From contig NZ_VUNH01000004.1 in assembly GCF_009695745.1 (NCBI RefSeq), positions 124,001 through 188,000 on the forward strand: a stretch of 64,000 nucleotides of DNA. The letters are read 5' to 3'. Origin of the DNA: Pyramidobacter porci (lineage in GTDB: Bacteria > Synergistota > Synergistia > Synergistales > Dethiosulfovibrionaceae). The notes under the pieces are model-generated. The model was not told where the DNA came from, did no database searches, and saw only the letters and a list, made by a program, of their open reading frames with translations. This document shows positions 1-64,000 of this stretch, piece by piece; position 1 is the first letter of the stretch, and every line of letters begins with the position of its first letter. Made by a program: the position numbers and the translations under genes.

Positions 1-944
1 ACAAGTTCACGTCGACGCAGCGTTTCACGTTCGGCGTGTTCCGGCTTTCCGAGGGGCTTGACCTGATTCCCGTGCTGGTCGGGCTGTTCGCCTTAAGTGA
101 GGTGTTCCGCCAGATTTTCTCCGGCGAGATTTTTGAAGTCATCAGAGATAAGATCAAGATGACCTATCCTACCAAGAAAGAACTTGCCAGCGTTACGCCC
201 ATCGTTTTGGCCTGCGGCGCCATGGGGTCCGTGGTCGGGGCCCTGCCCGGCGCTGGAGCCACGATCGCCTCGTGGATCGGGTACTCCGAAACGAAGATGT
301 TCTGCAAGAACAACGAGACGTTCGGCACCGGCGACATCCGCGGCGTCGCCGCTCCCGAGTCGGCCAACAATGGAGTCCCCGCCGGCGGCCTGATTCCGCT
401 GCTGGCGCTCGGCATTCCCGGTTCGAATTCGACGGCCATCCTCATGGTGGGATTCAGCCTGGCGGGCATCTCCTGCGGCCCGATGCTGTTCATCAATCAG
501 CCAGCCGTTCCCTATGGCCTCATGGCCAGCATGTTCGTGGCGCAGATCGTGCTGCTCTTCGTGGGGCTGATGATGCTCCGTCCCTGCGTGTACATCACCT
601 CCATCAAGAAGATTTATCTCACCTCGGCCATCATGCTGTTCGCCTTCATCGGTGCGTTTTCCACAACCAACGACATTTACTCCGTCATTCTCGTGCTGGT
701 CTTTGGCCTGATCGGTTTCGCCATGAAGGAACTGGGGTTCGCGCCGGCGGCCACGGTGCTCGGATTCGTTCTCGGCGAACTGGTGGAGGGCAACCTGCGC
801 CGCACCATGCAGATGTCGCGCGGCTCGATGGACATTTTCTTCGCCGGCGGGCTGAACAAGTTCTTCATCGCCCTGACGGTCCTCGGCGTGCTGTTCCCCT
901 ACATCTCCAAGTGGATCAGCTCCCGCCGCAAGGCCGCGGCTTAA
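1..944 (+). CDS. tctA: TctA-family carboxylate transporter large permease, 3' part
   Basis: This is the C-terminal part of the large membrane subunit of a tripartite tricarboxylate (TTT) transporter, which imports citrate-like or other carboxylates across the inner membrane with a periplasmic binding protein and a small TctB subunit. The frame is already open at base 3, so the true start lies outside the window; the GTG at 36 is internal. About 310 codons are seen of a family length near 500. Family marks are the glycine/proline-rich stretch GALPGAGATIASWIGY, the block PESANNGVPAGG followed by LIPLLALGIPGSNSTA, and several hydrophobic membrane spans up to the basic end SSRRKAAA. It lies 16 bases before an amidohydrolase gene on the same strand, so its substrate is probably what the next two enzymes degrade. 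The substrate itself cannot be read from the sequence. Confidence 0.9.
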   Translation, partial: KFTSTQRFTFGVFRLSEGLDLIPVLVGLFALSEVFRQIFSGEIFEVIRDKIKMTYPTKKELASVTPIVLACGAMGSVVGALPGAGATIASWIGYSETKMFCKNNETFGTGDIRGVAAPESANNGVPAGGLIPLLALGIPGSNSTAILMVGFSLAGISCGPMLFINQPAVPYGLMASMFVAQIVLLFVGLMMLRPCVYITSIKKIYLTSAIMLFAFIGAFSTTNDIYSVILVLVFGLIGFAMKELGFAPAATVLGFVLGELVEGNLRRTMQMSRGSMDIFFAGGLNKFFIALTVLGVLFPYISKWISSRRKAAA

Positions 945-960
945 AGCGGAGGTTTTCCCG

Positions 961-2127
961 ATGGCAGATTTCGATTTCAGTCACGAAGCTTTTTATGACA
1001 ATCACACGCACCGTCTGTTTACGGACAGGACCTTCGTTACGGCTGAAGAATTTGCGCTCAACTACTATCACGGCGTGCGCGACGTCGAAGACGACGCGGG
1101 ACGCCCTTGCCCGTCTGCCGCGGCGCTCAGCCATATGCCGTACCAGAGCGTCGTACGGACGCTGGTTCACGCCATGTCGCGCCGTTTCGGCTGCGAGGAG
1201 TCGCTGCAAGGCGTCGTGGACTTCCGCAACAGCAACACGAAAACGCCCGAGGGACTGCGCGGCTACACGCGCATGCTCTACGCCGACCAAAAGGTCTGCG
1301 GCTGCACGCTCGACTGCGAGCTGCCCATGGGGCACCGCGACACGATGTGCTTCCCCTGCCGCGTAAACCGTCTGTTTCAGTTCGAGAATGTCTTCGCCGA
1401 ACAGCTTCAAACGGCGGATTCTTACAAAGCGCTGTTGGACCGGGTGCTGCGGAGCATTAACGACGCGATCCGACAGGGTTTTGCCGGACTCAAAGGCCAC
1501 ATCGGCGAAAAGTTCGGCGGCATGGCCGTGCGCGACATAACGGAACAGGAGGCGGAAAAAGCCTTCGCCGTCGCGAAATCCGGCCAAAAAGAAGCCGCAG
1601 ACACGGTTTATCACGCCATGTTCCCTCATATTCTCACGATCTGTCAGGATTTGAACGTGCCGCTGCACCTTCATTCCGGCAGCACGGGATTCAAAAATCG
1701 TACTGCCTTCTATCAGGTCGATCCGATCCTGATGGCGCCGTTCCTCAAGGAAAAACGTTTCTTCCGCGCAAAAATCGTTTTCCTGCACCAGAGTTTTCCC
1801 TTCACGCGCAACGCCGCCATCATGGCCTGCAACTTCCCCAACGTGTACCTCGACCTGAGCCAGACGCTGCCCTGGCAACCGCTGCTGTTCGCGCGCTGCC
1901 TCGAAGACGCGCTTTCGATCACGCCGCACGACAAGATCATGCTCGGCACGGGGCAACACTGGTACGCCGAAATGGTCTGGATCGCCGCCTTCATTGCCAA
2001 AAACGCGCTGGCGCGCGTCATGAGGCAGTTCGCGGAAGACGGCCTGCTCTCCGAACGTCAGGCGAAAGAAAGCGCCCGCATGGTGCTGAGCGAGAACGCG
2101 CTGAAACTTTACGGGCAAAGGGATTGA
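961..2127 (+). CDS. Amidohydrolase-2-like metal-dependent hydrolase
   Basis: A 388-residue TIM-barrel hydrolase of the amidohydrolase superfamily, probably acting in the cytoplasm on the compound brought in by the preceding transporter. Metal-ligand-like motifs are visible: NHTH at residues 14-17, a Lys-containing GLKGHIGEK segment in the middle, HLHSG with histidines at 236 and 238, and FLHQSFPF with histidine 276. The position where the family normally has a catalytic Asp after strand 8 reads LGTGQHW, so the last acid ligand is missing or displaced; this could mean a single-metal or non-hydrolytic (decarboxylase or lactonase-like) chemistry. The start is supported by AGCGGAGG a few bases upstream. 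It sits between tctA and an isocitrate-lyase-superfamily gene, with a terminator just after it. The exact substrate is unknown. Confidence 0.75.
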   Translation: MADFDFSHEAFYDNHTHRLFTDRTFVTAEEFALNYYHGVRDVEDDAGRPCPSAAALSHMPYQSVVRTLVHAMSRRFGCEESLQGVVDFRNSNTKTPEGLRGYTRMLYADQKVCGCTLDCELPMGHRDTMCFPCRVNRLFQFENVFAEQLQTADSYKALLDRVLRSINDAIRQGFAGLKGHIGEKFGGMAVRDITEQEAEKAFAVAKSGQKEAADTVYHAMFPHILTICQDLNVPLHLHSGSTGFKNRTAFYQVDPILMAPFLKEKRFFRAKIVFLHQSFPFTRNAAIMACNFPNVYLDLSQTLPWQPLLFARCLEDALSITPHDKIMLGTGQHWYAEMVWIAAFIAKNALARVMRQFAEDGLLSERQAKESARMVLSENALKLYGQRD

Positions 2128-2162
2128 TCCGCGCTTTGCCGCACGCGGCGAAAAAAAGAAAA

Positions 2163-2198
2163 GGCCCTTTCAGATTCGCGACAGAGCCTGAAAGGGCC
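2163..2198 (+). terminator. Hairpin terminator or attenuator after the amidohydrolase
   Basis: GGCCCTTTCAG at 2163-2173 and CTGAAAGGGCC at 2188-2198 form a perfect 11-bp stem with a 14-base loop, followed by GATTTTATTT. It lies between the amidohydrolase and the next gene on the same strand, so it would trim or stop read-through in the operon. Confidence 0.75.
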
Positions 2199-2250
2199 GA
2201 TTTTATTTCACATGCATCACATCTGATCCTCCAAGGAGGGATTTCTTTAT

Positions 2251-3147
2251 ATGTACAACGGAAAATCACGAGCCGCGGTTTTGCGCGATCTCTTCAGAAA
2301 CAATCGGGTCGTCGTCGCGCCCGCCGCAGGCGATGCGCTTGGCGCCCGCATGGTGGAGGACGCCGGCTTCGAGGCCGTGGTCGTCAGCGGGTCGTCCATG
2401 TCAAATCTCGAGCTGGGCAGCGCCGACGTGGGCATCCTCTCCTACGGCGAACTGCGCAACAACTTTCTCAACATCCTCGGCGCCACGACGATCCCGATGA
2501 TCGTCGACGCCGATACGGGGTACGGCGGCACGCTGCCCATCTACCGCATGGTGCGCGAGTACGAGGCCATGGACATCGCCGGCATCCAGATCGAGGATCA
2601 GGTTTTCCCGAAGATGTGCGCCTATTACAGCAACACGGCCGTGGTCAGCGCCGAGGAAATGGTGGAACGTCTGCGCGCCGTGTTCGCCGCGCGCCTCAAT
2701 CCCGATTTCTTCGTGATCGCCCGCACCGATGCGGCCAAGTCGCTCGGCTTCGACGAGGCGCTGCGCCGCGCCCAGATCTATCACGGCGCCGGCGCCGACA
2801 TGATCTTCATCACCGTGCCGCCCAAGGCCGAGGACATGAAGCGCATCGCCGCCCTGCCCTTTCCCGTCTGCACGAGCATCGTCGAAGGCACCGTCAACGA
2901 AGACTTCACCGTCGACCAGCTGGCGGACATGGGGTTCAAGCTCGTCAAGTTCCCGCAGACGCTGATCCGCGCTTCCATGAAAGCCATGCACGACGCGCTC
3001 GCGAGCCTGCGCGAGACCGGCGGCACCAAAGCCTACCGCGACCGCATCGCCACGCAGAAAGAGCGCGGTCTCTATACCCATATCGGCGACTTCAGCGATT
3101 TTCAGGCACGGCTCGAGAGAAACAGTTCTTTCACAGTCGAAGAGTAG
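2251..3147 (+). CDS. Isocitrate lyase/PEP mutase superfamily enzyme
   Basis: A 298-residue phosphoenolpyruvate mutase/isocitrate lyase superfamily protein. Members break or make C-C or C-P bonds of 2-hydroxy or 2-keto acids (methylisocitrate lyase, 2,3-dimethylmalate lyase, oxaloacetate decarboxylase). Seen: SGSSMSNLELG near the N-terminus, the Mg-binding DADTGYG with Asp86 and Asp88, and IEDQVFPK. The catalytic loop, usually K-[KR]-C-G-H, reads KMCAYYSNT here: the Cys is kept but Gly-His is lost. Dimethylmalate- or methylisocitrate-type activity is therefore uncertain and a different 2-hydroxyacid substrate is likely. The start has a strong AAGGAGG upstream. Its place after tctA and the amidohydrolase suggests the final cleavage step of a carboxylate pathway. 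The 28-bp palindrome and a terminator follow the stop codon. Confidence 0.8.
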   Translation: MYNGKSRAAVLRDLFRNNRVVVAPAAGDALGARMVEDAGFEAVVVSGSSMSNLELGSADVGILSYGELRNNFLNILGATTIPMIVDADTGYGGTLPIYRMVREYEAMDIAGIQIEDQVFPKMCAYYSNTAVVSAEEMVERLRAVFAARLNPDFFVIARTDAAKSLGFDEALRRAQIYHGAGADMIFITVPPKAEDMKRIAALPFPVCTSIVEGTVNEDFTVDQLADMGFKLVKFPQTLIRASMKAMHDALASLRETGGTKAYRDRIATQKERGLYTHIGDFSDFQARLERNSSFTVEE

Positions 3148-3154
3148 CGATCGT

Positions 3155-3182
3155 GCGGAATGTTCCACGTGGAACATTCCGC
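3155..3182. repeat. 28-bp perfect palindrome with a consensus parS core
   Basis: Bases 3155-3182 are a perfect palindrome whose central 16 bases (3161-3176) read TGTTCCACGTGGAACA, the consensus form of the ParB-binding centromere site parS. It lies 7 bases after a stop codon and 6 bases before a terminator, between convergent genes. Degenerate copies occur at 32511, 44838 and 53548, each also in a 3' untranslated region, so it is either a true parS site with relatives or one member of a palindromic repeat family. Confidence 0.7.
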
Positions 3183-3188
3183 ATGAAA

Positions 3189-3222
3189 AACGCCCGACGG
3201 TTCAGCAGCCGCCGGGCGTTTC
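3189..3222. terminator. Bidirectional hairpin terminator
   Basis: AACGCCCGACGG and CCGCCGGGCGTT pair over about 12 bp with one mismatch, flanked by AAAA on the left and TTTCGTT on the right. It serves the rightward lyase gene and possibly the leftward FMN enzyme that ends at 3292. Confidence 0.7.
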
Positions 3223-3291
3223 GTTATGATGGCCTTGCCTCGTTTTTTTCGTTTTCGCCTTTTTCCGGCGGCTGTATTTGGCGCGCTTCGC

Positions 3292-4320
3292 CTAAAAATA
3301 CGCGGGCACGCGCACCATGTCGCGGCCGATCTCGGCCAGCGTGGCCGCGCCGGTCATGAGCATGGTCCCCGCCAGCTCGGACTGGATTTTTTTCAAATAG
3401 AGCTCCACGCCTTCGGCGCCGCCGCCGAAGGCCGATACGGTGACGGGACGGCCGATCAGCACGGCGTCCGCGCCCAGCGCCAGCATTTTGAACACGTCGA
3501 CGCCGCTTCTGACGCCGCCGTCGACAAAGATCTTCATGCGGCCGTTCACGGCCTGCGCGATCTCGGGCAGCACTTCCACGGTGGACTGGCCGTGGTCGAG
3601 CACGCGGCCGCCGTGGTTGGAGACGACGATGCCGTAGCACCCGGCTTCGAGAGCTTTGAGCGCTCCCTTGACGGACATGACGCCCTTGACGATGAACGGC
3701 GTTTTCCCCGCGGCTTCGACGAGGGCGCGAAGATCGGCGACGCCCTTGGGATAGACGGATTCGCCGCGCAGCTTCACGTTGACCAGGCCGGCGGCGTCCA
3801 CGTCCATGGCCACGGCCATCGCGCCGGCGGCGACGGCGTCGGCCATGCGCGCCAGCGCCTGCTTCATGGCCCATGGTTTGATGGTGGGCACGCCCCAGCC
3901 GCGCAGCGCCTTGATCGCCTCCAGCGGGCCGTAAAAGGCCTCGTCGGGCGAATCGCCGGTGAAGGCGGCACTTCCGGCGGCGTGCGCGCCTTTGACGACG
4001 CGCTCGCCGTTGGCGCCTTCGCCGAGGTCGGAAGCGTAGTTGAGCTTCATGCCGCCGATCGGCGCGGCGAAAACGGGCATCGCGAACGTGCGTCCGAAGA
4101 ACTCGCAGCCCGTGTCCTGGCCGCGGTCGGCGTAGAGCGTGTCGAGCACGAGCTTCACTTCCGCAAGGGCGGCGACGTTGCGCACGAACGTGGCGCCGGT
4201 CCCCTTGCCGCCCACGCCGGGCACCTCGCCGCGGCAGGCGCGCCCGTCGCACACCGGGCAGACGCGGCACTTGGCCGCCAGCACCTTGCGCGCGTTTTCC
4301 AGCACTTCTTTGTAATCCAT
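3292..4320 (-). CDS. FMN-dependent alpha-hydroxy-acid oxidising protein
   Basis: A 342-residue (beta/alpha)8 flavoprotein of the lactate oxidase/glycolate oxidase family; it oxidises a 2-hydroxyacid to the keto acid with FMN. Seen: the substrate/flavin motif SNHGGRVLDHGQST with the catalytic His, and the phosphate-binding end VDGGVRSGVDVFKMLALGA then VLIGRP. The N-terminus carries a cysteine cluster CRVCPVC and RACRGEVPG (residues about 17-30) found in anaerobe versions but not in classic oxidases; it may bind a metal or FeS group, which is inference. The start was placed at the ATG of MDYKEVLEN (4320) because AGGGGGAT lies 6 bases upstream; the frame is open for 23 more codons but without a ribosome site. 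It is convergent with the lyase gene. Its physiological substrate (lactate or another hydroxyacid) is not known. Confidence 0.82.
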   Translation of the reverse strand: MDYKEVLENARKVLAAKCRVCPVCDGRACRGEVPGVGGKGTGATFVRNVAALAEVKLVLDTLYADRGQDTGCEFFGRTFAMPVFAAPIGGMKLNYASDLGEGANGERVVKGAHAAGSAAFTGDSPDEAFYGPLEAIKALRGWGVPTIKPWAMKQALARMADAVAAGAMAVAMDVDAAGLVNVKLRGESVYPKGVADLRALVEAAGKTPFIVKGVMSVKGALKALEAGCYGIVVSNHGGRVLDHGQSTVEVLPEIAQAVNGRMKIFVDGGVRSGVDVFKMLALGADAVLIGRPVTVSAFGGGAEGVELYLKKIQSELAGTMLMTGAATLAEIGRDMVRVPAYF

Positions 4321-4375
4321 CACAGATCCCCCTATAATAGCAAAATATCGAACAAAACTCCGTTCCCCTGCTCCT

Positions 4376-4381
4376 ATTATA
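4376..4381 (-). promoter_or_regulatory. Candidate -10 box of the FMN enzyme gene
   Basis: On the minus strand TATAAT lies about 55 bases before the chosen start codon at 4320. No good -35 box is seen at 16-18 bases, where the sequence is occupied by the terminator stem at 4392-4435. Confidence 0.4.
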
Positions 4382-4391
4382 CCGCACAAAA

Positions 4392-4435
4392 ATCAGGCCG
4401 AAACACTTCCTGTCGCAGAGGTGTTTCGGCCTGAT
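4392..4435. terminator. Bidirectional terminator, 15-bp perfect stem
   Basis: ATCAGGCCGAAACAC at 4392-4406 pairs perfectly with GTGTTTCGGCCTGAT at 4421-4435; TTTTT follows on the minus strand and TCGTTTCT on the plus strand. It separates the leftward island operon (ending at 4878) from the FMN enzyme and marks the left edge of the AT-richer island. Confidence 0.75.
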
Positions 4436-4877
4436 TCGTTTCTGTATATAAATAAGTTTTTCCACCGCGTCACCCTAGCCGTGCTTCTCTGTACAGCCAG
4501 CGACGCGCCAGGGTGTAATCCCGGCTGTTGAAGTCCATGAACCTGAAGGTGGTAATGAACGCCCCGGGACCGGCGGCAGGACTTTCGTGTAACGCATCAC
4601 ATCTAACAAATCTTCCTTGTCTGAATCATCCCACTCAGAGATTGCAACTGCGCAATAAATTCATAACAGGGCACAAACTGTGCCAGCGTCCCCAGACACT
4701 TACTTTCGTAGTACATAAGACTTTATGCGCATTACAAAAGTCATAACGTAATCTACATTTTCATCGGAGGGGCAACCAAAGATGTCGGTACTCTCGTCTG
4801 AGGGCAAGCCGCCGCAATGGGGAACAATAAAGTCACTCTAAGCCACTAATAGATTTTGGCTTAGAGCAGATGGTGCA
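4436..4877 (-). other. Intergenic stretch with a possible gene remnant
   Basis: No complete gene is seen in about 440 bases. On the minus strand a 51-codon stretch without stop runs from 4625 to a TGA at 4470-4472. Its end reads PGAFITTFRFMDFNSRDY followed by LARRWLYREARLG, which looks like real protein rather than noise but has no start codon and no ribosome site. It may be the tail of a gene lost when the island was inserted. I do not recognise the family. Confidence 0.3.
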
Positions 4878-6224
4878 TTAAACACGTTCCGGCGCAAAGA
4901 GCGGCGCCATGGGAAGATGCTCAGTCACAAGCTGGCTCTCCATAAGTTCAATGTAGCCTTTGCGTGTCAGAGTCGGAACAAACTCGTCCATAACGCCGCG
5001 TGCTCGAACTGCCCCATTTCTCAGCAAACGATACGCGATCAGGGCAAATATCTTTGCCGGCTCCACGTAAGCCTCATAAGGGTTGCCAACTTCAACAGAC
5101 GGACTGTGCAGGGCCCCAGAAAAACCTCCTGTATTGAACTGTAGGAGAGGCATCAGGCAGCTAATGTCCCCGTAGTCTCCGCTGCTCGTGGAATGAACGT
5201 CCGGCCCTGTCTCTGTCACAGGAGTCCCGTCCGCCACGATCTCCAGCGCTTCGCGAACAACGCTGGCATCCCTCACCGGTACGATAGGCAAATTGCCGGG
5301 CAAGGTGCTGATCGAGAGACCACAGCCAGTAGCGACGGCTCCGGCACGCATAGCCCGGTCTACCTTCTTTGCCGCATCCATGTAGGACGCGATCGTCTTT
5401 CCACGAATCGAGTACTCCAAACGTACATCATCAGCTATGATATTCGTAGCTTCGCCAGCTCCCGAAGCACGACCATGGATACGAATTGTGTCTTCGTCAT
5501 AGAAACTCTCCCGCTGAACATTCACGGCATGCATCGCGATCTCTGCCGCCATCATTGAGTCGACGCCATGCTGAGGGTCACCAGCAGCGTGAGCAGCACG
5601 TCCCTCAAAACGTACCATTTTCGTCACAAATCCGTTGCAGGATCGGTTGGCTACAAGATATTCCTTTACACAGGCTGCATGATGTCCTACGACAATATCC
5701 ACATCGTCCAAAGCGTTCAGACGCAGTAACTCACATTTACCGCATCCATAGCGGATCAAACCTTGTTCGCGCATTCTGTTTCTCAAAGCAATTTCTATAT
5801 ACTCCTCTGCGGGGACGCCAAAGAAAACAACGTTACCATCCAGAGCCGTTCTCACATCAGGCAAAGTCAACGCCATTGCAGCACCAATGACCCCGGCGAT
5901 TTGCGCGTTGTGCCCGCAACAGTGAGCTGCCCCAGTCTTGGGGTTAACGTGCGGACTGTTCGGGATCGGCAAAGCATCGAACTCACCCATTAGGCAGATG
6001 CTAGGACCGTCCACCCTCCCCTTCAAGCAGCTCTTAACACCTGTCACGGCCATGTTCGTTTGGGATTCCAGGCCGCACCGCCGCAACGCTTCGGTAAACT
6101 TTTTTGCTGTACGGTACTCTTGAAAACCAAGCTCCGCGTGATTCCAGATATCTGTCGCAAAGTTAATGATCTCATCCTTGCGAGCATCAATTGCCTCACA
6201 GATCCTTTGCTCGATAGTATCCAC
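4878..6224 (-). CDS. M20-family amidohydrolase (AbgB/carboxypeptidase-like)
   Basis: A 448-residue cytoplasmic zinc peptidase-like amidohydrolase of family M20D, which cleaves amide bonds of N-acyl or N-carbamoyl amino acids and small peptides. Seen: GEFDALP, the metal motif AHCCGHNAQ (usual HxCGHD/N), the PAEE glutamate pair, a dimerisation-type middle domain with AAHAAGDPQHGVDS, and a C-terminal histidine in FSGALHSPS. Translation starts at GTG (6222-6224), preceded by GGAAGGAAAGG. It is the last gene of the leftward island cluster, 65 bases after the LysR gene. In the pseudomonad ATC-to-cysteine route an N-carbamoyl-cysteine amidohydrolase of this superfamily follows ATC hydrolase, so linkage to the two ATC-hydrolase-like genes here suggests a similar second step; that is inference. 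Indole-acetyl- or aminobenzoyl-glutamate-type substrates remain possible. Confidence 0.82.
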   Translation of the reverse strand: MDTIEQRICEAIDARKDEIINFATDIWNHAELGFQEYRTAKKFTEALRRCGLESQTNMAVTGVKSCLKGRVDGPSICLMGEFDALPIPNSPHVNPKTGAAHCCGHNAQIAGVIGAAMALTLPDVRTALDGNVVFFGVPAEEYIEIALRNRMREQGLIRYGCGKCELLRLNALDDVDIVVGHHAACVKEYLVANRSCNGFVTKMVRFEGRAAHAAGDPQHGVDSMMAAEIAMHAVNVQRESFYDEDTIRIHGRASGAGEATNIIADDVRLEYSIRGKTIASYMDAAKKVDRAMRAGAVATGCGLSISTLPGNLPIVPVRDASVVREALEIVADGTPVTETGPDVHSTSSGDYGDISCLMPLLQFNTGGFSGALHSPSVEVGNPYEAYVEPAKIFALIAYRLLRNGAVRARGVMDEFVPTLTRKGYIELMESQLVTEHLPMAPLFAPERV

Positions 6225-6289
6225 AATAACCTTTCCTTCCAGAGAAGTAAAATCTGATGTTACCTTTCCCAGCTTTCACAGAGATCACG

Positions 6290-7231
6290 TCAGTTTGCGG
6301 AAAGATACGCCTGAAGCCCCTGGACGAATGTCATCCCATCGTCGCTCAGCGCAGTGTTGGCATTCGTCAGGAGGCCTATATCTGACGTAATGGGACAATC
6401 CTTCAGTGCCAGGAAACGGCGTTTGCAAATGTCAAGCACCGAAGAATTTTCACCGTATGGAACGTCCACATGCCCAGAGTTGAGCGTATACCCGTCGGTT
6501 AATTCCAGCAGCTCATACTGTGCAGCCCGACTATCAACAATGTAACGTATTTTGCTCACTGGAAGATGAAGACGATCCAGTATGTCGGAGTATGGGCCAG
6601 AGTCAAGACTTTCCTGTAAGATCTGCGGAAAATTCTGAAGCTGTGCAGGTTCAACTTCATCGCCAGCTACGTGGTACAGTGGATTTTTCTCGCCGATATC
6701 CACGCCGACGCGCATTTTACATAATGGGCGCCAGACCAGCTTCCGCAAATTATAGAATGCAAGAGTGTTCTTTCTGTAACAGCTCCACAGGCGCACAATA
6801 CCGAAATCAACAATGCGGTTGGTGATCGAGTCCACCATATCACCGCTGTAGTCCTCTTTGATCAGGATGCGTATATTATCAGCCTCCATTGTCGATGCCA
6901 CGCGGGCTATCACGCTGCTGATATAAAAAAAACCATTGCTGATAATCCGCAGTGTTTTTGAAAGCGACATGCGAGGCGAATGATTCTGCATCGCGTAGAG
7001 CTGATTTAATTGCTCATTGATAGGCATAATGTGAGCAAGGAACATTCGGCCAAATGAGGTCAGTCTTACACCCTTCGGACTGCGATTAAAGATTCTATGC
7101 CCAAATTCATTCTCGACATTGATAATCGCGTTGGATACAGCAGATTGTGCTATAAAGAGGTTTTGCGCCGCCTGATTGATGGAACCAGCACGAGCGGCTT
7201 CGATAATGTACTTGATCTGATTATTGGTCAT
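6290..7231 (-). CDS. LysR-family transcriptional regulator
   Basis: A 313-residue LysR-type regulator. The N-terminal winged helix-turn-helix is clear (residues about 2-60: IIEAARAGSINQAAQNLFIA, QSAVSNAIINVE, FNRSPKGVRLTSFG), followed by the periplasmic-binding-protein-like effector domain. It lies within the island, on the same strand as the transporter, ATC-hydrolase-like genes and M20 gene, 94 bases after the former and 65 bases before the latter. Unlike most LysR genes it is not divergent from its likely targets. It probably senses the imported compound and controls the island promoter near 14.8 kb; this is inferred from position only. Base composition is lower in GC than in flanking genes. 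Confidence 0.88.
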   Translation of the reverse strand: MTNNQIKYIIEAARAGSINQAAQNLFIAQSAVSNAIINVENEFGHRIFNRSPKGVRLTSFGRMFLAHIMPINEQLNQLYAMQNHSPRMSLSKTLRIISNGFFYISSVIARVASTMEADNIRILIKEDYSGDMVDSITNRIVDFGIVRLWSCYRKNTLAFYNLRKLVWRPLCKMRVGVDIGEKNPLYHVAGDEVEPAQLQNFPQILQESLDSGPYSDILDRLHLPVSKIRYIVDSRAAQYELLELTDGYTLNSGHVDVPYGENSSVLDICKRRFLALKDCPITSDIGLLTNANTALSDDGMTFVQGLQAYLSAN

Positions 7232-7325
7232 GCCTCCTGCCCCCTGCTGTCATGAAAAGTGAGAAGCATCTCAATCTTAGTCGATAAAGCACCCCAACAG
7301 ACTAGTCATGCCCAGAAGCATCATA

Positions 7326-8258
7326 TCATATTCGAGGAGCAAGATAAGAACAACGGGCACTTTGCCATTTACGAAGCTCTGCTTTCATGGCTGGTACAAA
7401 GCACATCTCAAAGAGCTCTCTCGCGCCATAGGCGCTATATCTCTCCCACATGTTGGCAACGGACGCCGTATCAAGGCTCAAGGGATAAGAATCGTTTAGT
7501 ACCTTCGCGTCGAAAGGTAAATTATATTTTTCCGCAGTATTTTGTGCACGCTTGGCACCATCTGCAGCCATACTAAGAAGAGCCAGTGATACTGTCGTTC
7601 CAGCCGTTCCGCCAAAGGCTTCAAAGGCTGCTTCGAAGATATAATAGTACAGCTTGATACTTAAACTTTCAAAACCACTCTTGCCATCAGCCTTCGAAGG
7701 AACTACAACAGGATCAATATAGCCTGGATCATATTCGGCAAAGCTCCTTGAGCGCAGTTCTTCAGGCATATTCTGAGCTCTCAGCACCACATTGAAAGAG
7801 CAGTATTCGTCGCCTTCCTGGGTGAGAGTCTTGCCAAGATTGGTATGCCCACAATCAAAAGCGTAGTGGTTGTAGCACGCAGGATGGAACTCTTCACAAT
7901 ATATACGACCAATTTCGCGCTCGCCATAAGCTTTCCAGATATCCGCCATAGGACAGATCAAAGTATGGGAAATACGTTCCTCTGGGTTGAGTTCCTGCAG
8001 TTCCCGGCGAAATCGAGGATCCGGCGGCAGATCTCCATCCACTGAAAACAGACTCTTCATATTAATCTTTACGCCAAGAGCCTCATGCTTGGCACGCGTC
8101 ACCTCAGCGCGGTCACGGCCAAAGCGGCGCGTTCCCTCTCGGAGGGCACGCTCCCCCTCAAGACCGAACGCGTCGATGAGCTGACGGCCCATGAAAGAGT
8201 AGAGGACCGTATAGTTATCCGATAAATCCATCATGCATTGCTGCTCATATGTATACAT
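7326..8258 (-). CDS. L-2-amino-thiazoline-4-carboxylate hydrolase family protein, copy 1
   Basis: A 310-residue protein of the ATC hydrolase family (Pfam ATC_hydrolase), named for the pseudomonad enzyme that opens L-2-amino-delta2-thiazoline-4-carboxylate to N-carbamoyl-L-cysteine. Seen: a helical N-terminus, then the conserved core LICPMADIWKAYGEREIGRI with YCEEFHPACYNHY, and LTQEGDEYCSFNVVLRA. A second paralogue (8282-9166) precedes it at 23 bases, sharing the same CP-x-A-x-x-W, IG-x-x-YCEE and C-x-F spacing and the same MYTY start; both may form a hetero-oligomer. They follow an oligopeptide-type importer and precede a LysR and an M20 amidohydrolase. The true substrate in anaerobes is not known; a cyclic amidine or amide is the best guess. 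Confidence 0.72.
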   Translation of the reverse strand: MYTYEQQCMMDLSDNYTVLYSFMGRQLIDAFGLEGERALREGTRRFGRDRAEVTRAKHEALGVKINMKSLFSVDGDLPPDPRFRRELQELNPEERISHTLICPMADIWKAYGEREIGRIYCEEFHPACYNHYAFDCGHTNLGKTLTQEGDEYCSFNVVLRAQNMPEELRSRSFAEYDPGYIDPVVVPSKADGKSGFESLSIKLYYYIFEAAFEAFGGTAGTTVSLALLSMAADGAKRAQNTAEKYNLPFDAKVLNDSYPLSLDTASVANMWERYSAYGARELFEMCFVPAMKAELRKWQSARCSYLAPRI

Positions 8259-8281
8259 ATACAGACACCTTCCCGGACAGA

Positions 8282-9166
8282 CTAAAGCAAAACTGCCTTA
8301 AGAGGCTGAAGAACAAGCTTTTCAAGAAGTTCTAGCGCTTCATAACCTGTCCATGCAGTGAACTTTGTCTCAATATTGGCTGTCAGATTCAGCGGCAGAG
8401 GAAAGTTCAATTCCACGAAATCGGCATTGAACAGTTTGAGCGTCCTCGCTGCCTGACTTTGCATAGCTTCGATAGCTTGCACAGCCCATTTCTTGAGCCC
8501 CTCAGCCACAGCACACGTGCCTTCAGGACCTTCGCGTTCGGTCGCGACCTCAAGCAGATGGAAGTAAATTGAAAGCGTCATGCCCGTAGCCCCATCGTCG
8601 AAGTTCGTATTAGGAAGCTGTGCTAGATCAACCTCACCATGCGTGAAGGATTCAGCGCCGCGCTCCGATGAGACATTCGCCTCGCGAAAGTACATTGAAA
8701 AGCGGCAGAAAGTATCGCACGGGGATGTCAAAATCTTCGAAAGATTCAGCTGACCTTTATCCTCCGTAAAAGCCAGAAGGCGCGCGTACTGATATTCTTC
8801 ACAGTACAGACTGCCGATCTTCGACTCGCTGTACTTGTTCCAGAAGTTCGCCAGCGGACAAGTGTACACCTCCCAAATCTGGCGATCTTCTTGATCAAAA
8901 AGCACATTGCAGCGAACGCGAGGGTCATCCAAATAATCCAGTCCTGTGTTGAACAGATTGTGCAAGTTGGTTGGAATGCCCGCTGTCCTCAGCTTTTTGA
9001 GTTGCGCCATGCCGCTTTCGCGCCCTGCACGACGGACCGCCTCGCGTATAATGCCTTCTCCTTTCCGTTCGCCGCAAAGTGCCAAGATGCTGCGCGACAG
9101 AAACATAAACATCGCCGAAAAAGCGTCCTGCTTATTCTGCAACCTTATTTCCGGATACGTATACAT
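8282..9166 (-). CDS. L-2-amino-thiazoline-4-carboxylate hydrolase family protein, copy 2
   Basis: A 294-residue paralogue of the next gene. Core motifs: YTCPLANFWNKYSESKIGSL with YCEEYQYARL, and SPCDTFCRFSMYFREA. The N-terminal third (SRSILALCGERKGEGIIREA, then VRRAGRESG) also matches the arrangement of copy 1 (RQLIDAFGLEGERALREG, TRRFGRDRA), so the two arose by tandem duplication and then diverged widely. It starts with MYTYPE 50 bases after the DppF-like ATPase gene on the minus strand. Role as for copy 1: hydrolysis of a small ring or amide compound after import, inferred from family and context. Which of the two keeps catalytic residues cannot be judged from sequence alone. Confidence 0.7.
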   Translation of the reverse strand: MYTYPEIRLQNKQDAFSAMFMFLSRSILALCGERKGEGIIREAVRRAGRESGMAQLKKLRTAGIPTNLHNLFNTGLDYLDDPRVRCNVLFDQEDRQIWEVYTCPLANFWNKYSESKIGSLYCEEYQYARLLAFTEDKGQLNLSKILTSPCDTFCRFSMYFREANVSSERGAESFTHGEVDLAQLPNTNFDDGATGMTLSIYFHLLEVATEREGPEGTCAVAEGLKKWAVQAIEAMQSQAARTLKLFNADFVELNFPLPLNLTANIETKFTAWTGYEALELLEKLVLQPLKAVLL

Positions 9167-9216
9167 AAATAGTTATCCTCTTTTCGCTGAACTCTCTCGT
9201 GAAAAATAACAAATGT

Positions 9217-10179
9217 CTATACCAACTTCAGACCGTAACGGAAACATGCGACATAATGGTCCGGCTCAGCTTCGCACAAGCAAGTTTTATTATGACAGCA
9301 CTCGTCCATAGCTTCAGGACAACGTCTCGCAAAACGGCATTCAGGCGACGGTTCAATTGGAGACGTCAGTTCGCCGCGGATCAAACGACGTTCGCGCCGA
9401 TTGTGCAGACTGGGCTCGGGAATGGCAGATAGAAGAGCTTGAGTATAGGGATGGAGCGGCCTATCAAAAAGAATCTCTGTCGGGGCTTTCTCGATCACCT
9501 GCCCCAGGTACATTACCATAATCTCGTCCGAGATATGGTAGACAACGCTCAGGTCATGCGTGATAAACAAATAGGTGAGGTTCATTTGCTGCTGAAGATC
9601 CTGCAAAAGGTTCAGAATCTGCGCTTGAATCGATACGTCAAGAGCCGATACCGGCTCATCACATACAATGAAACGAGGTTTCAGCGCCAAGGCGCGGGCA
9701 ACACCGATGCGCTGCCGGCGGCCGCCGTCAAGTTCATGAGGATACGCATTATACAGTCTCCGCGCAAGACCGACCGTGTCCATAAGACGGGCGACCTCCT
9801 TTTGGCGCGTCCTGAAATCCGGATACAGGTCATACAGAATAAGAGGCTCTTCAATTATCTGGCTGATCGTCATACGCGGATTGAGAGATGAAAACGGATC
9901 CTGAAAAATCATCTGCATCTCCTGGCGCTGTGCCCAAAGCTCCTTCGCATTCAGGGAACTCACATCGCGACCATCAAAGAAGACCTCTCCGCTCGTAGGT
10001 TCTTGGAGCCTGATAATGGTACGGCCAAGCGTACTCTTACCGCAACCGGATTCGCCAACCACGCCCAGCGTCTTTCCCTGTGGAATTTCGAAACTTACAT
10101 CGTCAACAGCATGAAGCATCCCATGCGGCGTCTTGAAATATTTTTTCAGGTGCCGGACAGTTAATAGAGAAGAACTCAT
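9217..10179 (-). CDS. dppF: Dipeptide/oligopeptide ABC transporter ATPase (DppF/OppF type)
   Basis: A 320-residue ATP-binding subunit that powers the importer. Walker A GESGCGKST, Q-loop MIFQDPFSSLNPRMT, signature LDGGRRQRIGVARALAL (Ser of LSGGQ replaced by Asp), Walker B FIVCDEPVSALDVS and H-loop FITHDLSV are all present. The C-terminal extension PECRFARRCPEAMDEC carries the Cys pattern that binds a 4Fe-4S cluster in Opp/Dpp ATPases. The signature change L-D-G-G is a mild departure from LSGG. The start overlaps the stop of the preceding dppD by 4 bases (10176-10179). It is the last transporter gene; the ATC-hydrolase-like genes follow on the same strand. Confidence 0.93.
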   Translation of the reverse strand: MSSSLLTVRHLKKYFKTPHGMLHAVDDVSFEIPQGKTLGVVGESGCGKSTLGRTIIRLQEPTSGEVFFDGRDVSSLNAKELWAQRQEMQMIFQDPFSSLNPRMTISQIIEEPLILYDLYPDFRTRQKEVARLMDTVGLARRLYNAYPHELDGGRRQRIGVARALALKPRFIVCDEPVSALDVSIQAQILNLLQDLQQQMNLTYLFITHDLSVVYHISDEIMVMYLGQVIEKAPTEILFDRPLHPYTQALLSAIPEPSLHNRRERRLIRGELTSPIEPSPECRFARRCPEAMDECCHNKTCLCEAEPDHYVACFRYGLKLV

Positions 10180-11213
10180 TTCAAGACACCTCCCTGAACG
10201 ATATTTTCCGAGGTGTACAAATGACAGGCCACAACATGTTCATCAGTACGGCGCAAGATTGCGGGACGCTCTAAAAAGCAACGCGGGACGGCGTAGTCAC
10301 AGCGCTCAGCGAGAGCACAACCGACAGCACGCTTGCTCGGATCGGGCATCAGCCCTTTAATTGGCTTCAGACGATCTTTTCTGCTGTTCATTTTCGGCAA
10401 TGAGTCAAACAGACCGCGCGTGTACGGATGAAGAGTATGATCAAACACGTCTTCCAACGTACCGTGTTCAACGACGCGACCAGCATAGATAACCGACACA
10501 AGATCGCACACATCCGCCACAATGCCAAGGTCATGTGTAATCATCAGCATAGACGTGCCGTTCTTCTCACGAAGTTTCTTCATCATATCAAGCACCTGCG
10601 CCTGAATTGTCACGTCGAGCGCCGTCGTCGGTTCGTCAGCAATCAGAAGCTCGGGATTGCAGGCTAGCGCCATGGCAATCACAACGCGCTGTTTCATACC
10701 ACCTGAGAACTGGTAAGGGTATTCCTTTCCGCGTTCCCGAGGTATTCCTACCTGTTCCAGCGCCTCACCCGCCCGACGAATCGCTTCCGCCCGCGAAACA
10801 TCCTCGTGAGCCTCGATCACCTCAGCAATCTGAAACTCCACCGTCAGAACCGGATTAAGCGATGTCATTGGATCCTGGAAGATCATCGAGACAGATTTGC
10901 CTCGCAGATGTTCCAAATCGCGTTCTGTCATGCAGACGCGGCTGCCCCCATTGCCATCATCATTGAACACGTATCTGCCATTCACGGAGATACTCCCTCT
11001 CGTCACCCTGCCAGCAGGTTGAGGAATAAGGTTCAATACAGCCAGGGCCGTTGTTGTTTTGCCTGCGCCGGTCTCACCGACAAGCCCCAGCGTACAGCCT
11101 TTGGGGATCCTTAAATCCAAGCCGTTCACAGCATAGGCTGTTCGACGCCGTGAGGAAAATTCAACATAAAGATTCCGGATATCAAGCGCATAAGGTATAT
11201 TCTGCTGATTCAT
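10176..11213 (-). CDS. dppD: Dipeptide/oligopeptide ABC transporter ATPase (DppD/OppD type)
   Basis: A 345-residue ATPase partner of the next gene. Walker [11 protein letters not shown]-loop [20 protein letters not shown], signature [15 protein letters not shown], Walker [18 protein letters not shown]-loop [10 protein letters not shown], and a C-terminal FeS-type segment [15 protein letters not shown] are visible. It lies 12 bases after the DppC-type permease. Two different ATPases, two permeases and one binding protein make a complete peptide-class (NikA/Dpp/Opp) importer. Peptide importers of this class also carry nickel complexes, heme and modified amino acids, so specificity cannot be taken as dipeptides. 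Confidence 0.94.
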
Positions 11214-11225
11214 TTTAGCAAACTC

Positions 11226-12143
11226 CTATTTCAAACGGGGGTCAAGAGCGTCTCGCAATCCATCACCCAGCAAGTTAAGCGCAAGGATTGTCAACATGAT
11301 GCAAATACCCGGAATACATGCAAGATAGCTACTGTCACGGATAAATTCACGACCGCTTGAAAGCAAAGCACCCCACTCCGGCTGAGGCGCTTTGACTCCT
11401 AAGCCGAGAAAACTCAACGCAGCAGTGTTGGAGATCGTCGCTGCAATCCTGAGCGTCGTCTGTACAATAATGGGTCCCATACAGTTGGGCAGAATGTAGC
11501 GCCACAACACGCGACCAGTTTTAACACCAACGGCACGCGCGGCTTCAACGTACTCCATGTCCCTAACGCTTAAAACGGCACTTCTTACGATACGTGCGAA
11601 AATGGGAACCGAAGAGATTGCAAGCGCAATCACAAGATTCGTGATACTAGCACCAAGGGCGGCTACAATTACAATGGCCATAAGCATCATCGGCACAGCT
11701 AGAAAAACGTCACAGAAACGCATAATCACGTTATCCACCGCGCCGCCGAAAAAACCGGCAACAGCTCCCAACATTCCACCAACCATAAGCCCAAACGCCA
11801 CGGCGATAACGCCGATCGAAAGTGACACACGGCTGCCATGAACTACGCGCGCTAACAAGTCACGCCCGAATTCGTCTGTACCGAACCAATGTTCGGCCGA
11901 CGGCCACTGCAATCGTTGGCTAATATGGAGATCAACGCACATTTTCTGATAATCGAACAAGACGTCAGCAAGGACAGCAACCAATGTCAAAGCAATCAAA
12001 AAAAGCAGTCCTGCGACAGCGGCTTTATTCTGACACAGACGCAGGAAGTTTTCTCTCAGCTGACTGCTGCGTGGAAGTGTTGAGAAGTCAAAGTCGTCCC
12101 CTAATACGTTTTCATCAAGAATACTCCGACTTACCTCCGACAT
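11226..12143 (-). CDS. dppC: Dipeptide ABC transporter permease (DppC type)
   Basis: A 305-residue inner-membrane permease. The N-terminal OppC-like segment with one membrane helix (AAVAGLLFLIALTLVAVLAD) is followed by the exposed loop ending HWFGTDEFGRDLLARVVHGS, typical of DppC, and the binding-protein-dependent transport domain with the EAA-type motif EAARAVGVKTGRVLWRYILP. The C-terminus NLLGDGLRDALDPRLK is the usual family ending. It lies 14 bases after dppB. Confidence 0.94.
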   Translation of the reverse strand: MSEVSRSILDENVLGDDFDFSTLPRSSQLRENFLRLCQNKAAVAGLLFLIALTLVAVLADVLFDYQKMCVDLHISQRLQWPSAEHWFGTDEFGRDLLARVVHGSRVSLSIGVIAVAFGLMVGGMLGAVAGFFGGAVDNVIMRFCDVFLAVPMMLMAIVIVAALGASITNLVIALAISSVPIFARIVRSAVLSVRDMEYVEAARAVGVKTGRVLWRYILPNCMGPIIVQTTLRIAATISNTAALSFLGLGVKAPQPEWGALLSSGREFIRDSSYLACIPGICIMLTILALNLLGDGLRDALDPRLK

Positions 12144-12157
12144 TGTCCGTTCCCCCC

Positions 12158-13084
12158 TTACCGGTACATAGTACGGATTCTAGGATTCGCTACACCATAC
12201 AGCAAGTCGACCATAAGGTTTACGAACGAGAAGCACACCGTCATCAGCACGATGCACCCCATTACCATAGGCGTGTCGCGTCCGTTAATTGCTTGGATCA
12301 TCAGGCGCCCTACGCCTGGCCAGGCAAACACCGTTTCTGTCAAAACAGATCCTCCGAGCATCTGCCCAATTTCAAGACCAATAACAGTTATGGTAGGCAG
12401 CATTCCATTCCTGAAAGCATGCCGCATAATAACAACACGCTTGGAAAGCCCTTTGGCATAAGCCGTGCGGATGTAGTCCTGCCGTATGGTTTCAACCATC
12501 GCCGAGCGTGTAGTTCGTGCAATCGAGGCCATATTCATCACGCCCAGCGAAAGTGCAGGCAACACGATACTCTTCCATGAGTTAGCACCATACACAGGGA
12601 ACCATCTAAGTTTGAGAGAAAACAGCAGTATGAGCATCACCGCAAACCAAAAGATAGGCATGGACACTCCGATCAGTGACAAAACCATGCTGAAGTTATC
12701 AATAGATGTGTTCTGTTTTACAGCAGCTATCACACCGAGAGGTAATGCCAAAAGAATTGAAACGACTGCAGCTACAACGGTCAATTTGATTGTATAAGGG
12801 AAGCAGGCGAAGATCTTCTTCGTGACGGGATCGCCTGAAGCATAAGAGATTCCAAAGTTGCCGTGCAGCAACTGCCACAAATAGTCAAAGTATTGTATGA
12901 GGATTGGGCGGTTCAGTCCCATCTCGTTCTCAAGGGCGGAGATCTGCTCCGGCGTGGCATTCTCGCCGAGGATCATCGCAGCTACATTACCGGGAGCCAG
13001 GTGCATAATCAGAAACACGAGCAGAATAACGCCGAGAAGCACAGGTATCATATATAGTAAACGTTTTATGATATATCGAATCAT
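12158..13084 (-). CDS. dppB: Dipeptide ABC transporter permease (DppB type)
   Basis: A 308-residue inner-membrane permease beginning MIRYIIKRLLYMIPVLLGV, the standard DppB opening. Seen: the loop with GLNRPILIQYFDYLWQLLHG and NFGISY, six membrane spans, and the EAA-type motif RTAYAKGLSKRVVIMRHAFR. The frame is open 27 codons further upstream, but the ATG at 13084 has AAAGGA 9 bases before it and matches the family start; a second possible start at 13105 also has GGAGG upstream. Partner of dppC, which follows at 14 bases. Confidence 0.93.
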   Translation of the reverse strand: MIRYIIKRLLYMIPVLLGVILLVFLIMHLAPGNVAAMILGENATPEQISALENEMGLNRPILIQYFDYLWQLLHGNFGISYASGDPVTKKIFACFPYTIKLTVVAAVVSILLALPLGVIAAVKQNTSIDNFSMVLSLIGVSMPIFWFAVMLILLFSLKLRWFPVYGANSWKSIVLPALSLGVMNMASIARTTRSAMVETIRQDYIRTAYAKGLSKRVVIMRHAFRNGMLPTITVIGLEIGQMLGGSVLTETVFAWPGVGRLMIQAINGRDTPMVMGCIVLMTVCFSFVNLMVDLLYGVANPRIRTMYR

Positions 13085-13228
13085 AGTGAACGTCCTTTCA
13101 GACATTTCTTCCTCCGACCCGAACAGCGTTAACAAAAAGTCGGAGTCCCGGTACAAAACAGCCACGGCATCGTTTGCCGCGGCTGCCTGTTTAACTACTT
13201 ATTGCTGATAATTCCTAACTAAATATGA

Positions 13229-14734
13229 CTATCTCCACGACATCAGAGAGAAATCTACATAACCGGTAGCACTACAAACGACATCCTTCAGTTCAGAATT
13301 ATGCGCTCGGAAATAGTTCACTTGGTAGATCGGTACGAAAACACAGTGCTCGTTGGCAGTTTCGATCAGCTGTTTCACAATACTCGCACGGGCAGCGTCA
13401 TCCATAGTGGAATTCATCTTCACGACGAGCTCGTCAAGCGCCGGATTCACGTAGCTGGTCGGCGTCTGTTGGCGACGATTGGAATGGAAACGCTGCACAT
13501 AAGTCATAGCGTTGGCCGGAGACCAGGAGACGATAGCCGACGTGAGCTTTGTCGTGCGCATGGCAGCCTGATAAGACGGTGAATCCATCTTGTTGATCGT
13601 CACCGGGATGCCGATCTGGGAAAGTTCAGCCTGCATAATCGTGGCGATAGAAGACTTGACATCGTTGCTACAAATAATGTCGAGCGGTGCCTTAGCCGGA
13701 TCGCCGCCCCATGCCGCGATATACTCCTTTGCCTTGTTCAGGTCATATCCATACCCGTTCTCAGTCGTTGATTCAGCATACCCCATGGAAACGGTCGAGT
13801 AACTTGGCGTACCGAATCCGTTCAGAGCACCGGCGACAATGTCTTCACGATTGATGCCCCACGCTACAGCCTTGCGCAGGTTATCATCGGCATACGGCGT
13901 GTTGAGACAATTGAGGTACAGGAAAAAGTTTTCGACACTTACGATCTGCTCCACCTTGATGCTGTTGGCATTCTTGAGACGCAACACGTCAGACAGGGCG
14001 ACCGCGTATACGAAATCGACTTCCCCTGACTCAAGCGCCATTGTACGCGTGGATCCCTCAGGAATGATGACGAACTGCAGCGTCGGGACTTTTGCCTTAC
14101 GATCGGCATCAAAATAATCACTGAACACTTTGAACGAGATCTTATTGCCCTTGTTCCACTTGTCCAGCATATAAGGACCTGTGCCGACAGGATTGGAGCT
14201 GAAATCGTTCTTTGACTCAATTAGTTTCTTGGGCAAAATAAAATTATAATGATAGGCCAGGTTGAACGGCAGATTGGGCGTAGGCGACTTTGTTATGATC
14301 TTGACTGTCAGAGGGTCCAATACCTCGACAGCAGCAATGTCGCCCGTATATGTCGTGCTGGCGGGAAAGGTCTTGGCGTAATTAATGCTCGCTACGACGT
14401 CCTCGGCGGTGAAATCATCTCCATTATGGAACTTCACGCCATTGCGCAGCTTAAAAATCCATTCATTATCGCCGGCCTGAGAATACGACTCGGCAAGATC
14501 ACAGACCGGCTGGAGCGTTTTCATATCGATACGCAGCAACCCATTGTAGGTGAGCAAATTCATCTGAACTCCCATAAGAGAGTCGTGCTCACACGTTGAA
14601 AGATAGTCAGGCTCTTCCGTCAGCGCCACTACAATGCTGTTCTTATCTGCAGCAAAGCAGTTTCCCCCGCATATCAGGACAAACAAGGTCAATAAAATAC
14701 CACTGGATCGCATTAAAGACCACCAATTCCTCAT
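13229..14734 (-). CDS. dppA: ABC transporter substrate-binding protein, family 5 (DppA/OppA type)
   Basis: A 501-residue periplasmic solute-binding protein (SBP_bac_5). The N-terminus MRNWWSLMRSSGILLTLFVL then ICGGNCFA/ADK is a signal peptide. Family marks are VALTEEPDYLSTCEHDS, YNGLLRIDMKTLQPVCDLAE, WIFKLRNGVKFHNGDDFTAE and GTGPYMLDKWNKG. The start at 14734 is chosen for AGGGGGATTGAG before it; the longer open frame upstream has no ribosome site. It is the first gene of the island operon, with about 140 bases to dppB. A minus-strand TATTAT at about 14834-14839 upstream is a candidate -10 box. The ligand is likely the compound hydrolysed by the ATC-hydrolase-like and M20 enzymes. Confidence 0.93.
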   Translation of the reverse strand: MRNWWSLMRSSGILLTLFVLICGGNCFAADKNSIVVALTEEPDYLSTCEHDSLMGVQMNLLTYNGLLRIDMKTLQPVCDLAESYSQAGDNEWIFKLRNGVKFHNGDDFTAEDVVASINYAKTFPASTTYTGDIAAVEVLDPLTVKIITKSPTPNLPFNLAYHYNFILPKKLIESKNDFSSNPVGTGPYMLDKWNKGNKISFKVFSDYFDADRKAKVPTLQFVIIPEGSTRTMALESGEVDFVYAVALSDVLRLKNANSIKVEQIVSVENFFLYLNCLNTPYADDNLRKAVAWGINREDIVAGALNGFGTPSYSTVSMGYAESTTENGYGYDLNKAKEYIAAWGGDPAKAPLDIICSNDVKSSIATIMQAELSQIGIPVTINKMDSPSYQAAMRTTKLTSAIVSWSPANAMTYVQRFHSNRRQQTPTSYVNPALDELVVKMNSTMDDAARASIVKQLIETANEHCVFVPIYQVNYFRAHNSELKDVVCSATGYVDFSLMSWR

Positions 14735-15242
14735 CTCAATCCCCCTCAACTTTCTTGAAATTATCCCCCGTCGACCGAAGGGACGTGATTCCTTACTTGC
14801 TGCGCAGAATATCACGTTCTGTAAGCTTGTTTAGATAATACAAACAATACCACAAAAATCGATACGCAGGTAATATCTATTTAAGATAGAATTGACCTAA
14901 AGAAAATATTACCATACTTGAAAATTCAGTCTCTCCGTTAAGATATCGTCGTTTTAATTCTAAAAGTAGCTGATCACAGCGTTATGAACAAAAATCAGCG
15001 TTTAAAAAATCGTAACTGCTCGCTTCTTGCATTTAAACTTCTATCACAAACCTTTAGATAGGCGATTATATTAAGCCTTATAATCTCCAAGGGAGAACAT
15101 CATCTTTACCTATCAACACTGGACACGTCAAGATTGTGTGAATAAGCTATTCCACATCATCCTGTTATTCGCACTAATACCCCCTTGATAAAAGAACTAA
15201 CATGTTATCATGAGTGTTATCCTGCGTATGAGGTGATGGCAA
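14735..15242. other. AT-rich intergenic region between dppA and the transposase
   Basis: About 500 bases with no gene. It holds the presumed leftward promoter of the dpp operon (minus-strand TATTAT at about 14834-14839) and several AT-rich near-repeats where a LysR protein could bind. Its right end, CCCCTTGATAAAAGAACTAAC from 15180, resembles the far end of the transposase remnant in inverted form and may be an IS end. Confidence 0.4.
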
Positions 15243-16279
15243 ATGGTCTTGAGATATGAGATTTCCCAAGAGCAAAAAGCGGAGATCGAACTGGCACGCA
15301 AGAAGAACCGTCATAAGAGGATCGAGTTGAAACTGAAAGTTCTCAGCCTTCGCGCCGAAGGGAAAACCCTGAAAGAAATCAGCGAAATCACGGAATACCA
15401 CTTCACGAACGTCAGCAAGATCATCTCGCATTTTATCCACAAGGGACTCTTATACTTTACGCAATGCCATTACCTTGGCAACCATCGCAACATGACCTAC
15501 GAGCAGGAAGAAGCCGTACTTGCCCCTTATCTGGAGAAAGCCGAAAAAGGAGAAATCGTTTCGGTGGCGGAAATCGCCCAGGCCTATCAGACCGCGGTTG
15601 GACATACTATCAGTCCGACTCAGATTTATGCGGTGTTGAAGCGTCATGGCTGGAGAAAAGTCATGCCGCGCAGCCGTCACCCCAGGAAAGCGAGCGAGGA
15701 GGTCATTGAGGCCTCAAAAAAATTAACGCTCGAGTCCAGGAATTAAAAGAGTTATCCACAGCGGGGAACGTCAGACTGATGTTTCAAGACGAAGCCGGCT
15801 TCGGCAGAATCAACAAGCCCAAATACTGCTGGTGCAGAAGGCATTCGACCGAACGTCCCCTGCCTTCACATCCGCGAATACCGTTATGCTCACGGCGCGG
15901 TAGAGCCGCTTACGGGAGAAAGCCTCTTTCTGATCATGCCCAACTGCGACAGCGATTGTATGAACGTTTTCCTGCGGGAACTCTCACAGCAGTATCCCGA
16001 GGATCGAATCCTGATCTGCTGTGACGGAGCCGCCTGGCAAAAGTCCAAAGCGCTTCGGGTCCCTGCCAACATCACCCTGTCCCATATCCCCCTTACACCC
16101 CCGAAATGAACCCCATCGAGCAGATCTGGAAAGAGCTGCGCTGTCAGGGCTTTCGAAACGAGATCTTTTCGACGCTTGAGAAGGTTGTCGAACGTCTGTG
16201 CCGTACAATCAGAAACCTCACCGCTCAGACCATTAGAAGTATTACCGCAAGGCAATGGATCATTAGATGTTTTAATTAA
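15243..16279 (+). pseudogene. IS630-type transposase, frameshifted remnant
   Basis: A DDE transposase of the IS630/Tc1 class. The N-terminal helix-turn-helix half (15243-15746) is in one frame: KRIELKLKVLSLRAEGKTLK through SPTQIYAVLKRHGWRK. The catalytic half continues in the -1 frame (VRLMFQDEAGFGRINKPKYC), then shifts again near 15839 (VPCLHIREYRYAHGAVEPLT, ILICCDGAAWQKS) and once more near 16091, where one C appears lost (YTPEMNPIEQIWKELR to the stop at 16279). The first shift is at A_AAA_AAA (15716-15722) and could be programmed, as in many insertion sequences; the other two are true lesions, so the element is dead. The acidic residues (MFQDEAG, CCDGA, NPIEQIWKE) are still readable. Confidence 0.85.
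15716..15722 (+). other. Slippery heptamer for -1 frameshifting
   Basis: Seven consecutive A residues placed exactly as A_AAA_AAA relative to the upstream frame (codons TCA AAA AAA). A -1 slip joins the N-terminal half to the DDE half, giving EASKKINARVQEL. This is the standard IS frameshift signal; whether it was functional here is moot because of later lesions. Confidence 0.6.
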
Positions 16280-16370
16280 GAAATAGTATAACCTCTGCAA
16301 ACATATACTTTAAACGTTTACACGAAAATCGGAGAAATACACGCAGAACCTTTAATTTCCCGATAAACGC

Positions 16371-16409
16371 AAAGAGGCCGTCTCAAAATTCAATTGAGGC
16401 AGCCTCTTT
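16371..16409. terminator. Bidirectional hairpin terminator
   Basis: AAAGAGGC-n-GTCTCAA and TTGAGGC-n-GCCTCTTT pair around the AATTCAA loop, with A and T runs at either end. It lies between the transposase remnant and the leftward HD-domain gene. Confidence 0.65.
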
Positions 16410-16538
16410 ACTATTCTTTGATGAACTCTATGCAGTGCTAAAGCAGTGCGCATAAGCAGAACGAAGGAAAATGGATATAATTCGCGTCCCGCCGCGTCAG
16501 TTCCCGTTCCCGCAAACGCCTCCCGAAAGATACCCATT

Positions 16539-17084
16539 CTATTTCAAAATTATCGCCGACAGTTTGCGCAGCCGCTTTTCGAAGCGGGCCGCCGCGATCT
16601 CCGGTTCTTCCCAGCGGGTATCGACGGCACAGCGGATTTTGCGCCAGCGTTCGGAAATGTCCTCGGGCATGAGAACGTGAAACTCGTAGCTGAGCATGTC
16701 GTCGTCGATTTCAAAAATCAACGCCCGCTCGCTCTCGTCCGGCGCTTCGTCGAGAAATCTGCGCCAGATCGCGTCGAGCAGGCGTTCCTCGGCGGCACGA
16801 AGCTGCGGCATCAGCGTCTTCATGGGGCGCGTCACGTCCGACAGATAAGCTTCGGCTGCGTCGTGAAGCAGGCAGGCCAGCTGAACGCGCGCCGAAAGGC
16901 CGCGGGCCTCCGCTTCGTATGAGCAGGCCAGACTGTGCTGCGCCACCGAGTAAAAGCGCCGCACGTGCCCGTTGCCGCGGCAGATCAGCGACAGGGCGTG
17001 GGCGATGTCTTCCGCCAGGATCTGCTCCGGCCGCGGCGCCAGCGGATCGAAATGGACGCCGCCGTACGTCGTTATATAGCTCAT
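16539..17084 (-). CDS. HD-domain phosphohydrolase (YfbR-like)
   Basis: A 181-residue HD-superfamily hydrolase, similar in size and motifs to the 5'-deoxynucleotidase YfbR group that dephosphorylates nucleoside monophosphates. Seen: the metal-binding histidine in YSVAQHSLACSYEAEARG, the HD pair in ACLLHDAAEAYLSDVTRPMK, and a downstream Asp in FEIDDDMLSYE. Opening TTYGGVHFDPLAPRPEQI is common in HD proteins of this sort. AGGAGAG lies 6 bases before the start. A minus-strand TATACT about 40 bases upstream could be its -10. It stands alone; the true substrate is unproven. Confidence 0.8.
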   Translation of the reverse strand: MSYITTYGGVHFDPLAPRPEQILAEDIAHALSLICRGNGHVRRFYSVAQHSLACSYEAEARGLSARVQLACLLHDAAEAYLSDVTRPMKTLMPQLRAAEERLLDAIWRRFLDEAPDESERALIFEIDDDMLSYEFHVLMPEDISERWRKIRCAVDTRWEEPEIAAARFEKRLRKLSAIILK

Positions 17085-17398
17085 GCTTCACTCTCCTCGC
17101 GTTTATCCTGTGCAGGTCAGTATAACATCTTACGCGCCCCGACTTCGAAGCGGCGTGGAAGGTTTTTCGTTAGAAAGACGAATTTTCGCGAGCCATCTTT
17201 TTTAAACCTGATGCGGATATGCAGATGATATAAGTCATATTATTTATGATAATTATAGATTAACACAACTCCGAAAGGCTTCGCGCGCGGACGACGGCAT
17301 TATACGCCGTATCCGTAGTCCTTTTCCCAAGCGGTCGCCAAAACGGACGGCGCGGCGGCTCATGAAAAATTTTCACAGGCGGCCGCGCCGTTCTGCGT
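17085..17398. other. Intergenic region with a hairpin
   Basis: No gene is seen in this roughly 310-base stretch. It carries the promoter side of the HD gene, an imperfect hairpin around GGACGACGGC...TCCGTAGTCC (17287-17320), and the terminator stem of the 2-hydroxyacid dehydrogenase near its right end. Confidence 0.4.
17347..17391 (-). terminator. Likely terminator of the 2-hydroxyacid dehydrogenase
   Basis: ACGGCGCGGC at 17347-17356 pairs with GCCGCGCCGT at 17382-17391, just after the leftward gene's stop. The T-run on the minus strand is short (CCGTTTTGG), so strength is uncertain. Confidence 0.5.
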
Positions 17399-18373
17399 TC
17401 AAGCGTCTTTTTTCACGTCGACAACATGGGTCCTCGGCTCGCCGCGCGTCCAGGCGCGCAGGTTGTCCCCGGCGATGCGCACGATGCGGTTCAGCGTTTC
17501 GGGCAGATAAAAGAATCCGGCCACGTGCGGCGTGATGATGACGTTGTCGAAACCCCACAGCTCGTCGTCGGCGGGCAGCGGCTCCGGCTCCGTCACGTCC
17601 AGGGCCGCGCCGCCGAGATGCTTGGCGCGCAGCGCCTTTTTCAGCGCTTTCGGGTCGACGGCGCTGCCGCGGCCGACGTTGATGAGAAAGGCGCCCTTTT
17701 TCATCAGGCCGAGGCGGCGCTCGTCCATCAGGTGTTTCGTCGCGGCGGCGCCGGGCAAAACCATGGCGACGATGTCGGCGCGGGGCAGCAGGAAGTCGAG
17801 CTCGTCGATGGCGTGCAGTTCGTCGAGATAATCCGGCTTTTCACTGACGCGGCGGCGCACGCCGATGACGTGAGCGCCAAGCGCGTGCGCCTTGCGCGCG
17901 TAAGAGCCGCCGATGTCGCCCAGGCCGAGGACGAGGATCGTCGCCCCCTCCACGGAGATGATGTCGCCGCGTGCGCTCCACTCGCGCCGCGCCTGATTGA
18001 GGGCGTACTGCTCGAGGCGGCGCACCAGCGCGAACGTCAGCGCCAGCATGTGCTCCGACACGGTCAGCCCGTAAGCGCCCGAAGCGCTGGTGAGCCGGCA
18101 GCCCGGGGGAAGCGCGCCGGGCCGCGCGTAGGGATCGGCGCCGGCGGAATTGAGCTGCAGCCATTCGAGCTTCGGCGCGCCTCTGGCCAGTTCCGGCGGC
18201 AGGTTGCCGATGACGACGTTCACGTCTTCCAGATCGGCGGCGCTCAGACCGCCTTCCTTATAGACGAACTGACAGTCGAAATTTCCGCCCCCGGCCTGTT
18301 CCTCCAGCCACATCTTGTGTTCTTCCGTGACGGGCATCACGGTAACGAGAATCTTTTTCGTTGTCCTGCTCAT
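17399..18373 (-). CDS. D-isomer-specific 2-hydroxyacid dehydrogenase
   Basis: A 325-residue NAD(P)-dependent dehydrogenase that interconverts a 2-keto acid and its D-2-hydroxy acid. The Rossmann motif ILVLGLGDIGGSYARKAHAL is clear; the catalytic triad is present as Arg in LINVGRGSAVDPKAL, Glu in DVTEPEPLPADDE and His in IITPHVAGFFYLP. The start at MSRTTKK is chosen because GGGAGTG lies 6 bases upstream; the open frame extends 26 codons further without a ribosome site. Residues after the Rossmann Gly motif (GVRRRVSEK) suggest NADP preference, which is inference. It is single, leftward, next to the flavodoxin gene, which is divergent. Glyoxylate, hydroxypyruvate or another keto acid are possible substrates. 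Confidence 0.88.
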   Translation of the reverse strand: MSRTTKKILVTVMPVTEEHKMWLEEQAGGGNFDCQFVYKEGGLSAADLEDVNVVIGNLPPELARGAPKLEWLQLNSAGADPYARPGALPPGCRLTSASGAYGLTVSEHMLALTFALVRRLEQYALNQARREWSARGDIISVEGATILVLGLGDIGGSYARKAHALGAHVIGVRRRVSEKPDYLDELHAIDELDFLLPRADIVAMVLPGAAATKHLMDERRLGLMKKGAFLINVGRGSAVDPKALKKALRAKHLGGAALDVTEPEPLPADDELWGFDNVIITPHVAGFFYLPETLNRIVRIAGDNLRAWTRGEPRTHVVDVKKDA

Positions 18374-18570
18374 TTTGGTCACTCCCTTGATTTGTGCGTG
18401 CCGTTTTCCATTTTCCGGAAAACCGCTGCGGCAGCGGCCGTTTTTCCGCACGCCGAAAACGCCCGCCGACGTTCCAGGATCATTTTAGCAGGAGCGCCCC
18501 GCAAAAAGAAGCGCCGCTCAAAAGACGGGCAGGATGCAAAGTTCCCCCTCGCCATAAAGCCCAGTCCATA

Positions 18571-18593
18571 TGTTATAGTGATGACATCATCAC
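18571..18593 (+). promoter_or_regulatory. Candidate promoter/operator of the flavodoxin gene
   Basis: TTATAGT at 18573-18579 is a candidate -10 box. Overlapping it, GTGATGA-CA-TCATCAC (18578-18593) is a perfect 7-bp inverted repeat 40 bases before the flavodoxin start, suited to a dimeric repressor. No regulator is assigned. Confidence 0.4.
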
Positions 18594-18634
18594 AGCGGCC
18601 CATAGGCCGCGATCTTGCGAATGAGGTGATCCCA

Positions 18635-19267
18635 ATGAAAAAACTGATGATGATTCTGCTGGCGCTGCTCATTGTCGCCGTCGGCGCCGCCGCGTGGAAA
18701 TGGGAGTCCGTCGTCGGCTGGCTGAACACGAGCCGTGCGCGCGTAGACGCCACCGCCGCGGAAAAAGACGTGCTCGGCACGACCGCCAAAAACGGCAAAA
18801 AGATCCTTGTCGCGTATTTCTCCTGGGGCGGCAACACGCGCGCGGCAGCCCGCGCCATTCATGAAAAAATCGGCGGCGACATCTTCGAGATCCGCACCGA
18901 GACGCCCTACCCCGCCGGTTACAGCGACACCGTGACTCAGGCCAAAAAGGAAAAAGCCGAAAACATCCATCCCCCGCTGACCGCCTCCGTGCCCGACATC
19001 GGAGACTACGACCTGATCCTGCTGGGCTATCCGATCTGGTGGTTCGTGGAACCGATGCCCATCCGCTCCTTCCTCGACGCCCACAACCTCGACGGCAAAA
19101 CTATCCTGCCCTTTGCCACCAGCGGCGGCAGTTCGATCCAGAAGAGCGTCGAGAGCCTGCGGGCGTCAGCCCCCAAAGCCGACATCCGCGACGGCCATCT
19201 CTGCAACGTGACAAGCTCCATCGACGCCTGGCTCAGCGAGGTCGGAGCGATGACCGGCCGGCGGTAA
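18635..19267 (+). CDS. Membrane-anchored or exported flavodoxin
   Basis: A 210-residue flavodoxin-fold protein with an N-terminal hydrophobic segment (MKKLMMILLALLIVAVGAAA) that acts as signal anchor or signal peptide, so the FMN domain probably faces the cell envelope. The FMN phosphate loop YFSWGGNTRAAARAI, the segment YDLILLGYPIWWFVEPMPIR and LPFATSGGSSIQKSVE place it in the flavodoxin_4 group often annotated as reductases of unknown partner. GAGGTGA lies 8 bases before the ATG. A related but leaderless flavodoxin is at 41688-42167. The frame is open far upstream, but that region is antisense to the dehydrogenase gene and not coding. Confidence 0.85.
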   Translation: MKKLMMILLALLIVAVGAAAWKWESVVGWLNTSRARVDATAAEKDVLGTTAKNGKKILVAYFSWGGNTRAAARAIHEKIGGDIFEIRTETPYPAGYSDTVTQAKKEKAENIHPPLTASVPDIGDYDLILLGYPIWWFVEPMPIRSFLDAHNLDGKTILPFATSGGSSIQKSVESLRASAPKADIRDGHLCNVTSSIDAWLSEVGAMTGRR

Positions 19268-19385
19268 TCACACAGGTCAAGCCCGGAGGCTCATCGAGCT
19301 CCCCGTGTGAACGTGATCTTGGCATGTTTCCGCCCAAATATTTCAATTTCTTTGTACGCGCACGGTTTTCTCGGCATCAAAAAAT

Positions 19386-19424
19386 AAAGGAGCGACAGCA
19401 GCATGATTTTGCTGTCGCTCCTTT
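19386..19424. terminator. Bidirectional terminator, 15-bp perfect stem
   Basis: AAAGGAGCGACAGCA at 19386-19400 pairs perfectly with TGCTGTCGCTCCTTT at 19410-19424. It lies between the convergent flavodoxin and double-HTH genes and serves both. Confidence 0.85.
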
Positions 19425-19438
19425 ATATATACCTCGTT

Positions 19439-20602
19439 TTATTCTGCGAGCTCCTCTTCCTGCTCTTTGCAAATAGCCTCTTCTATATTAAACAGCGGAA
19501 GTTCGATAATCGATACATTGTCTTTATTAGAAAAATTTTCTGTTCCATCATAATCTTGAAAGAACAAAAACCGTTCGTCAGAAGCTTCATCGCCGAATTC
19601 GTAGATTAACGAGATTTCCAAGCTCAAGGATTGCTCTTGATCAAAATCAATGTGATGCTGTTCTATTTTTCCGCCAGCGTAGTAAAAGACGGCTGCTTCC
19701 TCAGATGACAATATGTCGCCTGTACCTTCATTTTTCTTGACGTAGCTGTCCAGGAATTCGCACAGATTCTGAGAGATAACGTCTTCCGGTACCTTTTCTC
19801 CCGAATCGCTGTAATCAATATAGTCCCTCAACGACTCATATACGACTGATGGAGTTTCACCGTAGTCAACAGGCTGATCCCAATTGCATGCCTCGGGCGC
19901 ATCGCAAGCATCATCAAGCAAAATAATTCGATCAACATTTTTCGTGTTTATCCAAAGAACTTTGTTATTCATGCAAGGAATGACAAGATATCTGTGTTCG
20001 ATCCAACCATAAACCATGCTTCGCGCGGTTCCGGTAATCGGATACCAAAGATATTTCTCGGAAGATGAGGGAAGAATTCCCACATGCCCCCAGAACCCGT
20101 TTTCCGCTAATTCATCTCCTGCGCTGCAACGGTCAAGAGACGCTTCCCACCTTGCTATTTGCGGTGGAAAATAATTCGTCCCCAGGAGGCTCCGCACGCC
20201 TGTGCGCAAGGCATAGGCAAGGTCGCGAAGTTCAGAGATCTCAGCTTCTGCGCCGGCTTCAATTTCTTTCAGTCGTGCCGTCGATACTCCCGTACGTTCG
20301 GCCAGCTGCTTCTCGTCAACTCGAAGAAGCTGCTTCAGGAGCCGGGTTTGATTGAATCGATTCGGGCTGTTCCCCATGAACATGTCTGCAGAGATTTTCA
20401 AACTTTCAAGAGCCTTTGCGATATGTTTTTCGTAATTCGTCTTGTTCGTAATGCCTGCGGACAAAAGCTTGTCCAAAGTCGGGCGCGATATGCCCGCGGC
20501 CTTGCAGAAACTCGCTTTTGTAAAACCACGTTCAAGCAACATCGATTCGAGTTTCGCTCCGACAGCGCTGCGCATATCAAACAAGTCCGCTATCTCATAC
20601 AT
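19439..20602 (-). CDS. Protein with two N-terminal HTH domains and a long acidic C-terminus
   Basis: A 387-residue protein. Residues about 15-70 (GAKLESMLLERGFTKASFCK, AAGISRPTLDKLLSAG) and about 87-140 (LKQLLRVDEKQLAERTGVST, ARLKEIEAGAE) are two XRE/cro-like helix-turn-helix units in tandem. The rest (about 250 residues) is acidic and rich in aromatic residues (KYLWYPITGTARSMVYGWIE, FLFFQDYDG) with no family I recognise; it may sense a ligand or bind a partner. It is flanked by terminators on both sides, so it is a single-gene unit. Base composition is lower in GC than its neighbours, hinting at transfer. A DNA-binding regulator is likely; target unknown. Confidence 0.6.
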   Translation of the reverse strand: MYEIADLFDMRSAVGAKLESMLLERGFTKASFCKAAGISRPTLDKLLSAGITNKTNYEKHIAKALESLKISADMFMGNSPNRFNQTRLLKQLLRVDEKQLAERTGVSTARLKEIEAGAEAEISELRDLAYALRTGVRSLLGTNYFPPQIARWEASLDRCSAGDELAENGFWGHVGILPSSSEKYLWYPITGTARSMVYGWIEHRYLVIPCMNNKVLWINTKNVDRIILLDDACDAPEACNWDQPVDYGETPSVVYESLRDYIDYSDSGEKVPEDVISQNLCEFLDSYVKKNEGTGDILSSEEAAVFYYAGGKIEQHHIDFDQEQSLSLEISLIYEFGDEASDERFLFFQDYDGTENFSNKDNVSIIELPLFNIEEAICKEQEEELAE

Positions 20603-20903
20603 TTCATCAGCCTCCTTTTGGGCTTAGTATAGCCCAGCCCTCAAGACATGTCAATAAATATTTTACACTTTTACATTCAGATATTTACATTCCCTGCTCG
20701 TCAAAGCCACTGTCATGTAAACCGCGGGCCATCGTTGCATTTAAGAAAACATCGGCGTTGCGTTCAGCCTGACGCAATTTCTCGGACGCGATTTTTAAGC
20801 GGAGCGCTCCCAAACGTCCAACTTCTTGTACTGATCTTTCTTAACAAGCACAAAAAAACACATGGCTGAAGGATTTTCCGCTCTTCAGCCATGTGCTTTT
20901 TTG
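20603..20903 (-). other. Intergenic region with a possible short coding remnant
   Basis: Upstream of the double-HTH gene the minus strand has an open stretch (about 20690-20840) reading LGALRLKIASEKLRQAER and NADVFLNATMARGLHDSGF before a TAA. The composition looks protein-like but there is no ATG with a ribosome site; a TTG start is possible. It may be a remnant or a tiny leader gene. A terminator lies at 20859-20895. Confidence 0.3.
20859..20895. terminator. Bidirectional terminator, 13-bp perfect stem
   Basis: CACATGGCTGAAG pairs with CTTCAGCCATGTG; poly-A precedes and CTTTTTTG follows. It ends the leftward VOC-family gene, whose stop is at 20904-20906. Confidence 0.85.
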
Positions 20904-21293
20904 TTACTCCGTAAATCTCAATAAATACCCGTCGGGATCCTGAACCAAAAACTCTTTCTGAACGATCTCTTCCGTCCCGCTTCTGTAGCGATTCGCCGCC
21001 AATCTTCTAAACGGCACGATCCCCGCAGCTATCACTCGACCGTAAAGCTCTTCCACATCGGAAACGGACATCTCAAAGTTTACGCCCCTGCCAAAGGGAT
21101 ACTCCAGGACGCCCGTGCTCCAGCTGCCGTTGTCCTGTTCAAACATCAACTGATTTTCCTCCAAAGACAAAAATACGAATTTATCTTCAGGGCGCTCATA
21201 CTCAATGTTGAATCGCAGCACGTGCGTATAGAACTTCTTCGTCCTTTCGATATCCCTAACGGTCAACTCAGGGATCAAAGAATTGAATTTCAT
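20904..21293 (-). CDS. VOC-superfamily protein (glyoxalase/bleomycin-resistance fold)
   Basis: A 129-residue vicinal-oxygen-chelate fold protein of the bleomycin-resistance/glyoxalase type. Seen: SLIPELTVRDIERTKKFYTH at the N-terminus, FVFLSLEENQLMFEQDNG, FEMSVSDVEELYGRVIAAG, and the closing QKEFLVQDPDGYLLRF with the typical metal-side acid region. Such proteins bind small ligands or act as small metal-dependent enzymes; sequence alone does not tell which. It is a lone leftward gene between two terminators. Confidence 0.8.
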   Translation of the reverse strand: MKFNSLIPELTVRDIERTKKFYTHVLRFNIEYERPEDKFVFLSLEENQLMFEQDNGSWSTGVLEYPFGRGVNFEMSVSDVEELYGRVIAAGIVPFRRLAANRYRSGTEEIVQKEFLVQDPDGYLLRFTE

Positions 21294-21338
21294 ATCTCAT
21301 ACCCCTCAAAGCTTCGAATTCATTTTTATTATATCCAC

Positions 21339-21374
21339 AAAAGCCTCCCAACACAAACTTCTGGGAGGCTTTTT
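21339..21374. terminator. Terminator of guaA
   Basis: AAAAGCCTCCCA and TGGGAGGCTTTTT pair around an 11-base loop, 23 bases past the guaA stop on the minus strand. It also has a T-run in the plus direction. Confidence 0.85.
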
Positions 21375-21396
21375 GAGAAGCAGTGTATTTAGATCG

Positions 21397-22926
<1,530 letters not shown>

Positions 22927-22982
22927 GAAGAACTCCTTTCGCGAATCGGGAAAAGTTGGCGTTCGATTTATTATATCAAGGG

Positions 22983-23031
22983 ACGGGTTCTCCGGCGTTT
23001 GGGTGCGCGCGGGGAACCCGTTTCGTTTAAT
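22983..23031 (-). terminator. GC-rich hairpin downstream of the helicase gene
   Basis: ACGGGTTCTCC pairs with GGGGAACCCGT. It sits 23 bases past the helicase stop on the minus strand, just upstream of the guaA promoter. There is no T-run, so it may be a weak or factor-assisted terminator. Confidence 0.45.
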
Positions 23032-23053
23032 TCGAAAAGAGCGGGAAAACGCG

Positions 23054-24910
23054 CTACTCTTCCGCGGCGTCCAGCGCTTCCTGGATCTGCCGTTTCTTTT
23101 TGGCGCTGCGGCGGCGCCCGCCGCGGTGGCCGCGGCGCTTTTTCTTCTTCGCTCCGGCGTTCCCGTCCTTCTTTTCGGGCGGAGTTTTCTGAGCGGAAGG
23201 CGTTTTTTTGCGGACGCGGCGGCGTTTTTCGAGGCGCACGCGGTCGCTGGGGACGAGGCGGACTTCCGCTTCCGGCAGGTCGACGGCGGTGTTGTCCATT
23301 TCGAGGATGCGGTCCTCGAAACCGAAGACGGTGGGGTCGATCTCTTCGATGGCCTGTTCCACTTTGTCCATGCCGTTGAACTTGTATTCGTCGGGCAGCG
23401 AGTTGTTGTAGCGTTTGACGCGCAGCAGGGCCTGCAAAAAGTTCTTTTCGTACTTCTGGAACAGTTCGGCGGCGATCAAGCCGTCGGGATGGACGTATTC
23501 GTCGCCGCTGCCGGCGCCGCGGAAGAACAGATCGGCCATTTCCAGGTTCTGGTCGATCTCCATTTCGCCGTACCATACGTCGGCGAGGATGCGCTTGAAC
23601 ATTTCCTTGCGCCCGGGGGCCAGCAGGCCGAGGCTGGAATCGATGCGGCGCACGGCGTCGCGGATCTCTTCGAGCACGGTCTTGGTGCGGAGCTGGGGCA
23701 GCGAGTAGCGGGCGACGATATCGGCTTCGTTCTCGACGGTGCTGTGTTTTTTGAGGATGGCGCCGAAGTCGGGGCGCAGCTCGATCGTGGCCTTTTCGTC
23801 GCCGGTGCGCTCGAGCGCCTTGAACATCTCGCCGGTGTCGACGCCGCGGGATTCCACGGGGGAATCGGCGAGCCAGCTGACGAAGCCTTCGTCGAACAGC
23901 CCCTTGCGCCCGGCGCGCCCGGCCATCTGGCTGAAGCTGGTCTTGGTGAGGGGGCGGCGGTCGAAATATTTCACCGTCTGGGCGAAGACGACGGTTTCGG
24001 CCGGCAGGTTGACGCCCAGCGCCAGCGCGTCGGTGCCGACGACCACGTCGATGATGCGTTCGCGGTAGGCGCGCTCGACGAGCAGTTTTTCCTTGGGCAG
24101 CAGTCGGCCGTAATAGACGCCGACGCCTTTGTAGAGGTGTTTCTGCACGACTTTCACTTCGAGGATCCAGGCCAGATCGCGCAGACGGGCCTTGCGGTCC
24201 TTGTCGATGTCCATGCGCTGCGCGGCGATCAGGTCGGCGACCTGGTGCACGCCTTTCTGCGAAAACGCGAAGACCAGCGCATCGTGGATCTCGCGGGCGG
24301 CGAGCGCGCGGCTGAGATAGGTCAGCCTGGTCGTGCGCTCTTTGAGCAGGTACAGTTCGAAATCGCGCTCCATGACGCGCTCGAGGTAGCAGCGGATCTC
24401 GTCCGGCTGGCCGAAGGTGGCGGACATGACGAGGATGGGCACGGCGGGATGGGTCTTGCGCAGGCCGTCGATGTAGGCGCGGCTGCGCTCGTTTTCGCTG
24501 AAAATGTAATGGAACTCGTCGATGATCAGGCGGATGCGGTCGCAGCCGGCGTACTTGAGGTCGTAGATCTCCTGCGTGCAGCAGATCACGGGCGCGCCGT
24601 CGTTCTTTTTGAAGTCGCCGGTCTCCAGCCCCACGTCGAAGCCCATCTTGAGCAGATCCATGTAACGCTCGTTGCTGAGGGCCTTGATGGGCGCGGTGAA
24701 GATGACGCGGTCGCAGCCGCTGCGGTCGGTGAGCGGGCGGCCTTCGCCGTCGACGAGGCCGGCCCACAGGTAAGCCACCATGGTCTTTCCCGCTCCGGTC
24801 GGAGCCGACAGCACGGCGCTGAGGGGAGTTCCGCCGTCATCCGTCAGCTCGCCCCAGGCTTCCAGCTGCCACGGATAAAAAGGATAGACGCCCTCTTTAT
24901 TTTCCTCCAT
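23054..24910 (-). CDS. Ski2-like DEAD/DEAH-box helicase with basic C-terminal tail
   Basis: A 618-residue superfamily 2 helicase. Motifs: Walker A LSAPTGAGKTM, Ia FTAPIKALSNER, motif II IIDEFHYIF (DEFH rather than DEAD), motif III VMSATFG, motif V VVVGTDALALGVNLPAETVV and motif VI QMAGRAGRKGLFD, the last two in the form used by Ski2/Mtr4-type RNA helicases. The last about 75 residues are very basic and low in complexity (KKTPSAQKTPPEKKDG, KKKKRRGHRGGRRRSAKKKR), suiting nucleic acid binding. It could act in RNA decay or ribosome assembly, inferred from family. It starts 76 bases downstream of proS on the same strand and may be co-transcribed with it. Confidence 0.88.
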   Translation of the reverse strand: MEENKEGVYPFYPWQLEAWGELTDDGGTPLSAVLSAPTGAGKTMVAYLWAGLVDGEGRPLTDRSGCDRVIFTAPIKALSNERYMDLLKMGFDVGLETGDFKKNDGAPVICCTQEIYDLKYAGCDRIRLIIDEFHYIFSENERSRAYIDGLRKTHPAVPILVMSATFGQPDEIRCYLERVMERDFELYLLKERTTRLTYLSRALAAREIHDALVFAFSQKGVHQVADLIAAQRMDIDKDRKARLRDLAWILEVKVVQKHLYKGVGVYYGRLLPKEKLLVERAYRERIIDVVVGTDALALGVNLPAETVVFAQTVKYFDRRPLTKTSFSQMAGRAGRKGLFDEGFVSWLADSPVESRGVDTGEMFKALERTGDEKATIELRPDFGAILKKHSTVENEADIVARYSLPQLRTKTVLEEIRDAVRRIDSSLGLLAPGRKEMFKRILADVWYGEMEIDQNLEMADLFFRGAGSGDEYVHPDGLIAAELFQKYEKNFLQALLRVKRYNNSLPDEYKFNGMDKVEQAIEEIDPTVFGFEDRILEMDNTAVDLPEAEVRLVPSDRVRLEKRRRVRKKTPSAQKTPPEKKDGNAGAKKKKRRGHRGGRRRSAKKKRQIQEALDAAEE

Positions 24911-24986
24911 GCTTTTTCAACTCCTTCCACGCGTATTACGCATAACGGCGCCTGAGTCCTGCCGCGGCCCAAGCGCTTTCCGTCCG

Positions 24987-26423
24987 TCAATAAGACTTGG
25001 CGAAGACGGCCAGATGCGCGCCCTCTTTGCCGGTGTAGACGCATTTTCCGGTGCGGTCTTTTTCGGCGAGGGGATAGCAGCGCACGGTGGCCTGCGTCTC
25101 TTCTTTAATCTTCTTCTCGTCTTCCTTGCTGCCGGCGAAGAAGCATTTGACCCAGCCGCCCTTTTCGAGCCGCGCTTTCAGCTCGTCGTAACTGCTTGCC
25201 TCGTACGTGTTGGCGTCGCGGAAGGCGCAGGCTTTTTCGTAGAGACTCTTCTGAATGTCTTCGAGGATCGCCGGCACGCGCTCGGCCAATTCTCCCCACT
25301 TCAGGTCTTCCCTGGCGCCGGTGTCGCGGCGCACGGCGCGCACGGTTCCGGCGGCGGCGTCCTTCTCGCCCAGTTCGAGGCGCAGCGGCACGCCCCTTTG
25401 CAGGTGGTAGAAGAAGCGGTCGGCGGGGCGCATGTGGTTCTGCTCGTCCACGCGCACGGTCAGCGGCCCGAGCACGTTGTTGAGCTCGTCGGCCAGCTCG
25501 CGGGCCTTGGCGTCGAGTTCGGCGAACGCGGCGTCGTCCTTGGAGATCGGCACGATCACGGCCTTGACGGGCGCGACGCGGGGCGGCAGTATCAGGCCGT
25601 CGTTGTCGGAGTGGGTCATAATGATGGCGCCGATCATGCGGGTGGAAACGCCCCAGCTTGTGGTCCAGGCGTACTGCATCTCGCCGTTCTGGTCCTGGAA
25701 CTGGATGCTGAACGCCCTGGCAAAGTTCTGGCCGAGGAAATGGCTGGTGCCGGCCTGCAGGGCCTTGGTGTCGCTGACCATGGTCTCGCAGGTGTAGGTG
25801 TCGAGCGCGCCGGGGAAGCGTTCGCCCTCGGACTTGACGCCCTCGACGACGGGCAGGGCCATGTCTTCCTTCATGATCTTGGCGTAGACGTTGAGCATCT
25901 TCACGGTCTCTTCCTCGGCTTCGGCGGCCGTGGCGTGGGCCGTATGGCCTTCCTGCCAGAGGAACTCGGAGGTGCGCAGGAACAGGCGGGGGCGTTTTTC
26001 CCAGCGCAGCACGTTGGCCCACTGGTTGATCAGCAGGGGCAGGTCGCGCCACGACTGCACCCACTTGCTGTACATCGCTCCGATGACGGTCTCGGACGTG
26101 GGACGGATGACGAGCGGCTCTTCCAATTCTTCGCCGCCGGCGTGGGTGACGACCGCGCACTCGGGCGCGAAGCCCTCCACGTGCTCGGCTTCCTTCCGCA
26201 AAAACGACGAGGGGATCAGCAGCGGAAAGTAGGCGTTGACGTGCCCCGTCTCTTTGAAGGCGCGGTCGAACTTGGCCTGAAGGTCTTCCCAGATCGCGTA
26301 GCCCGTGGGGCGGACGACCATGCAGCCGCGCACAGGGGCGTAGTCGGCCAGCTCGGCGACCTTGATGATGTCCAGATACCACTGTGAATAATCCTGTTCT
26401 CTCGGGGTGATGTTGCGTGCCAT
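24987..26423 (-). CDS. proS: Proline-tRNA ligase, archaeal/eukaryal-type short form
   Basis: A 478-residue class II aminoacyl-tRNA synthetase that charges tRNA-Pro. The short architecture (catalytic core, anticodon domain, C-terminal zinc-like domain ending LAVFAKSY) without the bacterial editing insertion is the archaeal/eukaryal ProRS type. Seen: motif 1 AYFPLLIPSSFLRKEAEHVE, the proline-binding VIRPTSETVIGAMYSKWVQS, WEKRPRLFLRTSEFLWQEGH (motif 2) and WGVSTRMIGAIIMTHSDNDG (motif 3 region). The start at MARNITPRE is chosen because CAGGAGGA lies upstream; the open frame extends 32 codons further without support. It is followed by the helicase gene. Confidence 0.95.
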   Translation of the reverse strand: MARNITPREQDYSQWYLDIIKVAELADYAPVRGCMVVRPTGYAIWEDLQAKFDRAFKETGHVNAYFPLLIPSSFLRKEAEHVEGFAPECAVVTHAGGEELEEPLVIRPTSETVIGAMYSKWVQSWRDLPLLINQWANVLRWEKRPRLFLRTSEFLWQEGHTAHATAAEAEEETVKMLNVYAKIMKEDMALPVVEGVKSEGERFPGALDTYTCETMVSDTKALQAGTSHFLGQNFARAFSIQFQDQNGEMQYAWTTSWGVSTRMIGAIIMTHSDNDGLILPPRVAPVKAVIVPISKDDAAFAELDAKARELADELNNVLGPLTVRVDEQNHMRPADRFFYHLQRGVPLRLELGEKDAAAGTVRAVRRDTGAREDLKWGELAERVPAILEDIQKSLYEKACAFRDANTYEASSYDELKARLEKGGWVKCFFAGSKEDEKKIKEETQATVRCYPLAEKDRTGKCVYTGKEGAHLAVFAKSY

Positions 26424-26575
26424 GGCGCTCTTGTCCTCCTGCGTGAAATCGAAAGTCAAAACAAAATCCACCGCGGCGGAGCGAAGAAGCAGCACAAAGC
26501 GAAAAAAATATTTTTTCATTCCGTTTATTTTTTCGCCGCTTCTCTGTTTCTCCGCGGTGGTCTTCGTTCTATCAC

Positions 26576-28693
26576 TTAAAACAAATGGAACGCGTCCCAG
26601 TTAGGGACGCCGATGCTGACGCCGAAGCGCCACTCCTTGCGGTCGGTGTAGACGGCGTACAGTTTGCCGTCGATGAGGCGGCGCGGCGCACAGAGCGCGA
26701 CGCCGACTTCCCACGGCCGGGCGATCTCCGCGCCGTCGCTGCCCCAGGCGTACCCCTGACCGCCGAAGATCTCGGCGATAACGTTGCCGAATATGGTCTG
26801 CGACAGCGGATAACGCAGCTTGGCGCGCCACCAGGCAAAGCGCTCGGCCTCGATGGGGTGTTCCGCCAGGCTGTAAAGTTCTTCGCGGGCGCCAAGATAG
26901 GCGCTGAACAGGCGCTTATCGTCCATGTCGCCTTCCGTGAAGCCGCCCTGGAGCTCAGCCATGAGTTTCGGGCTGATGCGGCGGCGCCCTGTGAGGCTGA
27001 GCCGCATCAGCATGGTCCCCGTCTCGGAAGGCCACATCGAGCGGGCGTTCAGCAGCCACCCGTTGACCGGATCATCGGGATTGTCCATCAGGTTGAGCGT
27101 CGCTTCGAGGAACGGCGCCGCGTAGTTGGCGCTTTCGCCTCCTTCCACGCGACGCGCGGCCGTGGCCGACACGCCGGCGGAAAGGCGCAGACGTTCGTGC
27201 AACGTAAAGTGACGCTGCACGTCGAAGTTGTAGCGCTGCCATTCAAGCGGAGCGCCGGACGCGTCGATCCTGAAATGAGACGCCGACAGCCCCGCCTCCC
27301 AGAAGGAGCTGTGCGACACATCCATATCCCAGAAATAGTTGAAATCCGCGCCCCAGCGCTGGCCAAGGTAGAAGCTCGACTGCAGCGTGTCGCCAGGGGT
27401 GAACAGGTCGTAGCGGCGGCTGCCGATCACCAGCCAGCCCATGCCGCTGTAGGTGCTGGCATAACCGCCAAGCGAATAACGGTGCGCGGGGAAGCGTTGT
27501 ACCTTGAGCAGCACGATGACGCCGCGCTCGGTGTCGAGCAGATCGTAATCGACGCTGCGGACGTCCTCGCGCTTGGCGATGTTGGCGCTGGCAGCGACGA
27601 TCTCCTTCATGGGCACGGGGCGCCCCAGCCAGACCTTGAGCAACTCCCGCTCTATTTCCTTGCCCATTTTCTCGGGAACACCCACGACATGTACGCCCAT
27701 CACGTGAGGCGGCTTGGGCGGCACCAGTTCCTTTTCCTTGACGGGGCGCCGCGGCGCTTTCTTCAACAGCGCGCGGATCTGCGGCAAAGCCTTGACGGCA
27801 GCGTCGCGCCCCTGCTGAATAATCTCGGCGGCAGGCGAGGTGCCGAGGATGGGGTACTCCTTCACGCCGGGACTGATCACCAAATCGGCCAGCGTCGCTT
27901 CGCGGCGCACATTCTGCATGGTGAGGATGGTGATGGACTGGCTGACCACGTCGAACACGGTACTCAGCTTTTCGCGCGGTTCCAGCTCGCTGGTGAGGTT
28001 GACGGCGATCACGGGATAGCCGGGGAACAGCTCTTTGGCCGTCTCCACAGGCATGTTGGAGACCATGCCGCCGTCGACGAGCAGGCGGCCGTTGATCTCC
28101 CACGGGTCGAACACGCCGGGAATGGACATGGAAGCGCGCACAGCCGAAGCCAGAGAGCCGCGGCGCAGCACCACTTTCTCGCCGCTGACAAGATCGGTGG
28201 CGATAGCTGCAAACGGTATGGGCAGACGGCGGAAATCGGTCACGGTCACGTGGGAAAGCAGCTGAGCGATGTGCTCGAGCACGCTCGTGCCGGCGACGAA
28301 CCCCAGCGGTCCCGCCACTTTGTTGTGAACGTCGGTGTAGATTTCCGGCCGGATCATGCTGATGTCGCGCGTAGCTTTGTCGGACAAATTGAAATAATTG
28401 CCGCCGCTCGCCGTGACCAGTTCGCCGAGATTGACGTCCATGACGATTCGTTCCAGCTCCGCCGGCGTCCTGCCGCTGGCATAGAGACTGCCGACGATGG
28501 CCCCCATGCTGGTGCCGACGATGCCGGCGATGCCAACGCCTTCTTTTTCCAGTTCCCGAAGCACCCCGATATGAGCGTATCCCTTGATGCCGCCGCCCGA
28601 CAGCGCCAGGACCACGTACGGTTTGTCTTCCGCGCCGGCCGGCGTCGCGGAGAACGTCAGCGCCATCAGCAGCCACAGCCATATTTTCTTCAT
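26576..28693 (-). CDS. Patatin-like phospholipase fused to a POTRA and outer-membrane barrel
   Basis: A 705-residue exported protein. A signal peptide (MKKIWLWLLMALTFSATPAG) leads into a patatin domain (about 25-320): LSGGGIKGYAHIGVL oxyanion loop, nucleophile elbow GTSMG with Ser62, and DGGMVSNMPVE for the catalytic Asp. A POTRA-like segment follows (PHVMGVHVVGVPEKMG), then a C-terminal BamA/surface-antigen-type beta barrel of about 300 residues ending WDAFHLF. This is the PlpD type V-d layout, in which the barrel secretes or displays the lipase. It shows that the host has an outer membrane. The gene is single, leftward, and divergent from the EamA gene. Confidence 0.9.
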   Translation of the reverse strand: MKKIWLWLLMALTFSATPAGAEDKPYVVLALSGGGIKGYAHIGVLRELEKEGVGIAGIVGTSMGAIVGSLYASGRTPAELERIVMDVNLGELVTASGGNYFNLSDKATRDISMIRPEIYTDVHNKVAGPLGFVAGTSVLEHIAQLLSHVTVTDFRRLPIPFAAIATDLVSGEKVVLRRGSLASAVRASMSIPGVFDPWEINGRLLVDGGMVSNMPVETAKELFPGYPVIAVNLTSELEPREKLSTVFDVVSQSITILTMQNVRREATLADLVISPGVKEYPILGTSPAAEIIQQGRDAAVKALPQIRALLKKAPRRPVKEKELVPPKPPHVMGVHVVGVPEKMGKEIERELLKVWLGRPVPMKEIVAASANIAKREDVRSVDYDLLDTERGVIVLLKVQRFPAHRYSLGGYASTYSGMGWLVIGSRRYDLFTPGDTLQSSFYLGQRWGADFNYFWDMDVSHSSFWEAGLSASHFRIDASGAPLEWQRYNFDVQRHFTLHERLRLSAGVSATAARRVEGGESANYAAPFLEATLNLMDNPDDPVNGWLLNARSMWPSETGTMLMRLSLTGRRRISPKLMAELQGGFTEGDMDDKRLFSAYLGAREELYSLAEHPIEAERFAWWRAKLRYPLSQTIFGNVIAEIFGGQGYAWGSDGAEIARPWEVGVALCAPRRLIDGKLYAVYTDRKEWRFGVSIGVPNWDAFHLF

Positions 28694-29004
28694 GCCTCAG
28701 CGCCTCCTCACGGAATCATGGTCCATCGCTTCTCGCCATTTTTTACCGAGAAAATCCGACTCTCGGGCAGCGGATTGTTTTCTATCGACCAGTCGAAAAC
28801 ATGATCGAAGATATTTGTTTATTTTAGACGAGCCAACGCCGCTTGGCAAGTTTTCGCCGCGATTTCCACGCGCCGGACGCATGCGTTCTGCATGTTCGAA
28901 AAAGTTTAGTTCCTTCGCGTCTGCCATTTCGAGGCCAAAGCGGTAAAATAAGGTCGTTTTGGCCAACGTCTTTTTGCGTTCGGCACATTTTCCGAGGTGA
29001 TCCG
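28694..29004. other. Divergent intergenic region
   Basis: About 310 bases between the leftward patatin-barrel gene and the rightward EamA gene. It must hold both promoters. On the plus strand TAAAAT at 28944-28949 with TGCCAT 16 bases upstream is a weak candidate. No coding signal is seen. Confidence 0.4.
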
Positions 29005-29931
29005 ATGAACGAAAACAATTCGACATTGCAGCGCTATCTGCCAATGACGCTCGTGCTGCTGATCTGGGGTTTTATGAACGTGCCGGCCACTTATGCGCTG
29101 CGTGAGATGCCGCCGCTGGAGTTGCTGCTTCTGCGTACGGCTATCGCCGCCGCGATTCTTGCCCCACTGGCATACTGTCGTGAGCGGCGTTTGCTGCCGA
29201 ACCGCAGCGATCTGGCGATTGCCGTGCTGATGGGCATTTTCGGAGTACTGCTCAACAATCTCTGCTTTTTCTACGCGATCAAGTTCACGTCGTTGACAAA
29301 TATCGCCATCATCTTCGCCACGTCGCCGCTGATCACGACCATCCTGGCCGCCGTTTTCCTCGGCGAAAGGCTGACGCCGCGGCGCGTCTGCGGCATCGTT
29401 TTCGCGCTGGGCGGAGCGGTCTGCCTGCTCTGCAAAGGCGACCTGTCGCTGCTGGCCAATCTGTCGCTGAACAAAGGCGATCTGATGGAATTTTGCGCGT
29501 CTTTCTGCTGCTCGGCGATGACCGTGCTGGGCAAAAAAATCACAAAATCCTCGCCGATCGTGGTGACACTGTGCAACATGGCCGCGTCCTGCGTGCTGGC
29601 CGCAGCGCTCATCGCCACCGTTGGCCAGCCGATGAACCTGGCGCTGTCGGGACGCGCCCTGCTCGGCACGTTGTACATCGGCATTCTCGGTTCAAGCTGC
29701 GCTTACGTGCTTCAGCAAATATCAATCCAGCGCATCGGCGCGGGCGCGACAGGAGCGTTCCTCAACGGATCGCCGGTCGTCAGCATTTTCGCCGCCATGG
29801 TTTTTATGGGAGAAGCGCTCTCCATGATCCAGGCCGTCTGCGCCGCCGTGATCTTCGTGGGAATTTTCCTCAACGCCGGTGGAAATAAAGCATCAGGCAG
29901 CGTCGATTTGAAGACAAAAAGGGCCTCGTAA
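29005..29931 (+). CDS. EamA/DMT-family transporter
   Basis: A 308-residue inner-membrane protein with two EamA repeats and about ten membrane spans, of the drug/metabolite exporter family that moves amino acids, purines or other metabolites outward. Seen: RYLPMTLVLLIWGFMNVPAT, FYAIKFTSLTNIAIIFATSP, LGERLTPRRVCGIVFALGGA in the first repeat and YVLQQISIQRIGAGATGAF then MGEALSMIQAVCAAVIFVG in the second. The start was set at MNENNSTLQ because CCGAGGTGATCCG precedes it; the open frame runs 54 codons upstream through non-coding sequence. Substrate unknown. Confidence 0.88.
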   Translation: MNENNSTLQRYLPMTLVLLIWGFMNVPATYALREMPPLELLLLRTAIAAAILAPLAYCRERRLLPNRSDLAIAVLMGIFGVLLNNLCFFYAIKFTSLTNIAIIFATSPLITTILAAVFLGERLTPRRVCGIVFALGGAVCLLCKGDLSLLANLSLNKGDLMEFCASFCCSAMTVLGKKITKSSPIVVTLCNMAASCVLAAALIATVGQPMNLALSGRALLGTLYIGILGSSCAYVLQQISIQRIGAGATGAFLNGSPVVSIFAAMVFMGEALSMIQAVCAAVIFVGIFLNAGGNKASGSVDLKTKRAS

Positions 29932-30117
29932 GTTTCATTCCTCCCAAACGCCTGCACCACATACCGCCACTTCTACGCTCCCCCGTTCCTGCAAGACGTC
30001 GATCGTAAATGGGGCGTCACTCTGCAAGCTCTTGAAGAGACCGTGCACCATAATGACCGCGACCTTTCGGAGAAAACGCCTCGCCTCTTGGTTCTACTGC
30101 GTTGTCCGGGTCGCAGT

Positions 30118-30145
30118 TTGCCATTCTGAAGAAATATAGTAAAAT
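30118..30145 (+). promoter_or_regulatory. Candidate sigma-70 promoter of the repeat protein
   Basis: TTGCCA at 30118-30123, a 16-base spacer, and TAAAAT at 30140-30145, about 58 bases before the start codon at 30203. The ribosome site AGAGGAG lies between. Confidence 0.5.
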
Positions 30146-30202
30146 GTCGTCGTGGCATCCGAAAGAATGCCGCAAATTTAGAAAGAGGAGCTGTGACTCA
30201 AG

Positions 30203-30550
30203 ATGAAAAAAATGATTCTTCTCATTCTTCTAATTGCCGCCTGTGTGCTGGGATATTGCTATTACAAGGGGATAGGCCCATTCGAGAAAACGCCTGACGG
30301 CAACGTTCAGATCAAGCAGGAAGTCAAGGACAAGGCAGCTGAGCTCAAGGACAAGGTTGTCGAAAAAGCTGAAGAGGTCAAAGAGAAGGCCGGCGAGATG
30401 AAGGATAAAGTCGTCGAGAAAGCCGGAGAGGTCAAAGAGAAAGCCGCGGAACTCACCGACAAAGCGGTCGAGAAAGCCGGGGAAATAAAGGATAAAGTGA
30501 TGGATTCCATGGCTGACACGAAAGAAGAATCTGCTCCTGCCGCAAAGTAA
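30203..30550 (+). CDS. Small membrane-anchored protein with amphipathic 11-residue repeats
   Basis: A 115-residue protein. Residues 1-20 (MKKMILLILLIAACVLGYCY) are a membrane anchor or signal; a Cys lies in it but without a clean lipobox. From residue about 40 to 100 the protein is built of 11- and 18-residue Lys/Glu repeats such as KDKVVEKAEEVKEKAGEM and KDKVVEKAGEVKEKAAEL, which would form long amphipathic helices as in LEA group 3 or apolipoprotein-like proteins. The ending is EESAPAAK. The DNA of the repeats is itself repeated (about 30345-30490). Such proteins may coat membranes or protect against stress; function here is unproven. It has its own promoter and stands alone. Confidence 0.75.
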   Translation: MKKMILLILLIAACVLGYCYYKGIGPFEKTPDGNVQIKQEVKDKAAELKDKVVEKAEEVKEKAGEMKDKVVEKAGEVKEKAAELTDKAVEKAGEIKDKVMDSMADTKEESAPAAK

Positions 30551-30650
30551 CGCTGGTTTCAATTAAAAAATACCGCGCCTCCATGTGGCCGGGCCGCATA
30601 AAAACAGGTGCTCTAAGGCCTCATGCAGCTTTCAACGCACCCTCGGCGCT

Positions 30651-31607
30651 CTAAAAATGGCAGAGAGTCGTTGGCCTTTTTAACGGAACACGGCATAAAG
30701 GCGCGAAAAGAAAAGCCTGTCTCAAACTCCCACGACAGAGAGGGAGAGAGACAGGCTCTTTTATATTATTTCTTGATAAAAGCGACTTTGCGGCCGCCAG
30801 ACAGTCGTTCAGAACGTTCCGACGGCAGCGGTTCACCGGCGTATCTGCCGCAGATTCGGACAGCTTTTTCATGAAAAGGGCAAACGCCTTTTCGATCTCC
30901 GCAAGCGTCGCGTAACCGCCGCGGTCCTGCGTCCGTTCCGGCGTCATGAAGGATTCCGTGTCGAGAAAATCCGCGTCGATCAGGCACGAAAACAGCATCC
31001 TCACCCAGAGATGGAAATTTTCGCTCTCGTTTAGATAATTTTCCGTCGTCAGCCCCAGAAAAGACCTTGGCAACGGCGGCTGGCAATGCAACATCGAAGG
31101 GGCAAAATTGATCCGGGAATCCCCTTCCCCCAGACATTGCCCAATCTCTTCGACAGCTTTCGCCTCGTACGCTTCTTGGAATCGGCTGATCAGCGCCGAG
31201 CGCCCGTCGCCGTCCCAGTCGGCGAGTCCGGCGTGATGCCCGGCGATCGCATAGGCCAGCGCCCAGGCACACACCGCAGGCACGTCCATCGGCTCCTTGC
31301 GGCCGAGAAAATCACAAACAGCCGCCACGGCGCCGGCGACGCTGTGCTGGGGCGCGCTGCCGCCGTCACCGTCGAGCTTCTGCACCAGCTCCGGTTCACA
31401 GCCGCTGTCGTCCTTCAAGTGTTTCTGCCAGGCCGGCAGCGCTTTCCCGAGATCGTGCAGCCGGCCGGCGATGCGCCCCCAGTCCTCCGAGGCGAACGCG
31501 CTAGCAAACTCCGCCGCCAGCCGCGAGACCGCCTCGAGATGCTCGGCGAGCGTCTGTTTTTCCCACGAACCGTCTTCGTTTTTTCTCACATGGGCAAGAG
31601 GAATCAA
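30651..31607 (-). pseudogene. cas3: Cas3 HD-nuclease domain fragment (type I CRISPR), truncated
   Basis: About the first 275 residues match the N-terminal HD domain of Cas3 as in type I-C systems: LAHVR at the start, TLAEHLEAVSRLAAEFASAF, AGRLHDLGKALPAWQKHL (HD motif), PQHSVAGAVAAV, IAGHHAGL, and HLWVRMLFSCLIDADFLDTE. The helicase part (several hundred residues) is missing. After NRCRRNVLNDCLAAAKS, where the helicase linker should begin, the frame enters a terminator and unrelated sequence (about 30785 downward). It starts at TTG (31605-31607) with AAGGTGA upstream. No other cas gene or CRISPR repeat is in the window, so this is probably the relic of a deleted CRISPR locus, though a stand-alone HD nuclease is not excluded. 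Confidence 0.75.
30711..30762. terminator. Bidirectional hairpin terminator at the end of the Cas3 fragment
   Basis: AAAAGCCTGTCTC and GAGACAGGCTCTTTT pair around a purine-rich loop, with A/T runs at both sides. The leftward Cas3-fragment frame reads straight through it, showing that the end of that frame is not native coding sequence. Confidence 0.7.
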
Positions 31608-31887
31608 CGCATCACCTTCGTTTCTTCATTCTTTAACAACGTTTAGATTATATCAAAAATATCATTTAAAAACATCTACATTTTATCGCTCAAAAAAACT
31701 CTTCCCCCAAAAAACAACCGCAGAGTGCAGCAAATATAGCGCGATTGCACCGGGATATTTTATTATGAACGAAGCAAGAGCTTTCGCCGCTTTTACAAAG
31801 GGTTCTTCGGGTATAATGAAAAGACGCCCGCGGACGGCTCGCGGGCGTCAATAAAAATTATCACGGACGGCAAGGGGATGAACTGCG
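31608..31887. other. AT-rich intergenic region upstream of the Cas3 fragment
   Basis: About 280 bases. The left part is AT-rich and would hold the leftward promoter of the cas3 fragment. On the plus strand TATAAT at 31812-31817 is followed at once by a perfect GACGCCCGCG/CGCGGGCGTC hairpin (31823-31849), giving the DUF5662 transcript a structured 5' end. No CRISPR repeat is present. Confidence 0.5.
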
Positions 31888-32469
31888 ATGCATCCGCTCC
31901 TCCACTTCAAAACGATCACGCGGCACAAGCTGCTGGTGATGAAATTCTGTTTCCGCCTCGGACTGTACCGACAGGGCCTGCTGCACGACCTGTCGAAGTA
32001 CGCGCCCGTCGAATTTTTCGTGGGCGCCAGGTATTACCAGGGCACGCGCAGTCCCAACAACGCCGAGCGCCTCGACAAAGGATACAGCGCGGCGTGGCTG
32101 CACCACAAGGGACGCAACAAGCACCATTTCGAATACTGGATCGACTACGCCGTCGGCGACGACGCAGACGGCGAAGCCCGGCCGATGTGCGGCATGGAGA
32201 TGCCGCGGAAGTACGTGGCGGAGATGTTCTGCGACCGCGTCGCCGCCAGCATGATCTATCTCGGCGAAAAGTACACCGACGCCGCGCCGTGGGAGTATTA
32301 CGACAGGTTCAGGAACCATTACCTCATTCACCCCAACACGGCGGCGCTGATCGAAGAAGCGCTGCGCGTGCTGAAGGACGAAGGCGAATCGCGCGCGTTC
32401 GAATGGGTGCATACGCATATTCTGCACGAGAGAAACGCGCCCCGCCGCGGAAAAAGGCGGACCGAATGA
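31888..32469 (+). CDS. DUF5662 family protein (HD-like)
   Basis: A 193-residue conserved protein of the DUF5662 family. The pattern RQGLLHDLSKYAPVEFF, SAAWLHHKGRNKHHFEYW and CDRVAASMIYLGEKYTD gives a set of His and Asp residues typical of HD-like metal hydrolases, so a phosphohydrolase is likely by motif. The C-terminus HERNAPRRGKRRTE is basic. AGGGGATG lies before the start. It is followed by a parS-like palindrome and a terminator, and converges with the lar operon. No closer function is known. Confidence 0.75.
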   Translation: MHPLLHFKTITRHKLLVMKFCFRLGLYRQGLLHDLSKYAPVEFFVGARYYQGTRSPNNAERLDKGYSAAWLHHKGRNKHHFEYWIDYAVGDDADGEARPMCGMEMPRKYVAEMFCDRVAASMIYLGEKYTDAAPWEYYDRFRNHYLIHPNTAALIEEALRVLKDEGESRAFEWVHTHILHERNAPRRGKRRTE

Positions 32470-32510
32470 ATTCAAACGGGAAACCGCCGGCCATACGTCG
32501 CCAACGACCA

Positions 32511-32526
32511 TGTTCCACACGGAACA
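32511..32526. repeat. parS-like palindrome, degenerate copy
   Basis: TGTTCCACACGGAACA, differing from the 3161 core at the central bases (ACAC for ACGT). It lies 42 bases after a stop codon and 15 bases before a terminator; its right flank TTCCATGAAAA resembles that of the other copies. Confidence 0.6.
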
Positions 32527-32540
32527 TTCCATGAAAATCG

Positions 32541-32585
32541 AAAAATCTCCGTTTCCGAAGCGACCGTTCGGGAACGGAGATTTTT
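32541..32585. terminator. Bidirectional terminator between DUF5662 and larE
   Basis: AAAAATCTCCGTTTCCGAA pairs with TTCGGGAACGGAGATTTTT over 19 positions with one G-U pair. It is 10 bases from the larE stop on the minus strand. Confidence 0.88.
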
Positions 32586-32594
32586 TTGCGCCAA

Positions 32595-33404
32595 CTACTT
32601 TGTGCCCAGCGTTTCGTTCATGCTGCCGGTGCGGTAGCCCTGCAGGTCGAGCGCGGCATAGCCGAAGCCGATCTTTTTGAACTCGGCGGCGAGACGTTCG
32701 CGGTTTTGCATGACCAGGGCGAACTGTTCGGGCAGCGCTTCGATGCGGGCGACGTCGCCGTGAACGCGCACGCGCATCTGCGTCAGTCCCAGCTCGAGGA
32801 GCAGCTGCTCGGCCCGTTCGACCATGTTCAGTTTTTCTTCGCTGAGCGGTTCGCCGTAGACGAAGCGCGAAGCGAGGCAGGCGAAGGACGGTTTGTTCCA
32901 CGTCGGCAGCCCCAGTTCTTTTGACAAGACGCGGATCTCGGCCTTGTACAGGCCGGCATCGCGCAACGGGCTTTTGACGCCCAGCTCGGCGACGGCCTGC
33001 AGGCCGGGGCGGTAGTCGCCCATATCGTCCATATTGCTGCCCTCGGCGACGCAGCCGAACCCGCGCGAGGCGGCCAGCGCGATCATCTTCTCGAAGAGGG
33101 CGCGCTTGCACAGGTAACAGCGGTTGCGCGGGTTTTCGCGAAGGCCGGGAACGTTCAGCTCGTCGCAGACGCAGATCTCGTGCCGGATACGCTCGCGCGC
33201 GCAGAAGTCGTTGGCCTCGTCGAGCTCGCGCCGGGGGAAAAAGCAGGACTGCGCGGTGACGGCGAGAACGCGGTCGCCCAATGCCTCGCGGGCGGCCTTC
33301 AAAAGAAACGTCGAATCGACGCCTCCGGAAAAGGCCACGGCCACGCCGCCGAACCCGCGCAAAAGGTCTTTGAGCCGTCCGTATTTTTCGTGAAGCTGGT
33401 CCAT
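32595..33404 (-). CDS. larE: ATP-dependent sacrificial sulfur transferase LarE
   Basis: A 269-residue PP-loop enzyme that adds sulfur to the pyridinium dicarboxylate mononucleotide made by LarB, a step in building the nickel-pincer nucleotide cofactor of lactate racemase and relatives. Seen: the ATP pyrophosphatase loop VAFSGGVDSTFLLKAAREA, AVTAQSCFFPRRELDEA, and FACLASRFVYGEPLSEEKL, whose Cys aligns with the sacrificial cysteine of Lactobacillus LarE. NRCYLCKRALFEK adds a CxxC pair; together with the former this three-Cys set suits an FeS-cluster-type LarE that need not sacrifice its own sulfur (inference). It is last in larB-larC-larE, 21 bases after larC. Confidence 0.93.
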   Translation of the reverse strand: MDQLHEKYGRLKDLLRGFGGVAVAFSGGVDSTFLLKAAREALGDRVLAVTAQSCFFPRRELDEANDFCARERIRHEICVCDELNVPGLRENPRNRCYLCKRALFEKMIALAASRGFGCVAEGSNMDDMGDYRPGLQAVAELGVKSPLRDAGLYKAEIRVLSKELGLPTWNKPSFACLASRFVYGEPLSEEKLNMVERAEQLLLELGLTQMRVRVHGDVARIEALPEQFALVMQNRERLAAEFKKIGFGYAALDLQGYRTGSMNETLGTK

Positions 33405-33425
33405 GAAGTAATTCCTTTCAGGCGT

Positions 33426-34247
33426 TTACTCGCTTTCGCCGAGGAAGGCCCGCACGCAGTTGGCGGCTTCAAAGTCTTTTTTGCCCATGCCGTAGCCGAT
33501 GGCCGAGACAGCCATCACGGGCATGGCGCCGAAATCGGAGACGAAGCGCTTGAGCAACGCCGCGCCGGTGGGCGTGCACAGTTCGCCGCTCACGTGCCCG
33601 CCGTACATGGGGACACCGCGCAAAAGCAGAGCGGTCGCCGGCGCGGGAACGGGCATGACGCCGTGAGCGCAGTGCACATGTCCGCCGCCGACGTTGACGG
33701 GGGAAGCGATCACGCGCCGCGGCGCCAGTTCTTCCATCAGCGTGCAGACGGCGGCGATGTCGGCAACGGCGTCGAAAGCGCCCACTTCGTGGAAGTGGAT
33801 TTCCGTCACCGGCACGCCGTGAACGGCGCTTTCGGCGGCGGCGATGAGCTCGTACACTTCGAGGATTTGAGAGCGCACGTTTTCGGAGGTGTTCAGTCCG
33901 TTGACGATAGCCTCGATGTCGGCCATGCCGTGGTGGGCGTGACGGCGATGCTCATGATCGTGATCGCGGCAGTGCGCCTCGTGCTCATGATCGTGGCCGT
34001 GCTTGCAGCAGTGACCATGGTCACGGGCGCTGCCTTCGCCTTCCTCCTCGCCGTCGACCGTGACGGTCATCTGCGTGCCGGCGATGCCGCTCCTGACAGC
34101 CTTCGCCGCGGCAAAACGCACGCCGGGCACACCGAGCGCGTTCAGCTTCGCGAGCGCCGCCTCCCGGTCCGGTGTCAGCTCCAGCAATGCGGCCGTCAGC
34201 ATGTCGCCGGCCGCCCCCATCGCGCAGTCAAAATAAATCGTTTTCAT
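33426..34247 (-). CDS. larC: LarC nickel-insertion protein, N-terminal (LarC1) part only
   Basis: A 273-residue LarC. It begins MKTIYFDCAMGAAGDMLTAA, contains a His-rich loop (residues about 72-105, with HGHCCKHGHDHEHEAHC) suited to nickel binding, then ITEIHFHEVGAFDAVADIAA-type sequence (seen as VTEIHFHEVGAFDAVADIAA), PTGAALLKRFVSDFGAMP and CVRAFLGESE, where it stops. Full LarC proteins are about 400 residues: LarC1 plus a LarC2 domain, made in Lactobacillus by a programmed frameshift. Here larE starts 21 bases later in any frame, so no LarC2 is encoded next to it. The start overlaps the larB stop by 4 bases. LarC2 may be elsewhere or dispensable. Confidence 0.9.
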   Translation of the reverse strand: MKTIYFDCAMGAAGDMLTAALLELTPDREAALAKLNALGVPGVRFAAAKAVRSGIAGTQMTVTVDGEEEGEGSARDHGHCCKHGHDHEHEAHCRDHDHEHRRHAHHGMADIEAIVNGLNTSENVRSQILEVYELIAAAESAVHGVPVTEIHFHEVGAFDAVADIAAVCTLMEELAPRRVIASPVNVGGGHVHCAHGVMPVPAPATALLLRGVPMYGGHVSGELCTPTGAALLKRFVSDFGAMPVMAVSAIGYGMGKKDFEAANCVRAFLGESE

Positions 34248-34999
34248 TTTTTGACCTCCATATGATTGACCATGCTGGCAAAGTACCCCGCGCCAAAACC
34301 GTTGTCGATGTTCACGACCGTGACGCCGCTGGCGCAGGAGTTGAGCATGGAGAGCAGGGCGGATATGCCGCCGAAGGACGCGCCGTAGCCCACGCTCGTC
34401 GGCACGGCGACGACGGGGCAGTCGACCAGCCCGCCGACAACGCTGGCCAGCGCCCCCTCCATGCCGGCCACGGCGATGATGACGCTGGCGCTCATCAGCT
34501 CGTCGAGATGCGACAGCGTGCGGTGCAGTCCGGCCACGCCCACGTCGTACAGGCGCAGCACGTCGTTGCCCAACATCTGCGCCGTCAGTGCCGCCTCTTC
34601 GGCGACGGGGACATCGCTCGTGCCGCCCGTGGCGACGACGATGCGGCCGATGCCGTCGGGCTTCGGAAAGCCGCCGACAAGCCCGAGCCGCGCCTCGGCA
34701 TGATATTCGATCGGGAAGGCGGCGTTCACTTCCTGCGCCGCTTCCGGCGACAGGCGCGTGACGATCGCGTTGTTCTGGCCGTGACGGGCCATGACGCCGA
34801 GAATGGCGACGATCTGCGGCGGCGTTTTGCCCGCGCCGTAGATCACTTCCGCCGCGCCCTGCCGCACGGGGCGGTGCAGGTCCACCTTGGCGAAGCCGAT
34901 GTCCTCGAACGGCGCTTCTTTCAGGGCCAGCAGCGCCTGATCCACCGGCACCGCACCGTCGCGCACGTCTTCGAGCAGTTTTTTGATTGAAGTTTTCAT
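34244..34999 (-). CDS. larB: Pyridinium-3,5-biscarboxylic acid mononucleotide synthase LarB
   Basis: A 251-residue LarB, which carboxylates nicotinic acid adenine dinucleotide and releases AMP in the first step of nickel-pincer cofactor synthesis. The PurE-like C-terminal domain is plain: GRIVVATGGTSDVPVAEEA, LRLYDVGVAGLHRTLSHLD, VIIAVAGMEGALASVVGGL and VPTSVGYGASFGGISALLSM. The N-terminus VDLHRPVRQGAAEVIYGAGK matches the family. The start at MKTSIKKLL is chosen for GGAGAGTGACAGG upstream. It leads the larBCE operon; minus-strand TACAAT at 35053-35058 is a candidate -10. No larA (the racemase) is in the window. Confidence 0.94.
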   Translation of the reverse strand: MKTSIKKLLEDVRDGAVPVDQALLALKEAPFEDIGFAKVDLHRPVRQGAAEVIYGAGKTPPQIVAILGVMARHGQNNAIVTRLSPEAAQEVNAAFPIEYHAEARLGLVGGFPKPDGIGRIVVATGGTSDVPVAEEAALTAQMLGNDVLRLYDVGVAGLHRTLSHLDELMSASVIIAVAGMEGALASVVGGLVDCPVVAVPTSVGYGASFGGISALLSMLNSCASGVTVVNIDNGFGAGYFASMVNHMEVKK

Positions 35000-35297
35000 C
35001 CTGTCACTCTCCGATCCGCCGCTGCGTGACCGCACATACGGCGTAGAGTCAGCATAATTGTACCTCATGAAGTTTGTTTTTCATTCTCGTTTTCGTTAAA
35101 AAAGCACAGGCTCTTCGCCCTTTTCAGAGCGCCGAAGGCGCGCCGAAAACTGCATGAAATCGCGCGCCAGCGTGGCATTCTCAATGACGCTTTCTCATTG
35201 AAAATCAGTATCAGATCAAAAAGGCGAACTTCAGGACGGAAAAAAGCTCCCCGCGCCGAAATGCTCCGACCGCGGGAAGCCCGGAATTTTTGCTCTT
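35000..35297. other. Intergenic region between larB and the Rrf2 gene
   Basis: About 300 bases with no convincing gene. It contains the larB promoter side (minus-strand TACAAT at 35053-35058) and the terminator of the Rrf2 gene at 35246-35280. A semi-regular segment TTGAAAATCAGTATCAGATC near 35195-35215 could be a regulator site, without clear assignment. Confidence 0.35.
35246..35280 (-). terminator. Terminator of the Rrf2-family gene
   Basis: On the minus strand GCTTCCCGCG pairs with CGCGGGGAGC (one G-U), followed directly by TTTTTT, 18 bases after the stop codon. Confidence 0.75.
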
Positions 35298-35726
35298 TCA
35301 AAGGCCGTCGGCGCCGGAACCGCCTTTTTTGACCAGATCCGCCAGCTTGCGCCCGTCAAGATAGGCGAGGATCATCGAATCCAGTTCCCGCCACATGGGC
35401 AACGTGCGGCATTCTCCGCGGCGTCTGCACTTTTCGCCGCGCTCCGCCAGGCAGCTCACGGTCGCCAGAGAAGGTTCGGTCAACCGCAGAATGTGCCCCA
35501 CCGTCAGTTCTTCCGGCGCGACGGCCAGCTTGTAGCCGCCGCCTTTGCCGCGCATGCCGGCGAGAATCTTGTCGCGCACCAGCGACTTGAGGATGGCTTC
35601 CAGATACTTTTCCGAGATCTGCTGGCGCTCGGCGATCGCCCGCAACGGCACATAATCTCCCGTCTGATGCTCGGCCAGATCGATCAGTACGCGCAGAGCA
35701 TAACGCCCTTTCGTCGAAACAAGCAT
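35298..35726 (-). CDS. Rrf2-family transcriptional regulator
   Basis: A 142-residue winged helix-turn-helix regulator of the Rrf2 family (IscR/NsrR/CymR relatives). Seen: MLVSTKGRYALRVLIDLAEH, the recognition helix QQISEKYLEAILKSLVRDKI, the wing GKGGGYKLAVAPEELTVG, and a Cys triad CLAERGEKCRRRGEC at about residues 92-106, with the spacing of FeS-binding members. It likely senses FeS status, oxygen, NO or a sulfur metabolite. Leftward and single; it is upstream of, and on the same strand as, larBCE, but separated by a terminator. The divergent neighbour is the T-box leader of trpXYZ. Confidence 0.9.
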   Translation of the reverse strand: MLVSTKGRYALRVLIDLAEHQTGDYVPLRAIAERQQISEKYLEAILKSLVRDKILAGMRGKGGGYKLAVAPEELTVGHILRLTEPSLATVSCLAERGEKCRRRGECRTLPMWRELDSMILAYLDGRKLADLVKKGGSGADGL

Positions 35727-35837
35727 GTGATATTTCTCCCTCGTTCACGGTAAAACGCCGTCTCATGTCAGCGCCATTATAATACATCAAGTCATAAATA
35801 CGGACTCGCCCGCTCGTGCCCGGCCGTAAAAAAACAC

Positions 35838-35866
35838 TTGCTTTTTTCGAATTTCGTGCTTAAATA
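35838..35866 (+). promoter_or_regulatory. Candidate promoter of the T-box/trpXYZ transcript
   Basis: TTGCTT at 35838-35843, a 17-base spacer, and TAAATA at 35861-35866. It would start transcription at about 35873, at the 5' end of the T-box stem I. Confidence 0.5.
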
Positions 35867-35872
35867 ATCCCA

Positions 35873-36170
35873 ACGACTTCACAACGCCAAACCGAAGACG
35901 CGGAGATAAAACCGCAGCGCGCGCTCACAGAGAGCCGGGGCAGCTGAGATCCCGGCAGAAATGCGGCTCGGACAAATGGACCGCCGAGGGCGGACCCAAA
36001 CGGCGAAAGCTCGCCCAGTAGGGCCCGACGGGAGCTCCCGTAACAGAGCGGGGATGTGTTGGCATCCCGCGAGCGGCCTTTTTCGCGAAAGGCAATCAAG
36101 GTGGCACCGCAGGCCTTTTTTCAGGACCTGTCCTTGAACGTATCCGTTCAGGGGCGGGCCTTGTTTTTTT
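35873..36170 (+). ncRNA. T-box leader (tRNA-Trp sensing riboswitch) with terminator
   Basis: The conserved T-box sequence AAGGTGGCACCGCAGG lies at 36097-36112, followed by an intrinsic terminator (stem 36124-36161, CCTTGAACG-TATC-CGTTCAGGGG at the tip, then TTGTTTTTTT). Upstream, the stem I hallmark AGAGAGCCGGGG and an internal loop GGACAAATGGACCG (about 35970-35983) place a UGG tryptophan codon at 35977-35979 followed by A, as expected of a specifier. A further hairpin with CCCGTAACAGAGCGGG precedes the antiterminator. Uncharged tRNA-Trp would bind and allow transcription of the ABC transporter that follows. The specifier was assigned by eye, not by folding. Confidence 0.88.
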
Positions 36171-36268
36171 GAGAAAGGAGGAAAAACTCGCTGCCCCGGC
36201 ACCATGCGGCGGCCGTTGTGAATTTCGTCGTCCCGGAAAAAATCATTTTCGAAAGAGAGGTTTTTGTC

Positions 36269-37204
36269 ATGACCATGAAAAAATTCTTCGCGACCTGCGC
36301 CCTGCTGGCCCTGTACGCCTCGTCATCCCTGGCCGCTCCGAAGCTCAGCGTCGGCATCGTCCAGCTGGTCGAGCATCCTTCGCTCGACGAAGTGCGCCTT
36401 GCCATCCTCGCCGAGCTCAAAGCGTCCGGCTACGGTCCCGACGTGGCGGAGATCGACTACCAGAACGGGCAGAATTCGCCTTCGCTGATCAGCGCCATCT
36501 GCCAGAAGTTCGTCGCCCGCGGGGTGAATGTCATCGTCCCCATCGCCACGCCCGCCGCGCAGGGCGCTGCCGCGGCCGCGGAGACAATTCCCGTGGTCTT
36601 CGCCGCCGTCTCCGACCCTGTTGCCGCCGGGCTGGTAAAAAACCCCGCCCGGCCTGACGGCAACGTCACCGGCGTCAGCGACGCCATCCATCCCAGCAAC
36701 GTGCTCGACCTTGCCGAAGAGCTCACGCCTGGCCTGAAGAACTACGGCATCATCTACAATACCGCCGAAGCCAACTCCACCAACACGGTACGCAAGGCCG
36801 AGGCCGAAATGTCCAAGCGCGGCATCGCCTTCCGCGAAGCCGTCGTCTCCACCGCCGCCGAAGTCGTCCCCGCCGTCAACTCATTGATGGGCAAGGTCGA
36901 CGCCATTTACGTGCCCGACGACAACACCACGGCGCTGGCCATGCCGCTGCTGTCGCAGGTGGCCATAGAGCACAAGGTGCCCGTCTATACCGCTGTGGAC
37001 TCGCTCGTGCACGACGGCGGGCTGGCCACGAGCGGCATCAACTACACGAATCTGGGACGCCAGGCGGGGCAGATGATCATCCGCGTGTTGAACGGCGCAA
37101 AGATCGCCGATACGCCCGTGGAAGTGCTGCACGAGGTCTCGGTCGTGGTCAACGGCGAAACTGCCGCCGCGCTCGGCGTCGACGTTTCCAAATACGTCAA
37201 GTAG
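36269..37204 (+). CDS. trpX: ABC transporter substrate-binding protein, TrpX type
   Basis: A 311-residue exported solute-binding protein of the ABC_sub_bind family (Pfam PF04392), whose T-box-linked members are tryptophan transporters in streptococci. Signal peptide MTMKKFFATCALLALYASSS with cleavage after SLAA. Seen: LSVGIVQLVEHPSLDEVRL, VPIATPAAQGAAAAAETIPV, VVFAAVSDPVAAGLV, DGNVTGVSDAIHPSNVLDLA and YVPDDNTTALAMPLLSQVAI. The start is chosen for AAGAGAGG upstream, after the leader terminator. First gene of trpXYZ, 22 bases before the permease gene. Tryptophan as ligand follows from family and the UGG T-box. Confidence 0.9.
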   Translation: MTMKKFFATCALLALYASSSLAAPKLSVGIVQLVEHPSLDEVRLAILAELKASGYGPDVAEIDYQNGQNSPSLISAICQKFVARGVNVIVPIATPAAQGAAAAAETIPVVFAAVSDPVAAGLVKNPARPDGNVTGVSDAIHPSNVLDLAEELTPGLKNYGIIYNTAEANSTNTVRKAEAEMSKRGIAFREAVVSTAAEVVPAVNSLMGKVDAIYVPDDNTTALAMPLLSQVAIEHKVPVYTAVDSLVHDGGLATSGINYTNLGRQAGQMIIRVLNGAKIADTPVEVLHEVSVVVNGETAAALGVDVSKYVK

Positions 37205-37226
37205 CCCGGCGGAGCCGCTGTTTCTC

Positions 37227-38141
37227 ATGAGCCTTTTTCTGATTCGCGGCGCGGTCGAGCAGGGGCTGATCTACAGCCTTGTAGCGCTGGGCCTGTACCT
37301 TTCCTTTCGTACTCTCAACATCGCCGACATGACCGTCGACGGCAGCTACACGCTGGGAGCCGCCGTATCGGCGGCGCTGACGGCGACGGGGCATCCATTC
37401 TTGGCGCTGTTCTGCGCCGCTCTGGCCGGCGCGGGAGCCGGCCTTGTAACGGCCTTTTTGCAGACGAAATTGAAGATCCAGTCGATCCTTGCCGGCATCG
37501 TCACAATGACGGCACTCTACTCAGTCAACCTGCGCGTCATGGGGGGGCGCGCCAACTTGACGCTGCTGCGTCTGGACACCGTATTCTCGGTGCTGAAATC
37601 CGCGCTGCCGCGCGTCGCGCAGCCATGGACACGATTATTGATCGCCGCGGGCGCAGCCGTGGCCGTGGGGCTTATGCTCGTGTTTTTTCTGCGCACGCGA
37701 CTGGGGCTCTCGATCCGCGCCACCGGCGACAATCCTCGCATGGTCAGCGCCTCGTCCATCAATCCGCAGTATACGATCACCGTCGGCCTGTGTCTGGCCA
37801 ACGCCATGCCGGCCTTGTCCGGCGCGCTGATCGCCCAGTACCAGCAGTTCTGCGACATCACCATGGGTACGGGCATGGTCGTCATCGGCCTCGCTTCGCT
37901 GATCATCGGCGAGGTGCTGACCGGCGCCATGCGCTGGCCGTCCGTGCGTCGCGGCGTTTCCGCGGCGCTGCTGGGAGGCGCGGCGTACTGGCTTATCATC
38001 GCCGGCGCCATCTCCTCGTCGGTGTCGGCCAACGACCTCAAGCTGCTCTCGGCGCTGATCGTGGCAGCGGCTATCTCCTGGCCGGCGCTGGCGTCGCGCG
38101 TCAGGTTCGCGCTGCGGAAGAAGGCGAACCGTCGATGCTGA
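37227..38141 (+). CDS. trpY: ABC transporter permease, TrpY type
   Basis: A 304-residue inner-membrane permease of the BPD_transp_2/branched-chain-like class that partners ABC_sub_bind proteins. Seen: FLIRGAVEQGLIYSLVALGL, YLSFRTLNIADMTVDGSYTL (typical first motif of this group), a run of membrane helices, TRLGLSIRATGDNPRMVSAS (the EAA-like coupling loop), and a basic C-terminus RFALRKKANRRC. Its last codons overlap the start of the ATPase gene by 7 bases, so translation is coupled. Confidence 0.9.
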   Translation: MSLFLIRGAVEQGLIYSLVALGLYLSFRTLNIADMTVDGSYTLGAAVSAALTATGHPFLALFCAALAGAGAGLVTAFLQTKLKIQSILAGIVTMTALYSVNLRVMGGRANLTLLRLDTVFSVLKSALPRVAQPWTRLLIAAGAAVAVGLMLVFFLRTRLGLSIRATGDNPRMVSASSINPQYTITVGLCLANAMPALSGALIAQYQQFCDITMGTGMVVIGLASLIIGEVLTGAMRWPSVRRGVSAALLGGAAYWLIIAGAISSSVSANDLKLLSALIVAAAISWPALASRVRFALRKKANRRC

Positions 38142-38929
38142 CTCTCGACAGGATCAGCAAGACTTTCGACCCCGGCACGGCCAGCGAGAAAAAAGTGCTG
38201 GAAAACTTCTCGCTGCACCTCGATCGCGGCGAGTTCGTGACCGTCATCGGCTCCAACGGCGCCGGCAAGTCGACGATCATCAACGCCGTCAGCGGCGCCT
38301 TTTACGTGGACAGCGGCCGCATCGCGCTCGACGGACAGGACATCACCTTCATGAAAGATTACCGGCGCGCTCACTTCATCGGCCGCCTCTTTCAGGATCC
38401 CATGCAGGGCACGGCGCCTTCCATGTCGGTGGAGGAAAACCTTTCGTTGGCCTTCATCCGCAACGACGAGCACGTCTCCCCCTTTGGCCTCTCGGCGCGC
38501 GAAAAGAAATATCTGCGCGACCGCGTCGCCACGCTCGAGCTGGGGCTGGAGAACCGTATGAGCGCGCGCGTCGGCACGCTTTCGGGCGGCCAGCGTCAGG
38601 CGTTGACGCTGCTGATGGCGACGCTGGTGACGCCGAAACTGCTGATGCTCGACGAGCACACGGCGGCGCTCGATCCCGCCACGGCGGAAAAAGTGCTGGC
38701 GCTGACGAAAAACATCGTTGCCGAAAACAAACTGACCTGCATGATGATCACGCACAACATCAGTTCGGCGCTGGCGCTCGGCTCGCGCACGATCATGATG
38801 GACAACGGGCGCATCCTCTTCGACCTGCGGGACGAGGAGCGCGCCCGTATGACGGTGCCCGCGCTGCTGGACCGCTTCAAGGAGGCGATGCAGAAAAATC
38901 TGGACAACGACCGCATGCTGCTCAGCTGA
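38135..38929 (+). CDS. trpZ: ABC transporter ATP-binding protein, TrpZ type
   Basis: A 264-residue ATPase for the TrpXY importer. Walker A IGSNGAGKSTIINAVSG, Q-loop IGRLFQDPMQGTAPSMSVEE, signature TLSGGQRQALTLLMAT, Walker B PKLLMLDEHTAALDP and switch His in MMITHNISSALALG. The start ATG at 38135-38137 overlaps the end of trpY; the frame is open further upstream inside trpY but that is not coding. A strong terminator follows at 15 bases. Confidence 0.93.
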   Translation: MLTLDRISKTFDPGTASEKKVLENFSLHLDRGEFVTVIGSNGAGKSTIINAVSGAFYVDSGRIALDGQDITFMKDYRRAHFIGRLFQDPMQGTAPSMSVEENLSLAFIRNDEHVSPFGLSAREKKYLRDRVATLELGLENRMSARVGTLSGGQRQALTLLMATLVTPKLLMLDEHTAALDPATAEKVLALTKNIVAENKLTCMMITHNISSALALGSRTIMMDNGRILFDLRDEERARMTVPALLDRFKEAMQKNLDNDRMLLS

Positions 38930-38943
38930 GAACGAATACAAAA

Positions 38944-38983
38944 ATCCGTCAGACATTCCGTTTTTCGGAAGTGTCTGACGGAT
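38944..38983. terminator. Terminator of the trpXYZ operon
   Basis: ATCCGTCAGACATTCCG and CGGAAGTGTCTGACGGAT pair over 17 bp with one bulged G and a TTTTT loop, followed by CTTTCGT. It also faces the convergent HigA-like gene. Confidence 0.85.
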
Positions 38984-39015
38984 CTTTCGTAAATTTCCTA
39001 ACCACGCAGAAAAAA

Positions 39016-39303
39016 CTACTTCTTTTTGACGTCGACAAATTCCACCTTAAGCGCCATGCCCAATCCTTTGGCGAGGTTGTTGAGCGTTCGCAGCGACGGG
39101 TTGCCGCGCCCGTTCTCGAGACGGCTGATGTCGGGCTGCGTGATGCCCGTCATCTCGGCGAGCTGCTTCTGCGTGACGTTCTTCTTGCGGCGCGCTTCGA
39201 TCAGAGTCTTGATGACCTGATACTCAGGATCGTAAGCGTCCCACTTCGCCTTGTACTCGGGATCGCGAAGCTTTTTCTCCAGTTTCTTTTTGAAATCGTT
39301 CAT
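39016..39303 (-). CDS. HigA/XRE-type antitoxin-like DNA-binding protein, no toxin beside it
   Basis: A 95-residue protein with an XRE helix-turn-helix in its second half (VIKTLIEARRKKNVTQKQLA, EMTGITQPDISRLENGRGNP) and an N-terminal arm MNDFKKKLEKKLRDPEYKAK of the kind seen in HigA antitoxins. HigA genes normally follow a RelE-fold HigB toxin gene. Here the 220 bases upstream (39304-39525) contain no such gene, so it is an orphan antitoxin or a plain regulator. A ribosome site GGGGGAGAGATTC precedes the ATG. Ends at the trpXYZ terminator. Confidence 0.75.
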   Translation of the reverse strand: MNDFKKKLEKKLRDPEYKAKWDAYDPEYQVIKTLIEARRKKNVTQKQLAEMTGITQPDISRLENGRGNPSLRTLNNLAKGLGMALKVEFVDVKKK

Positions 39304-39525
39304 CGCGGAATCTCTCCCCCTGTCAAAAATGGCAAAAAATTATTTACACAGAAATTTTTTACACTGCATTACACGAACACTCCCCAGCTCCCCCACACTT
39401 CAAGACCACGGATTCCCTCACGCCGCCCCGGCTTTAAGCAAATCGCACGACTTCTACATTGACACCAAAATAATTTGAGCACGCACTTATTTTCTTGGTT
39501 ATTATATGGAATCATTCTTATAGTG
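39304..39525. other. Intergenic region with an AT-rich inverted repeat
   Basis: No gene is seen. ATTGACAC at 39457-39464 faces GTGTCAAT at 39523-39530, and the sequences just inside are also similar in inverted form (CAAAATAATTT against AAGAATGATT on the other strand), making a roughly 74-base AT-rich element. It abuts the broken gene at 39526-39696. Confidence 0.35.
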
Positions 39526-39696
39526 TCAATAGGTTCCGCAATTTTCATTGACGCCAACACCTTGGCCTCGCTTCAGAAAGAACTGAACTCCCAGGATAAG
39601 CATGGTGACCGCCGGGACTTTCAGTCCAAAGCGACAGATCTCTTTCGGCGTTACGGCATTTTCCAAAATTTCTTTTTCGTTCAGAAGATCGCCCAT
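39526..39696 (-). pseudogene. 5' fragment of an unknown gene
   Basis: A 56-codon frame starting MGDLLNEKEILENAVTPKEI with GGAGGAAGATCGG upstream, followed by CRFGLKVPAVTMLILGVQFF, which looks like the start of a first membrane helix. It then runs into KRGQGVGVNENCGTY and stops at the AT-rich inverted repeat. It reads like the N-terminus of a membrane transporter cut short. It lies just downstream of the LysR gene on the same strand; the family is not recognised. Confidence 0.4.
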
Positions 39697-39722
39697 AGCC
39701 GATCTTCCTCCATCCGCGGCAG

Positions 39723-40610
39723 TCATTCTGCCGCTTCGCACTGCGCGCGCAGCGCTGCAAGAAATCGTTCCGCAGCGCGTGAGTGAACCTGGTATTTTTT
39801 CCACACGACCTGCATTCCCGACTCCACTTTCGGCGAGAGAGGCCGAAAGGCAAGTCCGCTCTCGCCGCCGGTGCCGACAAGGCGGTCAAAGGTCAGCGCC
39901 AATCCCACCCCTTCTTTGACCATCAGCGAAGCGTTGAAGACCAAGTTGTAGGTCGCGGCTACATGAAGCTGGCCGATTTCTTTTTTCAGCCAGCGCGAGA
40001 TATCGGACTCGATCATGCCCTGACGCGAAAGAATCAGCGGCTCGTCCCAAAGTTCCTCGGCGCGGATGGATTTCTTCTTCGCCAACGGATGGCCGGCGGG
40101 CATCAGAACTCCCCAGATGTCCTTCGCCGGCAACAGCAACGAATCATATTTTCTCGTGTCGATGGGGCCAAGCAAAATGCCGAAATCCAACAGGCCGCGA
40201 TCCAACCGTTCGGTGACGTCGATGGAGTTGCCGCTGTACAGATGACAGCAGACGCGCGCACCTTCCCGACGCAACTGACACGCCGCCCGCCCGGCCATGC
40301 GCATGGCGTCGGTCTCGCCGGCGCCGATGAACACGCCGCCGCTTACGGCCTCGCCGTCCTGCTGCAGTTCGGCAAGCGTCTTCTCTTCCAGTTCGATCAT
40401 CTCTCCGGCGCGCTTGCGCAGCAGCATTCCTTCCTCGGTCAGGCTGACTCGGCGCGCGCCGCGCACGAAGAGTTTCTTGCCCAGCTCCTTCTCCAGCTCC
40501 ATGAGCTGGCGCGACAGCGTCGGCTGGGTCAGGTGCAGATAACCCGCCGCACGGGTGATGTTCTCTTCGCGGGCCACGGCCAGAAAATAACGCAAAACCC
40601 GCAGTTCCAT
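39723..40610 (-). CDS. LysR-family transcriptional regulator
   Basis: A 295-residue LysR regulator with a clear N-terminal helix-turn-helix (LRYFLAVAREENITRAAGYL, HLTQPTLSRQLMELEKELGK, GARRVSLTEEG) and a C-terminal effector domain (FIGAGETDAMRMAG, LDFGILLGPIDTRKYDSLLL). In Clostridia and relatives regulators of this type often adjoin small flavodoxin and cyclophilin-like genes, as here with the rightward genes from 40723 to 42167. It is divergent from that set, so control of it is likely. The gene fragment at 39526-39696 follows it. Confidence 0.92.
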   Translation of the reverse strand: MELRVLRYFLAVAREENITRAAGYLHLTQPTLSRQLMELEKELGKKLFVRGARRVSLTEEGMLLRKRAGEMIELEEKTLAELQQDGEAVSGGVFIGAGETDAMRMAGRAACQLRREGARVCCHLYSGNSIDVTERLDRGLLDFGILLGPIDTRKYDSLLLPAKDIWGVLMPAGHPLAKKKSIRAEELWDEPLILSRQGMIESDISRWLKKEIGQLHVAATYNLVFNASLMVKEGVGLALTFDRLVGTGGESGLAFRPLSPKVESGMQVVWKKYQVHSRAAERFLAALRAQCEAAE

Positions 40611-40722
40611 AAATCCACATCCTTCCTTGCCGTATGCTTATCAGGCATTGTCAAGAATTTAACATGAGTATTGGATATTGTAAAGCTCAAAACCTATAAT
40701 TGGCCTCATCAAGCAAAAAGGG

Positions 40723-40953
40723 GTGATCGCTCTGTACGACGATCTATCGCAGGAACGGACGCTCGTCCGGCATCTGAAAGACGCGGGCTGCGCGTCCGAC
40801 GCGATCGGCCGTTTTACGGCTCGCGCGAAGGGGAACGAACGCCTGAAGTTTCTGGCCGAGCATCGGGAGCGCCTGCTGCGGAAAATCCACGCGGATCAGA
40901 AAAAGCCGGACACGCTGGATTTCCTGATCTTCGCCATGAAGCGCAAAGTTTGA
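40723..40953 (+). CDS. Small conserved helical protein
   Basis: A 76-residue protein, rich in charged residues and helical, starting at GTG: LYDDLSQERTLVRHLKDAGC, then FTARAKGNERLKFLAEHRER and LDFLIFAMKRK. I recall very similar short proteins in anaerobe genomes next to MerR or LysR regulators and flavodoxins, but no function is known to me. It is the first gene rightward from the LysR promoter region and may be transcribed with the flavodoxin remnant and later genes. The ribosome site (AAAAAGGGG) is close to the start. Confidence 0.6.
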   Translation: MIALYDDLSQERTLVRHLKDAGCASDAIGRFTARAKGNERLKFLAEHRERLLRKIHADQKKPDTLDFLIFAMKRKV

Positions 40954-40997
40954 TAGTACGGTTGAGAGCGCCAACTTTTTAGGGGGGAACTTTTCAC

Positions 40998-41206
40998 ATG
41001 AAAAAAGTATTGGTTATCTCGTCAAGCCTGAGGCCGGGCAGCTCAAGACGCTGCTGGATCGCGCCGCCCAGCGCTCTTTTTCCGACTGCGGATTCCGCGA
41101 CATCTATCGGCTGGCGACGGCGGCCGACGGTGAGCCGTACGCCGTGGATGGCGCCGAAACAGCCGGCGGAATCGAGAGTTATCCGGCCATGACAGAGGCC
41201 TCCGCT
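40998..41206 (+). pseudogene. Flavodoxin/NADPH-FMN reductase remnant
   Basis: It opens with MKKVLVISSSLRPGSS, the standard start of flavodoxin_2 or NADPH-dependent FMN reductases including the FMN phosphate loop, and has AGGGGGG upstream. After about 10-16 codons the frame is lost; a neighbouring frame continues with plausible protein (LKTLLDRAAQRSFSDCGFRD, IYRLATAADGEPYAVDG) that runs on into the next gene. A deletion plus frameshift has removed most of a gene that would be about 180 codons long. Confidence 0.6.
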
Positions 41207-41647
41207 ATGGGCAGGAGCGTCCAGGCCGTGCGCGCACTGTTCTTCGCCGTGGCGCTGCTGTCGGCGTTCATCGAGCCCGCCATGGCCGCCGAAAAGACGA
41301 TGATCACGGCGACGATCGGCGGCAAGAGCTTCACCCTCGTCCTCGAAGACAACGCCGCCGCACGGGCGCTGGCCGCCAGATTGCCGCTCCGGCTGCGCAT
41401 GAGCGAGCTGAACGGCAACGAAAAGTATTTCTCTCTCGACGCTCCGCTGCCAACCCAAAGCGAACGCCCCGGCCGGATCCGCGCCGGCGACTTCATGCTT
41501 TACGGCGATAATTGCCTGGTGTTGTTTTACGGAACGTTTTCCAGCGCTTACAGCTACACGCGCCTCGGGCGCGCCGCCGATTCCGAAGGTCTGTCGCAGG
41601 CGCTTGGAGACGGCGACGTCACGGTTCTCTTCGAATGGAAACGTTAA
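41207..41647 (+). CDS. Exported cyclophilin-like fold protein
   Basis: A 146-residue protein with a signal peptide (MGRSVQAVRALFFAVALLSA, cleavage near AMAA) and a cyclophilin-like domain (KTMITATIGGKSFTLVLEDN, LPLRLRMSELNGNEKYF, GRIRAGDFMLYGDNCLVLFY, FSSAYSYTRLGRA) of the Cyclophil_like2 family. Members usually sit beside flavodoxins, as here; they lack the prolyl-isomerase active site and their role is not known. The start at 41207 has GAGG 8 bases upstream and gives a clean leader; ATG codons further upstream belong to the remnant frame. 40 bases later comes the flavodoxin gene. Confidence 0.78.
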   Translation: MGRSVQAVRALFFAVALLSAFIEPAMAAEKTMITATIGGKSFTLVLEDNAAARALAARLPLRLRMSELNGNEKYFSLDAPLPTQSERPGRIRAGDFMLYGDNCLVLFYGTFSSAYSYTRLGRAADSEGLSQALGDGDVTVLFEWKR

Positions 41648-41687
41648 ACCAATGCCTGTATGATGACCTTCAAGGAGGAGTTCTTTC

Positions 41688-42167
41688 ATGAGCAAAAAAC
41701 TGGTCGCTTATTTTTCCGCCAGCGGCGTCACGCGCGCCGCGGCCCAGAACTTGGCGGAAGCCGCCGGAGCCGATCTCTACGAGATCCGTCCGGCCGTTCC
41801 CTACACCGATGCCGATCTCGACTGGATGAACAAAAAATCGCGCAGTTCCGTGGAGATGCGGGACAAAACCTTTCGTCCGCCGCTGGCCGAAAAGAAAACG
41901 GGGCTTTCCGGCTACGGCGTGATCTTCCTCGGCTTCCCGATCTGGTGGTACACCGCCCCCTCGATCATCCGCACGTTCCTCGAAGCCGGCGACTTCGCCG
42001 GCAAGACGGTCGTGCTGTTCGCCACCTCCGGCGGCAGCGGCTTCGGCAGCACCGCCAAAGACCTGCAAGGCAGCGCTCCCGGCGCCGATATCCGCGAAGG
42101 CAGGCTGCTCAACGGCCGCCCCAGCGCCGCCAGCCTGAAAAAGTGGCTCGACGCGCTGGGCGTGTAA
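41688..42167 (+). CDS. Flavodoxin
   Basis: A 159-residue soluble FMN protein of the flavodoxin_4 group. FMN phosphate loop YFSASGVTRAAAQNLAEAAG, then YGVIFLGFPIWWYTAPSIIR and VLFATSGGSGFGSTAKDLQG, the same landmarks as the exported flavodoxin at 18635. AAGGAGG lies before the start. It is last in the group with the cyclophilin-like protein and is closed by a strong terminator. Its electron partners are unknown. Confidence 0.9.
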   Translation: MSKKLVAYFSASGVTRAAAQNLAEAAGADLYEIRPAVPYTDADLDWMNKKSRSSVEMRDKTFRPPLAEKKTGLSGYGVIFLGFPIWWYTAPSIIRTFLEAGDFAGKTVVLFATSGGSGFGSTAKDLQGSAPGADIREGRLLNGRPSAASLKKWLDALGV

Positions 42168-42189
42168 ACAAAGCGCGCCAAAAAACAAT

Positions 42190-42229
42190 CCCGGGGCTCG
42201 GTCATCACGGCCGAGTCCCGGGCCGTTTT
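42190..42229 (+). terminator. Terminator after the flavodoxin gene
   Basis: CCCGGGGCTCGG (42190-42201) pairs with CCGAGTCCCGGG (42211-42222) with one mismatch, followed by CCGTTTTT. Confidence 0.8.
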
Positions 42230-42621
42230 TATCAAGACAAGCGATGCCGCGCGTTCCTGTCGCCCCCTCCCCTGCGCAGCGTTCCGTCTTCGCACATGGC
42301 ACACAGCGCCGTGACCGCGCTAGCCGTGAAACTCCACGAACGCTCTGAAGTTCCCAACGCGTCACCGCGGCCGCCGCTTCAAAAAACGATCACGCTCGAC
42401 TGACGCCGGATCCTTTCCCTGCGGCGGGAGCGTCAGCCTGATCGGGGGGGCTGCGGAGTGAAGCCGGCATACCATTCGTGGATCTTCATCGGCCCCGTGT
42501 CGTAGGTTCCGATCATATGCGGGCGATAAAAGACGTTTGCCAGATGAAGATTTCTCATGAAAGTGCAAATGATATAATGGATCTGCAACGATCGCAGAGA
42601 AGCGGAAAGGGAAAACGGCAA
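42230..42621. other. Intergenic region with possible degraded coding sequence
   Basis: About 390 bases. On the minus strand MRNLHLANVFYRPHMIGTYD followed by TGPMKIHEWYAGFTP (about 42440-42558) reads like protein and shifts frame soon after, so a decayed gene is possible; family not recognised. On the plus strand TATAAT at 42573-42578 with TTTCTC 16 bases upstream is the likely promoter of the GNAT gene. Confidence 0.4.
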
Positions 42622-43068
42622 ATGAAGATCGTAAAGATCGATGACAGCGATAAAACAAAGTATATGGAACTTCTGCTGATCGCGGATGAACAGGTACACA
42701 TGATAGAGAAATATTTGTATCGCGGCGACATGTTCGCTTTATGCGACGACGACGCAAGGGCGATCTGTGTCGTCACACAAGAACACGCAGGGAGATACGA
42801 GCTTAAAAATATCGTTACCGTTCCCGAACACCAACGGAAAGGATATGGGCAAAAGCTCATTGCCTTTATCGTCGATCACTACAAGAAGCCTGGCGGCGAG
42901 TTATATGCAGGGACAGGCAATACTCCTGCGATACTCCGTTTCTACGAAAGATGCGGATTTGTAAAATCACACATCGTCAAAGATTTTTTTGTAGAGAATT
43001 ATGACCACCCTATATATGAAGATGGTCGACAGCTGATCGATATGATTTACTTGAAAAGGGATCTATAA
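42622..43068 (+). CDS. GNAT-family N-acetyltransferase
   Basis: A 148-residue acetyl-CoA-dependent acetyltransferase. The acetyl-CoA loop is seen as ELKNIVTVPEHQRKGYGQKL (Q/R-x-x-G-x-G/A), followed by LYAGTGNTPAILRFYERCGF, the motif B region, and YEDGRQLIDMIYLKRDL at the end. The start at MKIVKIDDSD has AAAGGG upstream; the longer open frame is not supported. The gene is lower in GC than its neighbours. Acceptor (small amine or protein) unknown. Confidence 0.9.
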   Translation: MKIVKIDDSDKTKYMELLLIADEQVHMIEKYLYRGDMFALCDDDARAICVVTQEHAGRYELKNIVTVPEHQRKGYGQKLIAFIVDHYKKPGGELYAGTGNTPAILRFYERCGFVKSHIVKDFFVENYDHPIYEDGRQLIDMIYLKRDL

Positions 43069-43121
43069 AGAGCCGTCGCTGCGGCGGCAAGTTTAGGCGC
43101 CTGAACGGAATACGGCAGCCT

Positions 43122-43160
43122 CACGGCGGTTTTGAAATAACGGTCAAAGCCGCCGTTTTT
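43122..43160 (+). terminator. Terminator of the GNAT gene
   Basis: CGGCGGTTTTGA pairs with TCAAAGCCGCCG (one mismatch) and is followed by TTTTTCG. Confidence 0.82.
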
Positions 43161-43239
43161 CGTTGTGAAAATCAGAAGCACAGAGCGGCGTCAAGAAGGT
43201 ATCGCCGTGCTCGCTTTTCATCGATAGAATCTGACATCC

Positions 43240-44616
43240 TTACTCTCGCTCCCCCAAGCCTTTCTCCGCCGGTTCGAAGCCCGGCAGGAAGGTCAGCGTG
43301 GTGATGCGGTCGAGCAGCCCGCCGGGAGCGACCATGCCGCGGCGCTCGACGCCGGGACGCAGCGTGGTGACGACGACGCGGCCGAGCACGATGCGGCCGC
43401 TCAGATCGGGATTTTCTTCCGACGCGAGCCGGACACCCCAAAAGTTATGAAGGATCAGCGGCTCGCCCTTGGGCGACAGCCCGATGAACAGGGCCACGTG
43501 CCCTTTCATGCCGATCAGCGTGCGGAACGGGACGCCGCGTGCGCGGATGATCTTCAGTTTTTCCTCGTTGCTCTTTCCGGTCAAATCGATGAAAACACCG
43601 CATTTCGCCTGCAAAGAACTGTGGTGCGGCAGGCCGATGCCGAAGGGCAGGAACAGGTCGTGCATGGTGGCCGAGCAGTCGCGGTCCTCGAACAGACCGC
43701 CCCAGCCGTAGTTCACGCTCACGAAGCGGTCGGCGAGCGCGCCGACGCCGGCGGCGTCCATCGGCAGCGGCCAGCGTTCCGCCGCGCCGGCGACGGCGCG
43801 AGCGACTTTCGCAGTTCCCGCAGAAGTGCGGACGGGCACGTTCAGCACCAGCGCGCCGTCGCGCTCCGAAGCCACGGGAAAAATCGCGCCCGTGTGAACC
43901 ACGGTCAGCGTGCGCCCGCCGGCGTCGCGCAGCGGCGTGTCGTCGGCCACGATCACGCCGTAACGGCCGGTGTCGTATTTTTCCATGAACGAACGCCCCG
44001 CCAGAGCGACGTCGGCGGCTCTGATCCATCCGGAGAACAGACCGGACTCGCACAGATACCAGGCCCCGCTGCGGTCGGCGTGTTTCACGCGCAGCGGCGT
44101 GCCGGCCCAAACGGCGCCGCACTGCATGTAATCGAACGGAAAGCCTTCGCCGGCGGCTCCCGGATCGGCAAAAGCGGGGCGGTTCGTGGGCAGCGCCCGG
44201 GCGCTGGTGTTGACCACGGCGACGGCGCAGAGGTCCATGGAGGGGAAGCGCCCCATGTCGGCTTGCCCGCGCAGGGCCGCTTTTTTCTCCTCCGTCAGCG
44301 GCTGCAAATTTTCGCCCCAGCGCGGCGCGTCGAGCACGTCGAAGCCCCATCCGGGAACGAGAGGATCGTCCACGGCGCCGCCGCGCCATGGCGCGAAAAA
44401 TTTCGCCATGGCCGCCGCGGCCAGTTCGTTCTGCTTTTTTCCGCCAAGCCAGCGCACGTTCAGCGCGCCGCGCAGATACGACGAGGGAATCTGCGAAAGC
44501 TCGTCCACATCGGCGATGCGTTCGTCCGTCAGGTTCAGCGCCGGCCGCGCCGCCGCCGGCACGACCGGCAGGATCAGAAGCAGCGCGGCAAGGCACAGCA
44601 TTTCGAATCTCATCAT
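43240..44616 (-). CDS. Exported SH3/NlpC-P60 peptidase (YkfC-like)
   Basis: A 458-residue envelope protein with signal peptide (MMRFEMLCLAALLLILPVVP, cleavage after AAA). It has the NLPC_P60 stabilising region, two SH3b domains (GTPLRVKHADRSGAWYLCES and DDTPLRDAGGRTLTVVHTGA), and a C-terminal papain-like peptidase with Cys in YGWGGLFEDRDCSATMHDLF and His in GMKGHVALFIG. This layout is that of enzymes cutting gamma-D-glutamyl-diamino acid bonds in murein peptides. It is the last gene of a leftward neighbourhood with a transglutaminase-like protein, a DUF819 permease and a dipeptide-epimerase remnant, which supports a role in cell-wall peptide recycling. AAGGAGT lies before the start. Confidence 0.88.
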   Translation of the reverse strand: MMRFEMLCLAALLLILPVVPAAARPALNLTDERIADVDELSQIPSSYLRGALNVRWLGGKKQNELAAAAMAKFFAPWRGGAVDDPLVPGWGFDVLDAPRWGENLQPLTEEKKAALRGQADMGRFPSMDLCAVAVVNTSARALPTNRPAFADPGAAGEGFPFDYMQCGAVWAGTPLRVKHADRSGAWYLCESGLFSGWIRAADVALAGRSFMEKYDTGRYGVIVADDTPLRDAGGRTLTVVHTGAIFPVASERDGALVLNVPVRTSAGTAKVARAVAGAAERWPLPMDAAGVGALADRFVSVNYGWGGLFEDRDCSATMHDLFLPFGIGLPHHSSLQAKCGVFIDLTGKSNEEKLKIIRARGVPFRTLIGMKGHVALFIGLSPKGEPLILHNFWGVRLASEENPDLSGRIVLGRVVVTTLRPGVERRGMVAPGGLLDRITTLTFLPGFEPAEKGLGERE

Positions 44617-44648
44617 GATCAGACTCCTTTTTTTGAAAAAAATCGCGT

Positions 44649-44691
44649 AAATAAATCGCGCGGACGCACACGCCGTCCGCGCGATTTATTT
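44649..44691. terminator. 18-bp perfect inverted repeat (terminator)
   Basis: AAATAAATCGCGCGGACG and CGTCCGCGCGATTTATTT are perfect complements around a 7-base loop. It would end leftward transcripts from the transglutaminase-like gene before the NlpC/P60 gene; a weaker plus-strand role is possible. Confidence 0.7.
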
Positions 44692-44913
44692 TATAACAGT
44701 TTTCGCTAAAAAGCCTCGAGGCCCTTTTTATCGACAGCGTTTTCCAAGGAAACGTTTTCGTTCTCCGCAGACGAAACGGATAAATTGTTTTTGGCGTATA
44801 TAAAACAAACAGTTACTACGGCTTCATTCACAAAAAATGTTCCACACGAAACATTCCACGCGAAGAAGAAAGGCGGCGTTCGGAGCGGCGTCTTGCCGCC
44901 GAAAAAAACAGCT
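44692..44913. other. 3' untranslated region of the transglutaminase-like gene
   Basis: About 220 bases with no gene. It contains a GC-rich hairpin (GGCGGC...GCCGCC, 44874-44900) and the parS-like copy at 44838-44853; the remainder is AT-richer with no signal. Confidence 0.4.
44838..44853. repeat. parS-like palindrome, degenerate copy
   Basis: TGTTCCACACGAAACA, with TTCCACGCGAAG on its right as in the other copies. On the minus strand it lies 61 bases after the transglutaminase-like gene's stop and before the hairpin at 44649-44691. Confidence 0.5.
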
Positions 44914-46305
44914 TCATTCCGCTTCTTCGCAGGAAACGACCTCTTTCGCGCTCGTGAACTCATACCAGCGCAGACCGCGCCCGTCGCAGAGCATTTCGCC
45001 CGACTGGTTGTCGTACGGGTCGCAGCGCCAGCCTTCCCACGGCACGGGGAAGTCCGCCTGAAAGGCCGTGTTGGCCGCCATGCGCCACGGGTCGAGATTG
45101 CCGAAATAAAATTGCCGCCGCGCCTCGTTCCCGTCGCGCGCCGCGCCGCCGCCGAAGGACGGATCGGCGTACAGCCAGCCGAAAGGAGACGCGTAGAACG
45201 CCATCCAGTCGTGCCCGCTGCAGAAGTTCGGCCGCGTCACCCAGCCGCTCTCCCAGCGCGCCGGTACGCCCGACACCCGGCACAGGGCGATCAGCAGCAG
45301 CGCCTGCACGCCGCAGTCGCCCGTCAGGTTGCGGGCGCAGTTGGCGGCGATGTCCTCGAGGCAGAAATAATCGGGCATGAAGCGGTACTTCACGTTCAGC
45401 GTGATAAAGTCGTAAAAGCGCCGCGCTTTTTCCAGCGCCGTTTCGGCGCCGCCGGCGATCTCGCGCGCCAGGCTCTTCATGAAAGGCGTGAAAAGCACGT
45501 GCGGCGGCAGCTCGGCCGTGTCGTCCAGCCGCGGCGCTTCGCCGCGGGGCTGCTTCGGCGGCCGGGACAGATCGGCAAAGTTTTGACGGCGCGTGAACGA
45601 GAACTCCACGGAAAAATCGTGGTTCCACTCCATCGTTTCGTTCCAGACGGCGACGCGCTGCGGCGCGTCCTCGGGCGCGAGCAGCGACGCCTGCGGCGAG
45701 ACCAGATCGATCTCGACGCCGCTCTGAGACGGGCAGGCGCAGGGCAGCGGCAGCGCCGCGCTCACCTTCATGCCGGGGCGGAACAGCTCGTCTTTGAGCC
45801 GCAGCAAAGCGCGGCAGCGAAAGCGCACCGCCATGCTCCCCTTCTCGCGCATCAGGCGCGCGGCGCGGTCAAGCCGCGACTCGCCGTTTTCGTCCGGCGG
45901 CTCGATTCCGGCGGGAACGACGCCCGCCCGCGCGGCAAAACGCGCGTCCACCTTGCAGAGCGTCTCGAAAAAACGCCCGAAATAGCGCGGCTCGCCGTTC
46001 ACGTAAATCCATTCGACGCGCCCGTCGCGAACCATTTCGTCGAATTCGTCCGCGCCGAAATCGGCGATATGCTCCCGCACCAGATCCAGCGCTTCGCCGC
46101 GGCGGTAAGGGAAGTTCCCCGGCAGGCGGCGGATCATCTCCGCCTGCGCCGTCAGGGCGTACCGCATCTCCGCCGGCGTGTTCCCGCAAGCCAGCCGCCG
46201 TTCGATCGCCGCCAGAGCGCCCTCCAAGTCCCCGTGTACCTTCAGTCGCCGGATGTCCTCCGGCAGGCCGGCGTGCAGCGCGCGAAAACTTCCGTTCAGT
46301 TCCAT
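44914..46305 (-). CDS. Transglutaminase-like cysteine protease-fold protein
   Basis: A 463-residue cytoplasmic protein (no signal peptide) whose C-terminal half is a transglutaminase core: YDFITLNVKYRFMPDYFCLE, Cys in LTGDCGVQALLLIALCRVSG, His in NFCSGHDWMAFYAS and Asp in GWLYADPSFGG make the Cys-His-Asp triad. The N-terminal half is helical then beta-rich without a known family. Bacterial members act as peptidases or amidases on peptides. It lies 67 bases downstream of the DUF819 permease gene on the same strand, with a hairpin between, and belongs to the putative murein peptide recycling neighbourhood. The start MELNGSF has GGAGGATCTG upstream. Confidence 0.82.
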   Translation of the reverse strand: MELNGSFRALHAGLPEDIRRLKVHGDLEGALAAIERRLACGNTPAEMRYALTAQAEMIRRLPGNFPYRRGEALDLVREHIADFGADEFDEMVRDGRVEWIYVNGEPRYFGRFFETLCKVDARFAARAGVVPAGIEPPDENGESRLDRAARLMREKGSMAVRFRCRALLRLKDELFRPGMKVSAALPLPCACPSQSGVEIDLVSPQASLLAPEDAPQRVAVWNETMEWNHDFSVEFSFTRRQNFADLSRPPKQPRGEAPRLDDTAELPPHVLFTPFMKSLAREIAGGAETALEKARRFYDFITLNVKYRFMPDYFCLEDIAANCARNLTGDCGVQALLLIALCRVSGVPARWESGWVTRPNFCSGHDWMAFYASPFGWLYADPSFGGGAARDGNEARRQFYFGNLDPWRMAANTAFQADFPVPWEGWRCDPYDNQSGEMLCDGRGLRWYEFTSAKEVVSCEEAE

Positions 46306-46331
46306 TCAGATCCTCCGTTCCGTCGAAAACA

Positions 46332-46352
46332 GCCCCGCCGCGAGGGCGGGGC
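46332..46352 (-). terminator. Hairpin after the DUF819 gene
   Basis: GCCCCGCC and GGCGGGGC pair around a 5-base loop and are followed on the minus strand by TGTTTTCG, 21 bases after the stop codon. Confidence 0.6.
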
Positions 46353-46372
46353 CGCGCCGTTTTTCGTTGGTA

Positions 46373-47551
46373 TCACGCGAACATTTTCATCAGATACGCG
46401 GCCGCAAAGCCGAGGATGTTGCCCGCCGCGGCGCCGATCACGCCCATGACCACGCCGATGGCGGTGTAGCCGGGATTGTAGGCGGCCGCCACGATCGGGG
46501 CCGAGGCCGCGCCGCCGATGTTAGCCAGCGACGCCGTGGAGACCATGCACAGGTCGAAGTGGAACAGCTTCGAGAAGATCACCATCGCCACGATGTGGAC
46601 GACGAACACGAACAGCCCGGCCATCAGCCACATCGGCGCGTCGAGCAGCTCGTTCAATCCGGCGCGGGAAGCCAGCAGCGAGATGACGGCGTAAAGGTAC
46701 ATCGTCGACAGCGCGTCGGCGCCGGCAATGCGCCCGATCGGCGACAGCGCCGCGACCAGGCCGAGCGCCGTGACGATCAGCATCGTGCAGGTGGAAGCGT
46801 TGAACACGTCCTTGAGCATGCCGGGCATCAGGCCGGCCGCGTACTTGCCCGCCGCCTGCGACAGCGCCGAGACCATCAGCGACAGGCCGAGCAGGATCGT
46901 GAGCGTGGCGCCGCTCATCTTCGCCGTGCCTTCCGCGGCGGCCTTCTGGGCGTCTTCCGCCTCTTCGAACGTCACCGTGCGCGCGTCGCAGAAGCGGTTC
47001 CACGCCTTTTCGAGCGGCACCGCCATCAGCAGCAGCGCGATCCAGACCGAGTAATAGATCGTATCGACGATCAGCGCGCAGGCGTAATCGCCCTCCGGCA
47101 CGTTCAACGCCCCCTGCAGCGCCGCCATGTTGGCCGAGCCGCCGATCCACGAGGCGCACAGAGCGCCCATGGCGCGCCACGATTCGGCGCCGATTTTGCC
47201 CTTGAACATCACATAGGCCACGACAAATCCCGCCATGATCGTGAAGGCGCAGCAGAAAAAGATCGCCAGCATGCGCGGCCCGATCTTGACCATCTTGCGG
47301 ATGTCGCAGCGCAGCAGCATCACGAAGATCATGCCGTACAGCAGGTTGTTCTTCACCGCAGAGTAGGCCGGCGCCGTGGCCTTCATGTCCCACAGGCCGA
47401 CCGTGCAGAAGAGCATGTTGAACAGATAGACCATGACGATCGGCGGCACGAAATCGAAAATCTTCCAGCCGGTGGCCTTCTGGCACCACACGAGCAGCCC
47501 GGCGAAGAACACGAGGAACGCCACATAGGTGAATCCGCTGGTGATCAACAT
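46373..47551 (-). CDS. DUF819 family membrane permease
   Basis: A 392-residue integral membrane protein of the DUF819 (YjcL-like) family with about ten to eleven membrane spans. Seen: LVWCQKATGWKIFDFVPPIV, GALCASWIGGSANMAALQGA (conserved family block), and SLANIGGAASAPIVAAAYNP near the C-terminus. The two glycine/alanine-rich, asparagine-containing blocks suggest a secondary transporter with inverted repeats. The start MLITSGFTYV has AAAGGAGG upstream. In other genomes DUF819 genes neighbour muropeptide enzymes (NlpC/P60, dipeptide epimerase), as here, so import of murein peptides or amino acids is a reasonable guess, not shown. Confidence 0.85.
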   Translation of the reverse strand: MLITSGFTYVAFLVFFAGLLVWCQKATGWKIFDFVPPIVMVYLFNMLFCTVGLWDMKATAPAYSAVKNNLLYGMIFVMLLRCDIRKMVKIGPRMLAIFFCCAFTIMAGFVVAYVMFKGKIGAESWRAMGALCASWIGGSANMAALQGALNVPEGDYACALIVDTIYYSVWIALLLMAVPLEKAWNRFCDARTVTFEEAEDAQKAAAEGTAKMSGATLTILLGLSLMVSALSQAAGKYAAGLMPGMLKDVFNASTCTMLIVTALGLVAALSPIGRIAGADALSTMYLYAVISLLASRAGLNELLDAPMWLMAGLFVFVVHIVAMVIFSKLFHFDLCMVSTASLANIGGAASAPIVAAAYNPGYTAIGVVMGVIGAAAGNILGFAAAYLMKMFA

Positions 47552-47633
47552 TTTTCTTCCTCCTTTGAAAAGCTCCATATCATGGACGACGGCAAAGCAA
47601 GGGCGCCGCGTCCGCCCGTCCGCCACAGCGGCT

Positions 47634-48308
47634 TTATGACGTTTTGTGAATTATCAGAAAAACACTGGAATCATCCACTTCCGTCACCTGATAAGGAAAG
47701 CCGGAAGCCGCTCCGATCCTCTCAAAATCATCGGGCGTGTGGGTCGCCGCTTTGAATCCGTCCGCGCAAACGATAACGCCGTCCTTCGTCTTTTCGGGAT
47801 CGATCGCTCCCAGCAGTCCTTTGGAAGCCTGTTCTTCGAACCATTTCAGGCGGAAATCCCAGAACTTCGCGCTGTAGCTGCTGAAATAGGCCGCGCCTCC
47901 GGGAGCGAGCAAACCGATGATAGTCCGGACGACCTTATCGTCCGCTTTCATCGCTGAAAGGCCGTTCTGCAAACAGAGCACGACGTCGAACTGACAGTCG
48001 AAACTCATGTCGTGCACGTCCATCGTCACCATGTCCGCATTGGGGAAATTCTTCAAGTACCGTTTTCCCAATTTGACGTTCTCTTCCGAGATATCCACGC
48101 CGACGATCGAGGCGCAGAAAGGAGCCAGCTCCCTCACAATGCGCCCGTATCCGGCGCCAAGCTCCAGAACGCGCTCGCGCCCGGACAGCCGCGTTCTGAC
48201 AAACTCGATCTCCGCTTCAAGATACTGCCTGATTCGCAGAAGAGAGGTCTCATACACCTGATAGAGTTTCTGAGAATTGAGGTTCTCGGCATAGTAATTT
48301 TTTTTCAT
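47634..48308 (-). CDS. Class I SAM-dependent methyltransferase
   Basis: A 224-residue Rossmann-fold methyltransferase. Motif I ERVLELGAGYGRIVRELAPF, acidic residue in IVGVDISEENVKLGKRYLKN, motif II region DVVLCLQNGLSAMKADDKVV and post-motif LAPGGAAYFSSYSAKFW are seen. Starts at MKKNYYAEN with GGGAGGACAG upstream. It lies 82 bases before the DUF819 gene and 32 bases after the epimerase remnant, same strand. Methyl acceptor unknown. Confidence 0.88.
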   Translation of the reverse strand: MKKNYYAENLNSQKLYQVYETSLLRIRQYLEAEIEFVRTRLSGRERVLELGAGYGRIVRELAPFCASIVGVDISEENVKLGKRYLKNFPNADMVTMDVHDMSFDCQFDVVLCLQNGLSAMKADDKVVRTIIGLLAPGGAAYFSSYSAKFWDFRLKWFEEQASKGLLGAIDPEKTKDGVIVCADGFKAATHTPDDFERIGAASGFPYQVTEVDDSSVFLIIHKTS

Positions 48309-48340
48309 CTGTCCTCCCTTTCCAATTTCTCCCCATGCGG

Positions 48341-48635
48341 TCATCCGCTCCACTTCACTCCGGGGACGTCGGCGACGCCGAATCCGGCGCCGTTTCCCAG
48401 GCGGATCACGGGGCCGTCGAACTGCGGGCCGCTCGTCACGGGATCGACGGAGCACAGCGCCGGGCCGTCCAGATCAGCGGCGGTAATGCACGAGCTGGCC
48501 GAGGTCAGATGGGCCGCCGCCGTCGGTGATCCGCGCCGGCACGCCGGTCATGGCGTCGACGCGGCGCACGGCCGTCTTGAACGGAGCGATCAGCGGCGTG
48601 TTGAGGATTCCCGTTTCGATGGAAACGATCTTCAT
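48341..48635 (-). pseudogene. L-Ala-D/L-Glu (dipeptide) epimerase, internally deleted
   Basis: The N-terminus MKIVSIETGILNTPLIAPFK then TAVRRVDAM is the classic opening of enolase-superfamily dipeptide epimerases. It jumps at once to GVPARITDGGGPSDLGQL and then, after a frame change, to ADLDGPALCSVDPVTSGPQF and DGPVIRLGNGAGFG, the usual C-terminal end. About 260 residues including the catalytic barrel are missing, so the gene is dead. An intact enzyme epimerises L-Ala-D-Glu from murein. Start has AGGGAAAGAC upstream, and a good leftward promoter remains at 48773-48801. Confidence 0.8.
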
Positions 48636-48962
48636 GTCTTTCCCTCGCCGAAAGAAAAAAACGCCGCCCGTTCCCCCGCGCCGGGGACGCGCGGGCGGCT
48701 CCGCTTTCACCGCCCCACGTCGGCGGACGGAGCCGCGCCGCGGGGTTTTGTTCGTTCGCTGTCGCTTCAATGATTATATCTTTTCAAAGGCAGGAGCGCA
48801 ATAAACAAAAACGCGGCGCCCAGCACGGGGTCTCCGTTACCCGCAGGTGACCAAGGCACTTTATTGTGCATCCTTCCGTGGGGGTGAGCCTTCTGTTAAA
48901 CTGTTTTCATTGAAGGAGATAGTTCCGACAAAAAATCCAATCTGACCTGGAGGAATTGAAAA
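48636..48962. other. Divergent intergenic region
   Basis: About 330 bases between the epimerase remnant and the rightward NAD(P)-binding gene. It contains a GC-rich hairpin (CCGCCCG...CGGGCGG, about 48665-48698), the leftward promoter at 48773-48801, and AT-richer sequence before the rightward gene. No coding signal is seen. Confidence 0.4.
48773..48801 (-). promoter_or_regulatory. Leftward promoter of the epimerase/methyltransferase/DUF819 cluster
   Basis: On the minus strand TTGCGC (48796-48801), a 17-base spacer and TATAAT (48773-48778). It would transcribe the dead epimerase and then the methyltransferase and permease genes. Confidence 0.6.
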
Positions 48963-49592
48963 ATGAAAATCGCCGTAATCTGCGCCAACGGCAAAGAGGG
49001 AAAGCTGCTCGTCAAGGAAGCTCTGGCCCGTGGACTCGACGTAACGGCTGTCGCTCGCGGAGAAAACAAAACCGCAGCCACCAAATTCGTCTCGAAAGAC
49101 CTTTTCGACCTGACCGCCGATGACTTGAAAAACTTCGACGTCGTCATCGACGCTTTCGGTGCATGGTCTCCCGAAACACTGCCGCTGCACGGCGCGTCGC
49201 TGAAACATCTGTGCGATCTTCTCAGCGGCACGGCAACCCGCCTGCTCGTGGTCGGCGGCGCAGGCAGTTTGTATATTGACAAAGAACACTCGCTCTGCGT
49301 CGCCGACGCCCCTGACTTTCCCAATGCCTTCAAACCACTTGCCGCAGCGATGGCAGCCGCTCTGAAAGATCTGCGCGCGCGCCGCGACGTCCGCTGGACT
49401 TATGTCAGCCCCGCCGGCGATTTTCAGGCCGAAGGAGAGCGCACCGGCCGTTACATTCTCGGCGGCGAAGAGCTGACGCTCAACTCTCGCGGCGAGAGCG
49501 CGATCAGCTACGCCGATTACGCCGTCGCCATGATTGACGAAGCGGAAAGCGGGCGCCACGTTCAGCAGCGCATATCGGTCGTCAGAGAATAG
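48963..49592 (+). CDS. NAD(P)H-binding oxidoreductase (atypical SDR)
   Basis: A 209-residue Rossmann-fold protein of the NAD(P)H-binding/atypical short-chain dehydrogenase group. Dinucleotide loop IAVICANGKEGKLLVKEALA (G-x-x-G-x-x-G variant), VVIDAFGAWSPETLPLHGAS, LLVVGGAGSLYIDKEHSL and DVRWTYVSPAGDFQAEGERT are typical of the flavin-reductase/NmrA-like branch. CTGGAGGAATTG lies before the start. Precise redox partner unknown. It precedes the macrodomain gene by 119 bases. Confidence 0.85.
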   Translation: MKIAVICANGKEGKLLVKEALARGLDVTAVARGENKTAATKFVSKDLFDLTADDLKNFDVVIDAFGAWSPETLPLHGASLKHLCDLLSGTATRLLVVGGAGSLYIDKEHSLCVADAPDFPNAFKPLAAAMAAALKDLRARRDVRWTYVSPAGDFQAEGERTGRYILGGEELTLNSRGESAISYADYAVAMIDEAESGRHVQQRISVVRE

Positions 49593-49711
49593 TTCATCAG
49601 ATAAAGTCAATCGTTCTTCACTTTTTAAAACGTCGATTTTCGCGCAAAAAAGATCCGTGCGGCGCGGCAAATAGGCTTATATCCCGCATCGATCGAAAGG
49701 AAGGCATCGTC

Positions 49712-50494
49712 ATGAATCAGCCGGAACGCTGTGCATGGCTTATCGAGAAACTGCTCGCCGAAAAACCGTCGGAATATGCCGGCGTGAAAATCCCCGCCGC
49801 GCCCGAGGAACGAAAGCGCCTGCTGCGCGCGCTGATGAACGTGCGTCCGCCGGCCCCCGCCGCCGCAGAATTCTTGCGGATCCAGGACGAATATCTGCGG
49901 GAGGAGACGCGGCTCAAAGGCGTGGTGACGATCGAGTCGCTCTCCCCCGCCGAACCGGGGATCTACCTGTGGCAGGGCGACATCACGCGGCTGGCCGCCG
50001 ACGCCATTGTCAACGCCGCCAACGGCTCGCTGCTGGGCTGTTTCGTGCCGTGCCACGGCTGCATCGACAACGCCATCCACTCGGCGGCGGGCGTGCAGCT
50101 GCGGAACGAGTGCGCGGCGCTCATGGAGCGGCTGGGCGGCGACGAGCCGCCGGGGCGCGCGCGGATCACCGGCGCGTACAATCTGCCCTGCCGCTTCGTG
50201 CTCCACACCGTCGGGCCGATCGTCGGCGGCGCGGTCACGGACGAGCACCGCGCGCTGCTGGCCTCGTGCTACCGCTCCTGTCTGGCGCTGGCAGCGGAAA
50301 GGAACCTACGCTCGGTCGCGTTCTGCTGCGTCTCCACCGGCGAGTTCCGCTTCCCCAACGAGGAAGCGGCGGCCATCGCCGTCGCCGCGGCGCGGGAATT
50401 CCTTAAAAGCCACGGCAGCATGAAGGTGATCTTCAACGTCTTCAAGGAGAAGGACAGGAAGATTTACGAGCGCCTGCTGGGCCGCGGCGCGTGA
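49712..50494 (+). CDS. Zinc-dependent macrodomain (ADP-ribosyl hydrolase)
   Basis: A 260-residue macrodomain of the Zn-Macro class, which removes ADP-ribose from proteins, notably the lipoyl carrier GcvH-L modified by SirTM sirtuins. Seen: a helical N-terminal region, then IYLWQGDITRLAADAIVNAA (ADP-ribose binding), the zinc-binding block NGSLLGCFVPCHGCIDNAIH, LPCRFVLHTVGPIVGG and the phosphate loop CCVSTGEFRFPNEEAAAIAV. GGAAGG lies before the start. A SirTM gene lies 2 kb downstream on the same strand, with a P-type ATPase between. No GcvH-L or lipoate ligase gene, the usual companions in Firmicutes, is in the window. Confidence 0.9.
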   Translation: MNQPERCAWLIEKLLAEKPSEYAGVKIPAAPEERKRLLRALMNVRPPAPAAAEFLRIQDEYLREETRLKGVVTIESLSPAEPGIYLWQGDITRLAADAIVNAANGSLLGCFVPCHGCIDNAIHSAAGVQLRNECAALMERLGGDEPPGRARITGAYNLPCRFVLHTVGPIVGGAVTDEHRALLASCYRSCLALAAERNLRSVAFCCVSTGEFRFPNEEAAAIAVAAAREFLKSHGSMKVIFNVFKEKDRKIYERLLGRGA

Positions 50495-50653
50495 TTTTTT
50501 TCCGCGTTCGCCGCGTTCCCTGCCGCGCCAGGACGGCCGCGGATCGTGTTACGCTTTTGACGAGTCAGCGTCTTTCTTCCGTGCACCCCTTCCGTATAAT
50601 AGGAAAAGAACTATTTATGCGCTTCCATGCGGCAAAAAACGGAGGGATTTACG

Positions 50654-52510
50654 ATGCTGGATCGTTGGTTGGGAAACGAGGCGCGCGTCACGGGCTTCTG
50701 CGCGGCGCTCTCGGCGCTGGCGCTGGCGCTCAGTCTGAGCGGCGTTTTCACGGGAAAGCCGGGATTCGACGTCGCCTGGGCGGCGATCGTCCTGTGCGGG
50801 ACGCCGATCCTCGTCGGCGCATGCCGGGGGCTGATCGTCGATCGCAACGTCAAGGCGGACGTGCTCGTCGCCATGGCGCTGGTCGCGTCCGTAGCGACGC
50901 GGGAATATTTCGCGGCCGGCGAGGTGGCGCTGATCATGCAGATCGGCTCGCTGCTTGAGGACTACGCGTCGGACAAGGCCGCATCGGGCATCGAGAAGCT
51001 GATCCGCCTGACGCCGCGCGGCGCGCACGTGCTTCGCGGCGAGGAGCGCGAAGACGTCCCCGCGGAACAGATACATCCCGGCGACCGCGTCGTGGTGCTG
51101 GCGGGCGAGGCCGTGCCCGTCGACGGTGTGATCGTCGAAGGACAGACGGCGATCGACCAGTCCGTCATGACCGGCGAAAGCCTTCCCGTCGACAAGAAGC
51201 CCGGCGACCGTGTCGGCAGCGGCACGGTCAACCAGTTCGGCGCGTTCGTGATGATCTGCGAAAAGGCCAGCGCCGACAGCAGCCTGCAGCGCATGATCCG
51301 CCTGACGGAAGAAGCGCAGGCCAACAAGGCGCCCATCGTCGCAACCGCCGACCGCTGGGCTACATGGCTCGTCGCCGTCGCGCTGTTCTGCGCGGGCGCG
51401 GCATGGTTCTTCACGGGCGAGTTCATGCGCGCCGTGACGGTGCTCGTCGTCTTCTGCCCGTGCGCGTTCATCCTGGCGACGCCGACGGCCGTCGTCGCCG
51501 GCATCGGCAACGCCGCGAAATACGGGATCATCGTCAGATCGGGTGAAGCGCTGGAGCGCCTGTCCCGCATCCGGCGCGCCGCTTTCGACAAGACCGGCAC
51601 GCTGACGTGCGGCAAGCCGCAAGTGGCCGCGGCCGTAAGCTGCCGCGACAATTTTGCGGACAGCGATGTCCTGCACCTTGCGGCCGCGGCCGAACAGCGC
51701 TCGGAGCATCCGCTCGGCCGAGCAATCCTGGCCGGCGCCGACGGAAGCGTCGCCGCGGCGGAAGACTTTCGGGTCGTGCCCGGACAGGGCGTCAGCGCGA
51801 CCGTCGAAAATAAACGAGTTCTCGTCGGCAAAGCCGATTTCATGAAGTCGCAGGGCGTTGACATTTCCGCCGCGGACGCGCCGGCGCGGGAATGGATGCG
51901 CCGCGGCGCGACCGTTGTTTACCTCGCTTCCGACGGGCAGCTCGCCGGTTTCATTGCGCTGGCCGACGCGCTCCGGCCGGACGCGCCGCGCGCCGTTCAA
52001 AAGCTGAAAGCAGCCGGCGTCGCGCCCATGCTGCTGACCGGCGACAACGAAGCGGCTGCCCGGCGCATCGCGGCCAAAGCCGGCATCGAAGACGTGAAAG
52101 CCGATTTGCTCCCCGAGGGCAAGATGAACGCGATCTACGCCTGCTCGCGCGGCGGTGAGCCGGTCTGCATGATCGGCGACGGCGTCAACGACGCGCCGGC
52201 CATGACGGCCGCCGACGCGGGCATCGCCATGGGCGGCGTCGGCAGCGATATCGCCATCGAATCCGCCGACGCGGTGCTCGTGCTCGACGACATCAAGAGG
52301 ATCCCTTATCTTTTCAGCCTGACGCAGAAAGTGATGAGGAAAATCAGGGTCAATATCGCCGCTTCCATGGTCATCAACGTTTCCGCGGTCGTCCTCCCGG
52401 CGCTCGGCGTGCTGACGCCCGTCACCGGCGCGCTGTGGCACAATTTCGGCTCGGTGTTCGTCGTCGTCAACGCGGCGCTGCTGCTCCGGGTCAGGGACGA
52501 CTCGGAATAG
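50654..52510 (+). CDS. P1B-type heavy-metal-translocating ATPase
   Basis: A 618-residue membrane pump that exports soft or transition metal ions using ATP. It lacks an N-terminal HMA metal-binding domain and starts directly with membrane helices. Seen: TGES loop DQSVMTGESLPVDKKPGDRV, the metal-site motif VVFCPCAFILATPTAV (CPC), phosphorylation site AAFDKTGTLTCGKP, the HP pair RSEHPLGRAI, and hinge GDGVNDAPAMTAADAGIA. CPC with the closing helix sequence IRVNIAASMVINVSAVVLPA fits the CadA/ZntA or related group (Zn/Cd/Pb/Co), ion uncertain. The start MLDRWLG has ACGGAGGG upstream. It lies between the zinc macrodomain and SirTM genes. Confidence 0.93.
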   Translation: MLDRWLGNEARVTGFCAALSALALALSLSGVFTGKPGFDVAWAAIVLCGTPILVGACRGLIVDRNVKADVLVAMALVASVATREYFAAGEVALIMQIGSLLEDYASDKAASGIEKLIRLTPRGAHVLRGEEREDVPAEQIHPGDRVVVLAGEAVPVDGVIVEGQTAIDQSVMTGESLPVDKKPGDRVGSGTVNQFGAFVMICEKASADSSLQRMIRLTEEAQANKAPIVATADRWATWLVAVALFCAGAAWFFTGEFMRAVTVLVVFCPCAFILATPTAVVAGIGNAAKYGIIVRSGEALERLSRIRRAAFDKTGTLTCGKPQVAAAVSCRDNFADSDVLHLAAAAEQRSEHPLGRAILAGADGSVAAAEDFRVVPGQGVSATVENKRVLVGKADFMKSQGVDISAADAPAREWMRRGATVVYLASDGQLAGFIALADALRPDAPRAVQKLKAAGVAPMLLTGDNEAAARRIAAKAGIEDVKADLLPEGKMNAIYACSRGGEPVCMIGDGVNDAPAMTAADAGIAMGGVGSDIAIESADAVLVLDDIKRIPYLFSLTQKVMRKIRVNIAASMVINVSAVVLPALGVLTPVTGALWHNFGSVFVVVNAALLLRVRDDSE

Positions 52511-52546
52511 CGGGGAGCGGATTTCGGTCACGGAGGTCAAACGGCC

Positions 52547-53494
52547 ATGTTCTTGAAAAACTGGATCGAGAAATATATTCCCGTCTCCTCGGCGCCCGCT
52601 AAAAATCCCCATGAGGAAATCCTAAAGCTGCGCGCGGCGCTGCGCGACTGCCCGACGGTCGTGGTCGGCGCGGGCGCGGGGCTTTCCGCGGCGGCGGGAT
52701 TCGACTACTCGGGGGAACGGTTCCGCAAATACTTCGGCGACTTCGCGGCGCGCTGCGGCTTTTCCGACATGTATTCCGGCGGCTTCTACCGCTACGAGAC
52801 GCTCGAGGAGCAGTGGGCGTTCTGGAGCCGCTTCATCTACGTCAACCGCTACATGGACGCCCCCAGGCCGACGTACCGCCGCCTGCGCGCGCTGCTGCGC
52901 GAAAAGGATTATTTCGTCGTCACCACCAACGTCGACCATTGCTTCCAGAAAGCCCGTTTCGACAAGGAGCGGCTGTTTTACACGCAGGGCGATTACGGCC
53001 TGTGGCAATGTTCCACGCCGTGCCACAAGCTCACCTACGACAACCGGGAAACGGTGCGGCGGATGGTGCTGGCGCAGGGGTTCGCCATCGACGCCGACGG
53101 CCGGCTCGAACCGCCCTCGCACGAAAAACCGAAAATGCGCGTGCCTTCGAAGCTGATCCCGCTCTGCCCGAAATGCGGCAAGCCGATGACCATGAACCTG
53201 CGCTCCGACGACACGTTCGTCGAGGACGAAGGCTGGCGCGCGGCCTCCCGGCGCTACGAGGAATTTCTGAAAAAACACGAAACGGGCAAAGTGCTTTACC
53301 TCGAGCTCGGCGTCGGCTCCAACACGCCAGGGATCATCAAGTACCCGTTCCAGATCCGCGCGTTCCAAAATTCCGACGCCGTCTACGCGCTCGTCAACGC
53401 GCAGCCGCAGGGCGTCCCCGAGGAGATCCGCGCCCGTTCCATCGTCGTGACCGCCGACATCGGCGCCGCGCTCGACGCGCTGCGCGGCGCCTGA
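52547..53494 (+). CDS. Class M sirtuin (SirTM), protein ADP-ribosyltransferase
   Basis: A 315-residue sirtuin of the macrodomain-linked class. It shows VVVGAGAGLSAAAGFDYSGE (NAD loop), DYFVVTTNVDHCFQKARFDK, LFYTQGDYGLWQCSTPCH, in which the canonical catalytic His is Gln, and VPSKLIPLCPKCGKPMTMN. Cys residues in CSTPC and CPKC form the zinc site. SirTM enzymes add ADP-ribose to GcvH-L once it is lipoylated; the macrodomain enzyme removes it. The partner Zn-macrodomain gene is 2 kb upstream. ACGGAGG lies before the start. A parS-like palindrome and terminator follow. Confidence 0.92.
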   Translation: MFLKNWIEKYIPVSSAPAKNPHEEILKLRAALRDCPTVVVGAGAGLSAAAGFDYSGERFRKYFGDFAARCGFSDMYSGGFYRYETLEEQWAFWSRFIYVNRYMDAPRPTYRRLRALLREKDYFVVTTNVDHCFQKARFDKERLFYTQGDYGLWQCSTPCHKLTYDNRETVRRMVLAQGFAIDADGRLEPPSHEKPKMRVPSKLIPLCPKCGKPMTMNLRSDDTFVEDEGWRAASRRYEEFLKKHETGKVLYLELGVGSNTPGIIKYPFQIRAFQNSDAVYALVNAQPQGVPEEIRARSIVVTADIGAALDALRGA

Positions 53495-53547
53495 AAGGCA
53501 GGACAAAAGCCGCCACGGAGACACGAAGAAAAGAATATAATTGACGT

Positions 53548-53563
53548 TGTTCCATGCGGAACA
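53548..53563. repeat. parS-like palindrome, degenerate copy
   Basis: TGTTCCATGCGGAACA, 53 bases after the SirTM stop and 8 bases before a terminator. Right flank TTTCATACGCAAAAA resembles those of the copies at 3161 and 32511. Confidence 0.55.
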
Positions 53564-53570
53564 TTTCATA

Positions 53571-53612
53571 CGCAAAAAGCCTGACGATCAAGCGACCGCC
53601 AGGCTTTTTGCG
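53571..53612 (+). terminator. Terminator after the SirTM gene
   Basis: CGCAAAAAGCCTG pairs perfectly with CAGGCTTTTTGCG around a 16-base loop. Confidence 0.82.
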
Positions 53613-53920
53613 CGTCTTCGCCTTGTTTTTCCCCGCACCCCGCGGCGGATCCTGTCCGCGGCCCGGCTCCTTCAAAAAATGCCGCCCGGACGCGCTCAAC
53701 TTGCATATTTCTGGTAGAATGTAAAAATAAGCAAAATCTTTCGTCCGCGCCGCGCGGCAGAATTTTCGCGCCCCGGGCCGGTCGGTTTTCGTGGCGGCGG
53801 CGTCCCGTTTTTCGAAAACGGCGGTTGCAAAAAAATGACGACGCGTTTATACTGCGGCATAATTTCCACTCGGCACGGGGGCACCCGGCGAGCGAATTCC
53901 CATCTTTCAGGAGGTTTAGA
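53613..53920 (+). other. Upstream region of guaB
   Basis: About 310 bases without a gene, containing the guaB promoter at 53825-53853 and the ribosome site AGGAGG at 53910-53915. No riboswitch was recognised. Confidence 0.4.
53825..53853 (+). promoter_or_regulatory. guaB promoter
   Basis: TTGCAA (53825-53830), a 17-base spacer and TATACT (53848-53853), about 65 bases before the guaB start codon. Confidence 0.7.
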
Positions 53921-55426
53921 ATGGCAACCTACATCAACGAACCGGCGCATACTTTCAACGAATATCTTCTGATCCCCGGCTACTCGTCCAGCGAGTGCCG
54001 GCCGGAAAACGTCTCGCTGCACACCCCGCTGGTCAAGTTCAAAAAGGGCGAATCTCCCGCCATCGAGCTCTCCATCCCCATGGTCTCCGCCATCATGCAG
54101 TCCGTCTCCAACGACACGATGGGCATCGCCCTCGCCAAAGCCGGCGGCGTCTCCTTCATCTACGGCTCGCAGTCCATCGAGAGCGAAGCCGCCATGGTCG
54201 CCAGGGTCAAGAGCCACAAGGCCGGTTTCGTCCCCAGCGACTCCAACGTCCGCCCCGACGCCACGCTGGCCGACATCCTCGCCCTGAAAGAGAAAACCGG
54301 GCACTCCACCGTCGCCGTCACCGACGACGGCACCGCCAACGGCAAGCTCGTCGGCATCGTTTCCAGCCGCGACTACCGCGTCAGCCGCATGCAGCCCACT
54401 GACAAAGTATCCGGATTCATGACCCCTCTGGCCCGACTCATCACCGCGCCCGACGGCACCTCGCTGAGCGAGGCCAACGACATCATCTGGGACAAAAAAC
54501 TCAACTCGCTGCCCATCGTCGCCAAGGACGGCCGCCTCACCGCCTTCGTGTTCCGCAAGGACTACTCCGAGCACAAGGAGAACCCCAACGAACTGCTCGA
54601 CGACCACAAGCGCTACGTCGTCGGCGCGGGCATCAACTCCCGCGACTACAAGGAGCGCGTGCCCGCGCTCGTCAAAGCCGGAGCCGACGTGCTCTGCATC
54701 GACTCGTCCGAAGGTTTTTCCGAGTGGCAGAAACTGACGCTGGAATGGATCCGCAAAGAGTACGGCGACGCCGTCAAGGTTGGCGCCGGCAACGTCGTCG
54801 ACCGCGAAGGCTTCCTCTTCCTCGCCGAGTGCGGCGCGGATTTCGTCAAAGTCGGCATCGGCGGCGGCTCCATCTGCATCACCCGCGAGACCAAGGGCAT
54901 CGGCCGCGGACAGGCCACGTCCGTCATCGAAGTCTGCCAGGCCCGCGACGAATATTACCGCAAAACCGGAGTGTATATCCCCGTCTGCTCCGACGGCGGC
55001 ATCGTCTACGACCACCACATCACGCTCGCCCTCGCCATGGGCGCCGATTTCGTCATGCTGGGACGTTACTTCGCCCGCTTCGACGAAAGCCCTTCGGAAA
55101 AACTGCTCGTCGGCGGCACGTTCGTCAAGGAATATTGGGGCGAAGGCTCCAACCGCGCCCGCAACTGGCAGCGCTACGACTTCGGCGGCGCCGGCAAGCT
55201 CTCCTTCGAGGAAGGCGTCGACAGCTACGTCCCCTACGCCGGCCCGCTCAAGGAGAACGTGGAGCGCACCTGCCTGAAAATCAAGTCCACGATGTGCAAC
55301 TGCGGCGCCGTCACCATCGCCGAGCTCCAGAAAAAAGCCAAGCTCACCCTCGTCAGCGCCACCAGCATCGTCGAAGGCGGCGCGCACGACGTCATCCGCA
55401 AGGAAAAGACCGCCACGGAAAAGTAA
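53921..55426 (+). CDS. guaB: Inosine-5'-monophosphate dehydrogenase
   Basis: A 501-residue IMPDH: IMP to XMP with NAD, the committed step of GMP synthesis. The TIM barrel is interrupted by a CBS pair (residues about 95-215, with [20 protein letters not shown] and [20 protein letters not shown]). The active-site loop [20 protein letters not shown] carries the catalytic Cys, with [10 protein letters not shown] and [14 protein letters not shown]-type sequence (seen as [20 protein letters not shown]). The start MATYINEP has CAGGAGG upstream. The other GMP-branch enzyme, guaA, is at 21397. Confidence 0.96.
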
Positions 55427-55790
55427 TCCCGACAAAGACATCCGCATCATAACGCTCAGGCGGCCCCGGCCACGCGTCGGAGCCACCTGCTTTATATGGT
55501 ATATTATAGGAACAAAATACGCTACGTTATCAAAATCCTTGTTCCTTACGCCCCCAAGCAAAGAGGTCATGGATAGTTTGACAAAGAGATCCAAACGCAT
55601 ATCGAACGATAAAATACCTGACAGTATGAACGTCTTCATCAGAAAAATCTCCTATGCGTTTTCCCTTTCCTTAAAAAGGAAAAGGTCCCTTTTATGATTT
55701 GACTATCCGCCAGATAGAACGTTAAATTTTATTAGGAAACAGATATTTTGTCATAACAGAAACAAAACAACTACACTGGAGGTATTTTAG
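55427..55790. other. Junction into the AT-rich restriction-modification island
   Basis: About 360 bases with no gene. Composition changes from GC-rich to AT-rich near 55480. It includes a strong rightward promoter for hsdM and a small pyrimidine/purine hairpin (CCTTTCCTT...AAGGAAAAGG, about 55662-55685). No attachment site or tRNA was found at the edge. Confidence 0.4.
55699..55727 (+). promoter_or_regulatory. hsdM promoter
   Basis: TTGACT (55699-55704), a 17-base spacer and TTAAAT (55722-55727), about 65 bases before the hsdM start, which has TGGAGG upstream. Confidence 0.7.
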
Positions 55791-57299
55791 ATGGCTGAAA
55801 AGACAAATGCCAATATAGGCTTTGAAAAACAGATATGGGACGCGGCCTGTGTCTTATGGGGACACATTCCAGCCGCAGAATACAGAAAGGTCATCATCGG
55901 ATTGATTTTCCTTCGTTATATATCCAGCGCTTTCGAGAGAAGATATAACGAGCTTAAAAGAGAAGGCGATGGTTTTGAGGACGATCGCGATGCTTATACA
56001 ATGTATAATATATTCTATGTTCCCCGAGAGGCTCGATGGAGCACAGTGGCAGCTAAAGCCCATACTCCAGAAATCGGTAAAGTCATTGATGACGCCATGC
56101 GAGCGATTGAGGCTGAAAATAAAAACCTCAAGAACGTGCTTCCTAAAAACTATGCAAGTCCGGATCTTGACAAGAAAATCCTAGGCGATGTTGTAGACAT
56201 TTTTACCAACAGTATCGACATGTCAGATACAGAAAAGAGCAAGGATCTTCTAGGACGAACCTATGAATACTGCATTGCACAGTTCGCAGAAAAAGAAGGC
56301 GTCGGCGGCGGGGAATTCTATACGCCATCAAGCGTGGTGAGGACACTGGTTTCAATTCTCAAGCCGTATGAGAATTGTCGTATATATGATTGTTGCTGCG
56401 GCAGCGGCGGCATGTTCGTTCAGTCTGAAAAATTCATTGAAACACACAGTCATAAGAGAGGAGCAGTCTCAGTATATGGGCAGGAAGCCAATCCGGATAC
56501 CTGGAAAATGGCAAAAATGAACATGGCTATCCGAGGCATCGACGCTGACTTCGGAGCCTATAACGCCGATACATTTACAAACGACCTTCATCCTACATTA
56601 AAAGCAGATTTCATCCTTGCCAATCCCCCGTTCAATTATCATCCGTGGGGACAGGAAACGCTTCAGAATGATAAGAGGTGGAAATACGGTCTTCCTCCTG
56701 CGGGAAACGCCAACTATGCATGGATTCAGCACATGATCCATCATTTGGCACCGAATGGAAAAATCGGCCTTGTTCTTGCTAACGGAGCACTTTCCACACA
56801 GTCAAGCGGCGAAGGCGAAATCAGAAAGAAAATTATAGAGGACGACCTGATTGAAGGCATTGTCGCTATGCCTACACAACTTTTCTACAGTGTGACGATC
56901 CCGGTGACACTATGGTTCATTACAAGGGGGAAGAAACAGAAAGGCAAGACGCTCTTCATCGATGCCCGCAAGATGGGACACATGGTCGATCGCAAGCACA
57001 GAGACTTCTCCGATGAGGATATTCAGAAGCTGGCGGATACCTTCGAGGCGTTCCAGAACGGAACACTTAAGGACATGAAAGGCTTCTGTTCGATTGCCAC
57101 TCTGCAGGATATCGCAAAACAGGATTATATCTTGACGCCAGGACGCTATGTGGGCATTGAAGAGCCGGAGGATGACGGCGAGCCGTTTGAAGAGAAAATG
57201 GCGCGGCTCACATCGGAACTATCAGATATGTTTGCCAAGTCTCACGAACTGGAGAACGAGATCAGGAGAAAGTTAGGGGCGATCGGATATGAAATATAA
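55791..57299 (+). CDS. hsdM: Type I restriction-modification DNA methyltransferase HsdM
   Basis: A 502-residue N6-adenine methyltransferase subunit. The N-terminal helical region (EKQIWDAACVLWGHIPAAEY) is followed by the SAM motif IYDCCCGSGGMFVQS and catalytic ADFILANPPFNYHPWG (NPPF). C-terminal region KQDYILTPGRYVGIEEPEDD is standard. With HsdS it methylates the target; with HsdR it cuts foreign DNA. It ends at 57299, 11 bases past the start of the first hsdS half. The gene is AT-richer than the chromosome, as is the whole island. Confidence 0.96.
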   Translation: MAEKTNANIGFEKQIWDAACVLWGHIPAAEYRKVIIGLIFLRYISSAFERRYNELKREGDGFEDDRDAYTMYNIFYVPREARWSTVAAKAHTPEIGKVIDDAMRAIEAENKNLKNVLPKNYASPDLDKKILGDVVDIFTNSIDMSDTEKSKDLLGRTYEYCIAQFAEKEGVGGGEFYTPSSVVRTLVSILKPYENCRIYDCCCGSGGMFVQSEKFIETHSHKRGAVSVYGQEANPDTWKMAKMNMAIRGIDADFGAYNADTFTNDLHPTLKADFILANPPFNYHPWGQETLQNDKRWKYGLPPAGNANYAWIQHMIHHLAPNGKIGLVLANGALSTQSSGEGEIRKKIIEDDLIEGIVAMPTQLFYSVTIPVTLWFITRGKKQKGKTLFIDARKMGHMVDRKHRDFSDEDIQKLADTFEAFQNGTLKDMKGFCSIATLQDIAKQDYILTPGRYVGIEEPEDDGEPFEEKMARLTSELSDMFAKSHELENEIRRKLGAIGYEI

Positions 57300-57792
57300 T
57301 CTTTCGAATATATGCGGGTACGCCAAGGGCAAAGTTGATGTCTCAGCTCTAGATGCTGAGACATACATATCCACAGAAAACATGATACCCAATAAAGGAG
57401 GCATTACCAATGCCTCATCGCTTCCAACCGCAGCACAGACACAAGCTTTTCTTGCGGGGGATGTGTTGGTCTCAAATATTAGACCATATTTCAAAAAGAT
57501 ATGGTTTGCAGAATTTGACGGCGGATGTTCAAACGACGTTCTTGTATTCAGAGCAAAGAATGGCATAAACAAAAGATTTCTCTATTATGTTCTTGCGGAT
57601 AACACATTTTTCGATTATTCCATGGCAACATCCAAAGGCACAAAGATGCCCCGCGGAGATAAGACTGCCATTATGAAATATGAGGTTCCGAAATTTACAT
57701 ACAAAGAACAGAAAAAAATCGCAGGCATTTTAGAGATATTTGATAAAAAAATATATCTTAATACTGAAATAAACGAGAATTTAGCGGTTTAA
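57289..57792 (+). CDS. hsdS: HsdS N-terminal specificity half (half A), split
   Basis: A 167-residue truncated specificity subunit: one target-recognition domain (YISTENMIPNKGGITNASSL, LVSNIRPYFKKIWFAEFDGG, SKGTKMPRGDKTAIMKYEVP) and the first part of the central helix (QKKIAGILEIFDKKIYLNTE) ending INENLAV. A whole HsdS has about 370-400 residues with two such domains. The frame ends 9 bases after the recombination core TAAACGAGAATTTA at 57770-57783. Inverting 57770-58432 would join it in frame to the minus-strand half B as INENL-FDQAQAMYK, making a full protein. As it stands it is truncated, though half-size HsdS proteins can sometimes dimerise. It overlaps the hsdM end. Confidence 0.88.
   Translation: MKYNLSNICGYAKGKVDVSALDAETYISTENMIPNKGGITNASSLPTAAQTQAFLAGDVLVSNIRPYFKKIWFAEFDGGCSNDVLVFRAKNGINKRFLYYVLADNTFFDYSMATSKGTKMPRGDKTAIMKYEVPKFTYKEQKKIAGILEIFDKKIYLNTEINENLAV
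57770..57783 (+). repeat. hsdS recombination site 1
   Basis: TAAACGAGAATTTA on the plus strand inside half A, reading NENL. Together with the inverted copy at 58419 it brackets half B. The flank to the right (TTTAGCGG and about 80 bases more) matches that of site 4 on the other strand. Confidence 0.85.
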
Positions 57793-58418
57793 AAGTCGAT
57801 ATCAGAGACATCCAGTTCGCCGGACATAAGCTTAGGCAATAAAGTGTTCCGGAGTTCGGCAAGTTTGACGCTTTCGCTTCGGCGGTTCCTAATTTCAGTG
57901 AATATCGGCTGGATAAGATCATTGAACATTGAAAGTTCTTCTTTAGATGGAATTGCAATGGGCACCTTATTTAGGTTGGTTTGACTTATCTTAGACTGCA
58001 CAGCGCCAGTGACAATTGCTTTAACACTCGTGAGGCTGAAGAGCAAGTACAGAAGTTCAACGTTATAACCGTTCTTACCTGTGATAATGTGAGCATGATT
58101 ATTTACCCAGAACTTGCCATCAACATACTGGAGAATGGGATATCCCTGACCATCAACAACGGTACCATCCTCTCCGAGTAGGAGATAGATGCCGTCAAAA
58201 AGATAGCGGTCAACGTAATCCATTACTGATGTCGCACCGTAGTATGGATAAATTTTATCCAAATCGGCGCGTTCGCGGCTTGAGAGAGGTATCCGTTTGG
58301 AATCATGTAATTCGATGATTTCCGATACTGTACCGTTGTGCCAGTTATCAGGCATTGAATTACCAAACGGATCAAAATCTATGAAACGTGACTTGTACAT
58401 TGCCTGAGCTTGATCAAA
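57789..58418 (-). CDS. hsdS: HsdS C-terminal specificity half (half B), inverted and without start
   Basis: A minus-strand frame encoding the second half of an HsdS: recognition domain (NWHNGTVSEIIELHDSKRIP, YYGATSVMDYVDRYLFDGIY, VQSKISQTNLNKVPIAIPSK) and the closing helix FTEIRNRRSESVKLAELRNT then LLPKLMSGELDVSDIDF. The nearest ATG (58400) is internal: the coding sequence runs without stop up to the recombination site at 58419-58432, where it would continue from NENL of a first half. It has no ribosome site of its own and should be silent in this orientation. The end nearly matches the end of the intact HsdS at 60651. Confidence 0.88.
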   Translation of the reverse strand, partial: FDQAQAMYKSRFIDFDPFGNSMPDNWHNGTVSEIIELHDSKRIPLSSRERADLDKIYPYYGATSVMDYVDRYLFDGIYLLLGEDGTVVDGQGYPILQYVDGKFWVNNHAHIITGKNGYNVELLYLLFSLTSVKAIVTGAVQSKISQTNLNKVPIAIPSKEELSMFNDLIQPIFTEIRNRRSESVKLAELRNTLLPKLMSGELDVSDIDF

Positions 58419-58432
58419 TAAATTCTCGTTTA
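58419..58432 (-). repeat. hsdS recombination site 2
   Basis: TAAATTCTCGTTTA on the plus strand, the exact inverse of site 1, at the open end of half B. Confidence 0.85.
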
Positions 58433-58527
58433 AATGTGATCAACTCTCACCAACGGCGAGAGTCAAACCAACGGAACTGCCGTTGATGTCGTTCTCTGGA
58501 AAATACCAAATAGAAGGAGAAACGACA
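58433..58527 (+). promoter_or_regulatory. Region upstream of the recombinase with two small hairpins
   Basis: ACTCTC-ACCAACGGC-GAGAGT and CAACGG-AACTG-CCGTTG (about 58443-58480) form two neighbouring hairpins before the recombinase start; they may control it or serve as accessory sites. AGAAGGAGA is the ribosome site. Confidence 0.4.
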
Positions 58528-59514
58528 ATGAAGCATGAATTGGCGACGGAAGTAATGCAACAGATGCTCCCATACCTCGATAATGCGCAGCTGAAACAGC
58601 TGAGACAGGTGCTGGAACAGACGCTCTTTCATTATGAAGTGACCGGCAACATAGTAAAGCCAGAGGAGGATGACAGCAATGAGCTTGTAATGATGTTTAT
58701 AGCCGCCAAGCGGATCGAAGGCTGCTCAGAAAAAACACTAAAATATTATCAGACCACGATTGATGCAATGCTGTCATCTCTCCCAAAGAATGTCCGGCAT
58801 ATCCTTACGGAGGATCTACGGACATATCTGACGGAATATCAAAGCAAGAATCAATCCAGCCGCGTGACGATTGACAATATCCGCAGAATCCTGTCCAGCT
58901 TCTTTTCGTGGCTTGAAGATGAGGATTACATCATAAAAAGTCCAGTGCGCCGTATCCATAAGGTTAAAACGGCAAGCAACATCAAGGAAACCTACTCGGA
59001 TGAGGATCTAGAAAAGATGCGGGATAACTGTAAGGAAATCAGAGATTTGGCAATGATCGATATGCTGGCTTCAACTGGAATGCGAGTTGGAGAAATGGTC
59101 CTTCTGAACCGCAATGATATAGACTTTTCAGAGCGGGAATGCGTGGTGTTCGGTAAAGGAGATAAGGAGCGCATTGTTTACTTTAATGCCAGAGCAAAAC
59201 TGCATCTGAAGGCGTACCTTGACAGCAGGAAGGACGCTAATCCCGCGCTCTTTGTAACATTGAGAGCGCCTCATGAGCGGATTCAGATTGGAGGAATAGA
59301 GCACAGACTCCGCAATATGGGCAAACGACTGAACATTTCTAAGGTACATCCACATAAATTCCGACGGACACTGGCGACAATGGCGATTGATAAAGGAATG
59401 CCTATAGAGCAGCTTCAGAGGCTCCTTGGGCATCAACGAATAGATACGACCTTGCAATATGCGATGGTCAAACAGAGCAATGTAAAGATAGCTCATAAGA
59501 AATATATAGGTTAG
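58528..59514 (+). CDS. Tyrosine recombinase (phase-variation integrase)
   Basis: A 328-residue XerC/D-like site-specific recombinase. N-terminal SAM-like DNA-binding region (AAKRIEGCSEKTLKYYQTTI, RVTIDNIRRILSSFFSWLED) and catalytic domain with Arg in ASTGMRVGEMVLLNRNDIDF, Lys in VFGKGDKERIVYF, HPHKFRRTLATMAIDKGMPI (H-x-x-R), GHQRIDTTLQ (His) and Tyr in YAMVKQSN. It lies between two pairs of hsdS halves, each flanked by a TAAACGAGAATTTA core, so it is very likely the enzyme that inverts them. The start MKHELATE is chosen for AAGGAGA upstream. Confidence 0.93.
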   Translation: MKHELATEVMQQMLPYLDNAQLKQLRQVLEQTLFHYEVTGNIVKPEEDDSNELVMMFIAAKRIEGCSEKTLKYYQTTIDAMLSSLPKNVRHILTEDLRTYLTEYQSKNQSSRVTIDNIRRILSSFFSWLEDEDYIIKSPVRRIHKVKTASNIKETYSDEDLEKMRDNCKEIRDLAMIDMLASTGMRVGEMVLLNRNDIDFSERECVVFGKGDKERIVYFNARAKLHLKAYLDSRKDANPALFVTLRAPHERIQIGGIEHRLRNMGKRLNISKVHPHKFRRTLATMAIDKGMPIEQLQRLLGHQRIDTTLQYAMVKQSNVKIAHKKYIG

Positions 59515-59526
59515 GACAGTGATTTT

Positions 59527-60651
59527 ATGGGAGAATGGCTCGAAAAAAGAATGGATGATATAGCTGAGTTCAATCCTCGTGAATCGATAAAAAAAGGCGC
59601 TATTGCAAAAAAAATCGCAATGGATAAGTTGCAACCTTTCTGCCGAGATGTTTCTAGATTTGAAATGGAGCCGTTTTCTGGCGGAACAAAATTTAGAAAT
59701 GGCGATATCCTTATGGCCCGGATTACGCCTTGCCTCGAAAACGGCAAGACTGCAAGAGTTGATGTGCTTGATGAGGATGAGGTTGGATTTGGATCAACTG
59801 AATATATCGTGCTCAGAGCTAAAGAGAGAAACGACCCAGACTTTACCTATTATCTGGTTACAAGCTCTCTAGTCAGAGAACCTGCCATAAAATCGATGGT
59901 AGGATCATCTGGTAGACAGAGAATTCAGACTGACGTGCTTCAGAAGTTAAAAGTTAAGGTCCCAGATTTGAAAAGTCAGCAAGCTATAGCAGGAATCCTT
60001 AAATCTTTGGATGATAAAATCGCAGCCAATCGGAGGGTAAACGAGAATTTAGAGGAGCAAGTTTCCTTGCTATATGTAGCACAGTTTGAAGAATTTATCC
60101 CTCATGATGGTGTTCACCCTTCTTCATGGAAACAAGGTATATTAGCAGACATTGCATCTATAACAAGTGGTAAACGTCCTCCTATGAAATCAGCAGATAG
60201 AACCGATGTTGCAACAATTCCTTTGGTTGGTGCCGCCTCCGTAATGGGTTTTACTTCTGACTTTAATCACAAAGACAAAATTCTTGTCACTGGTCGTGTT
60301 GGAACACATGGCGTGGTTCAGCGTTTCAATTCGCCTTGTTGGACTTCAGATAACACTCTTGTTATTACAAGCGATTTCTACGAGTACGTCTACCAAGTTT
60401 TGCAAAGAATAGACTATCATTCTTTGAATCGCGGCTCTACTCAACCACTAATCACACAAGGAGATATGAACAAGGTAGTTGTACTCATCCCCGATGCAGA
60501 ATCGCTTCATAATTTTGAATCCACTGCTGGTCAGCTCATGGAATTGTATGAGGTTAACTTGTCGGAAAATCGCAGACTCGCTGAATTGCGAGACACCTTA
60601 CTACCACGCCTAATGTCCGGGGAACTTGACGTTTCCGACCTCGACCTCTAA
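59527..60651 (+). CDS. hsdS: Type I restriction specificity subunit HsdS, intact (halves C and D)
   Basis: A 374-residue HsdS with two recognition domains and two conserved helices. First half C: FSGGTKFRNGDILMARITPC, GRQRIQTDVLQKLKVKVPDL; central helix SLDDKIAANRRVNENLEEQ with the recombination core at 60038-60051; second half D: WKQGILADIASITSGKRPPM, VTGRVGTHGVVQRFNSPCWT; closing RRLAELRDTLLPRLMSGELD VSDLDL. It decides the DNA target of the methylase and nuclease. Only 12 bases follow the recombinase stop and the ribosome site is weak (AGGACAG, 12 bases away), so expression from this place may be low compared with the copy next to hsdM. Confidence 0.92.
   Translation: MGEWLEKRMDDIAEFNPRESIKKGAIAKKIAMDKLQPFCRDVSRFEMEPFSGGTKFRNGDILMARITPCLENGKTARVDVLDEDEVGFGSTEYIVLRAKERNDPDFTYYLVTSSLVREPAIKSMVGSSGRQRIQTDVLQKLKVKVPDLKSQQAIAGILKSLDDKIAANRRVNENLEEQVSLLYVAQFEEFIPHDGVHPSSWKQGILADIASITSGKRPPMKSADRTDVATIPLVGAASVMGFTSDFNHKDKILVTGRVGTHGVVQRFNSPCWTSDNTLVITSDFYEYVYQVLQRIDYHSLNRGSTQPLITQGDMNKVVVLIPDAESLHNFESTAGQLMELYEVNLSENRRLAELRDTLLPRLMSGELDVSDLDL
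60038..60051 (+). repeat. hsdS recombination site 3
   Basis: TAAACGAGAATTTA, plus strand, in the middle of the intact hsdS, reading NENL in the same frame as site 1. Confidence 0.85.
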
Positions 60652-60656
60652 GCCGC

Positions 60657-60670
60657 TAAATTCTCGTTTA
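60657..60670 (-). repeat. hsdS recombination site 4
   Basis: TAAATTCTCGTTTA, inverse orientation, 6 bases after the intact hsdS stop. Read on the minus strand it gives NENLAA and then a stop, so a first half joined here would be truncated like half A is now. Confidence 0.85.
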
Positions 60671-60682
60671 GGAGAAATTAAA

Positions 60683-61918
60683 ATGGAAGATGAAGATAGA
60701 GAAGAATATTTGAGCGAAAATGGGATAGAAGTTAACTCTTTAGCAGATTACATAAAACAAATAAATGAACTATATTCCGATAAGGAAGCTGAAGCCCAGC
60801 AATTATATTTTAGAGGACAACAATCAGATGTTTGGGATATTCAACCTGTTCTATTTAGAGAAAACAACTTAATTAACGAGCATTTCTTTATGAGTGAACC
60901 TAAAGTTCGCAGGCCTGAGGCGTTTCAGAATATGCAGTCTGATTTTGAAATAATGACAAAATGTCAACATTATGGACTTAGTACGCGTTTGCTTGACGTG
61001 ACACGAAATCCATTGGTAGCCATGTATTTTGCATGTCAACCATGCGATAATATAGATGATTCTATATTTAATGCGGGTGTAATCTATTCCGGTTCGAACT
61101 ATTCAGTGCCAGATCAATCAAAAGATGTACAGATCATAACCGCGCTATCCAAGCAAGATTTGTCAAGCGGAGAAAACAAGTTGATAAGTATTCTTGACAG
61201 ATTATATGAAAGAGGAATTATTACTCAATCTGATTGTGAAACGTGGAAGCAAGAATACGAAAAGTTCATTATTAATAAATTGCAAACAAATCTTTTGGTT
61301 TCGCCCACTTACAGTAATGAAAGATTACTTCGCCAAAATGGAATGTTCATCTTGCCGGCTTGCTTCGTTATCTCTGGGGATACTATAGATAATTTTACCA
61401 TTACTAAGGGAACTGCAAGTTTGAAGCAAGAATTTAACGAAACAATATTCTTCGTCAAAGAGAACAATAAGAGTCAAATTCTAAAAGAACTTGATCGATG
61501 TGATATTAACGAGTCTACATTATTTCCAGAATTAGAGCATTTACTTTCATATTTACACGAAAGCAGATCTTCACATATGTTGACACCCTCATTTGAAAAA
61601 TATGAAAGAGTAGCAAATCCATTTTTAACAAATATACAAATCGCTGATGACGTTTACAAAAACAGTACCTTTAAAATAAGAATATTTGATAAATGCTTAA
61701 ATGGAATAGACGCTTCCATAAAGGAAGAGGTTTGGAAAGCTATCCTTGACGGAGTAAAGACCCGAGACTGGTATAAAAGAGGACAAACACTAAGCGGAAT
61801 GCGCGTTAATATAAAAGGGGCGTTAAATAAATCTGATAAGCCAACAAAAACAGCGAAAGAGATTGTTGATTGTACAATACTTATCGCACAGGATATAGCA
61901 AAGGAGAAAAGTCAATGA
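60683..61918 (+). CDS. FRG-domain protein in the restriction-modification locus
   Basis: A 411-residue protein with an N-terminal FRG domain: [20 protein letters not shown], then [20 protein letters not shown] and [13 protein letters not shown] are its hallmark (the conserved Arg-Gly start, the QHYGLxTRLLD core). The C-terminal region has no family known to me. FRG proteins are frequent in defence islands and may modify or cleave nucleotides or proteins, but the mechanism is unclear. It begins 13 bases after recombination site 4 with AGGAGAAATT upstream and overlaps hsdR by 4 bases, so it is co-translated with the nuclease. Residues are strongly AT-coded (many Asn, Lys, Ile). Confidence 0.85.
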
Positions 61919-64000
61919 GTGATAGTTATACCGAAGCAGACTATGAGAATTCAGTCATTGAGCTGTTTCAGAATATGGGTTATCGGCATGTATATGCCCC
62001 CGATCTCAAGAGAGAATTCAGAAGCCCCTTATATGAAGATGAGCTGGAACAATCTCTCCACAGACTGAATCCAGACATGCCGGAAGATGCGATTAACGAC
62101 GCTCTCTTTAAATTGAAGAACTTCGAGAATGCGGAACTTATTCAGAGAAATGCTATTTTTATGGATTATCTTCAGCATGGTATTGAAGTGCGCTATTTTG
62201 TTAAAAACGAGGAACGCTCCGGTCTTGTTTATTTAGCGGACTATAAAAATCCTGACAATAATTCATTTGTTATAGCAAACCAGTGGACGTTTGTTGAAAA
62301 CAGCAATAAACGCCCAGACGTGCTCCTGTTCCTCAATGGCCTCCCGGTCGTGCTTCTCGAACTCAAATCTCCATCTCGTGAAGAAACGAATGCGTCTGAG
62401 GCTTACACTCAGATCCGTAATTACATGCATGAGATCCCTTCCATGTTTATCTATAATTGTATCTGCGTTATGAGCGATCATCTCACGTCAAAAGCCGGAA
62501 CCATTACATCTGACGAAGATCGTTTCATGGAATGGAAGACAAAAGACGGAAATTATGAAAGTATGCAATACGCTCAGTTCAACACCTTCTTTGAAGGGAT
62601 GTTTGAGAAGGAGCGTTTGCTTGATATTATAAAAAATTTTATCTGTTTTTCTAACGAAGGGCTGAAGAAGTTTAAAATTCTTGCAGGATATCACCAGTAT
62701 TTCGCGGTTAAAAAGGCTATAAAGTCTACACAGCGCGCAACCCAAACCGACGGTAAGGGCGGCGTATTTTGGCATACGCAAGGCTCCGGCAAATCGCTCT
62801 CTATGGTTTTCTATACTCACTTGCTGCAGGAAGCACTGAACAATCCTACAATTGTTGTCATCACAGATCGCAACGATCTGGACGACCAGCTCTACGGGCA
62901 GTTCGCAAAGTGCAAAGATTTCCTCAGGCAGGAACCTGTCCATGCAGAAAGCAGACAAAATCTGAAAGATTTGCTGGCTGGCTGGAAGGTCAACGGCATC
63001 ATTTTCACGACGATGCAGAAGTTTGAGGAATCCTTTGACTGCCTTTCCGAACGCAGGAATATTATCGTAATGGCAGATGAAGCTCATCGTGGTCAGTATG
63101 GTTTGAAAGAAAAGATTGACGCAAAAACTGGCGAAATTAAGATCGGGTCTGCAAGAATCGTCAGGAACGCTCTTCCAAATGCAACATATATAGGCTTTAC
63201 CGGAACCCCAATTTCTATAAAGGATAGAAATACCAGAGAGGTTTTCGGCGATTATATTGATATTTACGATATGACACAGGCGGTCAAGGACGGGGCTACC
63301 CGCCCGGTTTACTACGAAAGCCGTGTGATCAAGCTCGCGCTGGATGAGAAAACCTTGAAGCTCATCGATCAGGAATACGATGCTATGGCCAATAATGCCG
63401 ATCCCGAGGTGATCGAGAGAAGCAAGAAGAAACTCGGTCAGATGGAAGCAATCCTCGGCAATGATAAGACGATTAATTCACTGGTCGATGATATTCTTGA
63501 TCACTATGAGAATTATCGTGCCAACCTCCTCACCGGTAAGGCAATGATTGTCGCTTATTCACGCCCGATCGCCGTGCAAATTTACAAGAGAATCTTGGAG
63601 TTGCGCCCGAGCTGGACCGACAAGGTCGCTGTTGTAATGACGAGCAGCAATAAAGATCCAGAGGAATGGAATCGGCTTATTGGCAATAAACGCCACAAAG
63701 ACGAACTCGCTGCAAAATTTAAGGATAACGACAGTTCTCTTAAGATCGCTATCGTTGTAGACATGTGGCTTACTGGGTTCGATGTTCCCTCTCTTGCAAC
63801 TATGTATGTCTACAGACCAATGCAAGGATACAGCCTGATGCAGGCTATCGCCCGTGTAAACAGAGTGTTCGGCGATAAGGAAGGCGGCCTTGTGGTTGAT
63901 TATATTGGTATTGCTTCTGCATTGAAACAGGCAATGAATGAGTATACTGCCCGCGATAAGAAAAATTATAGTGACACAGATATCGTTAAAGCCGCATATC
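61915..64000 (+). CDS. hsdR: Type I restriction endonuclease HsdR, 5' part
   Basis: About 695 codons of the motor/nuclease subunit; it runs off the window end. The N-terminal endonuclease domain has the PD-(D/E)xK elements [20 protein letters not shown]. Helicase motifs follow: [35 protein letters not shown] (DEAH), [16 protein letters not shown], and later [20 protein letters not shown] and [12 protein letters not shown] (V, VI). Together with HsdM and HsdS it translocates and cuts unmodified DNA. Starts 4 bases before the FRG gene's stop (ATGA overlap) with AAAGGAGAAAAGTCA upstream. Confidence 0.95.

Follow-up and report, generated by a model that had tools for sequence, protein, structure and literature searches.

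A predicted four-specificity hsdS shufflon of Pyramidobacter porci and the leader RNA of its recombinase

The stretch of the P. porci genome analysed here, 64,000 nucleotides in length (the window), encodes a type I restriction-modification operon whose hsdS genes form a phase-variable system of a known kind. The locus most probably operates as a reversible switch between four specificities, in which the leader RNA of the recombinase message keeps the enzyme in check. The argument is built on features read from the sequence, namely the recombination sites, the reading frames across them, the catalytic motifs of the recombinase, the identity of the cores within the locus, the arrangements present in relatives and the predicted fold of the leader. 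A first-pass annotation had proposed a four-site shufflon with four specificities and a resident recombinase, which is well supported by the sequence and by relatives in other arrangements. The conserved leader RNA and the occurrence of one full-length hsdS at a time had been missed there and, as far as the present searches reach, are new.

Organisation of the locus and its reachable states

The hsdM, hsdS and hsdR genes, identified together with their neighbours by Pfam, NCBIfam and PADLOC, are located in a single locus comprising the following features.

55791-57299, plus strand: hsdM, type I DNA methyltransferase subunit (Pfam N6_Mtase 7e-109, HsdM_N 1e-23; PADLOC MTase_I 3e-201)
57289-57792, plus strand: hsdS N-half A, split at present, 167 aa, ending in NENLAV and a stop (Methylase_S 2e-10; translation)
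57770-57783, plus strand: core site s1
57792-58418, minus strand: hsdS C-half B, in inverted orientation and joined to no N-half (Methylase_S 1e-13; in frame from s2)
58419-58432, minus strand: core site s2
58528-59514, plus strand: XerA-like tyrosine recombinase (hsdS invertase), 328 aa (Phage_integrase 3e-32; NF040815 above cut-off)
59527-60051, plus strand: hsdS N-half C, starting just past the recombinase stop (Methylase_S, two stretches in C-D)
60038-60051, plus strand: core site s3
60052-60651, plus strand: hsdS C-half D, joined to C (gene call, Methylase_S, translation)
60657-60670, minus strand: core site s4
60683-61918, plus strand: FRG-domain accessory protein in the hsdS-hsdR interval (Pfam FRG 2e-18; PADLOC PDC-S15 9e-139)
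61915-64000, plus strand: hsdR, restriction subunit, running beyond the window end (TIGR00348 9e-181)

The remainder of hsdR is present on the same contig past the window end. The start of N-half A overlaps hsdM, and the full-length HsdS, C-D, occupies 59527-60651 and consists of 374 aa; gene calls and translation agree with the earlier assignment of A as split, B as inverted and C and D as joined. The best PADLOC model of the FRG gene (60683-61918), PDC-S15, is that of a candidate defence gene.

The core TAAACGAGAATTTA (14 bp) occurs in four identical copies in the 64-kb window, and a motif search confirmed the positions and strands previously assigned to them. With up to two mismatches allowed the count in the window stays at four, compared with 0.24 expected from shuffles, none of 100 of which reached four. 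Exact copies of the 14-mer are absent from the rest of the 2.5-Mb genome, all four being located inside the type I operon. The sites place inverted repeats in the coding frame of two distinct pairs of hsdS modules, A and C sharing 29% identity and B and D 33%, and four different targets are therefore expected. Joining the halves in silico at the core preserves the reading frame in each of the four products, A-B (374 aa), A-D (364 aa), C-B (384 aa) and C-D (374 aa); the four proteins would be predicted to read four motifs.

The tyrosine recombinase noted earlier between the hsdS halves is a complete XerA-like gene. It contains four catalytic motifs (TGMRVGE, GKGDKE, HPHKFRR and LGHQRIDTTLQY), which together with the profile matches indicate that the active site of this linked site-specific recombinase is intact, and its closest solved relative is XerA (PDB 5hxy, 2e-23). 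A TTG at 58483 was rejected as the start since it falls within the leader RNA, and the ATG at 58528 was assigned instead.

The reachable states were enumerated with a model in which the sites have the orientation + - + -, inversions occur between sites 1x2, 2x3, 3x4 and 1x4, and excision occurs between the direct repeats 1x3 and 2x4. The pairs s1/s3 and s2/s4, being direct repeats, would permit excision, but neither an excised circle nor a reintegrated product was observed. Every combination of A or C with B or D is reachable in this model. A-B arises in one event (1x2), as does C-B (2x3), which is formed on the minus strand (58419 x 60038), so that these two outcomes, the former by inversion of 57770-58432, stand as originally proposed. 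A-D had been thought to arise by a single inversion as well; it requires at least two events, because inversion between 57770 and 60657 sets the 3' end of D beside A.

In the proposed mechanism the XerA-like recombinase would exchange DNA at the four identical 14-bp cores, which are located in central-helix codons of hsdS. The N-halves would keep their places, A following hsdM and C following the recombinase gene, and the C-halves B and D would be flipped and exchanged, giving A-B, A-D, C-B and C-D with four predicted bipartite targets. In the present state the full gene is C-D, and A exists as a 167-aa half. The leader, with its pseudoknot and a hairpin over the ribosome-binding site, would hold translation of the recombinase low, and switching would be rare.

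Relatives, their arrangements and the single full-length hsdS

The family was sampled as 80 recombinase relatives from a species-level genome set, with further members from order-wide searches and plasmids. The 80 relatives belong mostly to Firmicutes, with some Spirochaetia, Succinivibrionaceae and Oxalobacter, and a DNA search of E. coli found no relative. In the large majority of the 80, four sites in the order + - + - surround the recombinase, and hsdM and hsdR are found at opposite ends of this array; this layout is mostly absent from relatives below about 60% identity. It is thus not private to the window and is common in gut Firmicutes. Loci of this layout may already be covered by gut-wide inverton surveys such as that of Huang et al. 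2020. The gene in the hsdS-hsdR interval varies, encoding an FRG protein in L046, L069 and L078, DUF3800 in L177-L180 and other products elsewhere, and the FRG gene, previously suggested as a possible mark of a subtype, is one of several such variable neighbours.

Four clean sites are present in 56 loci, and in 55 of these the inner 12 nt do not differ from site to site, although nine variants exist between loci, the chance that two random loci share a variant being 0.19. The variable positions are central (TAAA-YRNN-AATTTA), the pattern expected if the strand-exchange region had to be matched between partners and were not read by the enzyme. Nothing is shared in the flanks of the outer sites beyond the core. 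Two loci, L066 (2894-8113) and L040 (3587-11451), contain at least six core sites and a repeated recombinase-S unit, reflecting either tandem expansion of the shufflon or duplication in the assembly. A variant layout is found in two Cyanobacteria/Gastranaerophilales metagenome-assembled genomes (MAGs), L053 (1-3240) and L077 (1-3222), where hsdM and an N-half are located inside the recombinase-side segment. The contigs of both end exactly at a core on either side, and that of L055 ends within one base of one, which is consistent with mixed populations because an assembler stops where two junctions coexist.

Alternative arrangements of near-identical loci were found in relatives only, among them Lactococcus plasmids and the pair L042/L047. 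Four Lactococcus plasmid records carry one locus, whose recombinase and hsdM proteins do not differ between records, in three arrangements: in pJM2A and pUC073A, the state of L177, A is joined to C-half X, C is split and C-half Z is inverted; in pUCCL627F (L180) A is joined to Z, C is split and X is inverted; and in pJM1A (L178) A is split, X is inverted and C is joined to X. Segments that changed place are 100% identical, with breakpoints near the cores. X is present twice in pJM1A (4286-4948 and 6529-7191) and Z has been lost, which simple inversion cannot produce; possible causes are recombination among copies of the plasmid and an assembly that is mixed or chimeric. In Massiliimalia (L042) and an Oscillospiraceae MAG (L047) A, the recombinase and C are 99.9-100% identical and an 878-bp segment of 99.8% identity is inverted. 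The arrangement also differs among four Ligilactobacillus salivarius plasmids. Judging by these relatives, the P. porci strain would switch too, and its hsdS shufflon is very probably active.

After de-duplication, 77 loci are forward-oriented and readable at all four sites, and 73 of them contain exactly one full-length hsdS. A is joined and C split in 38, A is split and C joined in 35 (the state of the window), neither is joined in three and both are joined in one. Against an expectation of half under equal odds this gives p = 2e-17 before allowing for kinship. The recombinase tree requires at least 23 changes of the N-half in use, with the four exceptions representing four separate changes, and for this reason kinship does not explain the pattern. 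It may result either from selection against two or no complete S genes or from the two short inversions being disfavoured; in the state model the rule is kept if events are limited to 1x4, 2x3 and excision-reintegration. In loci of flipped orientation, where selection should ignore the outer segment, six of seven, a small sample in which one locus lacks its fourth site, fit the rule.

It would be quite improbable for the P. porci locus to be a frozen relic of a system that recombines in relatives, fixed here as C-D with a dead A, even though the evidence for the strain comes from one genome and decayed invertase genes with a kept leader exist elsewhere (L187, L188 and L191). Here the recombinase is free of stops and complete in its catalytic motifs, the four identical cores show no damage, the reading frames of both C-halves stay open as far as a common end point, and each of the four joins is in frame. 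A different question is whether A contributes in its split form. A split N-half mostly terminates six codons from the core, two residues after NxNL, since the C-half ends in a sequence (TAAGCCGC-core) that encodes a stop in either direction; GCGGCTTA is conserved in the flank consensus at this bidirectional stop, which yields a tidy half-HsdS. The 167-aa A half might itself be made and form a symmetric specificity unit, raising the outputs above four, and the engineered half-HsdS EcoR124INT is active (PMC3320862). We consider this reading doubtful, as the tidy stop may merely avoid antisense read-through and C-D from the same operon may outcompete the half. The preferred reading is that of a reversible switch with four outputs.

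The island was acquired horizontally, adjoining guaB. Its GC content is 35-46%, compared with 60-69% upstream; the recombinase is absent from all five congeners, which contain just Xer-like matches at 25-34%; and identity to the congeners, at 91-97% across guaB, is lost at the guaB stop codon (window 55425). Of 188 genomes from the phylum, only five encode the recombinase. No mobile phage or plasmid carrying the window copy was found; members of the recombinase family also occur on plasmids of lactic acid bacteria and on one unverified faecal phage scaffold.

The leader RNA of the recombinase

The region between s2 and the recombinase start contains a conserved structured leader.

58443-58527, plus strand: leader RNA of the recombinase (covariation on 49 leaders; covariance-model match of 90 bits at 58441-58532)
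58443-58448 with 58458-58463, plus strand: leader helix P1
58451-58457 (CAACGGC, P1 loop) with 58479-58485 (GCCGUUG), plus strand: H-type pseudoknot
58487-58497 with 58516-58519 and 58521-58527, plus strand: hairpin P3, enclosing the GGAG ribosome-binding site

In an alignment of 49 leaders 92.4% of the cells are paired. Two-sided changes number 141 cells, against 53.8+-7.5 in shuffles and 11-28 with slid partners, and affect all six pairs of P1, four of the seven pairs of the pseudoknot and four of the 11 pairs of P3. RNAalifold independently recovers the pairing of the pseudoknot strands and P3. The minimum-energy fold of the window sequence contains a local hairpin instead, formed by the second CCAACGG with CCGTTG; this was rejected, being paired in 65% of the cells and having covariation no higher than slid versions.

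A covariance model of the pseudoknot helix and P3 gives at least 48 bits in 72 of 81 loci, adjoining the recombinase start; this count is a census and not an independent test, most loci having also supplied sequences to the model. In 246 further genomes all matches of at least 40 bits are located at invertase genes or decayed ones, and a metabolite riboswitch with a wider regulon is less likely in view of this confinement. A known Rfam riboswitch was also rejected as the identity of the leader: the Rfam scan returned nothing above the gathering threshold, the best match being FTHFS at 23 bits against a threshold of 72.6, and the leaders of seven relatives matched no Rfam family. Rfam does detect a c-di-GMP-I riboswitch (51 bits) near the shufflon locus L141, at 8800-8882 on the minus strand. 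The leader RNA is kept beside decayed or stub invertase genes in L187, L188 and L191, near 1500-1590, an example being ATGAAAGAACAACTAATCACGGAAGTTATGTAG in L187.

Being 10 nt from core s2 and within the recombinable region, the conserved element might instead be a feature of the DNA, such as a recombinase binding site or arm sites near s2. This appears unlikely, however. G-U pairs are common among the kept pairs, which favours RNA over DNA, a pseudoknot is impossible in duplex DNA, and P3 pairs with the ribosome-binding site. No such sequence exists in the outer flanks of the other sites, and the leader stays at the recombinase start even where s2 is several hundred bases away.

As an RNA, the likeliest role of the leader is to hold translation of the recombinase low, which would make switching rare; it could alternatively act via RNA stability or as a protein-binding site. 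In the state with A joined, ribosomes would stop about 30 nt before the leader, and in the split state they would not. The leader may, as a tentative extension, represent a new class of cis-regulatory RNA for hsdS invertases across several phyla, making translation of the recombinase depend on some signal or on how the locus is arranged and, with restricted recombination, keeping exactly one full-length HsdS per genome, in which case switching would be regulated and not purely random.

Comparison with known systems

Through phase-variable methylation a clonal population can carry several epigenomes, and the determinants of switching rate are poorly known. Two features of the present family give access to this question: a conserved RNA structure that covers the start of the recombinase message and may set the switching frequency, and the strict pattern, across dozens of species, of a single full-length specificity gene at a time.

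A close counterpart is the phase-variable type I system of Listeria monocytogenes CC8/CC4, comprising hsdR, hsdM, two hsdS genes and a tyrosine recombinase, for which SMRT sequencing of CC4 revealed four methylation motifs for four alleles (PMC4783014, PMC7662400). Both have two hsdS genes around a tyrosine recombinase and four combinations of target recognition domains (TRDs). In the Listeria locus, however, the inverted repeats are of two classes, one of 16 nt at the 5' end and a central one of 29 nt, and the hsdS genes are oppositely oriented, the second lacking a start and promoter, whereas the window contains one 14-nt core four times and co-directional N-halves with their own starts, the C-halves alone being exchanged. 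A repeat search found no 5' repeat common to A and C of the Listeria type, which would allow N-halves to exchange; the locus therefore operates on similar lines but does not belong to the Listeria type. The suggestion that the locus is a new subtype thus holds in that its one-core, two-by-two layout is unlike the published Listeria scheme, and fails in that this layout characterises a widespread family and is not specific to the window.

In Streptococcus pneumoniae SpnIII/cod the tyrosine recombinase PsrA also inverts hsdS segments, at repeats of 15 (IR1), 298 and 85 bp (PMC4948785, PMC7096588). The shortness of IR1 is shared with the present cores, and the novelty earlier ascribed to a minimal 14-base core is not upheld given its 15 bp; that system differs in having three repeat classes, three hsdS genes, six alleles and a single expressed hsdS position. 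SpnIV/tvr resembles the locus in combining recombinase-driven shuffling of hsdS, there by excision and reintegration at direct repeats, with an RNA structure that limits recombinase expression (PMC6265443). The tvr structure is a terminator-like attenuator consisting of a 19-bp hairpin and five U, in contrast to the pseudoknot and ribosome-site hairpin of the window leader.

The four-way inverting system of Streptococcus suis likewise has a duplicated variable hsdS, inverted repeats and four alleles, and was reported with a REBASE survey restricted to repeats of at least 20 bp (PMC7394358). Its repeats are located before the 5' TRD and between the TRDs, whereas the 14-bp cores of the window are below the cut-off of the survey, and the family described here may consequently be undercounted.
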